Shown here: piece by piece, positions 1-64,000 of the stretch
Layout: each line of letters starts with the position of its first letter
Numbering within the stretch: position 1 is the stretch's first letter
Assembly (NCBI GenBank): GCA_010094025.1
Contig: ML991850.1
Span: 1 to 64,000, forward strand
DNA from: Viridothelium virens
Lineage: Eukaryota > Ascomycota > Dothideomycetes > Trypetheliales > Trypetheliaceae
DNA length: 64,000 nt
Direction of reading: 5' to 3'
Program-made: the position numbers and the translations under genes
The notes under the pieces: model-generated
The model's database searches: none
Told to the model about the DNA's origin: nothing
What the model saw: the letters and a program-made list of their open reading frames with translations, nothing else

Positions 1-2119
1 GGGGAGGGGGAGGGGATGAAGATGAGCCGTATGATTTGTTGATTATAGGCGGCGGAGCAACGGGTTCAGGGATAGCCCTGGATGCAGCAACGAGGGGGTT
101 AAAGGTTGCAGTGGTGGAGAGGGACGATTTTAGTGCGGGGACAAGTAGCAAGAGTACGAAATTGGTGCATGGTGGGGTCAGGTATTTGGAGAAGGCGGTG
201 TGGGAGTTGGATTACAACCAGTGAGGATACCCGAATTTCTAGGAATGGTGTTTAAGACTCGTAGTCGAGGGTGACGGGTACTAAGAATCAAAGCTAACAA
301 GATGTGTCGTACAGGTACAAACTTGTTAAGGAAGCACTTCGAGAACGAAGATATTTCTTAGATACGGCACCGCATCTATCCGAATGGCTCCCTATCATGA
401 TCCCCGTCCAGAAATGGTGGCAAGCTCCATACTTTTGGCTAGGAACTAAGTGCTATGATCTTCTGGCTGGACATGATAACATTGAGAGCTCCTACTTCTT
501 GACCAAGAGCAAAGCCTTAGACGCGTTCCCGATGCTAAAAAAGGACAATCTTTTCGGAGCTCTGGTATATTATGGCACGTATCGAATTTAGATGAGTTGA
601 ACAAGAAGCTAACTCAAGACAAGATGGTGCACACAACGACTCCCGCATGAATGTTTCCCTTGCTATGACCGCTGCACTCTACGGAGCTACAGTCGTCAAC
701 CATTTGGAAGTTACCGGCCTTGAAAAAGATGCCAACGGCCGTCTCAATGGCGCCCGAGTTCGTGATCTCCTTCCCGAGAGAAATGGCCAAAAGTCAAGCG
801 AGTTCCACGTCAGGGCCAAAGGCATCATCAACGCTACAGGTCCCTTCACTGACTCCATTCGCAAGATGGATGATCAAGAGGTCCAAGAGATCGTTGCCCC
901 ATCTTCTGGCGTGCACGTCATTCTCCCTGGCTACTACAGCCCGGCGAACATGGGCCTCATCGACCCCAGTACCAGTGACGGCCGTGTCATCTTCTTCCTC
1001 CCCTGGCAAGGCAACACCATCGCAGGCACCACCGACGCCGCCTGCCCCGTCGAGCAAAACCCTATCGCAGGCGAAGCCGAGATCGACTGGATCCTCAACG
1101 AAGTCCGCGGCTACCTCCAGCCCGACATCAACGTCCGGCGAGGCGACGTCCTCGCCGCCTGGAGCGGCATCCGGCCCCTCGTGCGCGACCCCAGCAAAGC
1201 CAAATCCGAAGGCCTGGTGCGCAACCACCTAATCACCACCTCGCCCTCCGGCCTGCTCACCTGCTCCGGCGGCAAATGGACGACCTACCGGCAGATGGCG
1301 GAAGAAACCGTCGACGCCGCCGTCGCCACCTTCTCCCTCCGTCCCTCTCCGCTCTCCGGCCCGCCACCGCAAGTCGCAGGCATCGTGCAAACGGGCCCGA
1401 ACACCGTACACACCGCGCCCGATGGCGCGGACCTCGACGGCACTTGCCAGACACATCGCGTCAAGTTGCTCGGCGCCCACGGCTTCTCCCAGACCCTCTT
1501 CATCCCGCTGATCCAGCACTATGGTCTCGAGACTGAGGTGGCGCGGCATCTTGCGACGGCGTACGGCGATCGCGCCTGGACTGTTGCTGCCCTCTGCGCG
1601 CCTACTGACGCCCGCTTCCCGGTCCGTGGGCGCCGCCTTAGTGCTCTCTATCCGTTTGTCGATGGCGAGGTTAGATATGCGGTGCGGCATGAGTATGCGC
1701 AGACGGCGGTGGATGTGATTGCGCGCCGGACGCGACTCGCGTTCTTGAATGCGCAGGCGGCGCTGGAGGCGCTGCCCGGGGTGATCGATTTGATGGCAGC
1801 GGAGTTGGGTTGGGGTGCGCAGAGGCGAGAGAGGGAATGGGGGGACGCGGTGACGTTTCTGACGAGTATGGGGTTGCCGAAGAACAAGGTGGGACTGACG
1901 AGGAAGCAGGTGGAAAAGGGGGAGGTGGGCAAGTGGGAGGACGAGGAGTACGGACTCTATGCAAGACATGGTGAGTTTATAAGAGAACTTCTGTTCTGTG
2001 AGCCTTGCTGACAAAAGCTGGGTAGATAAACCGGCCGAAACTTTAGAGAGCGATTCAAGGGGGAGTATGGGAGGAAACCCGGGGATTGGGAGAGATGCAA
2101 GTGCAAACAAGTAGACTAA
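1..2119 (+). CDS. gut2: FAD-dependent glycerol-3-phosphate dehydrogenase, mitochondrial (5' end cut off by window)
   Basis: Oxidises glycerol 3-phosphate to dihydroxyacetone phosphate on the inner mitochondrial membrane and passes electrons to ubiquinone (glycerol catabolism and the glycerol-phosphate shuttle). The fragment opens just before the FAD-binding motif GGGATGSG. It continues with the family blocks [28 protein letters not shown] and WSGIRPLV, and the C-terminal DAO region. Visible exons are ?-220, 315-574, 624-1970 and a last exon. The intron 575-623 has a GC donor and a CTAAC branch site, and removing it rebuilds the conserved [10 protein letters not shown] block exactly. The last acceptor is uncertain. 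Acceptor 2048 gives an ending ([16 protein letters not shown], stop 2117-2119) that looks more protein-like than acceptor 2025 (stop 2112-2114). The start codon and targeting peptide lie outside the window. Confidence 0.95.
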
Positions 2120-3862
2120 GTTTTCCCTGCACTGAGACTCTGGAAGTATGGAACGAGATTGTAGGCATAGAAGAAGTCCGTTGCATGGTTTACATAGACT
2201 GGGAGCATTCTAGGCTGCATTGGGAGACAGTGTTCTAGTTGACAGAGATTGTACATAAATAGTTCCTTCATCTATCGTACCACAATCCTTAAGCTACCGT
2301 CGCAGCTCCCTTGACTATTGCTTTTCCTCAATCCTCAGTAATCGTGATGCTATGTGCATGGTTGACGTCTTTTCTATCTAGGCGTTTAGAATTGGTCTCT
2401 TCTTCGCTCGTGTGCGACAACGCGACCTGTGGACCAGCCTCAAGAGCAATCTTTGAAACTTTCTATGCGTTACCCGGATCTAGGACATAATGCTCCATGG
2501 AAATCGGCACAAAGCCTCAGTATTCCAAAATCATGCGGAAACTGGAGTCACCTAGTCACTTCCAGGGCTGACTCTGTTTTGAGGACCCTCCAATCATGCA
2601 CACTCAAAATTCACGAGGGGAAGCTGAACTGCGCATTGAACAAGAATCAGTAGACTATCTCCTCAACGTCCTTGTCTTGCCTTATCACAAATTTGGAGGC
2701 CCTCAATATGATCATGCGGCCCAAACAGACGTTTTGGCCCTGAGGCCGACATGTTTTATGATACTCCACGATATGTTTCAGAAAAAGATCTGCCATTCTC
2801 ACGATCTGGAAGTGCAAAATATCGACATTTGCTCTGAGTGTGACATTATGTGACATTGGAATTAGAAGTGGACACTGAGAGACCCCGGTTGCTCTATGAA
2901 GGGATAAGAATGTGTCTTGTCTAACGACTACAACCGAATTGTCTTACCTTCAGCCACAGCGTAGATACGAATGCAGACCAGCGCTTCCAACACTTTGAAA
3001 TGCTTGGAGAGAGTGAGGCCCTCGGCATCATCTCAGCCCCTTGAGCATTCCAACGCCATGGTAGCACGATCAGGCCTCCCGCATCCTACAGCCACGTTCA
3101 GTGTACCGGTGCACATGTCTCGCGCTGAATCCACTTACAGTCATAGGGCTGAATCAAATATAGGGACTTGCAGGGTTCAATTTTTCGATTTCTGGGCGGC
3201 TGAGTAAGACACATCAAACTTGTTCTGGAAGGGCCATACGGTGTTCAATCTAGAGGACATTGGTTCTGAGTGGGAAATGGGAGAGACCAATTAATAAGGG
3301 AAGCGAAGAGCGTGGGAAAATGCATGCATTAAAGAGCTTCAGTACCAGAACAGTGTTGAAAACACCAGTATGTTATGTCTCGGTCGTGAATGATGAGAAG
3401 CGGGGGAACAAAGTAGAAAGAAAGATCAAATGAGAAGAGCCACCGCGGTATCCTGCACGCACACATAAATTGCGCATCAAATACAGCATCCTGGTTATAT
3501 TTTGTCGTGTTTGTAAGAAGTCCGCATCGCATTTCTCTCGGGACGCCGGCGAAAAGTACATTGGGAGGGAAAGTTGCTCAGTGTCGAAAGCCAAGATTAG
3601 CAGCATGTAGCAGCTGTGCCGGCGACACCAGTCAGCCAGTCAGCCAGTCACAGTAGCAGCAGAACCACCTCTCGACTACCAGTAGCAACAACAACAAATC
3701 CACCGTCAAGCCACGACCATCTCATCAGACCAAGACGAGTAAGTAGCACCAACGTCCGTCTGAAGCCTTTCCACAATTCTCACTTCCCATCCCTCCTACA
3801 GCTGTTCCCCCAGAAGAACGTACTCCGCGAAGATGACGAGATTGGCAGGGGAGCAGGAGTAT
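2120..3862. other. Intergenic, tail-to-tail gap between gut2 and rho1
   Basis: No convincing gene. Short open frames occur on both strands but none has recognisable motifs or splice-consistent extensions. A small tandem run of the unit GTCAGCCA lies at about 3631-3651, next to a CAG/CAA-rich stretch. Both flanking genes end here, so long 3' untranslated regions or a non-coding RNA are possible. I see nothing specific. Confidence 0.5.
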
Positions 3863-4746
3863 CTACAAAAGGACACATTTCTTCTTCTCCTTCTTTCGTG
3901 TAAGTAGGGCAGATCGGGTAGCATGCTCAAAGACCTCTCGGACGCCTTCGTTGGTTTTGGCGGAACACTCGTGATACTTTACGGCGCCAATCTTCTTCCT
4001 AACATCTTCAGCCTGTTGCAGACAATGATTAGTTACTGTCTCTGGATGTTTGTCATTCAGTTTTTCGTCATACCTGCTCAGGCGAAACTGGTTTCTGTGA
4101 TGTCTTGTGCAGCTCTTCAATAGTCTTCTGGTCATATCGCAAGTCCTTCTTGCAGCCGACAAGGATAATGGGGAGACCCTGGCAGAAGTGGAGAACTTCG
4201 GAGATCCACTAGAATCGGCCTTGGTTAGCATGTGACAACAATGAGGCGATAGATGGGGCCTGCGTCGTACCTTCTCCTGAACGTTGTCAAGAGAGTCTGG
4301 AGAGTCGATGGCAAAGCAGATGAGGATGACATGGGAGTCTGGGTAAGAGAGCGGGCGGAGTCGATCGTAGTCTTCCTGTCCTGCTGTATCCCAAAGGGCT
4401 AATTCGACATGCTTTCCATCAACCTCAACATCGGCGACGTAGTTCTCGAAGACAGTGGGGACGTAGACCTGAGGAAATGTGTTGTCAGTACCCGGTAGTG
4501 GGGGAAGACGCCAAGAACGGGGTTGTTTGTTTCATCGATGCCAACGGAAGAAGATAGGGAGAGCTTGATGACATTGGGATGACGAACCTCAGGGAAAGTA
4601 CCCTTGGAGAAGACACTAGAGGATAGTAGTCAGTAGCTGCATGATGGGGTTCACAGGGTGTAGGAGGGGAGGACTTACATGAGAAGGCAAGTCTTTCCGC
4701 AGGCACCATCACCGACGATGACGAGTTTGCGACGGATCTCCGCCAT
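3863..4746 (-). CDS. rho1: Rho1 small GTPase
   Basis: Membrane-anchored GTPase that activates beta-1,3-glucan synthase and the Pkc1 cell-wall integrity pathway and organises polar actin. Five coding exons: 4746-4679, 4615-4588, 4468-4271, 4208-4074 and 4012-3863, giving 192 residues, the usual family length. Motifs are all intact: P-loop GDGACGKT (residues 12-19), effector loop YVPTVFENY (about 34-42), DTAGQ (about 59-63), base-recognition GCKKDL, and SAK near residue 160. The end is KKKCVLL, a polybasic stretch followed by a CaaX box whose final Leu predicts geranylgeranylation. The N-terminal [14 protein letters not shown] identifies the Rho1/RhoA group rather than Cdc42, Rac or Rho2-4. A likely 5'-untranslated intron (4747-4905) ends immediately before the ATG. 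Confidence 0.98.
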
Positions 4747-4905
4747 CTGCAAAAGAAGTTAATAACGGAGCCTAGCAAAGATACAAGCTCCAGAATGAAG
4801 AGAAGGAGAGTAAGCTCTGCGGCAGGAGAGTAAGTCGGGATGGAGAGGGCGAGTGGTGAAGTTCGGTATCGGGCTACGCCTAGGCAGCGGATGAGGATGA
4901 CTGAC
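4747..4905 (-). other. Probable 5'-UTR intron of rho1
   Basis: Read on the minus strand, AAG|GTCAGT at 4905 is a good donor. The stretch directly before the ATG is ATTAAC, a short pyrimidine run and TTTTGCAG, which is a branch site, tract and acceptor. The acceptor AG abuts the start codon. Coding potential begins only at the ATG. No transcript evidence is available here. Confidence 0.6.
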
Positions 4906-7398
4906 CTTGAAGGGCCTTTCACTGGCGTCCGCGGTGAGTAAGCGGGAGAGCCTGTATTTGACCTAAGCTATTCTGCGATAATGCGAGGATCAATGGGAGG
5001 GCAGGGGATTGACGATGAGGAAGGGGAGGCAGAAAGCGTGGTTGAAGCAGAAGGTTGACGAGCACGGACGGCGGCTGCACGCGATTCCTGCTGTCCTCAA
5101 TCAACACTGGCAGGTATTTGAGCAACCCCCCAATGGGTGATTCACACGGAGCAATATGACATGACTTTCCCATGCCCAGACTGCAGACTGCAGATCTGCC
5201 TTTGAGTCGGCTCTACTTTGGATTAGCTATCGCAGTTGCGCGCAGGCAACAGGGCTCCACAAGACTAATGAGTCTCGTTCCTTAAGAACGCCTTGAACTA
5301 ATCTAATAGACATTCTCGTGACGATCGCATCGGATACGGTCAAATCCGCCGCATTCTCGACACTCAGAGATACGTCGTCCGTTGCACCAATTCTCCGATG
5401 CCGACCTATTCCTGTTTGCGCGGGTCATGAAGTGTGTTCGCATCCCAGCATAGCTGAATCTGAAACCAACGCCACGCAGCTACTCTGTGTGGAGAACTGA
5501 ACGCCGTCCTCTTTCCACTAGGGAGGCACTGGAGGGAGGGAGATAAGAGAACACCGCCACGGATACGCCGGGGCATTGGCTACTTGCGGAGTGGCTTGAC
5601 AACGCGGTTGCGCGGCGTAGCCAAGTACTTAGCACGCGACAGCATTTCTTAACCGAACGGGAATGTCCACCGAGACTCCCGATTCGTCACTATGAAGGCT
5701 TGGAGACTCGGAGACAATTTCACCTTCACAAATCTTGGCCACGCTTCAGCGAAACTTTCAGTCACACCTCAATATTCAAAAGCCAAAAGCTAAACAAGAA
5801 GGTGCGCAGAGGGCCAAGACAGAAAAAAAGAGGAAAAAAAAAAGAACTGCCTACTTGTAGTGTAGAATATCCTAATTCTGCCCTATGTGAGCCGGGAGGC
5901 ACCCAGTAAATTCTCTGCCACCTCCGATGTACTGGATTACCTATGCGCATGATCCAAAATCAGGGAAATCCAAATCGGTTCCAAAGACGGAGAGAGAGAG
6001 CTGTCCGAGTATGGAGCCATGCAGCTCCTTGGACAAATCTGTCTCAGCGACGCAGGCGCTCTAACTCCTGGCAAAGAGAAGCTTGCAAGGACCTGAGAAT
6101 TCAGATAGACTCTGCACGATCAACAGGTTAAGGTGACTGAAGATACAGTTCAGCATATGAAAAATCGGGAAGTATTCCGATCGCAGATCCAACAGCAATT
6201 TAAAGTCTTACACGTAGAGAGATAATATTTGAAAGAGGGGCTGGAGACTTTGCAGAATAGGGCAGTGGACGCATGGGAGTCAGTACAAAAGCTCAAGAGG
6301 GAAAAGAGAAAGCTGAAGAAGGGAAACCAATTTCTAAAGACTACAATGCGATGCTCAAGGAGGCAGTCACCCTTCACAAAGGTAACGAGAGCCCATCCGA
6401 GGCTTTCATATCGGCATATCTATGCAAGAAAAGGCCGAGGAAGGCGGAAATGGAGAATCCATAGGTAGGTAAGTATACAGCACGTTCGCCTACGCGGGGT
6501 GAAACGTCTGGCATAAAACCCTTTCGAGAGTTCATCATCATAAGATCCAGGTAGGAAATAGGCCGATAAGTTTACGCCCATAGACTCGGGGAGCCTCCCA
6601 GCGATGATGCCAGAAACAGTAGCTTTGAAAAAGGGTTCAGATCAGCAAAAAGTAGGGACGCAAAAGTAGATGAAAAAAAGGATAGTAATAATAGATCAAT
6701 AAATGGAGAGCTATCCGCTGGGTAGGAAAGTCCTGTTCCTGCTCCATATAAGCTAGGAGGGCCCGAGCAAGCATTTCGGCCACTTCCGATATGCTGTTCA
6801 AGCCCTGCCCTGCTATCCTGAAGCTCAAAAGACCCTGACCCTAGCCATCATCAGTGCGTATAAGAGAGAAACCCAGTCCCTGATCTTTGCTCTAGAAAGG
6901 TATCAAAGCTGTGCACGAAACAATTACCTCCTCCACCATCCCTTTATAGAGCGGTGTTTTGAGGAAATAGTTGCAGCAACGCCAGACAGGTACAGGCAAC
7001 GTCGCTGATGAACCTGGTGGTCGTGTCCAAAATTGTGTTGTGATGGAGTTATGATAGATTCTATGTTTCAACACAGACCGACGTGACCGGAATATTGTTA
7101 GTAATGTAGCTACAGCAAATGGTGTGGAAGCTTCTCGATATCACAGACGGAGCTACGGAGCTAGGACGAGATGTAGGTACTTGGTCCTCCGAGTGACGTA
7201 CTGAACTAGTATACGGCCTCACCACCGAGTAGGTACCTGCTACTTCATCACGACGGGTACGGTACATCTCCAGGCAACGTCGCGATAGCTCGGCCTGTTC
7301 ATGGATGAGGACTGACTTACAATCTTGTATTTTCACTTAAGCCTCCGTCCTTGTCGCGCAATAACGTCGTCATCTTCTCTTGCGCCTTTTCTGTCAAA
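4906..7398. other. Long intergenic region between rho1 and ufd2 (divergent promoters)
   Basis: About 2.4 kb. The left end should carry the rho1 promoter and the right end the ufd2 promoter. At about 6130-6470 the plus strand has a stretch with Lys/Glu/Gln-rich, coiled-coil-like translation, such as KLKREKRKLKKGNQFL. It is interrupted by stops and frame changes and could be a decayed gene or transposon fragment. A purine-rich run lies at about 5816-5846. No intact gene was recognised. Confidence 0.45.
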
Positions 7399-10300
7399 AT
7401 GTCGGATACGACCTCAGATGCGGACAAGATTCGCAACAAGCGATTAGCCAAGCTGGGAGGTTCAGCGCCTTCGTCGTCATCGACAAACGGTGAGCCTGGC
7501 AGCGATGCAGCTCCTGTTCCTCCGAACTCTGCGAGTGCTCCATCTAAGGAAAGCGCCAACGGCTCTGCCCCGGAGCCTTCTCCTAAGCCCAAAATCAATA
7601 TCTCGAAACCCTCACAATCGAGCCCAACTTCGACAACATCGAACCCATTTACCCAGCTTGGCATGAAGCAGGAAAAATCCTCGAAACCGGAAGTCAACAT
7701 CCAGTCGGGTAGATCAACACCACAAAAGCCGCAGGGTGGTGCAGAGGGGACAGGTCGCGCAATTTCCAGACAAGGGGAATCGATTGAAGCTTGGGAGGAT
7801 CGCACACTCAGTAATGTCTTCCGGATCACACTCAAGCCTGAAGTTCTACATGATGCCCATGGACATCCACTTCGGCTTGTGGCCGAGGTGCGCTCCGAGC
7901 TTGAAGAGGAGGGCACGCCTATTCGACTTACAACGAGTGTACTGGAACAGGCCCTGCTCGAGGCCGCTCAGCAAGAACCTCAACCTCTCGAGTACCTCCT
8001 AGGTTGCTGGAAGCGCGTGTCTAAGCTATTCCGAGGGATGAAAAGTGGTTCAACAGAAGATCCAAAGTACATTGTCGCAAAGGAGGCCCGGCGGTTATGC
8101 ATGAGCTATTGCATCTTTGCAGTCACCATTCCAGACATGTTCGGTCAGGAAATACCAGATACAAATCCCCTTGCAAAACATCTCTTGGTCGACCCGGACA
8201 ATGACATTGGTATTTGCCACGATTTTCTGATGGAGGCCATTGCCAGGATGCCGGAAGATGAAAGCATCAAGGACGTCTTAGTCGGCGCAATGGAGCAAGT
8301 GAGCCGCGATTTATCTAAAATGTCCATGAACGACAACTACAAACCGTATATGCAAGCTCTTCACAATTTTGTTCGATATCCTCCCCTGGTCGACGCTCTC
8401 ACGCAATCACCGTCTTTCCTCCCTGACGATCTCCCTCCACAGGAGATCGAGAATAAGACCCTCCTTGGTCCGTTCTTCCACTTATCTCCTATGCAATCAG
8501 AAGTTGCAATCAACTACTTCTCTAGCCCCCAGACTCGAGATCGCGCCTATATCAAAAATTCTCAAGATGCGCTCAGGATGACTCTGCGAACGCACCAAGC
8601 CGAGCTTTTTGATATCACCAATCTCATCATCAAAGCTTCTAAAGAGCCCCGCGAACGTATGTTGAATTGGTTTGCGATGGTAGTTAACAAAAATCACAAG
8701 AAGCGCGCTATGCAAGTCGATCCGAAAACAGTGTCTTCAGATGGCTTCATGGTTAATGTGACAATCATCCTGGACCAATTGTGCGAGCCATTCATGGATG
8801 CCACATTTTCGAAGGTGGATAGGATAGACGTGAACTACTTGCGAAGGAATCCACGTGTTGCGATCCGCGACGAAACCAAAATCAATGCAGACCAGCATAC
8901 TTCGGATCGCTTCTATGACCAACATATGGTTGGAACTAATAATTTCATCTCCGAGATTTTCTTCCTCACAGTAGCTGCACATCATTATGGAACCGAAGCT
9001 GCCAATACCAAGCTTTCCAGCTTACAGCGTGAGATCAGTCACATGGAGAAACAGTTGGAAAAATTTGAGGCAGAGCGACATAACTACATCAATGTGAGTC
9101 TACTATTATTTTTTTTCTTGGTAACATCTGCGAATATGGGGGCCCGTTTGGCTTTACTCATACCCACTTGATCCTGAAATAACGGCTTACCCTGCTCAAC
9201 GTTCAAGAACTAATCCATGATAGAATCCAAATCAGCTACGCATGTTTGAGGACGCGCTCAAGAAATATCGTGACCAATTGGAAAAATACCACTGTGTTGT
9301 GCATGCCACACGCGGCGTACTCTTGGATGATCTGGCACAGGCACGTTCGATGCTGTTCATGCGATATGTGATTGTCTGGTTGCTCCGTCTAGCTTCCGGT
9401 GCGAACCTACCCAAAGAACAACTTCATCTACCTTTGCCGGATCAGCCGCCAGAAATATTTGCATGCCTGCCAGAGTACTTTGTGGAAGACATTGTCGATA
9501 ATTTCAAGTTCATTACCCGATTTCTCCCGCAAATCATCACGACCACGCAATGTCAGGAGCTCATCCAGATTTGCATTACCTTCCTTCGAAGCTCAGAGTA
9601 CATCAAAAACCCATATTTGAAGTCAGGTCTGGTGACTATTCTTTTCCATGGCGTTTGGCCACAATGGAACCGGACCAAGGGTATTCTAGGCGATGAATTG
9701 AATGGAATGCCGTTTGCTTTGAAGCATCTCTTGCATGCCCTGATGAAATTCTACATCGAGGCTGAGAGCACAGGAACGCATACTCAGTTCTTTGATAAAT
9801 TCAATATTCGATACGAAATTTTCCAGGTTATCCGGTGCATTTGGTCGAATTCAGTCTATCGTGAGAATTTGGCGACAGAATCCAGGTAAAGGGACAGACC
9901 TTGTGCTTCTTTAATTTAAACGTTACTGACGGGTTTAGGGTAAACGCTGACTTTTTTGTTCGCTTCGTCAACCTTCTACTAAACGATGTCACCTTCGTTC
10001 TTGATGAATCTTTCACTGCCTTCAACACTATTAACGGCCTATCCAAGGAGCTCGCTCCTTCAATTTCGTCATCCCTATCCCAACAAGAACGCACCGATAA
10101 AGAAGAGGCACTCCAAGCTGCTCAAGGCAAGGCCAAGTCATACATGCAACTCACCAATGAAACTGTCAGCATGCTGAAGCTCTTCACCGATGCTCTCGCC
10201 GATCCATTCACCATGCCGGAAGTTGTACAGCGTCTCGCAGATATGCTGGATTATAATCTTGATGCCCTCGTCGGCCCCAAGAGAAAGAACCTCCACGTTG

Positions 10301-10836
10301 AAAACCCAAAAGAGTATAGCTTCGATCCAAAGACCCTTCTCTCGGAACTCGTGGACGTCTATTTGAACCTTGGCGGCAAAGAAAGCTTCCGTCTTGCTGT
10401 CGCCCGCGACGGCCGTTCCTACAAACCAAACAACTTTGAAGCGGCTCAGGATGTCATGAAAAGATATGCGCTGAAGTCCCCTGACGAGATGACCCGCTTC
10501 TCTACGCTGGCATCCCAGATCGCGCGAGCGAGGGAGGAAGAGGAAGAAGAGGAGCAGGATCTCGGTGAGATTCCTGACGAGTTTCTGGACCCGTTGGTGT
10601 TCACCCTTATGGACGATCCGGTCATCCTCCCGGCGAGCAAGACGACGATTGATCGCAGCACAATTCGAAGCCACTTATTGTCAGATCCGACGGATCCGTT
10701 CAATCGCAGTCCGTTGAAGATTGAGGACGTAGTGCCGGATGAGGAGATGAAGAGGAAGATTGCAGAGTTCAAGGCGACCAAGAGAGCGGAGAAAATAGCA
10801 GCGAGGGAAGCGACTGAGCCTATGGATACAGCGTAG
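7399..10836 (+). CDS. ufd2: Ubiquitin conjugation factor E4, U-box ligase Ufd2
   Basis: Extends short ubiquitin chains on substrates with the Cdc48-Ufd1-Npl4 machinery (E4 activity) in the ubiquitin-fusion and ER-associated degradation pathways. Exons 7399-9093, 9224-9885 and 9939-10836 join in frame to 1084 residues, slightly longer than the yeast protein (961) because of a Ser/Pro-rich disordered N-terminus (about 1-110). A long helical Ufd2P core follows. The C-terminal U-box (about 997-1070) has the signature DPLVFTLMDDPVILPAS and the DPFNRSPL segment. The C-terminus is a basic helix. The ATG at 7399 (CAAAATGTC) is chosen over an upstream in-frame one at 7351 because family members start with MSD plus an RxKRLAKL motif, seen here as DKIRNKRLAKLGG. 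Confidence 0.96.
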
Positions 10837-11341
10837 CGCACTGGTCCTGGAAGATTGCCTTTACGTTTCCTCAAATGAGAAACGCGGATGACTTGCATAA
10901 CGGCAGAGCATGGACTCCGGCGTTTTCTACCTTGGCGAATGGTTAGACTTGGAAATTGATTGTAATCGACGTTACTGATAGGCCTGACTAGTCGACCTGG
11001 GCGCTTCTGATCAGCAGAATGTCACGACGTATACGGCATGCACAAGGTAGGATGCACTCTAGGGAGCATGAATACGGATCCTTTCGAACGGTCATGGAAA
11101 GGAAGATAGACACAGAGACACGCTCTACGTAGAGACAGAATCTAGGCAGCTAATGACCTACTGCGATGACTGAAAAAATGCTAAGAGCCTCAGGTAGCGG
11201 TTCCTCATAACCTCAGTTCATAAACTCCGCACCCATGCAAACACCATCCCATTATTCCTGTATTCTTCTAACGCCCACGCCTCCACACATGCGCCGACCT
11301 TCCCCTCTTCATGCTCTCCTCTCTCTTTTTTTTCTCTTCAC
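10837..11341. other. Intergenic, convergent gap ufd2 / J-protein
   Basis: About 500 bases between two converging genes. It presumably holds both 3' untranslated regions. No reading frame or repeat of note. Confidence 0.5.
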
Positions 11342-12648
11342 CTAGAAGTAGTACCCACCCCCCGTCAATTCCCTCAACCGCTTACAACTCCTCAACTCCA
11401 TCCGCCGGGCCCTCTCCATCTTCTCCGTATCCTGCCAGAAGAAACCCTGCGCCTCCTGCTCTAGCCGCTGCCGCGCCAACCGCTCCGACTCGCACTCGCC
11501 CTGCAGCACATTCAGATAGCGCGTCTCCGCCTGCTTGTCCAACCCCCGCCACTTCGCCGCGCTGTACTCAGCGACATCGGCGGGATTCACAAAATACGCG
11601 ATCTTCAGGTTCGACGACGTGTGCTGCAGCGTGTAGGGCGGGTGCGAGGCGAAGCTGACGCTCGGCCCGGAGGGCCCGGTGAAGGCCGACGAGAAGAGCG
11701 AGGACAGCAGTGGTAGCAGGAAGAGGAGCAGGAGCGGTAGAAGTGAGGTGAGCGTTTGCAGTGGAGAGGGTGGCGGTTCGTTGGAGGACGACGCCTCGTG
11801 GTTGTGTGGCCGTCGCCGCGGTCGTCCGCCGCCGAATTGTTGTACCCGGATACCGGGGCCGCCGAAGGTTTGTCCGTTGAGGTTGAAGACGAAGCCGGGG
11901 CCGGTGTCGAAGAGGCCGCCGCCTGAGGGGGAGCACATGTCAGTTGAGAGGCGGGGGAAAGGGGGGGGAATGGAATAGAGGGGAGGGGGGTTCATACCGA
12001 AGGGACCACCGAATCCTCCACCTCCCATGCCTCCGCCGCCGAAGAATTGTCGGAAGAGCTCTTCCGGGCTGATGTCTTCTTCGAACATGGAGCCTCGCCC
12101 GGGCGTTCCATTTGCGCGCGCAAAGCCACTGAACGGTGAGGATGGACCGGGACCGCCACCGCCTGCGCCGAATCTGCTTTCAGGGTCGCCACCAAAGGTG
12201 TCGAATTTCTTCTTCTTATCTGGGTCAGAGAGGATTTGAAAGGCGCGGGATACCACTGTGAGAACATCAGTCGATGTGCTTGACATGGGCTATTGTCTTG
12301 CATCTCTGTCTGTCTCTGGGAGTCGACTCTTCGGATCCCACCTCGCTTCAATGTGAACGGGCACTTACTCTTGAAAGCCTCATCCGCCCCTTCATACCCG
12401 TTCTTATCCGGATGTGTTAATAAACTTAGTTTCCGATACGCTTTTTTTATTTCCGTGTCCGTACATGTTGTCTTAACCTCCTCTAGCCCCAGAATATCAT
12501 AGAAGGCCGTGGCTTTGCACCGCTTGACTCGTATGACGGCGGCTTTTTGCTCAACAGTAAAGGCTCGTCCGCTACTGCCGTCGTTGTGCGTTCGATGTCG
12601 CGCTTCGCCATTTGGGGGATTCGAGGACCCTGATGCTTTGCCTGACAT
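11342..12648 (-). CDS. ER-membrane DnaJ (Hsp40) protein, Hlj1/DNAJB12-like
   Basis: J-protein co-chaperone that stimulates Hsp70 at the ER membrane and supports ER-associated degradation. Exons 12648-12369, 12255-11998 and 11922-11342 give 372 residues. The J domain begins at about residue 48 (FYDILGLEE). It contains the HPD motif (THPDKN), then [21 protein letters not shown] across the first splice junction. A Gly/Phe-rich region follows ([14 protein letters not shown]). Next come a hydrophobic transmembrane segment of Leu, Pro and Ser, and a C-terminal DUF1977-like domain. The second intron could be read through in frame. It is called an intron because of GTATGA, a CTGAC branch site and CTCAG, and because splicing gives the expected [16 protein letters not shown]. 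Divergent from the AIM19-like gene. Confidence 0.9.
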
Positions 12649-13054
12649 GTTTGCAGTGGGAGCCGGATAGGGTCTCGTGGATGAGATTCCGCCTTGAAAG
12701 GCGTGGAGGGAATCGAAGACGCGCCCAGAAGCGGTTTGGACGCTGCGCGCAGATTTTTAGAGGAGTGAAGATCCCGGTACGTCGATTTGTTTATTCGATG
12801 ACAGGAAGGCCGTGATTGTTGTAGTGGTGAAGGTGGTTATCTGGCCCGGCCGATTGTACGTACCCAAGCTATTCTTCCCTCACGCGGGACATCTTTATAT
12901 TTCAATCACATCACTTCAACAATCAATCAGCCCGAATCTCTTCAGGGCGGCACAGGCCAGGCTTGTATGATCATGGAACTCCAATAAATACAAATGCCTC
13001 AATTTTGTTCCTCTACCACGATCACATCATCATAAACAATCTCATCTCTTCGCA
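12649..13054. promoter_or_regulatory. Shared divergent promoter, J-protein / AIM19-like
   Basis: A 406-base gap between the two start codons of divergently transcribed genes. It must contain both promoters. No specific operator was identified. Confidence 0.55.
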
Positions 13055-13516
13055 ATGGCAGATGCATCCCAAGAAGAGCGAGCTAAGGAAGGCACACTCC
13101 AGACTTTAAAGTCTCTTGGAGGTATTCACACCCTTTACTTCAAAATGCTCACTATCTCGCTAATGCGTCTACTAGAAAACCCTCTTCCCCCGACAATTCT
13201 CGCAACACTCATCACCGCTCAATCTCTCCGGCCCTTCAGAGCCCTCCCTATGCTCTTCCCTCCGATTCTCCTTTTCAGTAGCTACCTTAACGTCGGCGGC
13301 TTCAAAGCTGACAGCGCAGGAATCACTGCCGCCTGGTCGGGCATATATCTCTTACTTGCAGCAAGAAGAAAAGCAGGAGGGATACGGCAGCGGTTTGGGG
13401 CGAGGGGGATTGTAAGAGGTGCAACCTTGGGGATGTGCGTATTCAATGTGGCCACAGGTGCAGTTGCGTATACAATGGCGAAGAGGAGGGAGGATGGAGA
13501 GAAGAGGGCAACGTAG
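13055..13516 (+). CDS. Small membrane protein, AIM19-like (mitochondrial inheritance)
   Basis: Resembles yeast Aim19, a small mitochondrial membrane protein of unclear function. Supporting pattern: a PLPPTILATLI segment near the N-terminus, then hydrophobic helices, and GITAAWSGIYLLLAARRK, which matches the yeast block GFIATWSALYLIVGGKK. An intron is likely at 13122-13175 (GTATTC, GCTAATG branch, CTAG). It is exactly 54 bases and in frame. The spliced protein is therefore 135 residues (reading SLGENPLPPT) and the unspliced frame 153. The unspliced insert reads poorly as protein. Start context CGCAATGGC is good. Confidence 0.68.
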   Translation: MADASQEERAKEGTLQTLKSLGGIHTLYFKMLTISLMRLLENPLPPTILATLITAQSLRPFRALPMLFPPILLFSSYLNVGGFKADSAGITAAWSGIYLLLAARRKAGGIRQRFGARGIVRGATLGMCVFNVATGAVAYTMAKRREDGEKRAT

Positions 13517-14461
13517 ACGGGGAAGAGAGGAATTACCATGAGGTAGGGTTGAAATGTTTCAGACTCGGTCAATACGACTGTGACCTAGCTCCCAGGGATG
13601 GCTGAGCAATGCTTACATCTGGTGGCGTTCTGTCAGGGAGAGCGGAATATCGAGTAAAGTGACACGAGGATCAGCGGGTTGAAGGGTCGGCTTTGGTAAC
13701 TGATACTGATGCTCCCACTTCCGCTTTATAACTTACGAAAGTGCCACTGGCTCGCAACCCCATTTTGAAAGCCCTACTTCTTGGCTGGTGCGGCTATTAT
13801 CACCTTCTCATGGGTATGAGGAAGACTACATATCTCTGTACATAAGGAATCATGTAAAATAAGTGAGTATCACGAATTCCATGCATCACGTTTCGGACAT
13901 CAAGTCTAGCTTCTTGCAGAAGGCTTTTTTTGGTATTTTGATGTACATGGGTCTGTCTCTTACCAACGTTTCTGTCTTGCCTGAGTGTTTTTCGGTCCTC
14001 TAGCTCTGTTTACTTTTCAGAAAGCGGTACATTAATGCAGTTTGGTGGAAGTCCAACTTAACAGCAATCGGCTCGAACCCACTGCTACAGTGCTTTGTTT
14101 ATCTCGACGTTATGATAGCACGGCACCGAGGACGCAAGACTCTACGAACGACCGCTATCGTACTACCCTATGGCTCTATGTTTTACACGTAGAATAGCAG
14201 GGCGACTGTATCTGCCTAATGTAATATTTAGGCTAGAGGTGTCAAATACGCTGATTATTCGGAGGGATTCATTTGAAGTTCCATTTCACGCAATAAGATA
14301 CGGTAGAGAGCATCAGCATAGGAGACAGATTCTAGCTTTCACTTCTCTCGCCAAGTCTACTATATCTCACAATGTCGATGAAGGACTTGTAATTCCGGCA
14401 TATGTACAACAGCGCCTTCCTGAAGGATGATAGTGGTTCTCGTATCTCTAACATGCCTGCT
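13517..14461. other. Intergenic, convergent gap
   Basis: About 950 bases between two converging genes. Nothing with coding character or clear repeats. Confidence 0.45.
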
Positions 14462-15433
14462 TCAGAGCATGGGCATGACGAAGTGCAGGACCTCAATGCC
14501 TTGCTCGCTTGCAATCAAGCATCTCGCCCCTGGGCTGAGTTTGATTGTCGAGTGTTCTTGGAGATGCTCTTCGCCAACGTATCCCGAACCTCGAAGTACG
14601 AAAGCAAGCTCGATTGCGTGCGCACCAATAATAGTCAAATCCCCTTTCCCATCAATCCTGAGCATCTCTGCCCTCGTCTCCCTCTCAGAGAACACTCCCA
14701 AAAGCTTCCTCTCCATACGCTGCGCCCCTTCGGTCTTCCTCCATCCAAAATTCTCCGGACTCATCAAAACCGGCTCATGATACCTCCCTTCCGGATACAA
14801 CAACTTCCTCCCCCCATTCGCATACGACCAAACCGCCTCATACCCGTCGACCGACTCGCCCTCCCCCACCCCATCAGCCACATATCTCCCTTTCTCAAAC
14901 CTCCCCGTCTTCTTCAGCGCCTCATTCGCCTCCCCCATCTGCTTATGCGACAAAAACCCGCTCCCACTCGCCCCACCACACTGCAACACCAGCATCAGTC
15001 GCTCCTCCGGCCCGTCGTCCTGCGGACCGTAGTATACGCCTTCCGGATGGTACGCCAGTTCGCCCTGCTGCAGGATTAAGTGCGGAGCAAGGCTGAAATC
15101 GCCCTGGAGTGAGAAGCGGAATTGATCAAAGTTGTGGCGGTGACGCGGGGAGTAGAAGGAGGACTGTTTACTGAGGAGGAGAATGAAGTTTTCGGGGGTA
15201 TTGGGGGTGCCGGTGGCGAGGGTTTTGAAGAGCAAGCCAGATCCGCGGTGGGAGGAGCTGGGATTGGTAAAGGAGAGGGATTGGCCGTGGGTAAATTTCC
15301 ATATTGAGGGCGATAGCAATGGTGGGATGAGCTGTTGCCAGGATTTGATACGGGCGCTGAGTGAAATGATGGATGGAATTTTGCTTCCTTTCTTGATGTT
15401 TTTGCAGAGAAAACTTAAAGGAGAGTGTTTCAC
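14462..15433 (-). CDS. RmlC-like cupin domain protein, function unknown
   Basis: Single-exon frame of up to 323 residues. The centre carries a cupin metal-site motif, PRHRHNFDQFRFSLQGD (near residue 97), followed by GELAYHPEGVYYGPQ and LMLVLQCGGASGSGFLS. These are blocks shared by a family of fungal cupin-fold proteins whose substrates are not known. A second beta-rich repeat near the C-terminus (AFVLRGSGYVGEEHL, LSPGARCLIASEQG, EVLHFVMP) is consistent with a bicupin. The N-terminal 40 residues are poorly supported and the true start may be an internal Met or a small upstream exon. Function cannot be assigned. Confidence 0.75.
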   Translation of the reverse strand: MKHSPLSFLCKNIKKGSKIPSIISLSARIKSWQQLIPPLLSPSIWKFTHGQSLSFTNPSSSHRGSGLLFKTLATGTPNTPENFILLLSKQSSFYSPRHRHNFDQFRFSLQGDFSLAPHLILQQGELAYHPEGVYYGPQDDGPEERLMLVLQCGGASGSGFLSHKQMGEANEALKKTGRFEKGRYVADGVGEGESVDGYEAVWSYANGGRKLLYPEGRYHEPVLMSPENFGWRKTEGAQRMERKLLGVFSERETRAEMLRIDGKGDLTIIGAHAIELAFVLRGSGYVGEEHLQEHSTIKLSPGARCLIASEQGIEVLHFVMPML

Positions 15434-16299
15434 CCACGCTTGTCCTTATAGCGTTGCTTGGACTAAAGCATGGGAAGACAGATTAAAGCTGGGTTTGTCT
15501 TGTGTCCGTGTTGCAAGAGGTTACAGCTCGGAATTCATGCCTTATATTCAATAAACGATGACAAATACTGAACGCCTAACAGGATTCAAGGCGGCCCGAC
15601 AAGTCACAAAGCGGCCCAAATGTTGAAGACATGGCTCGCCAATTGGGAAGTGTTCCCATGATTGTGGAGTGGCCAAGCGAGAATGCAGAACCGTGGCCCT
15701 TCTTTCGCATTCACACCACTGCGGCTGTGAACCACAAAAAAAGTGGATCATTATCAGCCCATGAATATACATCCTGGATCACCTGCCATGGGAAGGACCT
15801 GCCAAATGATGCTCCCTTTGTTCATGAAGGTCATTTCGCAGGAGAAATCCTAAAGACTCATTGGAAGGGAGGGAGCCATATGTTGTTATTCTTGCCCTAA
15901 TCAGTCTTTACACGAATGGGATGTGTGATCTCATTTGATTCTGCTGTGCTGAGTCCCTAGATTGAATTTTGAAATTTCATTATGCTACGTGCAATGTTGT
16001 ACCAGCCCACTTGGGTTCATGTTGATTCTCCAGGCTTGAGGACGTCGGAGATGACCGGAAATCCCGCCGAGGACCTTTCGGATTATGCAGAGCAGAAGTA
16101 GGACTGTCGTCGTCCATGATCAGCTGTCTCTCTTTTGATTCCTTCTTCCTTTTCTTCCTTTTCTCTCGTTTCCCTTCCTTTCGAGCCTTGCGAAAAGCCA
16201 ATTTTGCTGAACGTTTTCCGAAGAGGACTAAAAGCTCTCCGAGCCAAGACATCGGCCATCTTCCCTGGTCGCGAGATTTGGACGATCATCCGTGCGCAC
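15434..16299. other. Intergenic between cupin and aspartic protease genes
   Basis: About 870 bases holding the cupin promoter and the 3' end of the protease gene. A Lys/Arg/Glu-rich open frame on the minus strand (about 15980-16252) results from a pyrimidine-rich tract on the plus strand. It has no motif, so it is not called a gene. Confidence 0.45.
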
Positions 16300-17739
16300 T
16301 CAAAGCAAAGAAATAAGTCCAATCAGCACTACGCTCATCAGCAGGTTCGTAGATCCACTGGCAAAGTTCGCCCCAACGCTTCGAGTCGTTGCAGACGGAG
16401 CCGGGGTCCCCGATGATGATCCGCTTGATTGGGCCGCCGAATCAGGTCCTGACTGAGTGGAGGATCCGCCAGTCGAGTTAGAAGCCGTTGAAGCCGATGC
16501 CAAGCTGGACGTACTCGATGTTGCAGAAGAAGTACTAGGCGAAGAAGTTGTACTGGATGATGGTGGATCATCCCCATTTGCGTTCGCCGTTTTAGCCCCG
16601 AAGCCGACGCGATTCTGATCAAAGTCGAATACTGCGTACACATTCTTCAGAAACACATCCCCTACAAGCCACTGATTAGGTCCAAAGGTTTGCCGTCCAA
16701 CAATCTTACTACCACAAGTCGTGCCTCCATCTGTGGACGAACTGACTATATCCTGATACGAGATGTTGTAATTGACATTAGAGATCGAGATCTGGACTGT
16801 AGATTGAGTGTTGCAAGGGACAGTGAAAGTCTCGCCACTCTGTGAAGAACCTGAGATGAGAGAATGAATAGCTTGTGCATCTGACAGAGGCATGTAGACG
16901 AACGAGGTTCCGGTGTCGAGAATAGCATTGCGCTGAGGTCCCACGCTCGCAGATTTTCCATCTACACCAGCGCCGTCGATAGCAATTTGCCAGAAGCTTT
17001 GATCTGGAATGATTGGGGTGTAAGATAGGCTTCCGGAGTAGTAATCACTGTTCGGTGTGCCGAAGTCGATCTCCCCATCATTGCCATTGGCACCGTCGAC
17101 ATCGCGTGAAAGGTGAATACCAAAGAGCTTCGACGGGATATGACCTTGCTGACTGAGAGCGTTCATGAACGTTGCATCACTAGAAGAGGCTTGACCAAGG
17201 GCTAATATACCATCCATCGGATAGCTGAGGAACTCGTCGGTGGCATTGGAGGCTAAGCCAAACGTCAGAGGTACGGTGAGACCAGCTACGGTTACGCTGT
17301 CCGTGGCGAGAACACCGTTCACATTTCCAGTTCCATAGCCAACGCTAAAAGGGGTTGAAGAAGTTTTGAGCGTGTTCGAATTCGCCGTACCGAATGTGTC
17401 GTGATTGTTGCAGGCCTGGGTGGTGCAGTCAGATCCAAATACCCAGCTTTGGGACCCAGAAGAATCAATGAGCATGTGATATTGTGCACCCTGGGATCCG
17501 AAAGTGACTGTGGTCATATACGTCAAATCTCCACCGTCTTGATCGACCGGTGCACTGTCGGACTGTGTTGGCTGCTTAGCATTGACGATTGTGTACTTGT
17601 TGTCTCGGACAGTAAGGCTGGGGCTGGCGTCTGCAGCATCCTGGGTGTCGTAATTGGGAACGTACGGATAGAACGCGAGGGCATTCCCAACGAGACTTAG
17701 AATAAGGAAAAACAAAGACATTATCATATTGGCCACCAT
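16300..17739 (-). CDS. GPI-type aspartic protease (pepsin family A1) with altered first active-site motif
   Basis: Secreted or cell-surface pepsin-like protein of 479 residues in a single exon. N-terminal hydrophobic signal (MSLFFLILSLVGNALA), then a short propeptide, then two catalytic lobes. The second active-site motif is normal (AILDTGTSFVYMP). The first reads MLIDSSGSQSWVFGSDC, where DTG(A/S) is expected. The catalytic Asp is present but the invariant Gly of D-T/S-G is Ser. After the catalytic region comes a Ser/Thr-rich linker and a hydrophobic C-terminal tail (LLMSVVLIGLISLL) typical of GPI attachment. Proteases of this group process wall and secreted proteins. Whether this copy cleaves is uncertain given the motif change. 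Confidence 0.92.
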   Translation of the reverse strand: MVANMIMSLFFLILSLVGNALAFYPYVPNYDTQDAADASPSLTVRDNKYTIVNAKQPTQSDSAPVDQDGGDLTYMTTVTFGSQGAQYHMLIDSSGSQSWVFGSDCTTQACNNHDTFGTANSNTLKTSSTPFSVGYGTGNVNGVLATDSVTVAGLTVPLTFGLASNATDEFLSYPMDGILALGQASSSDATFMNALSQQGHIPSKLFGIHLSRDVDGANGNDGEIDFGTPNSDYYSGSLSYTPIIPDQSFWQIAIDGAGVDGKSASVGPQRNAILDTGTSFVYMPLSDAQAIHSLISGSSQSGETFTVPCNTQSTVQISISNVNYNISYQDIVSSSTDGGTTCGSKIVGRQTFGPNQWLVGDVFLKNVYAVFDFDQNRVGFGAKTANANGDDPPSSSTTSSPSTSSATSSTSSLASASTASNSTGGSSTQSGPDSAAQSSGSSSGTPAPSATTRSVGANFASGSTNLLMSVVLIGLISLL

Positions 17740-18435
17740 TCTGAAGGAGTAATATGATGTTATTTGCTTCCAAGAATCCGATACAGCAAAGGACTACAAC
17801 ATTAGATTAAAGATATCAGAGTAGCAAAAAAAACCAAGAAAAGTCGAGCATGTCATAAGACGCGTCACGCGTAGTTAGGATGACATTGGCAACGATGGAA
17901 AATTATTGTTGCAAAGCACATTTCATGTAGAGAGCAAAGATGAGCAAAGATGAGCAGCAAGGTCGTTTGTGATCGACCCGAACAGCCGCGCAATAGGGGA
18001 AGTAGCGGCAAACGGCTGCACGCGGGTGGATCCCGTTCCTGGAAGGCAATGTTTCGGCCGGCCTTGTGTGGATGCGTGATGGTTTTGGTGCGACAGCCTG
18101 TCTCTTCTTGGTTCTCTTGGCGGGCGTGGCAGGGCGTGGTAGGGCCACCTTCCCCTGGATTACGTGATGTTCCCTTTGAAGCTAACTGTTGGAGCTCCAA
18201 AGTTCACGATTTCGATTCAATCTCACCGCAGTTCTCCACTCGATAGGCAAAATCGTCCTACGAGCGCCAATCACGTCGTTGTTGTCGAAGTCCAAATCTA
18301 GCCGCCGTTTACTACGTTCTTGGATATCCGTTCAGGCAATTACGGAGTGACCGAATCAAGTCACTCGATGCACAAAAGTTAAAAATGCAAGCCTTGCTTT
18401 GATCGGCCATTGATGTAGCTTCCGCACCTTCTATC
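17740..18435. other. Intergenic; promoter of the aspartic protease
   Basis: About 700 bases, upstream of the protease gene and downstream of the oxidoreductase gene (both on the minus strand). Contains a short duplication, GAGCAAAGATGAGCAAAGATGAGCA (about 17933-17957, an 11-base unit). No gene. Confidence 0.45.
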
Positions 18436-19608
18436 TCAGCCCCTAAAATAATTCTGATGCCATGTGAAGTTCGGATTCTCCTTGAGAAACCCGGTGATAA
18501 GTTCCTTCCCGTCTTTAGGCGTCCGACCCAACAGCTCCTCCATGAGCGGCGACACCGTTCCAGCTTCGCCGTGTTTCAGCCCCTCTAAAAGGCTCACCCA
18601 AGCTTTGTAGAAGCCTTCCGGTTTCTTTCCTTCTTTCTTATCCAATTCTGTGGACTTATTCACATACTCAACAGGGTCTACGAATTCGATCGAGACATTT
18701 CGACCCGTGACTTCATTGACGATGCCTACAACGTCGGACAATGTATATGCCCTCGGACCGGTAAGAAGCACAATCTCATTGTCGTGACCGCCTTTTATCA
18801 TTAGCTTGGCAGTTGCTTCACCAAGCTCCTCGCGTCCGGCGTAAGAGATAGGTCCATCTGCGCAGAGGTACAGTTTCTGATTGGGATCCGTTGGATACCA
18901 GCTGAGATAAGCCGGGAACGCATCAGCGTAAAGGCCTTCGCGTACCGATGTATACGTGACTCCAGATCTAACAATCATTATCAGCACCGTTCACAGCAGA
19001 GGTTCGTGATTCATTTTCCTCTGATAATTTGCGTCACTACGAATTTGCACCGATAACTTCTCCTGTTTAAGGACACGGACTAGACACGGATAGTCATCGT
19101 CGTACAGGGTATTGACGGCTCGAACCCTGCAAAATGACACGAAACGCAGCTTGGCAGAGTATCCAAACAAGAGGTGACCAAAGGGACCTATGAACTATAC
19201 TTACTCTTTGAGAAGCTTTTCGGTCTCTAGGTGGGCCTGCTGCAAATCAACAATCGACGTATCCTTGAACCCTCCAAATGCCAAGCTACTGTAGTAAACA
19301 TGACCAACTCCGACTTTCTTAGCCACTTCCACAACGTTTCTATGCATCAGCATACGCTTTTCCGTATTAAATTCATTTGCGGAGACAAAGAAAAGTTTCT
19401 TGATTCCCGCGAAAGCTTTCTCAAGTGAAGTAGTGTCGTTATAGTCTGCATGGCGGAACTCGACGCCTTTGGCGATAAATTCGGCGGCACGAGATTCGGA
19501 GGAAGAGGACACTGCTATACTGGAGTGATCAACATGCTCGAGCAGAGTGTTACAAAGACTACGTCCAAGGCCGCCCGACACTCCAGTTATCAGATATTGC
19601 GGAGCCAT
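18436..19608 (-). CDS. NmrA/QOR-like NAD(P)-binding oxidoreductase
   Basis: Atypical short-chain dehydrogenase of the NmrA/quinone-oxidoreductase-2 group, 311 residues from exons 19608-19205 and 18967-18436. The intron is unusually long for this window (237 bases). The Rossmann dinucleotide loop is at the extreme N-terminus (YLITGVSGGLGRSL). It is followed by FIAKGVEFRHADYND, KKLFFVSANE and a GHVYYSSLAFGG strand-loop. The second exon holds SGVTYTSVREGLYADAFP and LLTGPRAYTLSDVV, typical of the substrate lobe. Substrate is unknown; members act as redox sensors or small-molecule reductases. An upstream in-frame Met (19668) exists, but MAPQYLITG fits the usual start of the family. Confidence 0.88.
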
Positions 19609-20982
19609 TATGGAGAGAATGTCGTAGTTCCGGAAAAGTTGAGGTAGGCCAAGACTTCGGTACGACAAAACGCTCAGTCAGCCTCCAGGATACGGTGAAC
19701 AAAGGTCTCTCATAGAAAGACCCGGAAGTAATAGCTTTTATAATAGCTGCATCGTAATTCGTCGTTTCATTTTACCGGTGGGCAGAGGTGTCGAGGCTTA
19801 ATAATGGGGCATGCATTAGTAGCATTTGTCATCAAGCACAAGACCTTCCATGAGAACTCCATTCACAAGCCTTCTCCTCAATGTGCTTTTAATGAGTTAT
19901 GTAGATAGGTAGTAAATAAGTGTAGAGTGTATTTCTGAAGGGTTCGACCTTGCATCTTCTCTGAACAAGGGCAACTTAGGGCAGGCTATGGAAAATCGAC
20001 GGCCGAGATCCACTCAACTTGGATTGGGAGAACTCAGTAGGCCTCAACGGATCGGCAAATTGAAAGTTGTCCCTCTCTGAATGAAATAAGAAAGGGAAAC
20101 ACGAGAGAAACAGAAGGGAAATATTAGGACTGGGGTTCGACCGGGTCAAAAATCGAAATTACCATAGAGAATATGACAGTGAACCTCATGCTTCGGGACA
20201 GGAGTGAGCGACAAATATAGGCTCCTTATCGACAAAGGGATGTACCGCTTGATGAGATCTGTCCCGATACAATATCGCTGGATCTTAAGTAATCTTCATC
20301 TAGTATGCGAGTCAAGACCCGAAAGAAACGAATGATAGGTAATGTTTTTCTATCGAGATAGTGGGGAGACACCAATGCACCATGCATGGGGCTTCCCAGA
20401 GAACGACGCATAATATTCTGGCCGCCTTGGCGATCAAGGCCACGCGTTATAGGTCCGTAACTGGCACAAGCGCCAAGATCAATCAACTGTCTGACTTCGG
20501 CATCAGATTTCATGGACAAATTATGATTTCCCAACGTGTGGGTCCCAGAGCATCATTATAACTCCCGGTTCTGGGACATTCTTTTCCATTTCTGTTGATC
20601 TTGACCGCTATCCGGAGCGTTGGATCTGTCAACCAGCTCGGGTTCCGAGGGGGAGCAAGGTCGTACCTGTGGCTCTAGCTGCCGTCCCGAAAGCCACCGT
20701 TCTATCGGGTCAGTTCGGCTACGTACCGAGTGGCCCTATCCAAGAAGCCCCTCAAGATCAAAGTGGGGACCCGCCTAGTGTGACGGAAGCTCTGACACCG
20801 CTGCTGTAGACGCAGGAGCATTCATTAAATATCAATTGAGGCTTCCCATCGTGCTGCAGTCTGACACACCCTCCTTTGCTGTGGCCTCGCCCGACCACAT
20901 TTAAATCTGCCTGTCCTCTTCACGATCTCGCGTACCTAGGCCCTCTACATCTTCCACGTTCGCTTCCAAACAACAGTCCGAG
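19609..20982. other. Long intergenic region (divergent promoters)
   Basis: About 1.4 kb between the divergent oxidoreductase and AIM34-like genes. Scattered short open frames on both strands have no motifs. No repeat or RNA gene was recognised. Confidence 0.45.
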
Positions 20983-21782
20983 ATGGCCGCCTCAAGAGCT
21001 TCATCGCTTCGTAATCTTACCAAGCTCACCGCAACACAATCCCGTCATCTCCATATGACCGGCCCATCCACATTTCCCTCTCCTATGCTTACATCTGAGC
21101 GTCCCGCCTTCAATCTCCCTACAGACACTGCTGGACTCCGCGCAGAGTGCCAAAAACGGAATCTCCCCGTAACTGGCAATAAAGCAGAGGTACAGCCACC
21201 CTCAATGCATACATTACTAGAGAAAGACGTAAACATTAATCCGTGACGCGGCAACAGCTCCGAGACCGTCTCTCCGCAGACGAGCTCATCAAATCCCGCA
21301 GCTTCAGCACCGCGCTCGAAGCCACCCGACGCCCCTCCACCACCACCACCACCACCTCCTCCAAACCCGTCCGCCACTTCAACACCAGCCGCGCCCTCAA
21401 AGCCGTCAACGACAGCTCCACCGTCGACTTCGCCTACCTGCCACGCTTCGAGACCGAGGCCGCCGACGCGCAGGTGCAGATCCCGCTGGCGCCGGACTCG
21501 ACGCAGGTGAACCCGGACGCGGCGTCGTTCGTCGAGGAAGCCGCGGTGCATCGCGGCGAGATCAGCACCAGCGCCGCCGACATCCCGCACAATGTCGCGC
21601 ACATGGCTGAGGTACATGATAACTCCGCCGCCCCGATCGATTACCATACGCTGGCTGACGTCGTGTCCGGGACTGCTAGTAAACTGTCGAGTGCGACTAA
21701 GGGAGGGACGTTGAGGGAGGTCTGGGATGGGTTTCTGGATGATTTGTTGGGGCCTAAGTCTGGGGGTCCGAAGGCGGTGTAA
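20983..21782 (+). CDS. Mitochondrial SAP-domain protein, AIM34-like
   Basis: Two exons, 20983-21189 and 21258-21782, give 243 residues. The N-terminus is basic and Ser-rich with no acids for about 35 residues, as in a mitochondrial presequence. A SAP motif spans the splice junction: LPTDTAGLRAECQKRNLPVTG then NKAELRDRLSADE. SAP folds bind nucleic acid. Yeast Aim34 is a mitochondrial protein with the same plan and unknown role. The rest is low-complexity (Thr run, Ala/Asp-rich) and ends in a short conserved-looking tail (TLREVWDGFLDDLLGP). Start context GAGATGGCC is strong. Assignment to AIM34 rests on the SAP plus presequence architecture only. Confidence 0.8.
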
Positions 21783-22066
21783 GTGACTGGGACTGGGAGG
21801 CGAAGCGTCTGGTCGGCAGTTGTGCTTGGATGTATGGGATTATTTAATACTGGATTCTTTGGCGTCATCGGTTTGATGGGATAGTCTCTCTCTTGAAGTG
21901 CTCGAGCTGAGTGGACGTGATGACTTTCTTTCTAGCTTTGACCGGCCGCCTAGGAGATTAGGGCAAGATCTTTGATACTTGAATGTATTCTTTCCCAAAT
22001 TTCGGCCCCTACTGAATGTAGAAGACCTGATGGATGTCGTATATATGCCGATAGAAAGTGATGGAA
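21783..22066. other. Short convergent intergenic gap
   Basis: Under 300 bases, carrying the 3' ends of the AIM34-like and dihydrofolate synthase genes. Nothing else is seen. Confidence 0.5.
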
Positions 22067-23488
22067 TCACGTTCTCGGGCTGGTCCTGTTTTCAACGTCT
22101 CTCAATGTCCTCATGATGTCGCCAACCAGATAAAGACTTCCAGCGACAACAAGTGGCCCCCCGTTTGCCAAACCTGTAGCGAGCTGCAATGCTTCCAGCA
22201 CGCTTTCCTTCGACTTACTCTGTCCGTCAAGGGTCAAGTTCCGAGACGCAGTTGATAATAAGGCTTGAGGCGACATTGCCTTTACCCACGGCATACCGTC
22301 TACCGATCCAAATGCGGTAGTCACGACCTTGTCACCTGGCTTGACTAGATAGCTGAGCATTTTCGTGACATCCTTGCCATCCCTGGCTGCTAAAACCCAT
22401 GTTACAGGCCTTAGAGAGGACCCAGCAGAGCTAAGGCGGACGCTTTGGGGACTGCTAGACCATTCGAGTCTCTCGTCGTCAACACGATTCCCAAGTAGAG
22501 CAGCCGATTGAGGATTATGCGCTCCATCAAGAAGGATGTACTGTTCTCGCCCTGTTAGTGATTCGATACTCAATCTTTGCAATCTTCCAGGCAGTGGTGA
22601 AGATTGCAACAATGCGTGATCTTGAGCAGAAGAATTTAGAGATTTTCCGAGTCGTCCCAAAGCAAGCATGACTGCCTGTCTGGCGCACTCATAATTGATG
22701 AGTTGAAAATCGCTGAGATGATGCAAGACTGAGAGCTCTCTTGTTTTATAATCTTCAAGAAGATCTAGGTCGACGAATCGCAGAGGGCTTGCACCGAGAT
22801 CCTTAGCAACTGTTCTGACGACAGTCTTGACAGATTCTTCATTAGTGCTGTCTACTACGCAGGGCACGCCGGACTTCAGAATACCGGCTTTCTCACGGGC
22901 AATAGCTTCGATAGTATCTCCTAAAAATTCCTGGTGATCAAGTCCAATCTTGGACACTACCGTAACAAGGGGATTTTGAAGAACGTTGGTTGCGTCCAAT
23001 CTGCCTCCCATACCGACTTCGACAACCCCGACTTCGACCTTTTCGTGGTTGAAGATTTCAAAAGCAGTCGCTGTCAGTAATTCAAATTCGGTGGCTTGAA
23101 TATTTTCTTTTTGATCCCGCCATTTTACGCGATCTTCGACATCTTTGAATAGAGACTCGGTGATGACCTTGTCATTGATCGCAATACAGTCCCACCTGTC
23201 TATGGTATGGGGTGATGTAAACCGACCGGTGCTGATGTTCGTGGCCTTGAGCAAAGCAGAGGCGTACGCACAGATTGAGCCTTTGCCATTGGTACCCGCT
23301 ACATGGACTGCTCGCCATGGAAACTCAACATGTTTGAGCAGACGATTGATGCGTGCCAGTCCAAGCTCAATCATGGGAGCGCAGTCAATCTCGCTCTGCA
23401 ATTGGTATTGGGTCGTTGGTTGCCTTATCGAGTGATCGCTAGAGACGGAGGGCGCGGCAAGGCAAGGCTTGGTGCCATAGATTTTCAC
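22067..23488 (-). CDS. fol3: Dihydrofolate synthase / folylpolyglutamate synthase family
   Basis: ATP-dependent ligase that adds glutamate to dihydropteroate in folate synthesis. Single exon, 473 residues, Mur-ligase fold. The N-terminal block MIELGLARINRLLKHVEFPW precedes the P-loop VAGTNGKGSICAYASALL (about residues 64-81). It is followed by TSPHTIDRWDCI, the signature VVEVGMGGRLDATNVL, KIGLDHQEFLGDT and REKAGILKSGVPCV. The C-terminal glutamate-ligase lobe begins near LLDGAHNPQSA. Length and the N-terminal LGLxRxxxLL pattern fit the FOL3 dihydrofolate synthase better than the longer polyglutamate synthase MET7. Divergent from the disordered-protein gene at 24071. Confidence 0.92.
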   Translation of the reverse strand: MKIYGTKPCLAAPSVSSDHSIRQPTTQYQLQSEIDCAPMIELGLARINRLLKHVEFPWRAVHVAGTNGKGSICAYASALLKATNISTGRFTSPHTIDRWDCIAINDKVITESLFKDVEDRVKWRDQKENIQATEFELLTATAFEIFNHEKVEVGVVEVGMGGRLDATNVLQNPLVTVVSKIGLDHQEFLGDTIEAIAREKAGILKSGVPCVVDSTNEESVKTVVRTVAKDLGASPLRFVDLDLLEDYKTRELSVLHHLSDFQLINYECARQAVMLALGRLGKSLNSSAQDHALLQSSPLPGRLQRLSIESLTGREQYILLDGAHNPQSAALLGNRVDDERLEWSSSPQSVRLSSAGSSLRPVTWVLAARDGKDVTKMLSYLVKPGDKVVTTAFGSVDGMPWVKAMSPQALLSTASRNLTLDGQSKSKESVLEALQLATGLANGGPLVVAGSLYLVGDIMRTLRDVENRTSPRT

Positions 23489-24070
23489 TTCTGAAAATTA
23501 TGTAATACAGACTAAGCAAAGTCCTCGGTGAAGATTGAGTAAAAGGTAAGGAGAGAGAAAGAGCAGCCGAACGAAGAGCCACTAAATGAGTACAATTGTC
23601 ACCTGGCCCCAGCAAACATTTCGGCCACCTTCACCAATTACTATACGAAGTATTACAGTGCTCTCTGTGTCTCCGGGCCCCAGGCACCCAGGGCCAGGCA
23701 CGCCAGGAGGCCAGGGGTGCGAGGGTATGGGTCAGTCGTCGGCGGGAATTCGGGACCTAAGGAAAGTTTCATGATTGGGCAGGCGCAAAGGCAGACTTGG
23801 CCAGATCGGGAGCTAGAGTATCGCTTGGCGTGCTAGCGTCATTTTAGCCGTAAAGCCGACCGAGTTGCAGTGGTTGCGTTCCAAAAGTCCATCAGTCCAC
23901 CAGCCTCACTCCTGCTTGGTTGTGCTTGACTTGTTGAATCCTCGACAAATTCGCCAACTTCGCCAACTCTCCCCTCCACTCGTGGTATTGCCATTATCGC
24001 GCAGACCACACCGTCTATCTCAGGCGACTCTCCACTCACTTTTTCCGGTACAAAAGTCCGCGTTGCTATC
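23489..24070. promoter_or_regulatory. Divergent promoter region, fol3 / disordered-protein gene
   Basis: A 582-base gap between two start codons on opposite strands. Contains a short GC-rich repeat built on CCAGGC/GGCCAGG (about 23679-23715). No defined operator. Confidence 0.5.
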
Positions 24071-26100
24071 ATGGGTCTTCCGTAAGTAAACCCCGCCGCT
24101 CTCTCCAGCTGCGCGTAGCGGATCGCTGCGCAAGCAACCTATCGCTCTTCGCTCCGCGCCAGGCACGCCCAGGCTAACATACCTCCTCTCGCAGTATTTG
24201 GGGCGAACCCATCGCGCAAAAGTCGAAAAATACTCTAAAGACCGATCTCACCGCCTCGGCGCGTTCTCCAATCCGTAGAGCCAGTCCACCAGCATATCGT
24301 CCCCCGCGTCGCATGCGCGAACATCCAAACACTCGCCCTCCTTTCCCATGGCATCGCTCGCCACCACGCATCCCTGAAGAAGTGTCAATTCATTCTACAT
24401 CGCGCTCGCCACCTTTTGCGACTCATCCGCCTCGCCCTTTTGAAGAGATAGCTGGTGTTCCTGCACCCATTGAACCATCGATTCGTCCTTCGCATCCGCC
24501 TCCTGTTCCTAATACACCATGGTTTCCTGCAGACCCATTTCCCGAATCGAGCGTTCGTACTCATGCAGAATATCGCCGCCGTGCCCCTCACCGACAGCAC
24601 GGCGAGCTCAATCACCCAGCGCATACCAGTGCACACCATCACTTTCACCCCATGCCCATGTTACCGAGACCGCCGCGCAGCCATGACACTGGGCGCTCAT
24701 TCTATATCTACAGATCCCCGCCCGAATCATGGCTTGAAGATGGGCCCCTTGACGTTCCTCGCGTGAGAGTTGATTCGCCTCGTCCAATCTCTCGTGATGG
24801 CAGCAACCCCCGTTCGTTCAGGGCTTCAGCTCTGCCAACCCCACCTGCAGACATGGCAGAGACGGACTTTCCACCCTTGCAGCGGATGGAACCGGAGCCA
24901 CTACAGCGCATGGATGATCAGATTCACCGCCTCAATACTCGTATTAGCCGTGAACAACGTAGACTCGATGACCTTAATCGCCGCCATCGACAGTATCTCC
25001 GCCACTTCGAGACCATTGGCGGTCTTGGTGACAGAGAGCGCAGTCTCAGCCCTCCGGAAGACGATTATTGGGAGACAATGTTGAGCACTATCACTCCAGA
25101 CCCGATCCCACCGAGTGCAGAATCCTCTTTTGCATCGGCTGCAGCATCTGCGTCCTTTTCAAATACAAACCCTACTTCTCACGAAGCAAACTCGTCCTCT
25201 GGATCCGCTACTAACTCTATAGGCTCACACTCAGTTCATACCTCGATAACAGTCCCAGATGAGGAAGAGGAGGACGAGGAAGATGAAGATCTCGAAGATT
25301 GCCCCGACGATACCGCATACACCTACCCCTCCTTCTCTCTAGAGTCAGAAGATGACTCTGGCGACGACTCCGGCGACGATTCGGATGCCTCCGCTGAAGC
25401 AACCACCACCTTCCACCGTACCCCGATCGCCTCAGCCCCTACTCCCCCTCTCCTTCAAGTCTCCATGCCGCCACGCCTCCACCCCTACCGCCGCCCCAGC
25501 TCCACCCAACCCACCCACCTCCGCAGCCCCAGCCCTGGCGGAAGCCGTCGCAGCCCCCTTCCTCGAGCCTCGCACCCGCTCAGCCAAAGCCACAGCGCCA
25601 GCGCCAGCACAACCCCAGACCCCGCCTTCGCCGCCGCCGCTGCATCCCGCGACTTTGCCGCTCCGCACCCACCCGCTGGCCCCCGCCTGTCTAGCAGCAC
25701 TCCTCTGAACCCTTCCCCTCCTCCTGCTACTGCTGCCTCTGCTGTTGCCACTGCTGCTCAGGTAGTGCGCGAGCGCCACGCAGAGGAGCTGCTGATGCAG
25801 ATATCGGGTACGGAGCGGGAGGGCGAGCGAGAGAGGGACTCAGCTCCGGAAGAGGGGCGGAGCAGTAGTAGCAGCAGTCGCGACAGCAACAACATCGGGC
25901 AGCTGGAGAGCTCGGTCGCGGAGGCGGAGCGGCGGGGTCAGGAGATGCGCGGGTTGATGGAGGGGTTGGGTCAGAGGATGCAGGAGCTCGATCGCATGCG
26001 GAGTGTGATTGAGCGGCTGGCGCGCCAGGAGAATATTCCTGAGGAGATGTGGGCGAATGTTGGATTGGGGGGTGTGGGGGGGAGGAGGGGGAGGTTGTGA
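24071..26100 (+). CDS. Large disordered Pro/Ser-rich protein with coiled coils, function unknown
   Basis: Exon 1 is only 11 bases (24071-24081, ATG GGT CTT CC). Exon 2 (24195-26100) continues it, giving 638 residues that start MGLPIWGEPIAQKSK. The N-terminal peptide, then RSPIRR, looks conserved rather than random. The body is Pro/Ser/Arg-rich and probably unstructured. There is a coiled-coil stretch near residues 225-255 (QRMDDQIHRLNTRISREQRRLDDLNRRH), an acidic run (EEEEDEEDEDLED), and a C-terminal coiled coil with MRSVIERLARQENIPEEMWANVGL. No enzyme motif is present. A nuclear or scaffold role is possible but is only a guess. The 11-base first exon would be missed by most gene callers. Confidence 0.8.
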
Positions 26101-26879
26101 AGGGAGTTGGAAGGAGCGGGATTTTAATGGGAGGGATGACTACGAGGCTGGCATCGTTGGCATAATAGGGTATGGATGAATTTATCGATGGAGTGAACTT
26201 GACGGCAGATTTGGTAGGGACTTATTGATGGCCGCTTTTGAAGAGAAGCCCTCACTTTCATGATGGAGGCTCTTGTGTTTTACTATGCAATTTTTCTTTT
26301 TCCTTCTTGGCTGTCTTATTCGTGTTTTCCTTCTTTTCCATCGGATCGATTCGGTCGTTTGCTGGCAATCGAGACCGAGATCTTTTGACTTCATTATTCG
26401 CGTCCCACGGCACAGTACGGACGCCGGAGAATAGGATTGGTACAGCTCGTACCCGGCAGGATGGAGACATGGGACGATATGGGACGACACAGGAAGGGAT
26501 AGGATGGGATAGGATGGGACTACAGGGTCAAAAGTTCGGTATTCTATAATTTTTTTGGCAATGTTTTCGATGGTAGCGAGGTGGTTCTTCAATAGCATTG
26601 AAACTACAGTTACTTTCCCTCACTGAGTCCTGATCTAACGCAACCTTACCTAGCTTGTGACCTCTTACGCTGTCTCTGGAGCGTAGAGCGTTATGCATTA
26701 AGCTGCACTTACAGATCCAAAGGCCCCTGCAGGTAATATTCCATTCCTCATACCGAGCCAGAGCTCTCACTCCATCAATTACCATGGGTATTGCACTCCC
26801 ACGATCGCCTGTCCAAAATTGGCTCTACAGACCACATGTAACTACCCTCAGCTCTCTGTAAGCCATCCATATAGCTGGC
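26101..26879. other. Intergenic, convergent gap
   Basis: About 780 bases. Contains a degenerate tandem array of GGGATAGGAT/GGGACGA units at about 26458-26522. No gene. Confidence 0.5.
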
Positions 26880-27679
26880 CTAAAGCATCTCTTCAAGCTG
26901 GTCCCTTTCCCTCCCCCTCTCCGAACTTGGCTGGCCTCTCTCTCTACTGTTCCGCTCTTCCAGTCGCATATGACACTTCTCCCTCCACCTTTCTAAACGC
27001 TCTCTTTCCTTTCCCTCCCCAATCTCAATTCCATACCCCTCTCCCTCCTCATCCAGTACGACGTGCAAGATCTCGAGCACTTTATCGTACCGCCTGAAGA
27101 AGTACAATTCTGCTACTGCAGCCGAAAGAGCTTCCAATTCGCGTTTCTTCTCTTGTCTGGTCTTCGGCTTCTCCTCGTTGTTGCTGCCGGTTGAGGAGGA
27201 GAGTGGGAGCGATTTGTAGAGCTGCGATGCCAGACGTTAGCGTGTGGAAATTGCGAAGGATTGTTCCATGCCAGTATAAGAACTGATGTTCTGATCTGTC
27301 GTCTTTCATGACTTTGCTTTCGGAAAATGAGCGCGTCTTACCTCTCCGTTCTCAATTTTGGGCCGATAGGATGCCTTCACAGCCTGGAAGTCGGCTTCGG
27401 ATTGGTAGTCCCGGGGATAGCCGCGATTAGTGGGAAGAGAATCATTCTTGGAGGCTTGGCTTGTGGGCTCCTCAGGATCTGAGTCGAGACTTAAGGTGAG
27501 AAGGGGGTCTTCCATGTAGGAGATGAAGGGTGCATTGCTCGGGTCTTTGAAGATGCGATGTAGGTGAATTCTAAGTATTGTAATTACTCAAATGTCATAG
27601 CGATGTTATGTGATGTTTACGAGTACGACTTATCTTCACCGAAGGATTCCATGGGTTTAGTGTGAAGAGTCGAAGTCAT
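26880..27679 (-). CDS. Conserved-looking small protein, function unknown
   Basis: Three exons, 27679-27621, 27570-27342 and 27221-26880, splice in frame to 209 residues. Both introns have clean GTAA donors and TTAG or GCAG acceptors. The N-terminal half reads SIHLHRIFKDPSNAPFISYMEDPLLTLSLDSD and a Tyr/Pro segment. The C-terminal half is helical: EKKRELEALSAAVAELYFFRRYDKVLEILHVVL resembles one TPR-like helical hairpin, followed by a charged coiled tail. I do not recognise a named family. The clean splicing and non-random composition argue that it is real. Confidence 0.72.
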
Positions 27680-27880
27680 TGCGAACTAAATGTTGATACA
27701 AATCAACTAAGATGATAGCCTAGTTCTCCCAAGCACCACTGCTGCCACCTGCCACTGAATCCTCCCATCAGACCTCGTGGTTGCCAATAGTCAATGAAAT
27801 AGTTACAGTCTCAAGCCAGTACTGGTAGCCTTTTGCCCTTCTATCCTCGCCTCAGATTCCCCATCCGGACTTCTATTAAT

Positions 27881-28585
27881 TTAGTCGAATGGGTTGGTGC
27901 GAGTACCCCACCAGGTGAGGAACACCGAAAGGCCTACAGTCTCAGCGACGCGGGCCAAGACGGTCACAGCAACTTGATCGAGTGGGCGCTTCTCAGTAGC
28001 GAGTTGCGAGATGAACTAACCACTGGATTAGAACCATGGATACTGACATGTAGCAGCTCGTTGACATACCGAGGGAGCAGCACTAGCCAAGAAAACCAAG
28101 CTACCCAGATATGCGGCACCCTTGTACGTCAAGGTACCCGTTGCATTGATGAGCGCGCCAACGGCATAGGTTTGGACGCCAGAACCAACAAGGGAGGAGC
28201 CCCAGGCAGAGGCGGCCGACGCAGCCTCCTTTGACTTGAAAAACTCCTCCTTGGAGTTGGCACGCTGGGCCTCGCGGTAGGTCTCGCCGAAGACTGGACC
28301 AAGTATCGCAAGCGAAATGGCGTGGTTGTAGACAGTGCCGAGGGCGATAGCCGAAGGCTTGACAGGAGGGAGATCTGCGAAAATAGATGTCAATTGAATA
28401 TCTCTCGAAGAATTAAGAGCCATGGAAGAAGATAGCAAGCAGCGATTGATAAAATTGAGTTTGATGCAGAGTACGCAGATGAAAATTCTCTCGGCAATCT
28501 GGTGTAGACGCTTCGACCCCATTCCCGGGAAGCTTCAACAAGCTATGGTGCAAACAAGCGAGACTCACAGCTAAGAGTGGCCATT
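27881..28585 (-). CDS. Small multi-helix membrane protein (DUF1761-like)
   Basis: Exons 28585-28570 (16 bases), 28374-28070 and 28015-27881 give 151 residues. The order of blocks is MATLSYLPPVKPSAIALGTVYNHAISLAILGPVFG, SAWGSSLVGSGVQTYAVGALINATGTLTYKGAAYLGSLVFLASAAPS, ISQLATEKRPLDQVAV and TVGLSVFLTWWGTRTNPFD. There are about four hydrophobic helices. The pattern matches a widespread fungal/bacterial small membrane family of unknown function. The last exon is recognised by the WWGT-NPFD ending, and splice junctions restore frame exactly. The first intron (195 bases) is long relative to its neighbours. Role unknown. Confidence 0.82.
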
Positions 28586-30744
28586 GTAGTGGTTCTGAGA
28601 TGGAAAGCTAGATTGCGAATCAAGTAGATCGAGAATGCAGTTGATCAAGAGTCGATGGTAGATGTAGGAGAAAGCGAGGAGCAGGGAGTGCGGGATGTTT
28701 TGAGCTCCGTTGCTATGCGTCTTAGGCTGTGACGTGATATTCTCATTGCACATGACGCCGGCTCTTCCAAGGCAGCGCCATCGACGAGATCGAGAACAGC
28801 CACACCGCACCGGAATCTACCCCTAGACTTTCCTATTAGCTTACTAGCCAACCAAACTAGCTGCTTTATCACGTACCCCCGGACGAAGCACTGTCTTCGA
28901 GTTTGAATAATTACGATGTGCATCCAGCTTTGTACAGGTACTTTCAGAAATGACGTCACTGAGCCATGCACTTAATTAAGGTATGTACAATGCACGGAGG
29001 CCAGAGGCGACAGAGATCAACCATTCACAAATGTCTGCGAGCATATCCCAAATCGATGGTACGCTTTTATTCAGGACAATTATTGGCCGAGGAGATAGAG
29101 CTGAGCACTCTCGCATTCGGTCTCCTTTGGACTCCAAAACAGATTCACAACGAAGTATTATAAACGTTCTCTGAAATCAATCAATTTGTTTTCAAGAACA
29201 GATTCAAAGTATACATGCTTTTTCAAAAATTGGCGAGAGAGCGCGGATCCTGAAAAGTGTCAGCCTGCGCCCTGATCCGTTTCCCACTGATTACAGTAGT
29301 AGATGGATAGTTCATCTTTGTAGTAAATGAGACGACACATTATGGAGCCTTGTAACACTGGCCTAAGCCTGAAGTATTTTCATCTCATGATATTCTTAAA
29401 GGCGCAACGGCTTTCATTCCCCTTTTCCTGCGGACAAGAAAGACGCCAATCAGGGTTGAAAAAAAGAACTCTACAAATACTGCACGCGTGAGAAGTGTTT
29501 TCGATCTCACATGTTTGCAACGTAAAGTCTGTTCTTGTCTTTTGAGCACCTCCATGCTGTGATGAGAAGTGGCAAATAGACCATGGATCGTGTTGTCGCG
29601 AATATCTACTAATTGCTAAACAGACGGCATCCTTCCGTATACCTCTCTTTTTCCAGCATCATCGAAATGATGACCGCTCTTTCAATCTCGCCGGCAATTT
29701 CAATCGCTGTGTAGCCCCGTCTTTGTTTAATGAGCACGTGTAGGAGCCGTACCTTCATCACTTTTAGGATAGTATCTACTCCTTCCGCTCAGTTAGCGAG
29801 CTGATCGAGCAGGCTTTTATATCGTCGCAGCGGATGGGCGTTGATAGTTTCGTCTACGCTTGGCAAGCCTCTAAAAGGAAGAATCCCCACAAATCCTGCT
29901 AATTCTGACATTTTCCCTCGATACGAGATCTTCATTGCGACTGTGGACTCTGAACAAGATCACTATCCGACGACGGCGTTTCATACATAGACATCGACTG
30001 GCTGTGGAGTGGTCGCAGTATTGTATTGATTACATCCAAGTCTGCAGGCCTTTTCTTTGCGGCACGTTTTTGCAAGAGGCACGTTGTGTAGGAGGCACGT
30101 TGTATAGGACGGCTTTTGGCACATGGATCGCGATGCAGGACCTTTGAGGATGACGCTACTAGTGGCTTTAGTAGACGGTTTGATAAACGCTAAGGGTATT
30201 AGTTGTGCGATCCACGCTTGCAGGATTTACCGTCGGTAGGAGATTCACAAACATTGACAAGCCACCCAAGCACAGCCAAAGATGTATCTGATAGCTGAAC
30301 GGCTTCCTCACATATCGATGCCATGGAATCTGGGAAGAGTCTTAGGTTTCAAGATATAGTATTTACATGCAGTAGACGGCGTTTGTTGTGATTTGTTTAT
30401 CCCACCTCCGTCAAATGGCCGAAGATCTCCCGGCACATTCATCTTCATAAGGCTGGCACGCTGATTCCTTTTTTGGGCTCTCGCCTTTTGGTCTGGCACT
30501 ATCTCTTCTCAGCGCTCCAGTCAGTCTATGACATATCAATTCTACGCGATGGAGGATGAATTCTATTTGAGAAACTTCGGCCGTCTCCGATTCTGTGAAG
30601 TGCATTTGTAGCTTCTGCCGCCTGCCTGCAAGGCTTAATTGAAGTTAAGCCTCTCCATCCCTAGCCTCACCACTCTTCTGTCAATTTCATGAACCCTTAG
30701 TGCCCTTCTATCTTTGGAACAACCAGTTCTGTTCGTGTACACTT
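28586..30744. other. Long gene-poor region
   Basis: About 2.2 kb with no convincing gene on either strand. It includes the promoter of the 27881-28585 gene at its left end. A small direct repeat, GGCACGTTGTGTAGG then GGCACGTTGTATAGG (about 30078-30107), sits in otherwise unique DNA. Confidence 0.45.
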
Positions 30745-31109
30745 TCAGCCATCGACGACTTCCTGATTGCTTCTATCCTGAAACTCAAGAAGTTCTGCTT
30801 TTTCTATGCATCTCTTGAGCGCCGAGACCCTTGTATCAAGGGCATTTAGAGTATTGGCGAGGTTGAGGGGTCCATATATGCGATCTTGTTGCATACTCGG
30901 GGTAAACATGATGTATTTTTCAGGAGATTCAATGTGGTAACTGACCAGATATAAAAAAGGGTAGCTACAAGAAAGATGAGGCTGCTTATGGCAGGGCAAG
31001 GGATAATGGCTTCATATGGAATGACGCTTGTTGCACTGTACCATCCCACTACCGGTGATAATGCTCTACGATAAGGCTGGTATGTGCTGCTGATAGTAAC
31101 GGGAGTCAT
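30745..31109 (-). CDS. Possible small membrane/coiled-coil protein beside the HET gene
   Basis: Tentative. Two frames join through an intron 30945-30896 (GTCAGT donor, weak CGAG acceptor, 49 bases) to give 104 residues. The first exon (31109-30946) ends in a hydrophobic segment, AISSLIFLVATLFYI, fit for one membrane span. The second exon (30895-30745) reads QDRIYGPLNLANTLNALDTRVSALKRCIEKAELLEFQDRSNQE, an amphipathic coiled coil. It starts about 355 bases from, and is divergent to, the HET gene. The acceptor is weak and no homologue is recognised, so it could be chance. Confidence 0.35.
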
Positions 31110-31463
31110 CCTTTGGCTTTAATGACTAAATTTAGTTAGATGTATTCTTAATTCCTATTCAGTCATTTTGTTCTTAGGACCCATGCTCTATTGATGCCTT
31201 GCCCTTGAAAGAGGCTTGAATCAGGCCTCATCCAAGCCGTAACTCAGCCCATCGGAAGCTGGGCTGAGTCACCGTGATATGCTGGACTTAAAATCGGACT
31301 CGCGTAGATCGCGGAGATCGGAGGAGATGAGCTGTCCAGTTGTGCCAAAGAGGAATCGGAGACAATGCAGATCCAATTCTACCCTCTCCAGCTACTGAAA
31401 CCATAAATATCTCAAGACTTTGTTTGCACACTCCCTTTGGTGAGCCTTTTCATAAGTCTCAAT
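31110..31463. promoter_or_regulatory. Promoter of the HET gene (shared if the small divergent gene is real)
   Basis: A 354-base gap. Contains an imperfect repeat of GGCTTGAATCAGGC / GGGCTGAGTC in inverted and direct forms (about 31210-31272). No defined motif. Confidence 0.4.
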
Positions 31464-33729
31464 ATGACGATCTGCGATTTTTGCTTCAATAAAATTTTCG
31501 ATGGTGTTGAGATCGTCGACTCGGACGAACTCCACCATCACCATCAGGATAGTTCCTCCTGGAAGGAATCATTCGAATCGGGATGCGATATTTGTACCGT
31601 GCTGTTACTGCGCGTGAAAGATTTTCGTGCCCAGGCAAGGCAGGACGCGGCGAGATCGCAACCGCATGAAGCGAGTCCCTTAGTTGTGCTAGAGCAGGAC
31701 TTGCGTTGGCCAATATACCAGTTTAGAGTAGACAAATTGGGCATAGAAGGTCACTTCAATTTGAGATTTGATCCATCAAAGGACTTACTTGATGAGATCG
31801 GCGACAGTGATTCTAGTGCCTTGCTTCAACAAGGGTTCAAAATATACAGCATTGAGAGTATCATCCCTCCTCTCCTTCCAAAGCAAGTGGCTGAGATTAG
31901 TCACAGATAAGAGTGGTAGCACGGCAGCCCCTAAGCTTCACAATCGCACGGACATGGTGCGCGGTAGTGACACCTTCGCTCAAGTTCAGACATGGATTGA
32001 AGACTGCAATAGTCCGAACCATCCCTTCTGCAATGAAATAGTCACCGTGGAAGGCACGGGACTGGGCGGATCTGAATCAAAATTCGTGCCAACGAGATTA
32101 CTTCGTGTGGATAGCGAAAGCGGCCCTACTGTACGGCTTATTGAAACGGAGACAGAAAGATTTCAAGGGCACTACACAACGCTAAGGTATCCTTCCATGT
32201 TGCCTAAGCTAGATGCAATGCTGATTATTTAAAGTCACTGCTGGGGATCATTGCACTTCATAACTCTAAGAAGTCACAATTACAAGGAAATGCTTAAAGA
32301 TATCCCATTCGCAGATTTCCCAATTTCCTTTCAACAAGCCATTAAGGTAACCCTTTCGCTCGGCATCCGACACCTCTGGATCGACAGCCTCTGCATTATT
32401 CAAGGAGATGGCGAGGATTGGATCAGGGAGGGTCTCCGAATGGACGAGGTTTACCAAAACTCGTACTGCAACATTGCTGCCGTCAACGCTCGAGATGCTT
32501 CACAAGGCCTCTTCCGAGATCGGAAGCCCACAAGACTTGCGCCAAGTATCGTTCATGCGTCATGGGCAGGAAACAGTCAAAGGTATAAAGTCGTACAAGA
32601 TCAATTTTGGAAGAATGAGCTTTTAGCGGAGCCACTTTACCGCCGCGCATGGGTCTTTCAAGAGCGTATGTTGGCCCCGAGAATCCTACACTTTGGGGGC
32701 CGGCAGGTCTTTTGGCAATGTAAGAGTTTGACAGCGTGCGAAACCCTGCCTGACGGCCTTCCGCGAGTCATCAACCATGTTCCGGAAGAAGAGCGTCGAT
32801 GGCGGAAATTGTTACAGACCATCTCCGCTGGCGATATGAAAGAAAATGACAAAGCTGAACTTCGAATCATCTGGCGCATAGCTGTTGAAAGCTACACAAG
32901 CTGCGATCTTACGAAGAAGACTGACAAATTGATTGCTATTGCTGGTATCGCGAAGCAAATCGGCAGAGCGCTGAACGAGAAGTACATTGCTGGCTTGTGG
33001 GCGAACGATCTCGTGACTCAACTCGGCTGGTATGTCAAAGACTCGGCGACCGTTGACGGTCAGCCTTCAATTCGACAGCAAGCTGGCAACTTCCAGGTGC
33101 CGCCACACCTATGGTATCGAGCGCCGTCTTGGGCTTGGCCTTCCGTGGATGGCGTGGTGCAAGTCCCCATGCAGGTTCACCAAAGCCCTGGCTACCATCT
33201 TTCGATTCTGGGGGAGCCTCGTGTCAAGCTTCAAAAAGCTGACGATGAGTTCGGTCAGATCTCTCAGGGATCATTGCATGTACAAGGCCAGTTGTACTCG
33301 TTGGAATTCAAGGCACTCAGCCCAGAGCATAGCGAGTTCTTGTGGAGATTCCCCCCAGATGACCAGCGCGGCTCCTCCCGTGGAAGCGATTCTGGCTTGA
33401 TGCGACTACGCCCAGACGATCGTACGAGTCTCTTGCTCAGAGACGATGGCGATGGCTTCCATACCCTTAGATGTTGGACTCTGATGCTTTCGTACACATT
33501 GACCAACTCAGACTCTCTCAACTCGGGAGCAGTATCCTGCTCAGGCCGGGCACTTGCTCTGCGAAAAACGATCAGAAATGGAATCTTCGCTCGCATCGGC
33601 TTTATTGAATTTTACGAGCTTTCTGAAATTCAGTGGAAGATGGTCGAGAGTGCGAAGGTCTGTTCAACATCGGATATAGGCACGGAAGCATACGAAAATG
33701 CTTGCGGCCATACGTTGACATTGGTCTGA
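31464..33729 (+). CDS. HET-domain (heterokaryon incompatibility) protein
   Basis: HET domains trigger programmed cell death after non-self recognition in filamentous fungi. Exons 31464-31857, 31907-32186 and 32235-33729 give 722 residues, with both introns 48-49 bases. The N-terminus carries a Cys pair (MTICDFCFNKIF) and CDICTVLLLRVKDF, an arrangement common in stand-alone HET proteins. The HET domain starts at about residue 222 with TLSHCWGSLHFITL. It continues through FPISFQQAIKVTLSLGIRHLWIDSLCIIQ, DWIREGLRMDEVYQNSYCNIAAVNA and RRAWVFQERMLAPRILHFGG. The C-terminal 350 residues are a usual HET-associated tail without a known domain. Convergent with the NACHT-ankyrin gene 190 bases downstream. 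Confidence 0.93.
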
Positions 33730-33796
33730 CTGCACAGCTGCTGTGCTGTTAAGGGGAGGAATGAGGGGCAGGTACACGTGACCAGTCCAGGACCAC

Positions 33797-33858
33797 AGGT
33801 AAGGTTACCTACCTAGGTAGGAGGTAGGTACCTGGCCTGGTACCTAAGCTAAGGTACC
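33797..33858. repeat. Palindromic TACCTAGGTA-type cluster
   Basis: In 62 bases the core ACCT/AGGT occurs repeatedly in both orientations, as in TACCTACCTAGGTAGG and GGTAGGTACCTGG. Nearly every 6-8 bases forms a small palindrome. It lies between the converging HET and NACHT genes. A shorter relative (CCTACCTAGGTACTAGG) is at about 37963-37979, upstream of the NACHT gene. Confidence 0.6.
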
Positions 33859-33921
33859 ACTTCTTCACCTTCACTATAGGTAACTTCTTTGGATATTAGA
33901 TGAATAATGAACACTTTGCGA

Positions 33922-36900
33922 CTACACTTTTGTCTCGCTTTGGGCCCTCCAAAATGCGCTCCTTCTTCCCAGGCAAGCATTATTCTCCGCTTCTCTGAGT
34001 ATGCTCACTATCTCCGTATTGGAATTGCTGTCGGAAGCTATTTCTGACGGTAGCCAAACACCTGCACTTCCGCCTCTAAGGAGGACATTAGCACCTGCGT
34101 CCAGGAGCTTGTTCATGAGGAGGGAATTGTCTTGCCCACATGATTGTCTGAAAAGCTTCTGCAGGCGGTCTTTGGAGAGGCAAACGTCTGGATCGTGCAT
34201 GAAGAGCCGCGTCGCTATTCTCCGTCTCTTTGCCTCAAAGGCTGGATCGATCACTGTATCTAAGACCGAGTTGCCATGATCGTCCTTCGGTCCCAAGGTG
34301 TCGCTATGCTGAAGCAGCAAATCAACCATCTCCTCAAAACTATCATCGAGATCATATGCTCCAAGTCTATGGATGAGCAGGTGAAGCGCCGTGCACCCGG
34401 CTACATCGACGGCATCCACATCGATCCGGCCGTCTTCGAGTAGCTGTGCCACCATTCGTGGCTTGCTCATAATAATTGCGCAGTGAAGCGCGGTGCAGCC
34501 CAAAGGATCTGCTTCCTGAATGGCTTGGTCGGACATTTTCGCAGTACCATCGGCGAAAGAATCGGCCTCTTGCATTACCAGTTGCCAAACCGCAGGATTC
34601 GATTCCTTGTTTTCAAAGCCTTTAAAAGTGTCGCGCTCCTCAGCTCCTGAGCCTGTACCTCCAGATCGCGCTATAGCAGTCACGTCTTCATGCTGCTCCA
34701 GTAACATCGCGTAATCAGCTGGTGTGCGACCACAAACGTCCCTTGCTGTTCGACTTGCTCCAGCTTCGGTCAATATTCGAACCTTCTCGAGGTTGCCGTA
34801 TGCGCAGGCCATATGAAGCCCTGTACGGCCGTCCTTGTCCTGCCTATCTAAAGACATGGCTGTCTGGACAAGATGTCTCACTATTTCGTCGGCCTCTGCA
34901 TCGTCTTGCTTTGCTGCGTAATGTAAGAGTGTGCAACTTGTTGCATCTACTGCATCAATGTTCGCGCCATACTGGAGCATTTTCTTGAAGATTCCGACTT
35001 TCTGGCTATGACCGTCGCCATCGACTCTTACTTTAAAGGCCTCTGCGGTCGATTCGATCAGGTACATCAAGGCAGTCCTCTTGTTGGCTGAGTCGCCTAG
35101 ATCTACTAGGCGTGGGAAGTCTCTATGATTGGCGAGCCACTGTGCACACACAACGTTTCCGCTTTCCATCGCTACGTGCAACGCCGTCTTTCCCGATGCA
35201 TCTTGGATACTGACATCCAGATCCGACCTATTGACGAAACTCTTCCACACGTCAGACTTCTGCTGGGATATTGCAAGCATGAATGCAGTTTGCGCGGAGA
35301 AATGAGAGTATGTCTTGTTCAAAAAAGCAGGCTCAGTCTTCGCTAGTATACAGTCTACAATCCCACAGTGCTTGCGCTGTACTGCTTGCCATAGCGCAGT
35401 AGCGCCTTGGTTGCATGTGATAGTAGCATCCGCACCAGCGTTGAGGAGGTCTCGGACGAGATCAATGTGACCTCTCATGCAGGCGATCATGATGGGTGTC
35501 CGGCCAGTGACTATGTCCTTCGCATTTATGTCCACACCGTAGTCTCGCTCCCGCAACAATCGGAGTTGCTCGAGCAAACCAAACCAAGCGCAGAGATGTA
35601 TTCCCGTTGACAAGGACCATGGCTCGAAATCCAGAGGAAAACTGCCAACAAGAGGGGCCATTTGGATTAATATCGACGGTGACACCCATAATTCTTGGAG
35701 GAATCGAAGCGCAGCATCCTGGGCCTTTTTAGAGATCGACTTCAAAAGATGGTGGCCCCAGCATTGCATCGCGTACCTCAAGAACGGACGACGTACGAAG
35801 GCCTCTGCATTGTTGTGCGGCGTGCCTCTCAAGCTGCTTAAGAACTCACTGGACTCCATGAGGCTCGTCAGACAGAGATGGGCCATGTCAAGGTTGACTT
35901 CTCGGAATTTCTCCTCGCAATCTTCGTACAAGAAGATCTTAACGGTATCGTGGAAAGGACGGATTTCCATGCTTCTTTCTCCGGAAATCGTGAGGAGATC
36001 GCCTGTTACGCGAAGGAGCTTGTCAGGTGTAAAATCCGGGCTCTCCTTACCCTGGCTGAGGTAGAGCTGCTCAAGTGCGCCTGCGAGATCGTCGAAAGTT
36101 AGATTCCTTTCAGCCTCATAAGATGCGGTTCGAACAAGCGCCAATGCGCATAGGCCTAGGTACCGATCGCCCTTATCCTCCTGCTCTAGAACCTTCTCGA
36201 GGAGACCACCAAAGTAGTCTGCCTCCGTCTGCGGCAAATGATCGAGCTTGTCTAAGATCTCCTCGAACGATTGGTTGTGACTGAGGTACTCGATGTAGAT
36301 TTTGGCTACAATGGGAAGCCCCGAAGCCCGGGCCGCAATGGTATTTTCCATTCTGCGAATTACCTGCTGGGCGTTGTTGAGCTTCTTCTTCAAGAGGGGA
36401 CTGCGGTCTATCTCGCGCTTGAGCTTTTGTTGGATATAGCCAAGCAGATTACTCTCGGTCGTCTTGAGCGGCATCTCTACGGCAGTATACGGCTCTTCCA
36501 TCTTATGTCCCCTGTCAAATGTGATGCGTTAGTAACCGTCATTTAATTAGAAGTCGCAGCAGGCTACCAGGCCACCTTAATCGACACACAGTACTCTCGG
36601 ACGACTTACTCATCGAGACAATGATAGCCATGGTCGATGCAGAGTTGACAAAGATGGTAGTCTCCCTCGTTACATACAGCGCACCGCCAATAGAGCACGA
36701 CACTGCTTCTTGCACATTCACTTCGGCTGCATCTGATGTTGATAACATTGCCGGGTTTTGCGGAGGATTGTGTGATTAGGATACTAACACGAGCGCTGGA
36801 TAGCTTGAGTAGCTCGTCCGCAACTGAGCCCTGAAAAGACTCAGGGCATTGCTCTACTCCATCTACCACGAAAAAGACTCCCTTGAAACCGGCGATTTCC

Positions 36901-37659
36901 TCGAGAATATAAGATCTTATCGCTGGCAGGGACGAGTCGATGGTGCTACTCGCACTAGCCCTAAGCTTCTCAAGAACACTGGAGGAGAGACCTTGTTGGA
37001 GCTTCGACTCGATGAGCTGTCGGAGAATAGTCCGCAACAAGGTGTCGACTGGTCTAGGCTCATTGTGAAGGAGGCGACGTTGCTCGCTCACAGCTTCTCC
37101 AGGCGCAAGAAAGAGGACGATAACAGCACGGTCAGTTCTCAGAAATCTCTCTTGCAGGTGTCTTGCGATGGCGGCGGCGAACATGGTCTGGATTTTCGAT
37201 CAGCCTGATCCAGACATAAGGGACTGTTTAATGCAGAACCTTGCCACATCCACGGTCTCCATACAAGCAAAGCTGCCATGATTTGCCCTGAAGCCAGTTC
37301 ATGTATTGTTCAGAGTCAAGGAACCATGATCGCATCTCAATATATCCCTTCAATTGCTTCTTCTGTGTCTGCTTGAAATCGAAGGGTGAAAGCTCATGCA
37401 GAAAAGCATCTTGCTGCTCGCCATTGAGTCGCAGATGCTTCGATTTCCTGATGGGCCGGAAGGATCTCGAAGGTGCAAACTCGTCTGTATGGTCGTCGAC
37501 AATATTTTTGGACTCGAATTGCTGCTGCTGCTGGGAAATGAGCTGGACGATTTCTAGCATTCGCGGTAACTGTTCAGCCTTGTCCCGATTCTTAAGTTCC
37601 GGGACTGCTTTCAGAATCAGGCTGCGCAATCTGCCAGCGGTGTTGGGCTCTTCTGCCAT
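33922..37659 (-). CDS. NACHT-ankyrin NLR-like protein with a ZZ-type zinc finger in the NTPase region
   Basis: Fungal NLR-like signalling protein: NTPase switch plus ankyrin sensor. Exons 37659-37240, 37187-36610 and 36511-33922 give 1195 residues. Walker A is GDRGCGKT (134-141), with the first intron falling between its Lys and Thr codons. Walker B is FFVVDG (244-249), and the strand ILITQSS follows. At about 292-337 a Cys/His cluster follows the pattern C-x4-C...C-x2-C...C-x2-C...H-x-C...H (RCAVC, HLCQLC, YHC, GHK), as in ZZ zinc fingers. The second intron interrupts this finger. A helical winged-helix-like arm comes next. From about residue 637 ankyrin repeats run almost to the end, for example TGRTPIMIACMRGHIDLVRD and DGRTGLHMACAYG. 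The N-terminal 110 residues match no effector domain I know. Confidence 0.9.
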
Positions 37660-38178
37660 GGCGGAGTTGAGTTAACAGTACTGCGGATATCATCTAGAGA
37701 AGGTCAAAACCGCCAGTCCACTGCGTTATAGAGTTATCAAAGCAGATGTTCGCCGAAGCTAGCCTTGGCGAGCCTCAGCTGGGGCCAGGTTGCAGTAACT
37801 CCGCAGTACGCGATAATTTACGGTGGAGATGCAGCCTGCCTGCTATATCCGCAACGATCAGCCCTGCCTGCAGATGGTAATTGACCAGTAATTTAACGTC
37901 GAAGTGGCACAACGGACCCGTTCCGTCAACAGCAACCCCTGAAAAGGCTCCGCTCAATAAAACCTACCTAGGTACTAGGCAACCACCGCAACGTTCACAT
38001 CTCAATGTAGTACTCGGCTGTTTAATCTGATCCACATCTATCGATCGCCTGGCGTTGCCTTTATGCCTTATTCACCGGTCGTAATCACGGAGCTGAACAC
38101 TATATATACGAAATCTCTTCGCGCAAGACTACGAGCCATTTGCACCCCAACGCATCTCTGTTTTTGCGCGCATTCATT
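37660..38178. other. Intergenic, divergent promoters of the NACHT-ankyrin and S41 genes
   Basis: About 520 bases between two divergent start codons. Includes a CCTACCTAGGTACTAGG palindromic cluster (about 37963-37979). TATATATA at about 38100-38107 lies some 75 bases upstream of the S41 ATG. Confidence 0.5.
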
Positions 38179-40989
38179 ATGCTTTGGAGTACGGCGTTGT
38201 CTATGGTCCTCCTTGGATGCTCAGCGGTGATTGGTGGCGACGATGTTGCATCGCAAACGGTCGATCTGAATGGTACTCCTCCTAGTCCGCAGCCTACAAT
38301 ATGCGGCGATATCGTCTCCGATAACATATATCAAGGTCAGTCGCTTGTGAAAGTACGAGGTTGCTGTCTAAACAAGCGATAGATCAATACTGGTTCTTTG
38401 CTTCCGACGTTATTGCTTGTCTGATCAGCGTCCCATTTCATCCCGAAGTCGCGAGCAGGTTCATAACTTACTTCAACGAAACGATGCAGTTCCAGAGCAC
38501 GTTGACCTATCTCAAAAATCCGCCATCGACGTATCAACAGCCGGCTTTGGATTTCCAAGCGCGACTGCAACAAATTCAGGACCGAGTCAATGCCGGCTTC
38601 TACCAGAATCAGTATGCTTTTGAAGCCGATCTCCAGGCGTTGAGTCAAGCTACACATGACTCCCATGCTGTCCTATATGCTGGAGCACTTAACCAGTTCA
38701 CCTTCGCAAGGCCAGTGATTAAGTCGATTGGCTGACACAGGAGGCTGACAGATTATTTACAGCCCCTTTGCTCTAGTCACAGTATCACCGGACGGCAAAC
38801 AAGTGCCTGAAATTTATTTCCACGGTAAGTGAAGTATCCCAATCAATATTGTAATATCCATTGACATTGGCATAGATGACCTCTTGGCATGTAACGGACA
38901 GCACTCAAACTGTACAGTTTCTGCAGTTGAAAGCATCAACAACGTCCCTGTGGTCGACTATTTGACTAGTTTCGCACAGAAAAATTCAATCGGCATGGTC
39001 GAGCCGCATGCAGATTGGAACAATCTTATGGAAAGTCCAGCTCAAGATATTATAGGTAGCGCCAATGCCTTCTCGGGTGGCGCCAACTTTTACGACGGCG
39101 ATGCCATTAATGTTACCTGGAAGAACAGTACCGAGCAAGGCTTCTACTGGCTTGCACTGTACAACAGCCCAGGCTTCACCGGACCGCTGACTACTGGCGG
39201 CGACTTCTATAACTACTTTGTCCTTGGCAATCCTCCGGCAAATTATGACGAGGAACTCCAGAAGTACTATTCTTCGTTACCTCCAGACAACTCGACCGGC
39301 ATTGACACGGACACCGCACCACTCCTGTCATGGAACTCTGTCTCCCCTGCATACCCAAACAATACTCTAACACGTCAACAATATCTGGGCTCTGATAGTT
39401 CAGGAATCATAACGAGCTACTATCTCGAGGATATTGAGACAGCGGTGTTGAGTATTCCATCATTCACGGAATATGGCAAAGGCATCGACACTTTTAGCAG
39501 CGCTGTGTCTGTCTTCACCGATGCGGCTAGTAAGAATAATGCGATCAAGATCATCATCGACTTGCAACAAAACACCGGCGGCCAAGCATCACTTGCGTTT
39601 GATACCTTTCGGCAATTCTTTCCTCATAAACTCCCATATGCAGGAAGTCGCATGCGATCGCACGAAATGGCAAATATAATTGGAAACACCTTCACAGCAT
39701 ATTTTCAAAGTCTAGACAGTGGAGATGAGGCTCAAGCATACTTTAACGCTCTTTATGAGGAATGGGTCGTTACTCCGCGACTCAACGCGGAGACTGGCCA
39801 GAACTTCAGCTCGTGGGCTGAATTCTACGGTCCGCAGCACTTCAATGGAGACTACTTCTCACTGACGCAGCGGTACAATTTATCTAGCCAGCTTTTTGAC
39901 GAGTCCGACCTGGACATCGATTTTCCAGACTGCTACTTCGACAATAGTTGCGACGATTCGACCCTGTGGCAGGGGAAAGACATAATTTTGCTGACTGATG
40001 GCCTTTGTACATCAGCATGCACGCTGTTTGTGGAGATGATGACACAGGATGCTGGAGCGCAAACGGTTGTGGTTGGCGGGCGACCAGAACCAGGACCTAT
40101 GCAGGCTGCAAGCGGATCTCGTGGTGCCACGTCGTACAGTAGCGATGAACTAGATGGCGACTTTGCTACAACAGTCGAAAAAAATGCGACTGCTGGGGAC
40201 CAGCTACCCCAAGTACGGGATCCTGGCATGGTCATCACTTATTTCGGTTTCACCTTGAGAGATCAGGTTCGACCAAACGCCACTACCCCAAATCAGTTCC
40301 TTTATCTTCCAGCGGACTGTCGCATTTATTGGACCTTTGCCAATATCAATGATTACGGTCGGCTCTGGCGAGATGTCTGGAATGCTAGATACAACGACAC
40401 TTCAATCTGCGTGCCTGGCTCAACAGGTGTCACCGCGCCCGCTAAGAACACGGCAAACGTCCGACAAAAGCGATCGACCCCAGCTAGCGATGTCAGCGTG
40501 GGAGAGTACATCGAGGATGGGCTTTCGCTATCTAGCTGGAAGGATCATCTCGGTGTTCCTGATGAGGATATCACTAGCAAATACAACAAGCCACTCACGC
40601 TCTGCGGAAATGGCAAAGGTGGGCCCGAGCAACGCTTGTGCAACAACGGCGCCATCTGTAAAAAAGTGGACTTCCCTTGCCGGAACACATCATGCAGAAG
40701 ACAATGCACTACGACGAACGGAAACATCGAGGACTTCGTTTGTCTCCAGTCATGCTTACCTACTAGTAACACCGGTGGGAACTGCAAGAATAACGAGCAG
40801 TGTCAGGGCTTTACATCTACAGGCTCGAAGCTTAACTCTGGAGGCAATCTGCGAGATCCGTCGCATAGTTATGAAGTGAAGTTAGGGTACTGCTACCCCT
40901 CACCAGCCACCGACTATCAATGCTCGTATCTGAAGCAGCAGCAGTCTCATCTGCAGGACGCTCTCAACGCTGGTGTAAGCAAAAGGTAG
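38179..40989 (+). CDS. Secreted S41-family (CPAF-like) peptidase
   Basis: Large extracellular protein of about 886 residues. Exons 38179-38335, 38383-38710, 38763-38824 and 38876-40989. A signal peptide is at the start (MLWSTALSMVLLGCSAVIGG). The middle carries an S41/CPAF-type core: KIIIDLQQNTGGQASLAFDTF, and the nucleophile block ILLTDGLCTSACTLFVEMM with Ser in TSAC, then VVVGGRPEPGPMQ. Many N-x-S/T sites fit secretion. A Cys-rich C-terminal domain (about 740-880) has at least 14 Cys. The second intron is either GC-AG (38711-38762, joining to FASPFALV) or GT-AG of only 37 bases (38715-38751, giving FARPIIYSPFALV); both keep frame. Substrate unknown. Confidence 0.88.
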
Positions 40990-41781
40990 TTTACGACGGC
41001 TATTGAGGCTCTAAAAGTTTTGGAAGCATCTTGGCGCGGTAATGTAATCTTGTCGCGTAGCTTTCGGTAATGGCATGAACGGAACGATCGGGAAGGTAAT
41101 TCATGTTGGTAATACCCTTTTGTATTGTATCTAATGCCAAATATTTCCTAACGGGCTCATGTCGAGCGCTCACTAAATGCTCTCAAGAAATGCAAGATGT
41201 TTTGGTGTCGGCTTCTAAGTCTGCTCAGAACTGCATTTTGCCGTTCAAAACGGGTTGACTTGCTCCTTCCAATGCCCATGTTCCATCCAACCGTCTTCCT
41301 TCATTTGTCCCTTTATTAACTCCATCCATTCACGCATTTCTGGAATTAAGGTACTGTGAAAGGTATTTTCATGGCTTCCGAAAAGACACTAATAAAATTT
41401 AATTGGTAGATAGCTGCGGTCGGGTAAATCTACGTCCAGATCTTGACTTCTTAAAAGTAGAAGTCACAATAGAATGGATAGAATGGGAATAGAGTTTGAT
41501 TCTATTCTAATAATAGAGTGAGAGTCTAGTGAGTTTGGAAACCTCTATTTTAGAATATTTAATAAGTAGTTTTTTTTTTTTTAATAAAGTGGATTAGATA
41601 TATTTAATCTACATATAAAAAAAAAGTAAATTCTGGATATTACTTATATATATCTCTCTAGATTCTGCTTGACATATATATTAGTTTATACAGCTATATT
41701 TCCGATCTCTGAAGAAGTTTCTGGACAATCTCATCGAAGATGACAATACTACAAGAAGTAGCTCTATAAATTGAAGCCGTT
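40990..41781. other. Intergenic with an AT-rich island
   Basis: From about 41390 to 41700 the DNA becomes strongly AT-rich, with TA-dinucleotide runs, a 14-base T run near 41570 and A runs near 41620. This contrasts sharply with both flanks. Such islands in ascomycetes usually mark DNA mutated by repeat-induced point mutation (RIP). I recognise no element inside. The island abuts the broken end of the MFS pseudogene. Confidence 0.6.
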
Positions 41782-42513
41782 TCAGCTACTTATCTTTTGA
41801 TGTTCGAGCTTCGGTACAAAGAATATGCTGAATACTGAAAGACAAGTACAGACTATAGAAGTAGTCCAATAGGCCCAGGGCCACCAGTTGAGCTGTGCTA
41901 ACAAGGTGGAAAATATAGCAGAGATGAGGAAGCCGTTGGGTGCGCAAGCACCGAAGATCGCAAAGGCCATGTTCTTCCGAACTCCACAAGTATATACCTG
42001 ACCGAGTACTCCTAAAGCGTTAGGAAGACAGATGGCAGAGCCTATGCCCTGTAATGCTCGGCAGACATCAAAGAAGATGATCGACTTCGACCAAACACTC
42101 AATCCAGCCAGCAGAGATGAGATTGCGAGTCAGACGTAGCCGAGTACAAGGAGCCATTTACGACCATATATGTCGCCAAGTCTGCCGGCAATCAATATAA
42201 ACGTGCCGAGAGTGAGGTTATATGCTGCCGAAAACCAACTGATCTGGGTGGGATCCTCTGTAGAAAACCCCTGAGCGATGATGTTCGCTGGAGCTAACCC
42301 TTGTGTAAAATCAGCCTGGATAAGTACTTGGGAGTAACAGACCGCGAAAAGGAATAAGACTTCGCGAAAAATTGTGCGTGGAAGCCCAGTCGTCTTTGAC
42401 TCAAGATTCTGTGACTCTACGCGAAGCATCGTTTCAGGCACGAGGCTTGTAGACTCAACCTTTTTAGGAGACTTCGCAGATGTAGCCTTTACTTCTGTGG
42501 AGTAAGATTCCAT
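41782..42513 (-). pseudogene. Truncated MFS drug/metabolite transporter (DHA2-like), broken
   Basis: N-terminal half of a major-facilitator transporter. From MESYSTEVK at 42513 the frame shows membrane helices 1-6 only. The loop motif GRLGDIYGRKWLLVLGY is after helix 2, and CRALQGIGSAICLPNALGVLG is in helix 4. A full 14-helix DHA2 protein would need about 300 more residues, and nothing downstream supplies them before the AT-rich island. A stop (TGA) interrupts helix 3 after LGYV, probably from a Trp codon, and the frame resumes at once with LAISSLLAGLSVW. Best read as a decaying gene. Such pumps often sit beside oxidoreductases in secondary-metabolite clusters, and a monooxygenase lies upstream. 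Confidence 0.8.
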
Positions 42514-43216
42514 TTCATAGAATTTCTATTGGCGTATGGATGATGAAAGACAAAGAGCGGCCTTAGAAAATCTTGAGGGTAGATACCGCAACACGAGAGA
42601 TAGAATGAAAGTAAGGGGGCGATAGTGAGAAGTTGGTAAAAACAAGCAGATGAAAGGACTTTTGATTGGATAAGATAGGTAGAGATGTAGGGAATATAAT
42701 TCTGAGGGTACGGAATAAGAGGCAACCTCGAAGATCTTCCGCATTACATCGTTATGGGCATCTAGGTAACAAGGTGGGTACTGCCGTACTAGAATAGCGG
42801 GCAAACTATATGGTTCTGGAATGAGTGTTACCGGCTTGCATATGATCCCTCCACCCTGTAGATACCGGACATGACGATGTTGTAAGTGCCCCACACTTTT
42901 CGGTATCATTTGTCCTACCTATATCAGCTGGTGTTCTCAACCATAGGCATTACTAAATAGAATCATTTGAAAATGTTCCCTTTCCCCTTTACATCTAAAT
43001 CTTTTGCGTAGTGCGGCCCGCAGGAATGAATACAACAGCGCAGTCAGACAGAGTTCGGCCTCCATTGCCATACTAGAGTGAGAAACGTCAGGAATAGCAC
43101 AAGCTACTCGGCTGACATGCATCTGCGGCAATCTCCTCATATCTGAGAGGGAAAGAAAGTGACAGCTTGCGAGCCTATGCCCATTAAAATTGTAGTGTAC
43201 TGTCCGATCGCTAACC
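42514..43216. other. Intergenic between the broken MFS gene and the monooxygenase
   Basis: About 700 bases with only motif-less short frames. Probably the old MFS promoter plus the 3' end of the monooxygenase gene. Confidence 0.45.
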
Positions 43217-44518
43217 TCATAGCGTCACGTCGGCACTCTCCATACACTCCGTCACTCCCGCATCGAAATCAATCTTGAATGGCCAGTCAAAGGCCGAATC
43301 CATTGCTGTTATGTCTTTATCTGGAGCTCCAGGCATTCTGCGAAGATCCATCTGGCGGTTCAAATCAAGCACGCGGTCGACACGTGCCTGACGAAATAAT
43401 TGCCAGCTGTATAGAGTCTTCTGGAGCTGGTCGTTTGTGGGCTTCTGGATGCTTGAGTTGAGAATCAATCGACCAAGCACGAGAGCGAAAGTATACGCAT
43501 CCTCAAAGGCTTGGTTAACGCCTTGACCAGCGCTGGGAGGAAGCGCATGAGCACTGTCACCAAGAATAGCTACGCGACCACAGCCGCCTGGAGCTTGAGC
43601 TGAAGTCCAGCGGTTGAGGCGCGGAATATGATAGAAGGGCCAAATTTTTAGGTTCGCGTGAGGAGTATCACGAACAGCATTTTGCACCATAGGCGGAAAG
43701 CGGTCAGCGTTCTGGCGAAAGAGTGCTTTTAAGGCTTCTTTATCGGCATCTAGATCTGTCCAATGCCCATGAGTAGCCTCTGACATTGCACGCTGGACGG
43801 TGATCATTACTTCATCGCCGCTAAAGGTTTGTGGTGCAATAACAAAAGCTCCCACTTTCGGCACCACTATACCTCCTGGTAGTGGATTGGCGTTTGATGC
43901 GTTGTTCAAGTCATCCAGGTCAGCCTTTGGAAGCTCTAGCTGCGCCGTGGGAATAGCTGCTACAATAGCTGCCATTGAACCAAAGGTAGGTTCCACTCCT
44001 GGTGCAAGATATCGCCGCACAGTCGAATGAATACCATCAGCACCAATCAATAGTGATGCAGTCTCGGTGGTACCATCTGCAAACTCCCAAGTGACGTTAT
44101 CATCTGTCTCGGACACAATCTGGGTGAATTTGCGACCGAAGTGAATGGGAATCCCCTCCTCGTGTGTCTTTGCGAGAAGCTCTTTTAGGACGGTGCGGCG
44201 ATATGTACGTAGCGCTCGGATTCCATGGCGCTTAAGACCACCATATTCAATAGTTTCTAAAATACGGCCGCTGTCGCCATCTTGGAAATAGATTCGGTCG
44301 AAATTATAGCCTTGAGTGTTCAAGAATTGATAGATTCCCAATTTTTCGAGTACTTTCAAGCCGTTTGGCGTCAACATAAGCCCACCTCCTATGTCAAGTG
44401 GGGCATCGCGGGCTTCATAAACTGACGTATTGATACCTTGCTGGTGGAGGGCGAGTGCCAGTGCAAGGCCGGAGAGCCCGGCGCCAATGATTGCTACGCA
44501 GAGAGCTGAGTCGTCCAT
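43217..44518 (-). CDS. FAD-dependent monooxygenase (salicylate/PHBH-like, class A)
   Basis: Flavoprotein hydroxylase using NAD(P)H and O2 on an aromatic or polyketide-like substrate. Single exon, 433 residues. FAD-binding GxGxxG is at the N-terminus (VAIIGAGLSGLALALAL), followed by YEARDAPLDIGGGLMLTPNG. The DG-type motif is LLIGADGIHSTVRRYL (about 155-170). The GD motif near residue 325 reads VAILGDSAHALPPSAGQGVNQAFEDAYTFA. The start is placed at the ATG giving MDDSALCVAIIGAG, the normal spacing. No transmembrane tail is evident. The nearest neighbour on the same strand is a broken MFS pump, so this may be the remnant of a small catabolic or secondary-metabolite cluster. Substrate unknown. 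Confidence 0.93.
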   Translation of the reverse strand: MDDSALCVAIIGAGLSGLALALALHQQGINTSVYEARDAPLDIGGGLMLTPNGLKVLEKLGIYQFLNTQGYNFDRIYFQDGDSGRILETIEYGGLKRHGIRALRTYRRTVLKELLAKTHEEGIPIHFGRKFTQIVSETDDNVTWEFADGTTETASLLIGADGIHSTVRRYLAPGVEPTFGSMAAIVAAIPTAQLELPKADLDDLNNASNANPLPGGIVVPKVGAFVIAPQTFSGDEVMITVQRAMSEATHGHWTDLDADKEALKALFRQNADRFPPMVQNAVRDTPHANLKIWPFYHIPRLNRWTSAQAPGGCGRVAILGDSAHALPPSAGQGVNQAFEDAYTFALVLGRLILNSSIQKPTNDQLQKTLYSWQLFRQARVDRVLDLNRQMDLRRMPGAPDKDITAMDSAFDWPFKIDFDAGVTECMESADVTL

Positions 44519-45706
44519 GGCTCGCAATCTCCTTCTGAAGGAAATGCTTCAATGGAGAATTGCCTCGCAATGTTGTGCATCGAGGTATGAGGCAAGAGAT
44601 ATGCTTGTAAAACCACTTCGATCATGTACCGTGCGTAATACTTGAGATGATTCGTTGCTTTGGGCCTGGAGATGTTGAAGCGCCTGAGTCGGAAACACCA
44701 CGTATCAACACCAGCCTCATTGAGGTCATCCTGCTCTTCTGCATTGAGAGCATTCAATTCAGCTTAGCGCTCTGCCCTGGATGTAAACTGCTATAGTGTC
44801 ACCATGTACTGTCGAACCTGAGAACTCACCTTTTTGTCTCTTCTATTAGGCGATGTTCCTGGGTCCTATTGGCTCGCTCTTGGTGGTGCAGATTCCTGCC
44901 CGAATTGGTATAGACCACCTCAGAGGCTTCATCTCCTTAATTTCCGAGGTCATTAAATAGTCAGCTGTGGCTATGTAAAACAACAGAGTTCTTCGCCCTC
45001 ATGTAGCTTCCGCCGCAGTTCGATATGTACAATCTTGCGCTTTGACAAGCGTTTGAGCTTCTTTATCCCTCGCACTGGTATTGAGGGCTGCCTCGCACGG
45101 ACCACTTTTCTATGGGCGATAGCACGTGATTTGAAGTCCGTGCGTGGAAGCCAGTGCGAGGGATAAACAAGGCAACATCAGCATAAACTGTGTTCTTGCC
45201 CTCGTTGCATTGCGCATCAGGAGCGTCATCATTTGGCCGTAAAATTCCAGTCTCTTCTCTTGTAGCATCGAGGTCCTTCATAAGCTAATGTGCTCACTGG
45301 CGTTTAGGGCGTTCTAGGAGCTTGATTTCTCATGTGTAGGCCCGCGTGCCGAGCGCTCGTCTGAGGTGATAGGAATTACTTGAACAACTTGTTGAGGCTG
45401 TCAGTTTCCAAGGGCTGTGACTCGATTGGTGAGGTCTTGCAACTGAGCAAGAACCTGTTACTCTCAAGTAGGAATGACCTTGGCTACAAATAGATCTCGC
45501 TTCTTCGACAAGCGTATTATTGAACAATTGGTACTGCTGATGAAGGAATCAATCTAACAGTCTGGAATTTGAGATGTCTGTCGTTCGAGGTCTCCATGAC
45601 ATTCTTCGTGAAACCAACTGTACTCGAGTACCTTGACATGCACAGTATCAGGTCTGTAAAAGTTCTATGATGAATGGAGCTAAATCACGATCCTCTTCCT
45701 ATCTTC
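44519..45706. other. Gene-poor region with a foldback repeat
   Basis: About 1.2 kb upstream of the monooxygenase. It contains the inverted repeat listed separately (45063-45166) and otherwise no gene. The 9-mer GACAAGCGT recurs (about 45044 and 45509), but no larger repeat could be built by eye. Confidence 0.45.
45063..45166. repeat. Nested inverted repeat (foldback / hairpin element)
   Basis: The arm TTATCCCTCGCACTGG (45063-45078) has a perfect 16-base reverse complement at 45151-45166. Inside it, CGCACGGAC (45094-45102) pairs with GTCCGTGCG (45136-45144). The result is a two-stem hairpin of about 104 bases with a 33-base loop. No obvious target-site duplication flanks it. It could be a tiny foldback (MITE-like) element or a structured RNA. 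Confidence 0.7.
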
Positions 45707-46893
45707 TCACCCACCAACCCCTTGCTTTTCAGGTCCCCACCCCTCACCCTCCCTACTCACCACCACCTCATCCACCTCCAGCCTCCCCTCCACAATCTCC
45801 CTCCCATTCACCAAATCATTCTCATCCGCCCTCCTCCCCGCCTCCTCCTCATCCCGCGCAATCCCCGCCTTAACATGCCTCCTCACCAACCTCTCCCTCG
45901 CCACCGCAAAATCCACCTCCACAAACCACAACTCATCCATCAGCCTCGCCGCCTCGCCCCACTCGCCCTTCCCTAGACTCAAATAGTTCCCCTCGAACAC
46001 GATCACGCGCGCCTCGGGATGGATCGCGATGTCATCGGCGACGGGGTCCTTGACGGCGTGGTCGAACGACGGCGCGTACAGCGTGCTCGTCTCGGCGCAC
46101 AGCGGCTCCCGCAGCTTCTGTACCAGCGCCAGGAACGCCGCGCTGTCGAAGGTGAAGGCGGCGCCTCGCCGGGCGTGCGCGGTCGTCGGGTCGGGGAGTG
46201 ACGACAGCTGGGCCTGTGAGAGGTGGTACCCGTCCATGGGGATGAAGGCGGCGATGGAGGTGGTTGGAGAGGCGGCGAGGTGCGCGGCGTGGTGCAGTGC
46301 GTTGAGGCGGGTGGTGATGGTTGCAGCGAGGGTGGTTTTACCTGCGGAGACGGGGGTTCTGGGTTAGAGTACTTACGGCTGGGATGGTGATGGTGGTTGG
46401 ATTTTCAGAGGAGACATGTTGGAACTATTATTGCTGCAGGAAATTGAATAGAGATAGAGATAGATTTTCTGCATGTAGCTTTGAGAGAGGTTTTTAAAAG
46501 GGGATATGAAAATTTCCTTTTTGAGAAACTCTGTGCGAGGCTATTTTGTGTCGCTCGTATCCAGCGCACCGCTCCTGTTCATGTAAAACAGAACCCATAT
46601 GCAAACCACAATTGCATGTGCAAAATACATTTCTTGCGTGATCTAGATTCCCTGAATGAAGCAAATGTCTCGCGTATGGCGTGGGAAATGCAGTGATAGC
46701 AGCTTGATCAGTTACAGAGCGTTTGCTTACCCGACCCTGGGATGCCTGAGACGGCGACTAACAAGCGTTTCGATAACGGCGTCTGTTGATATTTCTCTTA
46801 CGTTGGAGGTTAGCTTCCAATAGCAGAGCCTAGTACGAGTCGTGAAGCAGTACCCCATGTCTTCTCGACCAGTCGATTCACCTGCTCCTCCAT
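45707..46893 (-). CDS. P-loop kinase of the uridine kinase/phosphoribulokinase fold (Yfh7-like)
   Basis: Exons 46893-46854, 46796-46731 and 46341-45707 join to 246 residues. The protein begins MEEQVNRLVEKTWEKYQQTPLSK, then RLLVAVSGIPGSG|KTTLAATI. The long second intron (389 bases) splits the Walker A motif GIPGSGKT. Downstream are FIPMDGYHLS (substrate Asp-Gly-Tyr-His), TFDSAAFLALVQ, YAPSFDHAVKDPV and VIVFEGNYLSL, all in the order of the uridine-kinase-like family. RRHVKAGIARDEEEAGRR is the lid, with NDLVNG after it. Fungal members of this group are small-molecule kinases of uncertain substrate. The ATG exon is only 40 bases. Confidence 0.87.
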
Positions 46894-48865
46894 TTTGGAG
46901 CCTCAAGTCAGTCCCGGCAGATGGTGTAATCTCATTGGGATACACAAGGCCTGCCGCCGCGATATTGTGCAACGAGCAAATGATTATTGGATCCGTCGTG
47001 TCCCGAAGTGTGAGACTTTCAGAAATGAGGGACCTTGTTGGGTCGTCTGAATTCCGTTCCCCCTCGATAGTGGCTGGGTGGCTGGCTGAGGTGACCTGGT
47101 GGCGTCCTAATTTTCACGATCCGCCAATTTAAAGGGACTCAACTCTGGGCCCACTATTACCCGATTCACCTGATCAAGTGAGCGGAAGGATGCGAGGCCG
47201 TGGCTTGCGCAGTCGGAGGGCAGTTGCGGCTTTGCGAAAAGATCTTCACGTCTGGAAATTGCGTCGATCTTTGGTAAAGTCGTTCATCGACGATAGGCGT
47301 ACAAGCTGCTGGCCAAAGCGGGTGGTGAAACAAGGCTTCGTTACACTGTCAAAAATGGTGGACTATGAGGGCGGGTTCAGAGTAAAAGCCATTCAAAGCT
47401 TGCTGCAAGGTCGGGACTTGTGCACAAAGACACAAGCAATATGGAGTACAGGACGCAAGTCACTGTTCTGGTTCTGGTTCTTGAATTTGATTCGTCTGTT
47501 CGCCTATTTTATACGAAAACATTTGATGTGGGCAAGAGTCAAGGAGCGGGATCCGAGTGCACATTGGCCAAAGAACATGGCGATTGGTGGTGTATCTCCA
47601 CGGTTGGATTGCCCTGCAGCATCTATATCTGCCCTCTTTCTTGAAGATGGACTGTTGGGTGTGGTAATTTATTGCAATGTTCGGGCTTCCGTTCGATAGT
47701 TACTCCGTAGACTTTTCTATCTACAGTCTCCCACCCCACTCTCGCCATGATTTCGGTTCCTTCCCCGCGCTAGAGGCCGGCTTAGAGAAGTGGCTGATCC
47801 TTCTCCGCTCGGTTCAACGTTATGCCTTTGTTGTGTGGTTATTTTGGCGTCTCACCGCCACCTTATACCAGTTATGACTCCTGTCCTTCCTGGTGTTCAA
47901 GATGGTCAACGATCCCTCTATCTACGTTCGACTGTCGTTCGGAGCCGGGCGACCTCGTAAGGCTGAGCACAGAGTGACTGAGAACCTTGTGACGAGAATT
48001 TTTCGACGAGAATTTTTCGCAGTCAGCATATTCTCTCAACGGAAGGTTTTGAAGTCTGCGGCTTTGAGACAATTCCGCCTCTCCGCATGCATCGACCCTG
48101 GTTGTGCTGGCCAGACACCGCCGCCAAGGGTCAGCTTGCATCGACTAACCCAAGTAGCTAGACGAGGAAAGCATCCTTCGTGCCAAACGCATGCCCTCTG
48201 CATCACTGCGGCTCTACTTGTCTCGCTCGCTTCGCCTTTAATCAGCAACTGTGCAGATCTATCACCGCTAGGGTTTGCGGAGCGCTGGGAGCCCAGAGCG
48301 GTGGATGTACCCCTGGATCGTAGCGCAGACTCTGTCAAACTTTGGCTAGGGAAGCTCATAGCTTCAATGTCGGACAGAGACGGCTGCCATGGAATACTCC
48401 TTCTCCAGGCCCATTGCAAATACGAGAATGGGCGCACGCATCTTACGCCATTTGGCAAATGTGTCCCCAGCCATTGAACAGGCCGAACGCTCCGTCAGCC
48501 GGGCGAGGATTGGCGTAAATTACGGTAAGCTCAGTCTGGAGTCTCGACGCTACTCACCTTGCTTGGCATTGCTTGTCGATGGAGGTAATTTGCTTACCCG
48601 GTCTTGGGCCCTCTCCCCCTCTGATTTGTTAGATTCGCTGCTCAGCCTTAACCACTTGCCCAACTAATTGCACGCGGTACCAAGGTTCTCAGCGATCAGT
48701 GCCTTTTCCTTTCTCCGCACCTTGTGCTTCACCTCATCCGTCTTGTCTTACCTATCTCTTGTGCTGCGTTTACATTGCTCATTCCTTGCCTTTGCGTGGC
48801 GGTTTCCATTCTCTTGCTTTGTCCATGTTTTGGGTTTTGTCATAACAATTTGAGCGCTGCCTGCT
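46894..48865. other. Long intergenic region upstream of the kelch gene
   Basis: About 2 kb between the divergent kinase and kelch genes. Two plus-strand frames over 170 codons (about 47178-47699 and 47893-48477) have no motifs and no matching splice structure, so they are not called. A direct duplication of GACGAGAATTTTTC lies at about 47991-48020. CT-rich DNA just upstream of 48866 fits a fungal promoter/leader. Confidence 0.5.
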
Positions 48866-51241
48866 ATGGCACTCCTACAGTTCGCGTTACTTGCGTTGAG
48901 CTACTTGACCAAACCGTCAGCAGCGCAGGCAGAAGACCCGGTGGCCGACTTCTGCAGACGATTCGGACACCAAACCACAGTGGTTGACAGGCAACTCTAC
49001 ATCGATGGTGGATTAGTGAACTGGAATCCACTAAGTTCGAATCCAAACAACGACACAAGTAATGCGCTCTCATAACCGTGTATATTACGCTATCACTAAA
49101 AATGTATGCAGATACATGGCTCCTCAATCAGGCGCTCGATGTCAATAACGGCCAAGGATTCCCTCAGCTTTACTCGAATCTTTCAAAGAATAGCACCATC
49201 CCAGATGTGTCCGGTGGGGTTCTGTGGTCTGATAATACCAACAAGCTGTTCTATCAATGGGGTGGCCAGTTCCAAACAAATCCCGAAAAGCCAACCTTCT
49301 ACGTCTTTGATACAATTTACAACACATGGAATACGACTACCGCGGATTTATCTGAACTTTCGCGTGTAGCATATGGCGCTGGTACTACCGTTGAGCCAAG
49401 AGCAGAAGGATACTACTTCGGAGGATGGTTGAGCAATCAGACGGTTCCTGGATGGAGTGGACCACCGGTGGCGACTAACAACATCATCAAGTATAACATG
49501 ACCAGCGGACAGTTTCAAAACAATTCAGGGCCGTCAGATAATCTTGGGAGGGCCGAAGGTGCATTGGTATATTTGCCAGCTTCGGATAAGGGACTTTTAA
49601 TATACTTTGGCGGTGTAATCGATCAAGGTAATGGCTCTACGACAGCTGCAAACATGAGTGTAAGTGATCTTCTGAGAAGTCGCCATGGATTACACTGACC
49701 CTTTTCAAAGGATATCTTGATATACGACCTGAATTCAGAGGTTTGGTACAATCAAACGGCTACAGGCACTGTACCTGATGAGCGAGGAAAATTTTGCGCC
49801 GGTGTAACCTGGCCTGATGATCAGTCGTCCTACAACATGTAAGATTGCCAAAACTTTTGTGTTGTCTCTCTGCTAATTATGTCAAGATATCTGTATGGTG
49901 GTCAAGGCCACCAAAATGGTGACGTTGCCTTTGATGATGTCTATATCCTGACTCTTCCATCCTTTCAATGGATCAAATGGTATCCCACGACGCCAGGCCC
50001 GGGCAGACCGCACTACGATCTAACTTGTAACGTGATCGATGGTACTCAAATGCTAATCATTGGAGGCACTTTTCCACTCGACAATCAGTGCGAGTAAGTT
50101 ATCCTACCTTCCATTCATTCGAGCCTAGCCTCATGATGCGCCCAGTGCTCCAAATGTCTACGGAACTCACAATTTGAATCTTGGCAAGAACGGGCCGCAA
50201 AACGCGCAGTGGGATCTCTTTTATCCCAACATTACACAATATGACGTTCCTTCAGAGATTATTTCGGTAGTGGGCGGGAGGTGAGTAATGACTGGATGTT
50301 CTTTGACTCTATAGAATTCTGGCTAATTCTCAATCAGCGCCTCTGGTGGAGCAACGAAAAAGGATCCTGCCAACGGTTGGGATGACCGTGATTTATCTGT
50401 CTACTTTTCCCGGACTCCCAGCTTTGCAGCGCGTACGGCTACACGGCCAATCCCCAGTTCAACAGGAGTAGGTTCTGGTAGCAGCAATAGCAGCTCAGGT
50501 AGCTCTAACACGGGCGCCATTGTCGGAGGTGTCGTTGGAGGTATCGCAGGCCTGGCCCTCGTGATTGGCTTTGTCTGGTTCTGCTTGCGACGAAGACGCC
50601 GTGAAGGAGTCGCTCCCAAAAAGAGTGGTGATGTTCAGAGGAGGAAAACAGTCCGGGCAGAACTTCCAGCAACTTCAGCGCCGGTCGAAGCTGGAGGAAC
50701 GCCCATCTACAGAGACGAGCCAAGGTCAGGAGGCGATTCCCTTAAATACGACCACAGTGGGAGTCACTCGCCTGATCTCAATGGCACCATGTCTACGACG
50801 GGTACGACGGCATCCATGCTGCACGGGTACGCAAATTCGCCACATTCACCGTACGACCAGTCAACCCAAGCAGGACTGTACCAGGATCAGTCACCACAGC
50901 AACACCAATATTCACAAGGCTATCAACAGTTACCGCAGCAATACCAGCAGCAACAGCAGCAGCAGCAGTCTCAGTACCAACAGTATGATCCATCACAGGA
51001 CATGATGAGGCAGCAGCACTATCCACCTCCACCACAGGCGAATCAGGGCTACGTTTCGCCTCCGCAAGAGTCGTCCCCTTCGCCAGTATCATATGAGGCT
51101 CCTCAATCACCTCCGACAGCTCAAAGTACCCCTGCTCATTTCTACCCCAAGCCTCTTTATCCTAATCGACAGGTTGAGGGAAAGAGGAGTCCGCAGCCAA
51201 CGCATGGAAGGTTTATCGAAGAAGAAGACGAAGAGACATAA
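48866..51241 (+). CDS. Kelch-repeat single-pass membrane protein with glutamine-rich cytoplasmic tail
   Basis: Six exons (48866-49058, 49112-49659, 49711-49838, 49887-50093, 50146-50280, 50338-51241) give 704 residues. A signal peptide (MALLQFALLALSYLTKPSAAQA) leads into an N-glycosylated ectodomain with kelch-type blades: YYFGGWLSN, LLIYFGGVID, YLYGGQGHQNGDVAFDDVYIL, MLIIGGTFPLD. A Ser/Gly/Asn-rich stalk and one transmembrane helix follow (AIVGGVVGGIAGLALVIGFVWFCL), stopped by RRRRRE. The cytoplasmic tail (about 190 residues) is Gln/Pro/Tyr-rich with an eight-Gln run and ends EEEDEET. The layout suggests a cell-surface sensor or wall-binding receptor. Ligand unknown. All five introns are 48-57 bases. 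Confidence 0.9.
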
Positions 51242-51691
51242 TTGACAATGCGCTGCCTTTTCTTCATATTAGCATTGTTATTTGGGAGCGAAAACACTTC
51301 GCTGGTGGAATTGTTGGAACTATCCATGTCGTTGGATTTCCGGCGCTGGCGTACGGTTATGACATGAGGGTGGTATCGTGAGCGGTCTTTGTCACTTGTA
51401 CGACATCCGTACTTTCCGAAGGCTGAATAGCTTGGCCTATACGTAATTGTATATATTGATATAATTCATGAATGTCAAGAATATCAAGAACTGCCCTGCC
51501 CCTGATTTTGGTTGAGTTTCCTGCAGGGCCCACCCGGATCCCCGCCGAAACGTCAGCTTTGCCGCAGCCGCAGGCCTTGCCTTGTTGGACCCTGACATCG
51601 TTCTTTTGACTTTCTCATCTCAACTCTCCGCTTTATTCAGCTCACCAACCTTCTCTGCCACAACGCCTTGCAAAGACGTCGCTACCATGCC
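51242..51691. other. Intergenic; promoter of the amino-acid transporter gene
   Basis: 450 bases between two same-strand genes. A CT-rich leader precedes the ATG at 51692. Nothing else is seen. Confidence 0.5.
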
Positions 51692-54270
51692 ATGGCCAAG
51701 GACGACCATGATCGAGATACAGCGGAGACCGACCCCGAATCCGCCCGATTGCTATCCGAAAGCCCTCCGCCACTAGACGACGAAGCAGAACTCATGCTGC
51801 ACAAGAACCCTCACCACCCATTGGCATCGCACACGAATTCCAACGACGACTCTTTCCCTCTCGCTTCAGACCCGGAATCCTCACTTCTGAACCACGACGC
51901 CTCTCCCAACGCCACCGCTCAGCCCTCTCCGACCACCACCCCATCTTCCACCGCGCGTCCCACGCACTCCCGCCGCCAAAGCAGCTTCGCCCAGCACCGA
52001 CCCGACGGCACGCCTCGCACCCCGAACCGCGTCCGCTTCGACGTCGACGACCGCCAAGTCGCCACGAACCCGCGGCACCCTCCCCCTAACCACCTGCACC
52101 TCCACCACCATGCCAATGGCTTTCCCCGTGGTGGTGGTGGCGGCGGCCTTCCCAACGGCCATGCTCGACACGCCGGCTCTGCGTCGCCCCGCTCGTCGCC
52201 GTCGGCTGAGAGTGATCCCTCGTGGCTGCAGGAGGATGACTACTTGGCCAGTCCGGTGGATGGCACGTTCAATGGGCTGTTGGGGGGGATTGGGCGGTGG
52301 GGGAGTAGGCCGGGGCATGGGTCTGGGAATGGGTATGGGAATGGGCAGCAGGGGCAGCGGGGGCAGCGGGTGCCGCTGTTGACGGATATTGAGGCGCCGA
52401 GCGTCACGGTTGCGAATCCGGGGCCGTGGGGCGAGGAGGGAGGAGATGAGGAGGTGGATGTGCGGGAGGTGATGATGGGGGAGGGGAGGTCGAAAAGTGG
52501 GATGCGGAGTGCGTTTATGAATATGGCGAATAGTATTATGTATGTCGCCCCCATGCTCATCTTGCGTTTCCCGTGCGGAACGGTTCGGGAGGGAGTGTTT
52601 GCGGGACGACGTGGTGTTGTCTGGCCGTTCCGAAACCCCATGGAGATTAAGCGACAGCTGCACAATGATTTGCGTCTGAAGATCTAGGCTGACATTGGGA
52701 AATAGTGGCGCCGGCATCATAGGTCAGCCCTACGCGCTTCGCCAGGCCGGTCTGTTCTCTGGGATTCTCCTGCTCATTGTTCTTACGGTTACGGTTGACT
52801 GGACGATACGGCTCATTGTCGTCAACTCGAAACTTTCTGGCGCAAATTCTTTTCAAGCAACTATGGAGCATTGTTTTGGGAAAAGCGGTTTGGTTGCAAT
52901 CTCGGTCGCTCAATTTGCTTTGTAAGTACAGCGTTCTTTCATCACTTTTACAATTTCCGTCTTCCTCTCGTTCGAAAGAGAATTATCAGAAAGAGGGACT
53001 GCTAATTTGCTTTAGTGCATTCGGCGGTATGGTGGCGTTCTGCATCATTGTCGGCGATACTATTCCTCACGTAACGGCCGCGATATTTCCTAGTTTTCCT
53101 AGTACACCCTTTTTGTGGCTTCTCACCGATAGACGGGCAATCATAATCATCTTCATTCTCGGTATTTCGTATCCTTTGAGTTTATATAGAGACATTGCAA
53201 AGGTAAGCATATAGCATGACCAGTTCTGGACTCTGCGAGATCTGCATAGGGATATACTGACTACTCACAGCTAGCGAAAGCGAGTACATTAGCGCTAATC
53301 AGTATGCTCATAATCTTAATCACTGTTTTAACGCAGGGTCCACGGGTACCTGCGGACATGAAAGGACAGTTAAGAGGCTCGCTGCTCATTAATAACGGCG
53401 TTTTTCAGGCGGTTGGGGTCATATCATTTGGTTCGTTTTTGGTTGATCTCGCTCTATCCAAGAAGCTACTGACTGATCTTCCTTGCCTGCTGCAGCATTT
53501 GTGTGTCACCATAATTCCCTTCTCATATATGGATCCCTCAAGAAACCGACACTCGATCGTTTTGCACGTGTGACGCACTGGTCTACCGGGATTTCCATGA
53601 TCGCGTGCCTAACAATGGGCGTGGCTGGATATCTGAATTTTGGCGATAAGACCCAAGGCAACGTTCTGAACAACTTTCCCTCGGACAACGTCATGGTCAA
53701 CATCGCACGATTGTACGAACCCTTTATCATTTCCTCCTTCCCCGCAAAAACGAAATCTATCTAACTTTGCTTATCGCTTTATTGTTGCTGACATACGCGT
53801 TACCAGCTGTTTCGGCCTCAACATGCTCACAACTCTTCCCCTTGAAGCTTTTGTCTGCCGCGAGGTCCTCAACACTTACTACTTTCCCCACGAACCCTTC
53901 CAGCCAAATCGACACCTAATCTTCTCCACATCCCTCGTAGTCTCCGCTATGACGCTCAGTCTGTTCACTTGTGATCTCGGCGTCGTATTTGAATTGGTCG
54001 GCGCCACGAGCGCCTGCGCACTGGCCTATATTTTCCCGCCGCTGTGTTACATCAAGCTGAGTGGGAAGAAGAAGTGGAGTCAAGGCGGATGGGAGCGGTG
54101 GTTGGCGGGGGCAGTCGTCGCCTTTGGCTGTACGGTTTTGGGGATTAGTCTATTTCTGGCGAGTTGGAAGCTCGCGAAGAGTAAGTCCTCTATCCGTCTG
54201 CAATATCCTAGATGCAGATATGCTGACCGGAATGCGCTTTGTAGATGAAGGGGGTGCACAGACATGCTGA
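51692..54270 (+). CDS. Vacuolar amino-acid transporter (AAAP/SLC38 family, Avt2-like)
   Basis: Moves neutral amino acids across the vacuolar membrane. Seven exons (51692-52539, 52706-52921, 53016-53202, 53271-53430, 53496-53712, 53807-54180, 54245-54270) give 675 residues. The N-terminal 275 residues are a hydrophilic, Pro/His/Gly-rich cytosolic extension. The membrane core starts at MANSI then IGAGIIGQPYALRQAG, the family's first-helix signature. It continues with FAFAFGGMVAFCIIVGDTIPH, YPLSLYRDIAKLAKAST, FVCHHNSLLIYGSL (conserved between helices) and FGLNMLTTLPLEAFVCREV; about eleven helices in total. The last exon encodes only NEGGAQTC. The start ATGGCCAAG is preferred over an ATG five bases upstream in another frame. 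The vacuolar assignment is from family knowledge. Confidence 0.9.
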
Positions 54271-54406
54271 TATCTAAACATCTAAACGCCCCGGCGCGCG
54301 ATTTTTGACGCTGCGGTGATTTGGTTGGTGTATATATAATATAAATACAGAGGCACATCAATAATATCTTCTAATACCCTAAAATCTGGCCTCAAGTTGG
54401 AGGTGT

Positions 54407-56030
54407 TTAAGGATGCGCAACCGCACCACCCAACGCCGTCTGCCCCTGCCTCCTCCTCGGTACTGAATCTGCCAACTCCTCCGTCGCTGTATCCTCCTCC
54501 CCATCATCCAGTATCGCATCATCGTCATCCAACCCCGTCATCATACTGTCCTGCTCCTGTTTCGCCTTCTCCGCCTCCCGCATCGCCCACGCCTTCCAAT
54601 CGTCATACTGCACATCCTCCAATCCGAGCGCGATCGCGTTCGGCGAGCTCGGGAACCAGGCCCCCGTTGCGCGCGCCTCCTCAGCCGCAACCTTCCGCTC
54701 GATGTCCGCGAAGTGCCGGTGTTTGTAAAACTCTTTCCGTGCGATGTCGTAGCATTGCGCGGAGGACAGCGGGAAGTCGTAGACGACGATCTTGCGGTTG
54801 CTTAGGAATTGCGATTTGGCGGCTGCGGCTTGCGCTGGGGTGCGCATGGTGATGAAGCCGCAGCCGGTTGGGCTGTGTGGGGCGGATTGGCTGAGGATGA
54901 TGTGTGGGTTGGTGACGTTGCCTGCGGAGGAGAAACCCTCGACGAGGGCGGATGGGGAGGTGATTGAGAGGGGAATGCCGGTGATGAAGAGGGTATGGGG
55001 GGCTTGAGCGAGGCGGCGGACGAGGAGGGGAGGAGTGGAGGGCTTGATTGGGGAGCCGGATTTCTGCATGGCGGAGACCGCTTGTTCAAGGGTGGAGAAA
55101 CGGATGCTGGCGATTATGGAGTTGGGACTGATCTCAGCGTTTTGAGCGGACGCGACGTCGGGTTCGGAAGTTATTGTCTCTGTTGTCTCGGGACCAGCGA
55201 TGTCATTTGCTCTTGACTCGCTATCTCCCATGACCCGAGATCCAGTACCTGGCTCCAGTGTGGTCACCAGCTCAGCGAATTCATGTGGTTCCAGAGCTGC
55301 CTCCCGTTGGCCATGCACCTCTAGAGCTTCGATGTGGCCGCACTAAGAAAATATTAGATTTTGGTTCCATCTCATTTATTTGCACATAGCAACTCACCTC
55401 AGTGAAAAATGCCTGTACATCTTTTGCGTCGGTACCATTTGGTATATTTCGAATCACGACGGTACGTTCTGCTCGTTCCTTCGTTTCGGCGTTTGCAAAG
55501 GCATGCGGAGGTTTTATATTTTTGAAATACACTTGACGCTGAACAACACTATGAATAACCGCGTCAGTACCAAAAACGAATACGATTCTCGTCAAGAGAG
55601 CAAAGCTCGACTTGTGGCATATTTCGTACCTCTCTCCATCCAAAGGCTTCCCCGGCTGCGTTATTCCTTTCGACCAATCCCACTTCTCTGCGTCACGACC
55701 ATCGTTCTCTAGAACGACTCTTGGTCTGGCTAATTCCCACGGATGATGTGCAAAGAAGGTTTCACGAAGATCGTGTTCGAGGCCGCGTGGTATGTTCACA
55801 GGCTGGAACATTCTACTAGGGCGCTTTCCCTTCTTCAACTTTTTCGGGAGCTGCGACTGCTTCTGCGAAACCAGATCGCCTGCTTTGAAAGCAGGACGGA
55901 CAAGCAATTGGGGCGGAGGGATATCGGAGAGGACGTTGTACCATGGAGGAGGATGCTTTAATCGAGATGTAGATAATAGCTGGGTCGCGGCGTGGTGAAC
56001 GCGCTGAGCACTGAAGTCGTACTGACCCAT
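54407..56030 (-). CDS. rsm25: Mitochondrial small-subunit ribosomal protein mS23 (Rsm25) carrying a two-RRM insertion
   Basis: Component of the mitochondrial ribosomal small subunit. Exons 56030-55630, 55548-55398 and 55342-54407 give 495 residues, about twice the usual length. Residues 1-140 match the family: MGQYDFSAQRVHHAATQLL, HPPPWYNVLSDIPPP, PSRMFQPVNI, FFAHHPWELARPRVVLE, WDWSKGITQPGKPLDGE|SVVQRQ. The C-terminal part resumes at about residue 380 with CYDIARKEFYKHRHFADIERKVAAEEARATGAWF and DVQYDDWKAWA. Between them lie about 240 residues absent from homologues I know. They read as two RRM-like units: TVVIRNIPNG / IIASIRFST and TLFITGIPLS / CGFITMRT. Frame is open throughout, and one intron lies inside the insert. 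Divergent from a mitochondrial PPR gene. Confidence 0.88.
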
Positions 56031-56336
56031 CGTGGAAATCCTGTAGTAATTGCTTCTAGATATGAAAGAGCTGTTGAAGGGCTGTTATCGAGTCATGATG
56101 GGGTTGAGCTTGCCAATGCATGGATTAGTGGAATGAAGAAGAGGATGAGACTTTTTGGCGGCGGAGCGGAAACGTCCGCGCTTCTGAAGCTCCCCATCCC
56201 ATCTCCAGGAGCTCAAACGGCTCAACACCCATGAAAAGCTCCAATGCTTGCGAATGAGCCGGGTGTACCAAGCGCTTACGAGACAGCAGCGTCCTCTGGA
56301 CTAGCATTGGGCAGCTGACACAATGTTCGACTTCTC
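56031..56336. promoter_or_regulatory. Bidirectional promoter between mS23 and the PPR gene
   Basis: A 306-base gap between divergent start codons of two genes for mitochondrial gene expression, suggesting shared control. No specific site was identified. Confidence 0.55.
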
Positions 56337-58352
56337 ATGTCCCTTTTCAAATCGCTTGATCGGAAGAGGAGCTTCCCGCATGCCTTCAAGATAGCAGAAA
56401 ATTCGGTCCTCCCCTTCCTATTTCCGCGTCTCCAGTCTGGGCATTATTGTCATTCGAGTCAATTGCAGACAATCAATACTGGTGGCTGTCGACCAAGCAT
56501 CAACAATACTCCGGAGTGCATGGAGAATCTCTTCATCTCCGCACTTGTTAGAGCTGGAACATGCCAGAAGCACACGGTTCATACAACAGCATTAGCAAAG
56601 CCTCCTATTGCGACGGAGTCTCGACAAAGACTCAGGAGAAAGGATGTTACGGGGCCATACCGGCAAACGAGGGAACTCCGAGCAGGCGCTACCACAAAGG
56701 GTGCCGCCGGAGCAGCAGCGGTAGCAGAGGAAATAACCCGAGCAGAGTTCAAAGCAATCGTGAATCCATATCCATCCTTTTCGGACCTACCTCCCGAAAA
56801 ATATCTATCACAAAATCCTCTACTAGAGCGCACTCAATTGGATGATCTTTCACTCGAAGATGGTCTATCAGACACACTTAGCCCACTGGATGCACGTCCT
56901 CCGTCTGAACAGGCCATTGTGGCGGAAAAGAGCCTTGTCACTGCTGAAGTTCGAGATAATGAGGTGAAATTTGAGAAAAAGCGGCGGCGTTACGATTACA
57001 TGCAATGGCATACCTCCAGGTTGGAGGACATTATAACTCTTGAGAGGATCGAGTTACTCCTCGAAGACCCGTTAACTTCGCATCAAGAATTGTACGACCT
57101 CTACCGGACTCTCCCTTCTCCACGAGCACCGTACTTGCATAGTAAAACCCTCTGGAAACTCCTGCATCATCTTACCATCGTTCCTCGGAAAACTGAAGGC
57201 CGCATGTTGCGTTACCTTTCAATCCTCGATGACCTTAGAGCAGCCGAGATTCCCGTCTTGCGCTCGCACTACACTTCTGCTATCGCCTTTGTGGGGCAAG
57301 CCTTTTCTCCCGTCACTCAAGAGTCGGTCGCCTCCGCGCTCCGAATCTATCGGAGTATGGAAACCGAAGCACAGAACGAGACGGGCGCCAACAAGTATAT
57401 ACCAATGGCTACTCATGCAACATTTACCGCACTGTTCGATATTGCGGCCAAGAGCCAGAAGTTCGCGCTCGCAGAGCTCATTGCGCAAGAGATGCACAGT
57501 CGCAAGCTAAGACCATCTCGATACTTTCGCGTTTCACGCATTCTTTGCGAAGGTCTCAAAGGCGATGGGCAGGGAGTCAGACACGCGTACCAGGAATTGG
57601 TTGATAGTGGTGAGATCGTCGACACTGTTGCAATTAACTGTGTGATGTCAAGTCTGATTCGTGTTGGGGAAATTGGGGATGCCGAGATGGTATTTGAAAG
57701 GATGAAGAGATTAGATCGAGACAAGAGGGTAAGTGCGGCTCCAGAGGATTTAGACGAGAATATCCAAGCGATCAGCCCACCAACGGGTTGGCGGAGGAAG
57801 AGGGACATGGGAATATTACTTGCGAGAGTTGGAAGACAGTTTCGGAACGATCCTCTGTCAAGAACTAAGATCCAGGAAGCAACTCCAGTTTCACCAGACA
57901 CACACAGTTATGGTTTATTCTTGAGATACCATGCGCACACCGCTGGGAATATTGATCGCGTGAGGGAATTGCTCGATGAGATGGGCGATTCGAATATACC
58001 GATTGATAACCGCATTTACTGGGTTCTGTTCCATGGCTTCGCGCTCCATGGTGGTGTTAGATATTCATCCTGGAAGAGAAATCGATTGGAAAAGGTCTGG
58101 GAAGATTTTCTGTGTGCGGAGGAGCAAGATTCACAAATGAAGCCAGGAAACTCAGCAGACTTTGACGAAGACGCTATTCACTTACAAAGCCAGTTGGTCT
58201 GGACAATCCTTAGTGCTTATGCTCGATGCGCCACACAGCAACGGACGATGGAGATCTGGGAAAAGATTAAGGAAAGATGGAGGCCTACTTTTGAGGAATC
58301 GGAGAGAATACATCGGGGGTTGACTATAAGGTTTCCCAGAGGGTTTACATAA
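56337..58352 (+). CDS. Mitochondrial pentatricopeptide-repeat (PPR) protein
   Basis: Single-exon frame of 671 residues. The N-terminus is basic and Ser/Arg-rich (MSLFKSLDRKRSFPHAF), fitting a mitochondrial presequence. Helical-pair repeats occur across the middle and end, for example THATFTALFDIAAKSQKFALAELIAQEMHSRKLRPS, INCVMSSLIRVGEIGDAEMVFERMKRL, and DTHSYGLFLRYHAHTAGNIDRVRELLDEMGDSNIP. These follow the 35-residue PPR pattern. PPR proteins bind organellar RNA and govern its processing or translation. Which transcript is unknown, and I cannot equate it with a named fungal PPR gene. A later Met (about residue 62) could be an alternative start. Confidence 0.85.
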   Translation: MSLFKSLDRKRSFPHAFKIAENSVLPFLFPRLQSGHYCHSSQLQTINTGGCRPSINNTPECMENLFISALVRAGTCQKHTVHTTALAKPPIATESRQRLRRKDVTGPYRQTRELRAGATTKGAAGAAAVAEEITRAEFKAIVNPYPSFSDLPPEKYLSQNPLLERTQLDDLSLEDGLSDTLSPLDARPPSEQAIVAEKSLVTAEVRDNEVKFEKKRRRYDYMQWHTSRLEDIITLERIELLLEDPLTSHQELYDLYRTLPSPRAPYLHSKTLWKLLHHLTIVPRKTEGRMLRYLSILDDLRAAEIPVLRSHYTSAIAFVGQAFSPVTQESVASALRIYRSMETEAQNETGANKYIPMATHATFTALFDIAAKSQKFALAELIAQEMHSRKLRPSRYFRVSRILCEGLKGDGQGVRHAYQELVDSGEIVDTVAINCVMSSLIRVGEIGDAEMVFERMKRLDRDKRVSAAPEDLDENIQAISPPTGWRRKRDMGILLARVGRQFRNDPLSRTKIQEATPVSPDTHSYGLFLRYHAHTAGNIDRVRELLDEMGDSNIPIDNRIYWVLFHGFALHGGVRYSSWKRNRLEKVWEDFLCAEEQDSQMKPGNSADFDEDAIHLQSQLVWTILSAYARCATQQRTMEIWEKIKERWRPTFEESERIHRGLTIRFPRGFT

Positions 58353-58588
58353 ATTTGATAGACTCAGGGATATATAGATCTGTACATACGCCCTCTGTAC
58401 CCTGAATGGTAGAAATCGGATAACTTAGATGTCACTTTGGGCCTACATAAAAGTGCTGCAATCTGGTCATCACCCGAATTTTTGCTGTGTGCTCCTTCCC
58501 AAATAGGAAAAGTCTACTTTCCCTCCCAGCCTCCATTTTACCTACTTCTCATCCCATACCACCGCGTCCATCGCTCTGTTCCAACCTT
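58353..58588. other. Intergenic; promoter of the lipoate ligase gene
   Basis: Short same-strand gap of 236 bases between the PPR stop and the ligase ATG. Nothing specific. Confidence 0.5.
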
Positions 58589-59972
58589 ATGCCTAGCCCT
58601 CGGACTGCTTGGAGTTGGTCGGCATTTTCTTCTTCCTTGAGCAGCCCATCCAACCGATCCCGATCTCTCCATGCTTCCCTGAGTGGACGCGTAACTTCGG
58701 CCAAAGTTCAGACGTACCTCTCAAATTCCGAAATACCCTTCCTAAACCTTGCTTTTGAGCAACATCTGTTGGCCAATTCTCCTGCGGACTCTGTCATACT
58801 CTTCTTCTATGTCAATCGGCCGAGCATCATCATAGGCAGCAACCAGAACCCGTGGCTTGAGGTAAACCTCCGGTTGTTACGCCAGTCCGACTCCCCCGTC
58901 CAAGAACATGTGGACCTTGCTCGCCGCCACTCAGGTGGCGGAACAGTCTTTCATGATCGCGGCAATGTGAATTGGACTGTGATTTGTCCTTCGAACCAGT
59001 TTACGAGAGATAAACATGCCGAAATGGTTGTCCGTGCGCTGCGGAAGGTTGGCGTCGAGCGGGCTCGGGTAAATGAGAGGCATGATATTGTCTTGGATCA
59101 AGGAGACAGGAGGACTTCAACCTCCGATGAGGATACCCACAAGACACCTTTCACTTCACTGGACGCGCCGGCCTCACTAAAGGTCTCCGGGTCTGCTTAT
59201 AAACTGACCAGGGGACGAGCTCTGCATCACGGAACGTGTCTGCTCCATTCACCAAATCTGGATTTCATAGGTCGCCTTTTGCGCTCACCAGCGAAACCAT
59301 TCGTTAAGGCCCGAGGTGTGGAGAGCGTCAGCTCTCCAGTCGGTAATATCGGTGTGACGAACTCTGATTTCATCGATGCGGTCCATGAGGAGTTTGCAAG
59401 GCTGTATGACATTCGAGAAAAATTGGGCGGATTATCCTCACTGAGCCCCAACGAGATGCTCCATAGCGATGTAGTGCGCGACGCAGTGTCGAGGCTGAAG
59501 GTATTTACGCATACCACTTTTCTGACCAACTTTATTGACTCAACCTGAAGGATCTCGATTGGATATTTGCCCGAACGCCTCAGTTCGAGCTTTCAACCTC
59601 CGAAAGGCAAAGTGATCAACTGCCCGAGAAGCTTTGCACCGTCCCTTCGCCGAAGAATGTACGTTGGCCTATCGCGGTAACGAGCGAGCCCCAGTCTTTG
59701 ACTGAATACAATTCTAGACTGAAATCTTCTTCAAAGCCCGGAACGGGATAGTTACGGAAAGCTCTTGTGCTGAAAAGGATATGAACAGAGCTCTTTTTGG
59801 CGAAAAGGGAAACTTAGATCGACTGCAGAATGTTAGGATCTACGAAATTGAGGATTGGGAGACTCTACTCCCAGCTTCAAGTGCTCGTTGGATGAATGCC
59901 GTTCTCCCGCCGCTAATATATGATCGGGATCGACCAGAGACATTCCATTCTGCAGCCAGCCAAGCAATTTAG
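58589..59972 (+). CDS. Lipoate-protein ligase A-like (AIM22/LPLA), mitochondrial
   Basis: Attaches or transfers lipoate to E2/H subunits of mitochondrial dehydrogenases. Exons 58589-59500, 59551-59658 and 59718-59972 give 424 residues. The N-terminal Ser/Arg-rich segment (about 30 residues) fits a targeting peptide. Family motifs follow: IPFLNLAFEQHLL, RPSIIIGSNQNPWLEVN, the key block RRHSGGGTVFHDRGNVNWTV, VSGSAYKLTRGRALHHGTCLL (conserved Lys) and a lipoate_A C-terminal accessory region. The ATG at 58589 (MPSPRTAWSWSAF) is the first usable start. The third exon keeps frame through AAN|TEIFFKARNG-type joining. Third in a row of genes for mitochondrial function. Confidence 0.92.
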
Positions 59973-60603
59973 GCCTTTCTAATCGGGGTCGCTCCGACTA
60001 TACGGATCGTTGAGCGAAAGGCATAAAATATCACCGATGACACCCCTGAAGGATAGTATAAGCACTTACCGAGCTTCAATTCCCACTTTCAGCCTGACTA
60101 TTTGGAGACCTGACAGTTTAGGTCCGAGGATAAATTAGGTACTAATGCATCTTAGAGACCACAAAGTCGACGCTTGCTCATACAGGATGGTAAAAAGTCA
60201 TTAAAGTATAGAGCTTTCGAATCTGTTCTGGGGTATCTAATCTGAACAAGGTTAGCTGCAAAAGCTCATGTAGCATAACATCACGCCGACGTATTTATCG
60301 ACTTCTCACGTCGGAAATCAAAGAAAGAGTGAGTGAGTGACTTCTTTTCATCCTGCAACGATGACTCTGCTTTGAATCGGATACTGCTTACCTGGCTTTA
60401 CAGCACAAAAGGCTGCGATAGCCATAGGCTTATGCTTCCGCCTCAATGAACCAAAGCCGATGTTGCTCAGTTATGCTTTTGCCCTTCACCCAACGCACCA
60501 CCCAAACCTCCGGGAGCCTCCTGACAAATTGTACAGGTCCTTCTACATCGACCTTCAGTTCTTCTTCCGATTCTGGATTCGTCTGCGCTGCCCGAAGCGG
60601 TGA
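59973..60603. other. Intergenic, convergent gap
   Basis: About 630 bases between converging genes. Short frames only, with no motif or repeat. Confidence 0.45.
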
Positions 60604-61443
60604 CTATTCCTTAAAGCCTTCAAACAGAATGCTTTGCTTGTATGTGGTGAACAGATCAACACATATCGCCTGCAGTATGGCCATGTTAGTCGACTCCCAA
60701 TGTTTCAGGTCATCGACGCTGAGACAACTCTTGATCGGAATCATTGTCATTGTAAGGACGGCCGAAGCCTCCTGCCCTGGTTCGACTGGTTCGGGAATCG
60801 TTCCGAAGCTTTTGAGGTGTGCTTGTCCTTCTCCAATAAGCTTTAAAGCCTCAGGTGTCATGGACGGATGTCGATTATTCTGCAGTCTGATCAGGGCGCC
60901 CCAACAAGCTACCCCGTTGAACAGGTCGAAATATTGTTGACAGATCCGCGCTGGGTGTTCAATATTCATTCCTCTCATAGTCTCCCAATGTGAGCCCTGA
61001 GCAATTTTATTCATGATCGACTTCAATACGTCCACTGTCCAACCGTCTCGAGCGATTCTTTCATGGGCGCGAGCCCAGGTGGAGGCTGGATCGTGGAGGG
61101 CGAGTTTCTGGACGAGCGCGCGGTATGTATCTGTGCCCCAGAACCATGCTGAGGAACCGTTAGATTCGTCGAATATCCTCACGGACGATAGTCTAGTGAA
61201 ATTGGTCAGGAGATTGACGATCTCCCCGTTCGTAAGTCCTGTGAAGTGTCCCTCGTCTGATGCTGGACGCTTCGCGAGAGTGGGCAATGCCTCTCTAGTG
61301 AAGTAAGTCACTGCTCCGGGAGAGACATCTTCACGTTCCAAAAGCCCGAGGTACACGGTACCATTGACTGAGCAGTGCGTAAAGAGACGTGTCATTCGAT
61401 CCTGCAAATAATCCATGATATGGCTGTCCATTGATGACTGCAT
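60604..61443 (-). CDS. Hypothetical protein, no recognised domain
   Basis: Single open frame of 279 residues from MQSSMDSHIMDYLQDRMTRLF. An in-frame Met further upstream (61665) would add 74 residues, partly encoded by a GATGGTGGTG-type microsatellite, so the downstream ATG is preferred. The protein is soluble and mixed alpha/beta: FTGLTNGEIVNLLTNFTRLSSVRIF, WARAHERIARDGWTVDVLKSIMNKIAQ, CQQYFDLFNGVACWGALIRLQ. No membrane span, signal or catalytic motif is recognised. Divergent from the SRR1-like gene. Confidence 0.7.
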   Translation of the reverse strand: MQSSMDSHIMDYLQDRMTRLFTHCSVNGTVYLGLLEREDVSPGAVTYFTREALPTLAKRPASDEGHFTGLTNGEIVNLLTNFTRLSSVRIFDESNGSSAWFWGTDTYRALVQKLALHDPASTWARAHERIARDGWTVDVLKSIMNKIAQGSHWETMRGMNIEHPARICQQYFDLFNGVACWGALIRLQNNRHPSMTPEALKLIGEGQAHLKSFGTIPEPVEPGQEASAVLTMTMIPIKSCLSVDDLKHWESTNMAILQAICVDLFTTYKQSILFEGFKE

Positions 61444-61801
61444 GTTTGGTGGTCTGAACTTGACAATTTGGGTATTGGGCTGATCTAAACAAGAGGGTAG
61501 GTTGATCACGAATGGGGCTTGGTGGTGCTGGATGATGATGGTGGTGGATGATGGTGGTGGACGGTGGTGGATCATGGAGAGCGAAACCCTTGTTTGGTCT
61601 CTACAGTGTTTGTGATCACACACACAACGCAATACCAATGCCAAAGCGGTCGGAGCTATCCCCATCTACTTGTGCTTTGACATTGTCCAATTGTCTCTCA
61701 AACTTAGTACTATTTGAATCCTTAATTCTCTCCTTAACTTTTCCCCTGATTCCAAAAATCGCATAACCCGCCAAGCACAGCTGCAATCTTTCTCGGCGTC
61801 G
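61444..61801. promoter_or_regulatory. Divergent promoter with GATGGTGGTG microsatellite
   Basis: A 358-base gap between two divergent start codons. Contains an imperfect microsatellite of GATGGTGGTGGAT units (about 61533-61575). A CT-rich leader precedes 61802. Confidence 0.5.
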
Positions 61802-62563
61802 ATGGAGCAGCTAAGGATCGATTACAAGAATGCCGAAAGAGAGTGGGACGCCTCGAACTTTGCCAAGCCGTTTCGATCAGCCCTGAAGGATTTTAAGGAT
61901 CAAAATCAGCATCGTCGTCATATAGCCATTTGCCTTGCACTGGGCAGATTGAGCCACTCGCCTTCAGAAACGAGAGAGTCCGAAGAAGAGCGAAACCGCT
62001 CGCTTTTGCAGCTAGCGGCATTCGATGATGCGGCCAGTATCTGTAAGCTATGACCTAGGACCTTTCAATGCAGTGAGCTACGAAGCTAATGTTGCATAGT
62101 GGTCCCAGGGAAGCGGCGGATAGTCCAGGATCCAGATTTCCCGGACCTGGACAAAACGTTTCTAAACGAAGACATGGGATACGAAGTTGTCGAAGATCCT
62201 TCAGCGTTCGGCGAAATCGCTGAAGAAGCATTCGTATTCATGCCATTCATGCCCAGAGACGTAATCTCCGCCTCCCAGAAAAAGCTTTTCTCATGCTGGG
62301 TACCAGTGGCAAATGACCTCAAAGAGGTCTATGAGAGTCCAAAGAAGGACGTCAAGAATCTCAAAGAAAGATATGGCGCTGTATGGGACGAGGGACTTAA
62401 GAAAAATGCGGAACTGGTAATAGAGGAATACCAGAAGGGATATGATGCATTCCTAAAGAAATGGGAGAATTGGAGAACCTCCATCCCAGAACATGAGCTA
62501 ATTTATCCAGGACTACATATATTACCATCGGCAATGGAGGGATTGATGATCTATCAATTCTAG
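61802..62563 (+). CDS. SRR1-like domain protein
   Basis: Exons 61802-62042 and 62100-62563 give 234 residues. The SRR1 pattern is visible in order: HIAICLALGRLSH, LLQLAAFDDAASI, then RIVQDPDFPDLDKTFLNEDMGYEVVEDPSAFGEIAEEAFVFMPFMPRDVI and KKLFSCWVPVAND. SRR1-like proteins occur across eukaryotes. They are linked to light/clock signalling in plants and to heme or cytoskeletal functions elsewhere, with no agreed biochemistry. The C-terminal 60 residues (Lys/Glu-rich, then HELIYPGLHILPSAMEGL) are less typical. The intron has a GTAAGC donor and a GCTAATG branch site. Confidence 0.8.
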
Positions 62564-64000
62564 AAATCTAGGTATCGAAGTTCCAGCCGTTGTCCTCTGA
62601 TCAGTCCCGACACACAGAGTCGAATCTTCAGTTAAAATCCACACAATAGCTCGTAGCTGTCTTATCCCATTGGAATTCTTCAACGTGAGCACCACATTGC
62701 CTTGGATCAGTTTCTCTGTTAACATGGGTTTCAATAGTTCTCCGCCCCAATTCGACTATAACCCTAAAGTTTGATTCAGCAGTCAGTCTGGACAGCACTC
62801 GTAGCTACATCTTCGGCAGCCACTCTGTAGCCTCGACTTGAGTTTCGAATAGAAACCGAGACTCAAAAAGTACACAGTGGAAACCCTAGAATCCAGGTAC
62901 AAAAGATCTCGGGCCAACTACCTCCCCCACGTCTCCTCCATCTTCGAGATCAAAATTCTATGCAACCAATTGGGAATAAGGGTCCGACAGACAGAAAGGA
63001 TATCGCAGGCTTTGGGCACGTGGACCTTATCGTTAATGAGATACATGTCTACTCTTTAGGGCAGGTTTATAGCTCGGCGTAGTGGTTCGAGAGAACCCTC
63101 TATAGCTTCTCTAGTCCTGGCTGATTTCATTTGTTTTGAGACCTTTTCAGGAGAACTTAGTCGTGAACTATCTGTTGTAATGATAGATCATTGCGTCCTC
63201 GTCTAAGATGCGTAGAGAGCGAGAGGGTTTAATATACGGACCCCACATTTGTTTCTTGGTCGTTAGCTTGGTCCACGGCAATGGAAAATAGCTTGAGTAG
63301 GATTGATACGATGTACATAACCCATGTGTTCCCAGTTTGCAACCTTTCACTGCTTTTCAACTCCGTGCCCAGCACAAACTGTCATCTTTTGGTATCGTGT
63401 ATAGGACTACCTTTCCTTTAGTGGATGCTAGCAATACCGTGTTCTTGGCCGGAATGACCATCCGACTGAACTGAGGGTTTCTTGTTAAGTTTCAACATTC
63501 AGACGAACATCTCCAGAGGTTATCTCAGTCCCGAAGCAATACGAGCACACATGTCCTATCGCTAGGAGAGTTTATGACGGATCAAACTTACCGCTCATCC
63601 CAAAACATCAATCCCTTCTCCATTGTGGTCAAATTCGGCTAATAATACGGTACACCAAAAGTGCTTATAAGGTTAGAGCTGAGAGCCATCGCGTCATATA
63701 ATAGCACTGTCCCGGCGGTAAGTTACACATTGCCCAAGGTAGGCCAAGAACATCTCATTAGGTAATGAACGATTGACATATTGCTCGTAACTATCATAAT
63801 AAACGGTTCATCTATCAAAGAGAACCAAGACTAGGTAAGCTGGTGGTACAATTTCTGCACAGCAGAAACCAGTCTGTGTGCTGCCTCATCTCCATCCTGA
63901 AACCCGTCATTCTCAGACCAAACATTCCACAGGCACAACTAGCAGTGGTCGCCCCTACTGGATGTACAAAACTCAGAGCACGTCGAAAGCGGGCCAAGGG
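62564..64000. other. Intergenic to end of window
   Basis: About 1.4 kb without a supported gene. Only short motif-less frames on both strands. Confidence 0.45.

Follow-up and report, generated by a model that had tools for sequence, protein, structure and literature searches.

Two RRM-type domains in an in-frame insert within a predicted mitoribosomal protein mS23 of Viridothelium virens

Can a conserved mitoribosomal protein hold two RRM-type domains in its middle and, if so, what would they do there? This question is raised by one gene in the window (the whole stretch of 64,000 nucleotides analyzed here), for which an earlier note, made from the sequence alone, had proposed an mS23 interrupted by two RRM-like domains lying in the same frame. 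We call the product of this gene, which is predicted to have three exons (Table 1), mS23-RRM. The whole 495-aa protein matches the mS23 family, Pfam MRP-S25, with an E-value of 2.9e-49. Leaving the insert out restores a single MRP-S25 match to positions 4-229 of 230 (E 5.7e-55), a profile match over the length of the family in which both halves, 4-144 and 160-229, are in place. Since the first half of mS23 ends at MRP-S25 position 159 and the second starts at position 160, the extra segment has been inserted without loss of any family position, and the profile comparison confirms that some 230 additional residues lie in frame inside mS23. The span initially given for it, 54758-55526, was close, its limits being now refined to 54770-55517.

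Table 1. Coordinates of the mS23-RRM gene, its parts and its neighbor within the window
Feature	Position	Strand	Remarks
mS23-RRM gene, ATG to stop	54407..56030	-	3 exons, 495 aa; Pfam MRP-S25 + RRM_1; start ATG at 56030, stop ends at 54407
Exon 1, mS23 N-terminal part (to ...KPLDGE)	55630..56030	-	MRP-S25 positions 4-144, E 2.5e-27 (search of the assembly)
Intron 1	55549..55629	-	81 nt, GTACGA...ATAG, branch-like CTGAC at 55567
Exon 2	55398..55548	-	
Intron 2, within RRM1	55343..55397	-	55 nt, GTGAGT...TTAG, branch-like CTAAT at 55357, phase 0
Exon 3, including stop	54407..55342	-	
Inserted segment, residues 145-375	54770..55517	-	includes intron 2; between MRP-S25 positions 159 and 160
RRM1 first part (beta1-alpha1), RNP2-like VVIRNI	55398..55466	-	RRM_1 positions 1-30; ePABP2 RRM E 0.0018
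Acidic/Ser/Thr-rich loop, residues 201-257	55124..55294	-	separates RRM1 halves; only weak in-frame intron candidates
RRM1 second part (beta3-alpha2-beta4), RNP1-like SIIASIRF	55013..55123	-	RRM_1 21.3 -> 28.7 bits without loop
RRM2, residues 300-376; RNP2 LFITGI, RNP1 TGCGFITM	54767..54997	-	RRM_1 22.7 bits; model pLDDT 68.3; Foldseek
mS23 C-terminal part (...SSAQCYDIARKEFY... to acidic tail)	54407..54769	-	MRP-S25 positions 160-229, E 1.6e-13 (search of the assembly); alignment to 6yw5 chain
Gap between divergent mS23 and PPR start codons	56031..56336	.	if PPR first ATG (56337) is used; next ATG 56520
Neighboring PPR-repeat protein gene, divergent from mS23	56337..58352	+	PPR_2 E 9.2e-13

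Comparison with mS23 proteins of solved structure agrees with this picture. Four distinct solved sequences were matched, which we take to be Neurospora crassa mS23 (6yw5) and yeast Rsm25 (8d8k, 8ux4 and 5mrc), and alignments were inspected for three of them. Their N- and C-terminal parts are homologous to those of mS23-RRM but, with lengths of 233-264 aa, these four chains lack the insert and have no room for it. The 6yw5 chain (6yw5_UU, E 2.4e-34) has 27 residues between its matched stretches where mS23-RRM has 242, and the 8d8k chain (8d8k_U, E 1.1e-22) has 7 where mS23-RRM has 234, which bears out the initial claim that the insert is much longer than the spacer of its homologues. An MRP-S25 profile search of the assembly returned two matches, both belonging to the mS23-RRM gene, and found no second mS23. 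As no other MRP-S25 match turned up in the assembly, mS23-RRM itself is presumably built into the mitochondrial small subunit. Scans of non-fungal collections (genome contigs, viral contigs and plasmids) yielded no homologue from a fungus, a result without bearing on how widely the insert occurs. Its N-terminal part is family-like, and in yeast Rsm25 targeting information is described as residing in the N-terminus (PMC8724765).

As for the gene model, the long frame was kept by only one of the three acceptors tried for intron 1, and the two introns would be spliced, and the gene expressed, as modeled. The view that the insert is not simply an unspliced intron holds, given its acidic linker and its own intron. 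The spliced insert has no in-frame stop over 231 codons, while the other five frames have 7, 7, 4, 3 and 12. An open frame of this length arose by chance in 59 of 5000 first-order Markov sequences, so that openness by itself is modest evidence and the coding case is carried by the domain matches. Codon usage scored against two neighboring genes was uninformative, placing the sense frame on top in two of six segments, by small margins; these are the whole insert and the segment from the second part of RRM1 through RRM2, and the mS23 parts are not among them. When followed in windows of 60 codons, third-position GC starts at 0.57, has dropped to 0.37 by residue 180 and then reaches 0.77-0.83 at residues ~280-460. 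Since the rise occurs within the insert and not at its borders, an insertion that is not recent would fit. Along the DNA, the 3' half of the gene (54407-55100, minus strand) has a third-position GC of ~0.8, and the surroundings of intron 2 one of ~0.4. Neither a donor of the RRMs nor a paralogue of the insert was found in the genome among the best candidates scored, both matches at E<=1 being the gene itself.

A search of the whole protein with Pfam RRM_1 returned two stretches (E 5.2e-9). Taken alone, RRM1 scores 21.3 bits and RRM2 22.7 bits, both narrowly above the curated cut-off of 20.7 bits, and RRM1 rises to 28.7 bits when its loop is removed. With MRP-S25 restored once the insert is left out and RRM_1 found twice above cut-off, the proposal that mS23 carries a pair of RRM-type domains in its own frame is upheld. 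The assembly has 89 exon matches to RRM_1 at E<=0.001; neither domain of the insert is among them, which makes the two weaker than the RRMs typical of this genome. PHM7_cyt and other weak Pfam matches stayed below their cut-offs, and NCBIfam matches far below theirs. Exon 3 modeled whole gave a mean pLDDT of 37.3, that is, very low confidence.

RRM1 is interrupted twice, by intron 2 and by a loop of about 57 residues between its halves, which is acidic (12 D+E vs 2 K+R in residues 201-256). The nearest solved sequence is that of ePABP2, with a weak E-value of 0.0018. While the earlier note had seen an RNP2/RNP1-like pair in each domain, and RRM_1 indeed matches both, the pair in RRM1 (VVIRNI and SIIASIRF) lacks all three aromatics that the RNP consensus has at its stacking positions. 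RRM1 is an RRM by profile, but we do not class it as a canonical RNA-binding one. Many RRMs bind proteins rather than RNA, and RRM1 is taken here to be structural or protein-binding. Of eight in-frame candidates for a hidden third intron, which would make RRM1 compact, none is convincing. GTACTG...CAACAG (69 nt) resembles an intron most; its donor is unusual, and splicing it out would cost the loop 23 residues, so that the loop may be shorter than modeled.

For RRM2, the nearest solved sequence is ASD-1, with a weak E-value of 0.034. Read through the ASD-1 alignment and against the same consensus, RRM2 retains two of the three aromatics in LFITGI and TGCGFITM, namely the Phe of RNP2 and one Phe of RNP1, the third being replaced by Cys. 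The domain carries little positive charge (4 K+R, 2 D+E), and it is possibly RNA-binding. AlphaFold2 run without an alignment predicts, in the best of five models (pLDDT 68.3, range 39.1-68.3; pTM 0.56), a beta-alpha-beta-beta-alpha-beta order, which we accept with moderate confidence. Foldseek returned 26 hits for this model at E<=0.001, of which 14 are titled RRM or RNA-binding, five are RNP complexes and seven are non-RRM proteins (PII-like SbtB and TM1266). The best by E-value are the Fox1/Rbfox RRMs but, by TM-score, most SbtB hits (0.68-0.72) exceed the RRM hits (0.56-0.64), so the model is firmer evidence for a ferredoxin-like fold than for an RRM as such. The ferredoxin-like fold expected at the outset is thereby recovered for RRM2, at moderate confidence.

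What such a module might do depends on where mS23 sits. In Neurospora, mS23 is in contact with mRNA at the exit of its channel, along with uS7m, bS18m, mS26 and mS37 (PMC7560712). In yeast, the mRNA exit is described as a V-shaped canyon that is the site of translational activators (PMC6582356, PMC13140433), two of which, Cbs1 and Cbs2, bind at the mRNA channel exit (PMC13140433); this remodeling of the exit is absent in Neurospora and may be specific to S. cerevisiae (PMC7560712). The 3' end of the yeast 15S rRNA is bound by the "backpack" (bS1m, uS2m, mS23, mS37, mS42 and mS43), where an extension of mS23 helps accommodate the extended 3' rRNA (PMC9892005). In cauliflower, mS86 (GRBP6) lies between uS2m and mS23 and adjoins the exit channel (PMC12672651). 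Given the exit contact of mS23, its role in the backpack and the adjacency of mS86, the RRM pair would be in a good position to meet either mRNA or the rRNA 3' end. That the graft arose because bS1m was lost is rejected, since a match to the Mrp51 family, that of bS1m, is present elsewhere in the genome (E 2.3e-94), and the graft would thus supplement the exit rather than substitute for bS1m.

By analogy with these structures, we favor, at a little under even chances, the reading that the insert is a module that binds RNA in cis where the mRNA leaves its channel. The body of mS23 would take its usual place on the small subunit, and the module, placed between the conserved N-terminal part and the C-terminal helices, would sit near the exit. 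There RRM2 might contact the 5' part of mitochondrial mRNAs, RNA binding and the mRNA ligand both being suppositions, with RRM1 perhaps acting as its structural or protein-binding partner. The module would thus hold or present mRNAs in cis on the ribosome, not via a separate factor. The earlier note had likewise suggested a lineage-specific link between ribosome and mRNA recruitment. Such a link is plausible because Neurospora mS23 contacts mRNA at the exit (PMC7560712), but it fits less well with the non-canonical look of RRM1; for its lineage-specific character the comparison covered the four solved chains, all of them too short for the insert. Also counting against the favored reading are the Cys and the low positive charge of RRM2, the narrow margins of both domains over the Pfam cut-off and the higher TM-scores of the SbtB hits. 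More tentatively, the tandem RRMs acquired inside this exit protein might form an arm with which the mitoribosome itself, in cis, holds mRNAs in general, a fungal counterpart, reached by convergence, of mS86 in plants and LRPPRC-SLIRP in animals. If so, a ribosome with a built-in mRNA grip would be a natural experiment on an open question, namely how mitoribosomes position mRNA without a bacterial-type Shine-Dalgarno contact, for which yeast uses separate activators at the exit. A conserved mitoribosomal protein would, moreover, tolerate an internal graft of about 230 residues.

Two other readings leave the protein as modeled and assign the insert a different role, or none. The main rival is that it binds neighboring proteins or rRNA, such as the small-subunit rRNA at its 3' end, and serves structure or assembly with no mRNA role. 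We regard this as less likely than the mRNA reading, even if RRM1 is non-canonical in the manner of many protein-binding RRMs and yeast mS23, through the backpack and its own extension, already serves the rRNA 3' end (PMC9892005); the RNP2 Phe and the single RNP1 Phe of RRM2 would instead suit single-stranded RNA. That the pair is a tolerated, nearly neutral insertion of weak or no function seems improbable. The degenerate RNP motifs of RRM1 and its long acidic loop would be expected on that account, and the lack of a detectable paralogue is compatible with fast drift, but the frame is open across 231 codons, both domains score above the RRM_1 cut-off and RRM2 is predicted to fold.

The two remaining readings dispute the protein itself. 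Alternative splicing could give an mS23 that lacks the insert and leave the longer form as a minor or regulatory product, and six GT-AG pairs in the scanned ranges do remove most of the insert in frame, for instance from 55530 (GTATTT) to 54801. All six are poor, however: none has a GTRNGT donor, five of them end in AAG, and the stretch removed, ~700 nt, encodes the RRMs and contains a well-formed intron of its own, which makes this route very improbable. We give hardly any credence to an artefact of assembly or gene modeling in which two loci were joined, given that both mS23 halves and both RRMs lie inside 1.6 kb, that the window is free of N, that the DNA is present once in the assembly and that the shifts in third-position GC do not coincide with the insert borders.

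RRM-bearing organellar ribosomal proteins are already known; what appears to be new here is an RRM pair within mS23. The plant protein mS86 (GRBP6) has an RRM, and RPS19 has one at its N terminus, acquired upon nuclear transfer. Unlike mS23-RRM, which carries its RRMs in cis, mS86 is a separate protein bound in trans, of which only residues 1-28 are resolved and, since it belongs to plants, it is convergent at best with mS23-RRM. Among mitoribosomal proteins, Arabidopsis mitochondrial RPS19 (uS19m) is described as having gained an RNP-binding motif, but it is another protein in another lineage. The 30S protein PSRP2 has two RRMs, RNA binding and RNA chaperone activity (PMC6429081); however, it is a chloroplast protein and is not inserted into another ribosomal protein. 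In LRPPRC-SLIRP, an RRM protein (SLIRP, here the human one) and a PPR-family protein pass mRNA to the small subunit, although these are separate factors, partnered by mS31 and mS39 and described as specific to Metazoa (PMC11637978). Titles and the opening lines of abstracts, within partial coverage of the literature, report no mS23-RRM fusion. The word RRM is missing from a 2022 review of mitoribosome-specific proteins and from a review of plant mitoribosomes; since mS86 is nevertheless listed in the latter, little follows from this absence.

Upstream, mS23-RRM is divergent from a PPR-repeat protein gene, the two starts being about 306 bases apart if the first ATG of the PPR gene is used. This neighbor and the promoter it would have in common with mS23 had been offered as evidence for a functional link. 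Neighbors with a common intergenic region are frequent in compact fungal genomes, however, and the adjacency is weak or no evidence for joint function. By eye, the N-terminus of the PPR protein resembles a mitochondrial presequence. It is followed by a gene for a protein with a lipoyl protein ligase A/B domain (58451-59548, plus strand; E 3.4e-46), and mS23, the PPR gene and the lipoyl ligase gene form a row of three probably mitochondrial genes. Elsewhere in the window, an open frame with a HET domain (32233-33726, plus strand) adjoins an ankyrin-repeat open frame (33925-36528, minus strand), a type of neighborhood common in filamentous ascomycetes. An open frame of 640 codons at 24178-26097 (plus strand) has no Pfam match, and the 2-kb bin that holds it has the highest GC (0.595) and the strongest GC skew (-0.215) of the window.
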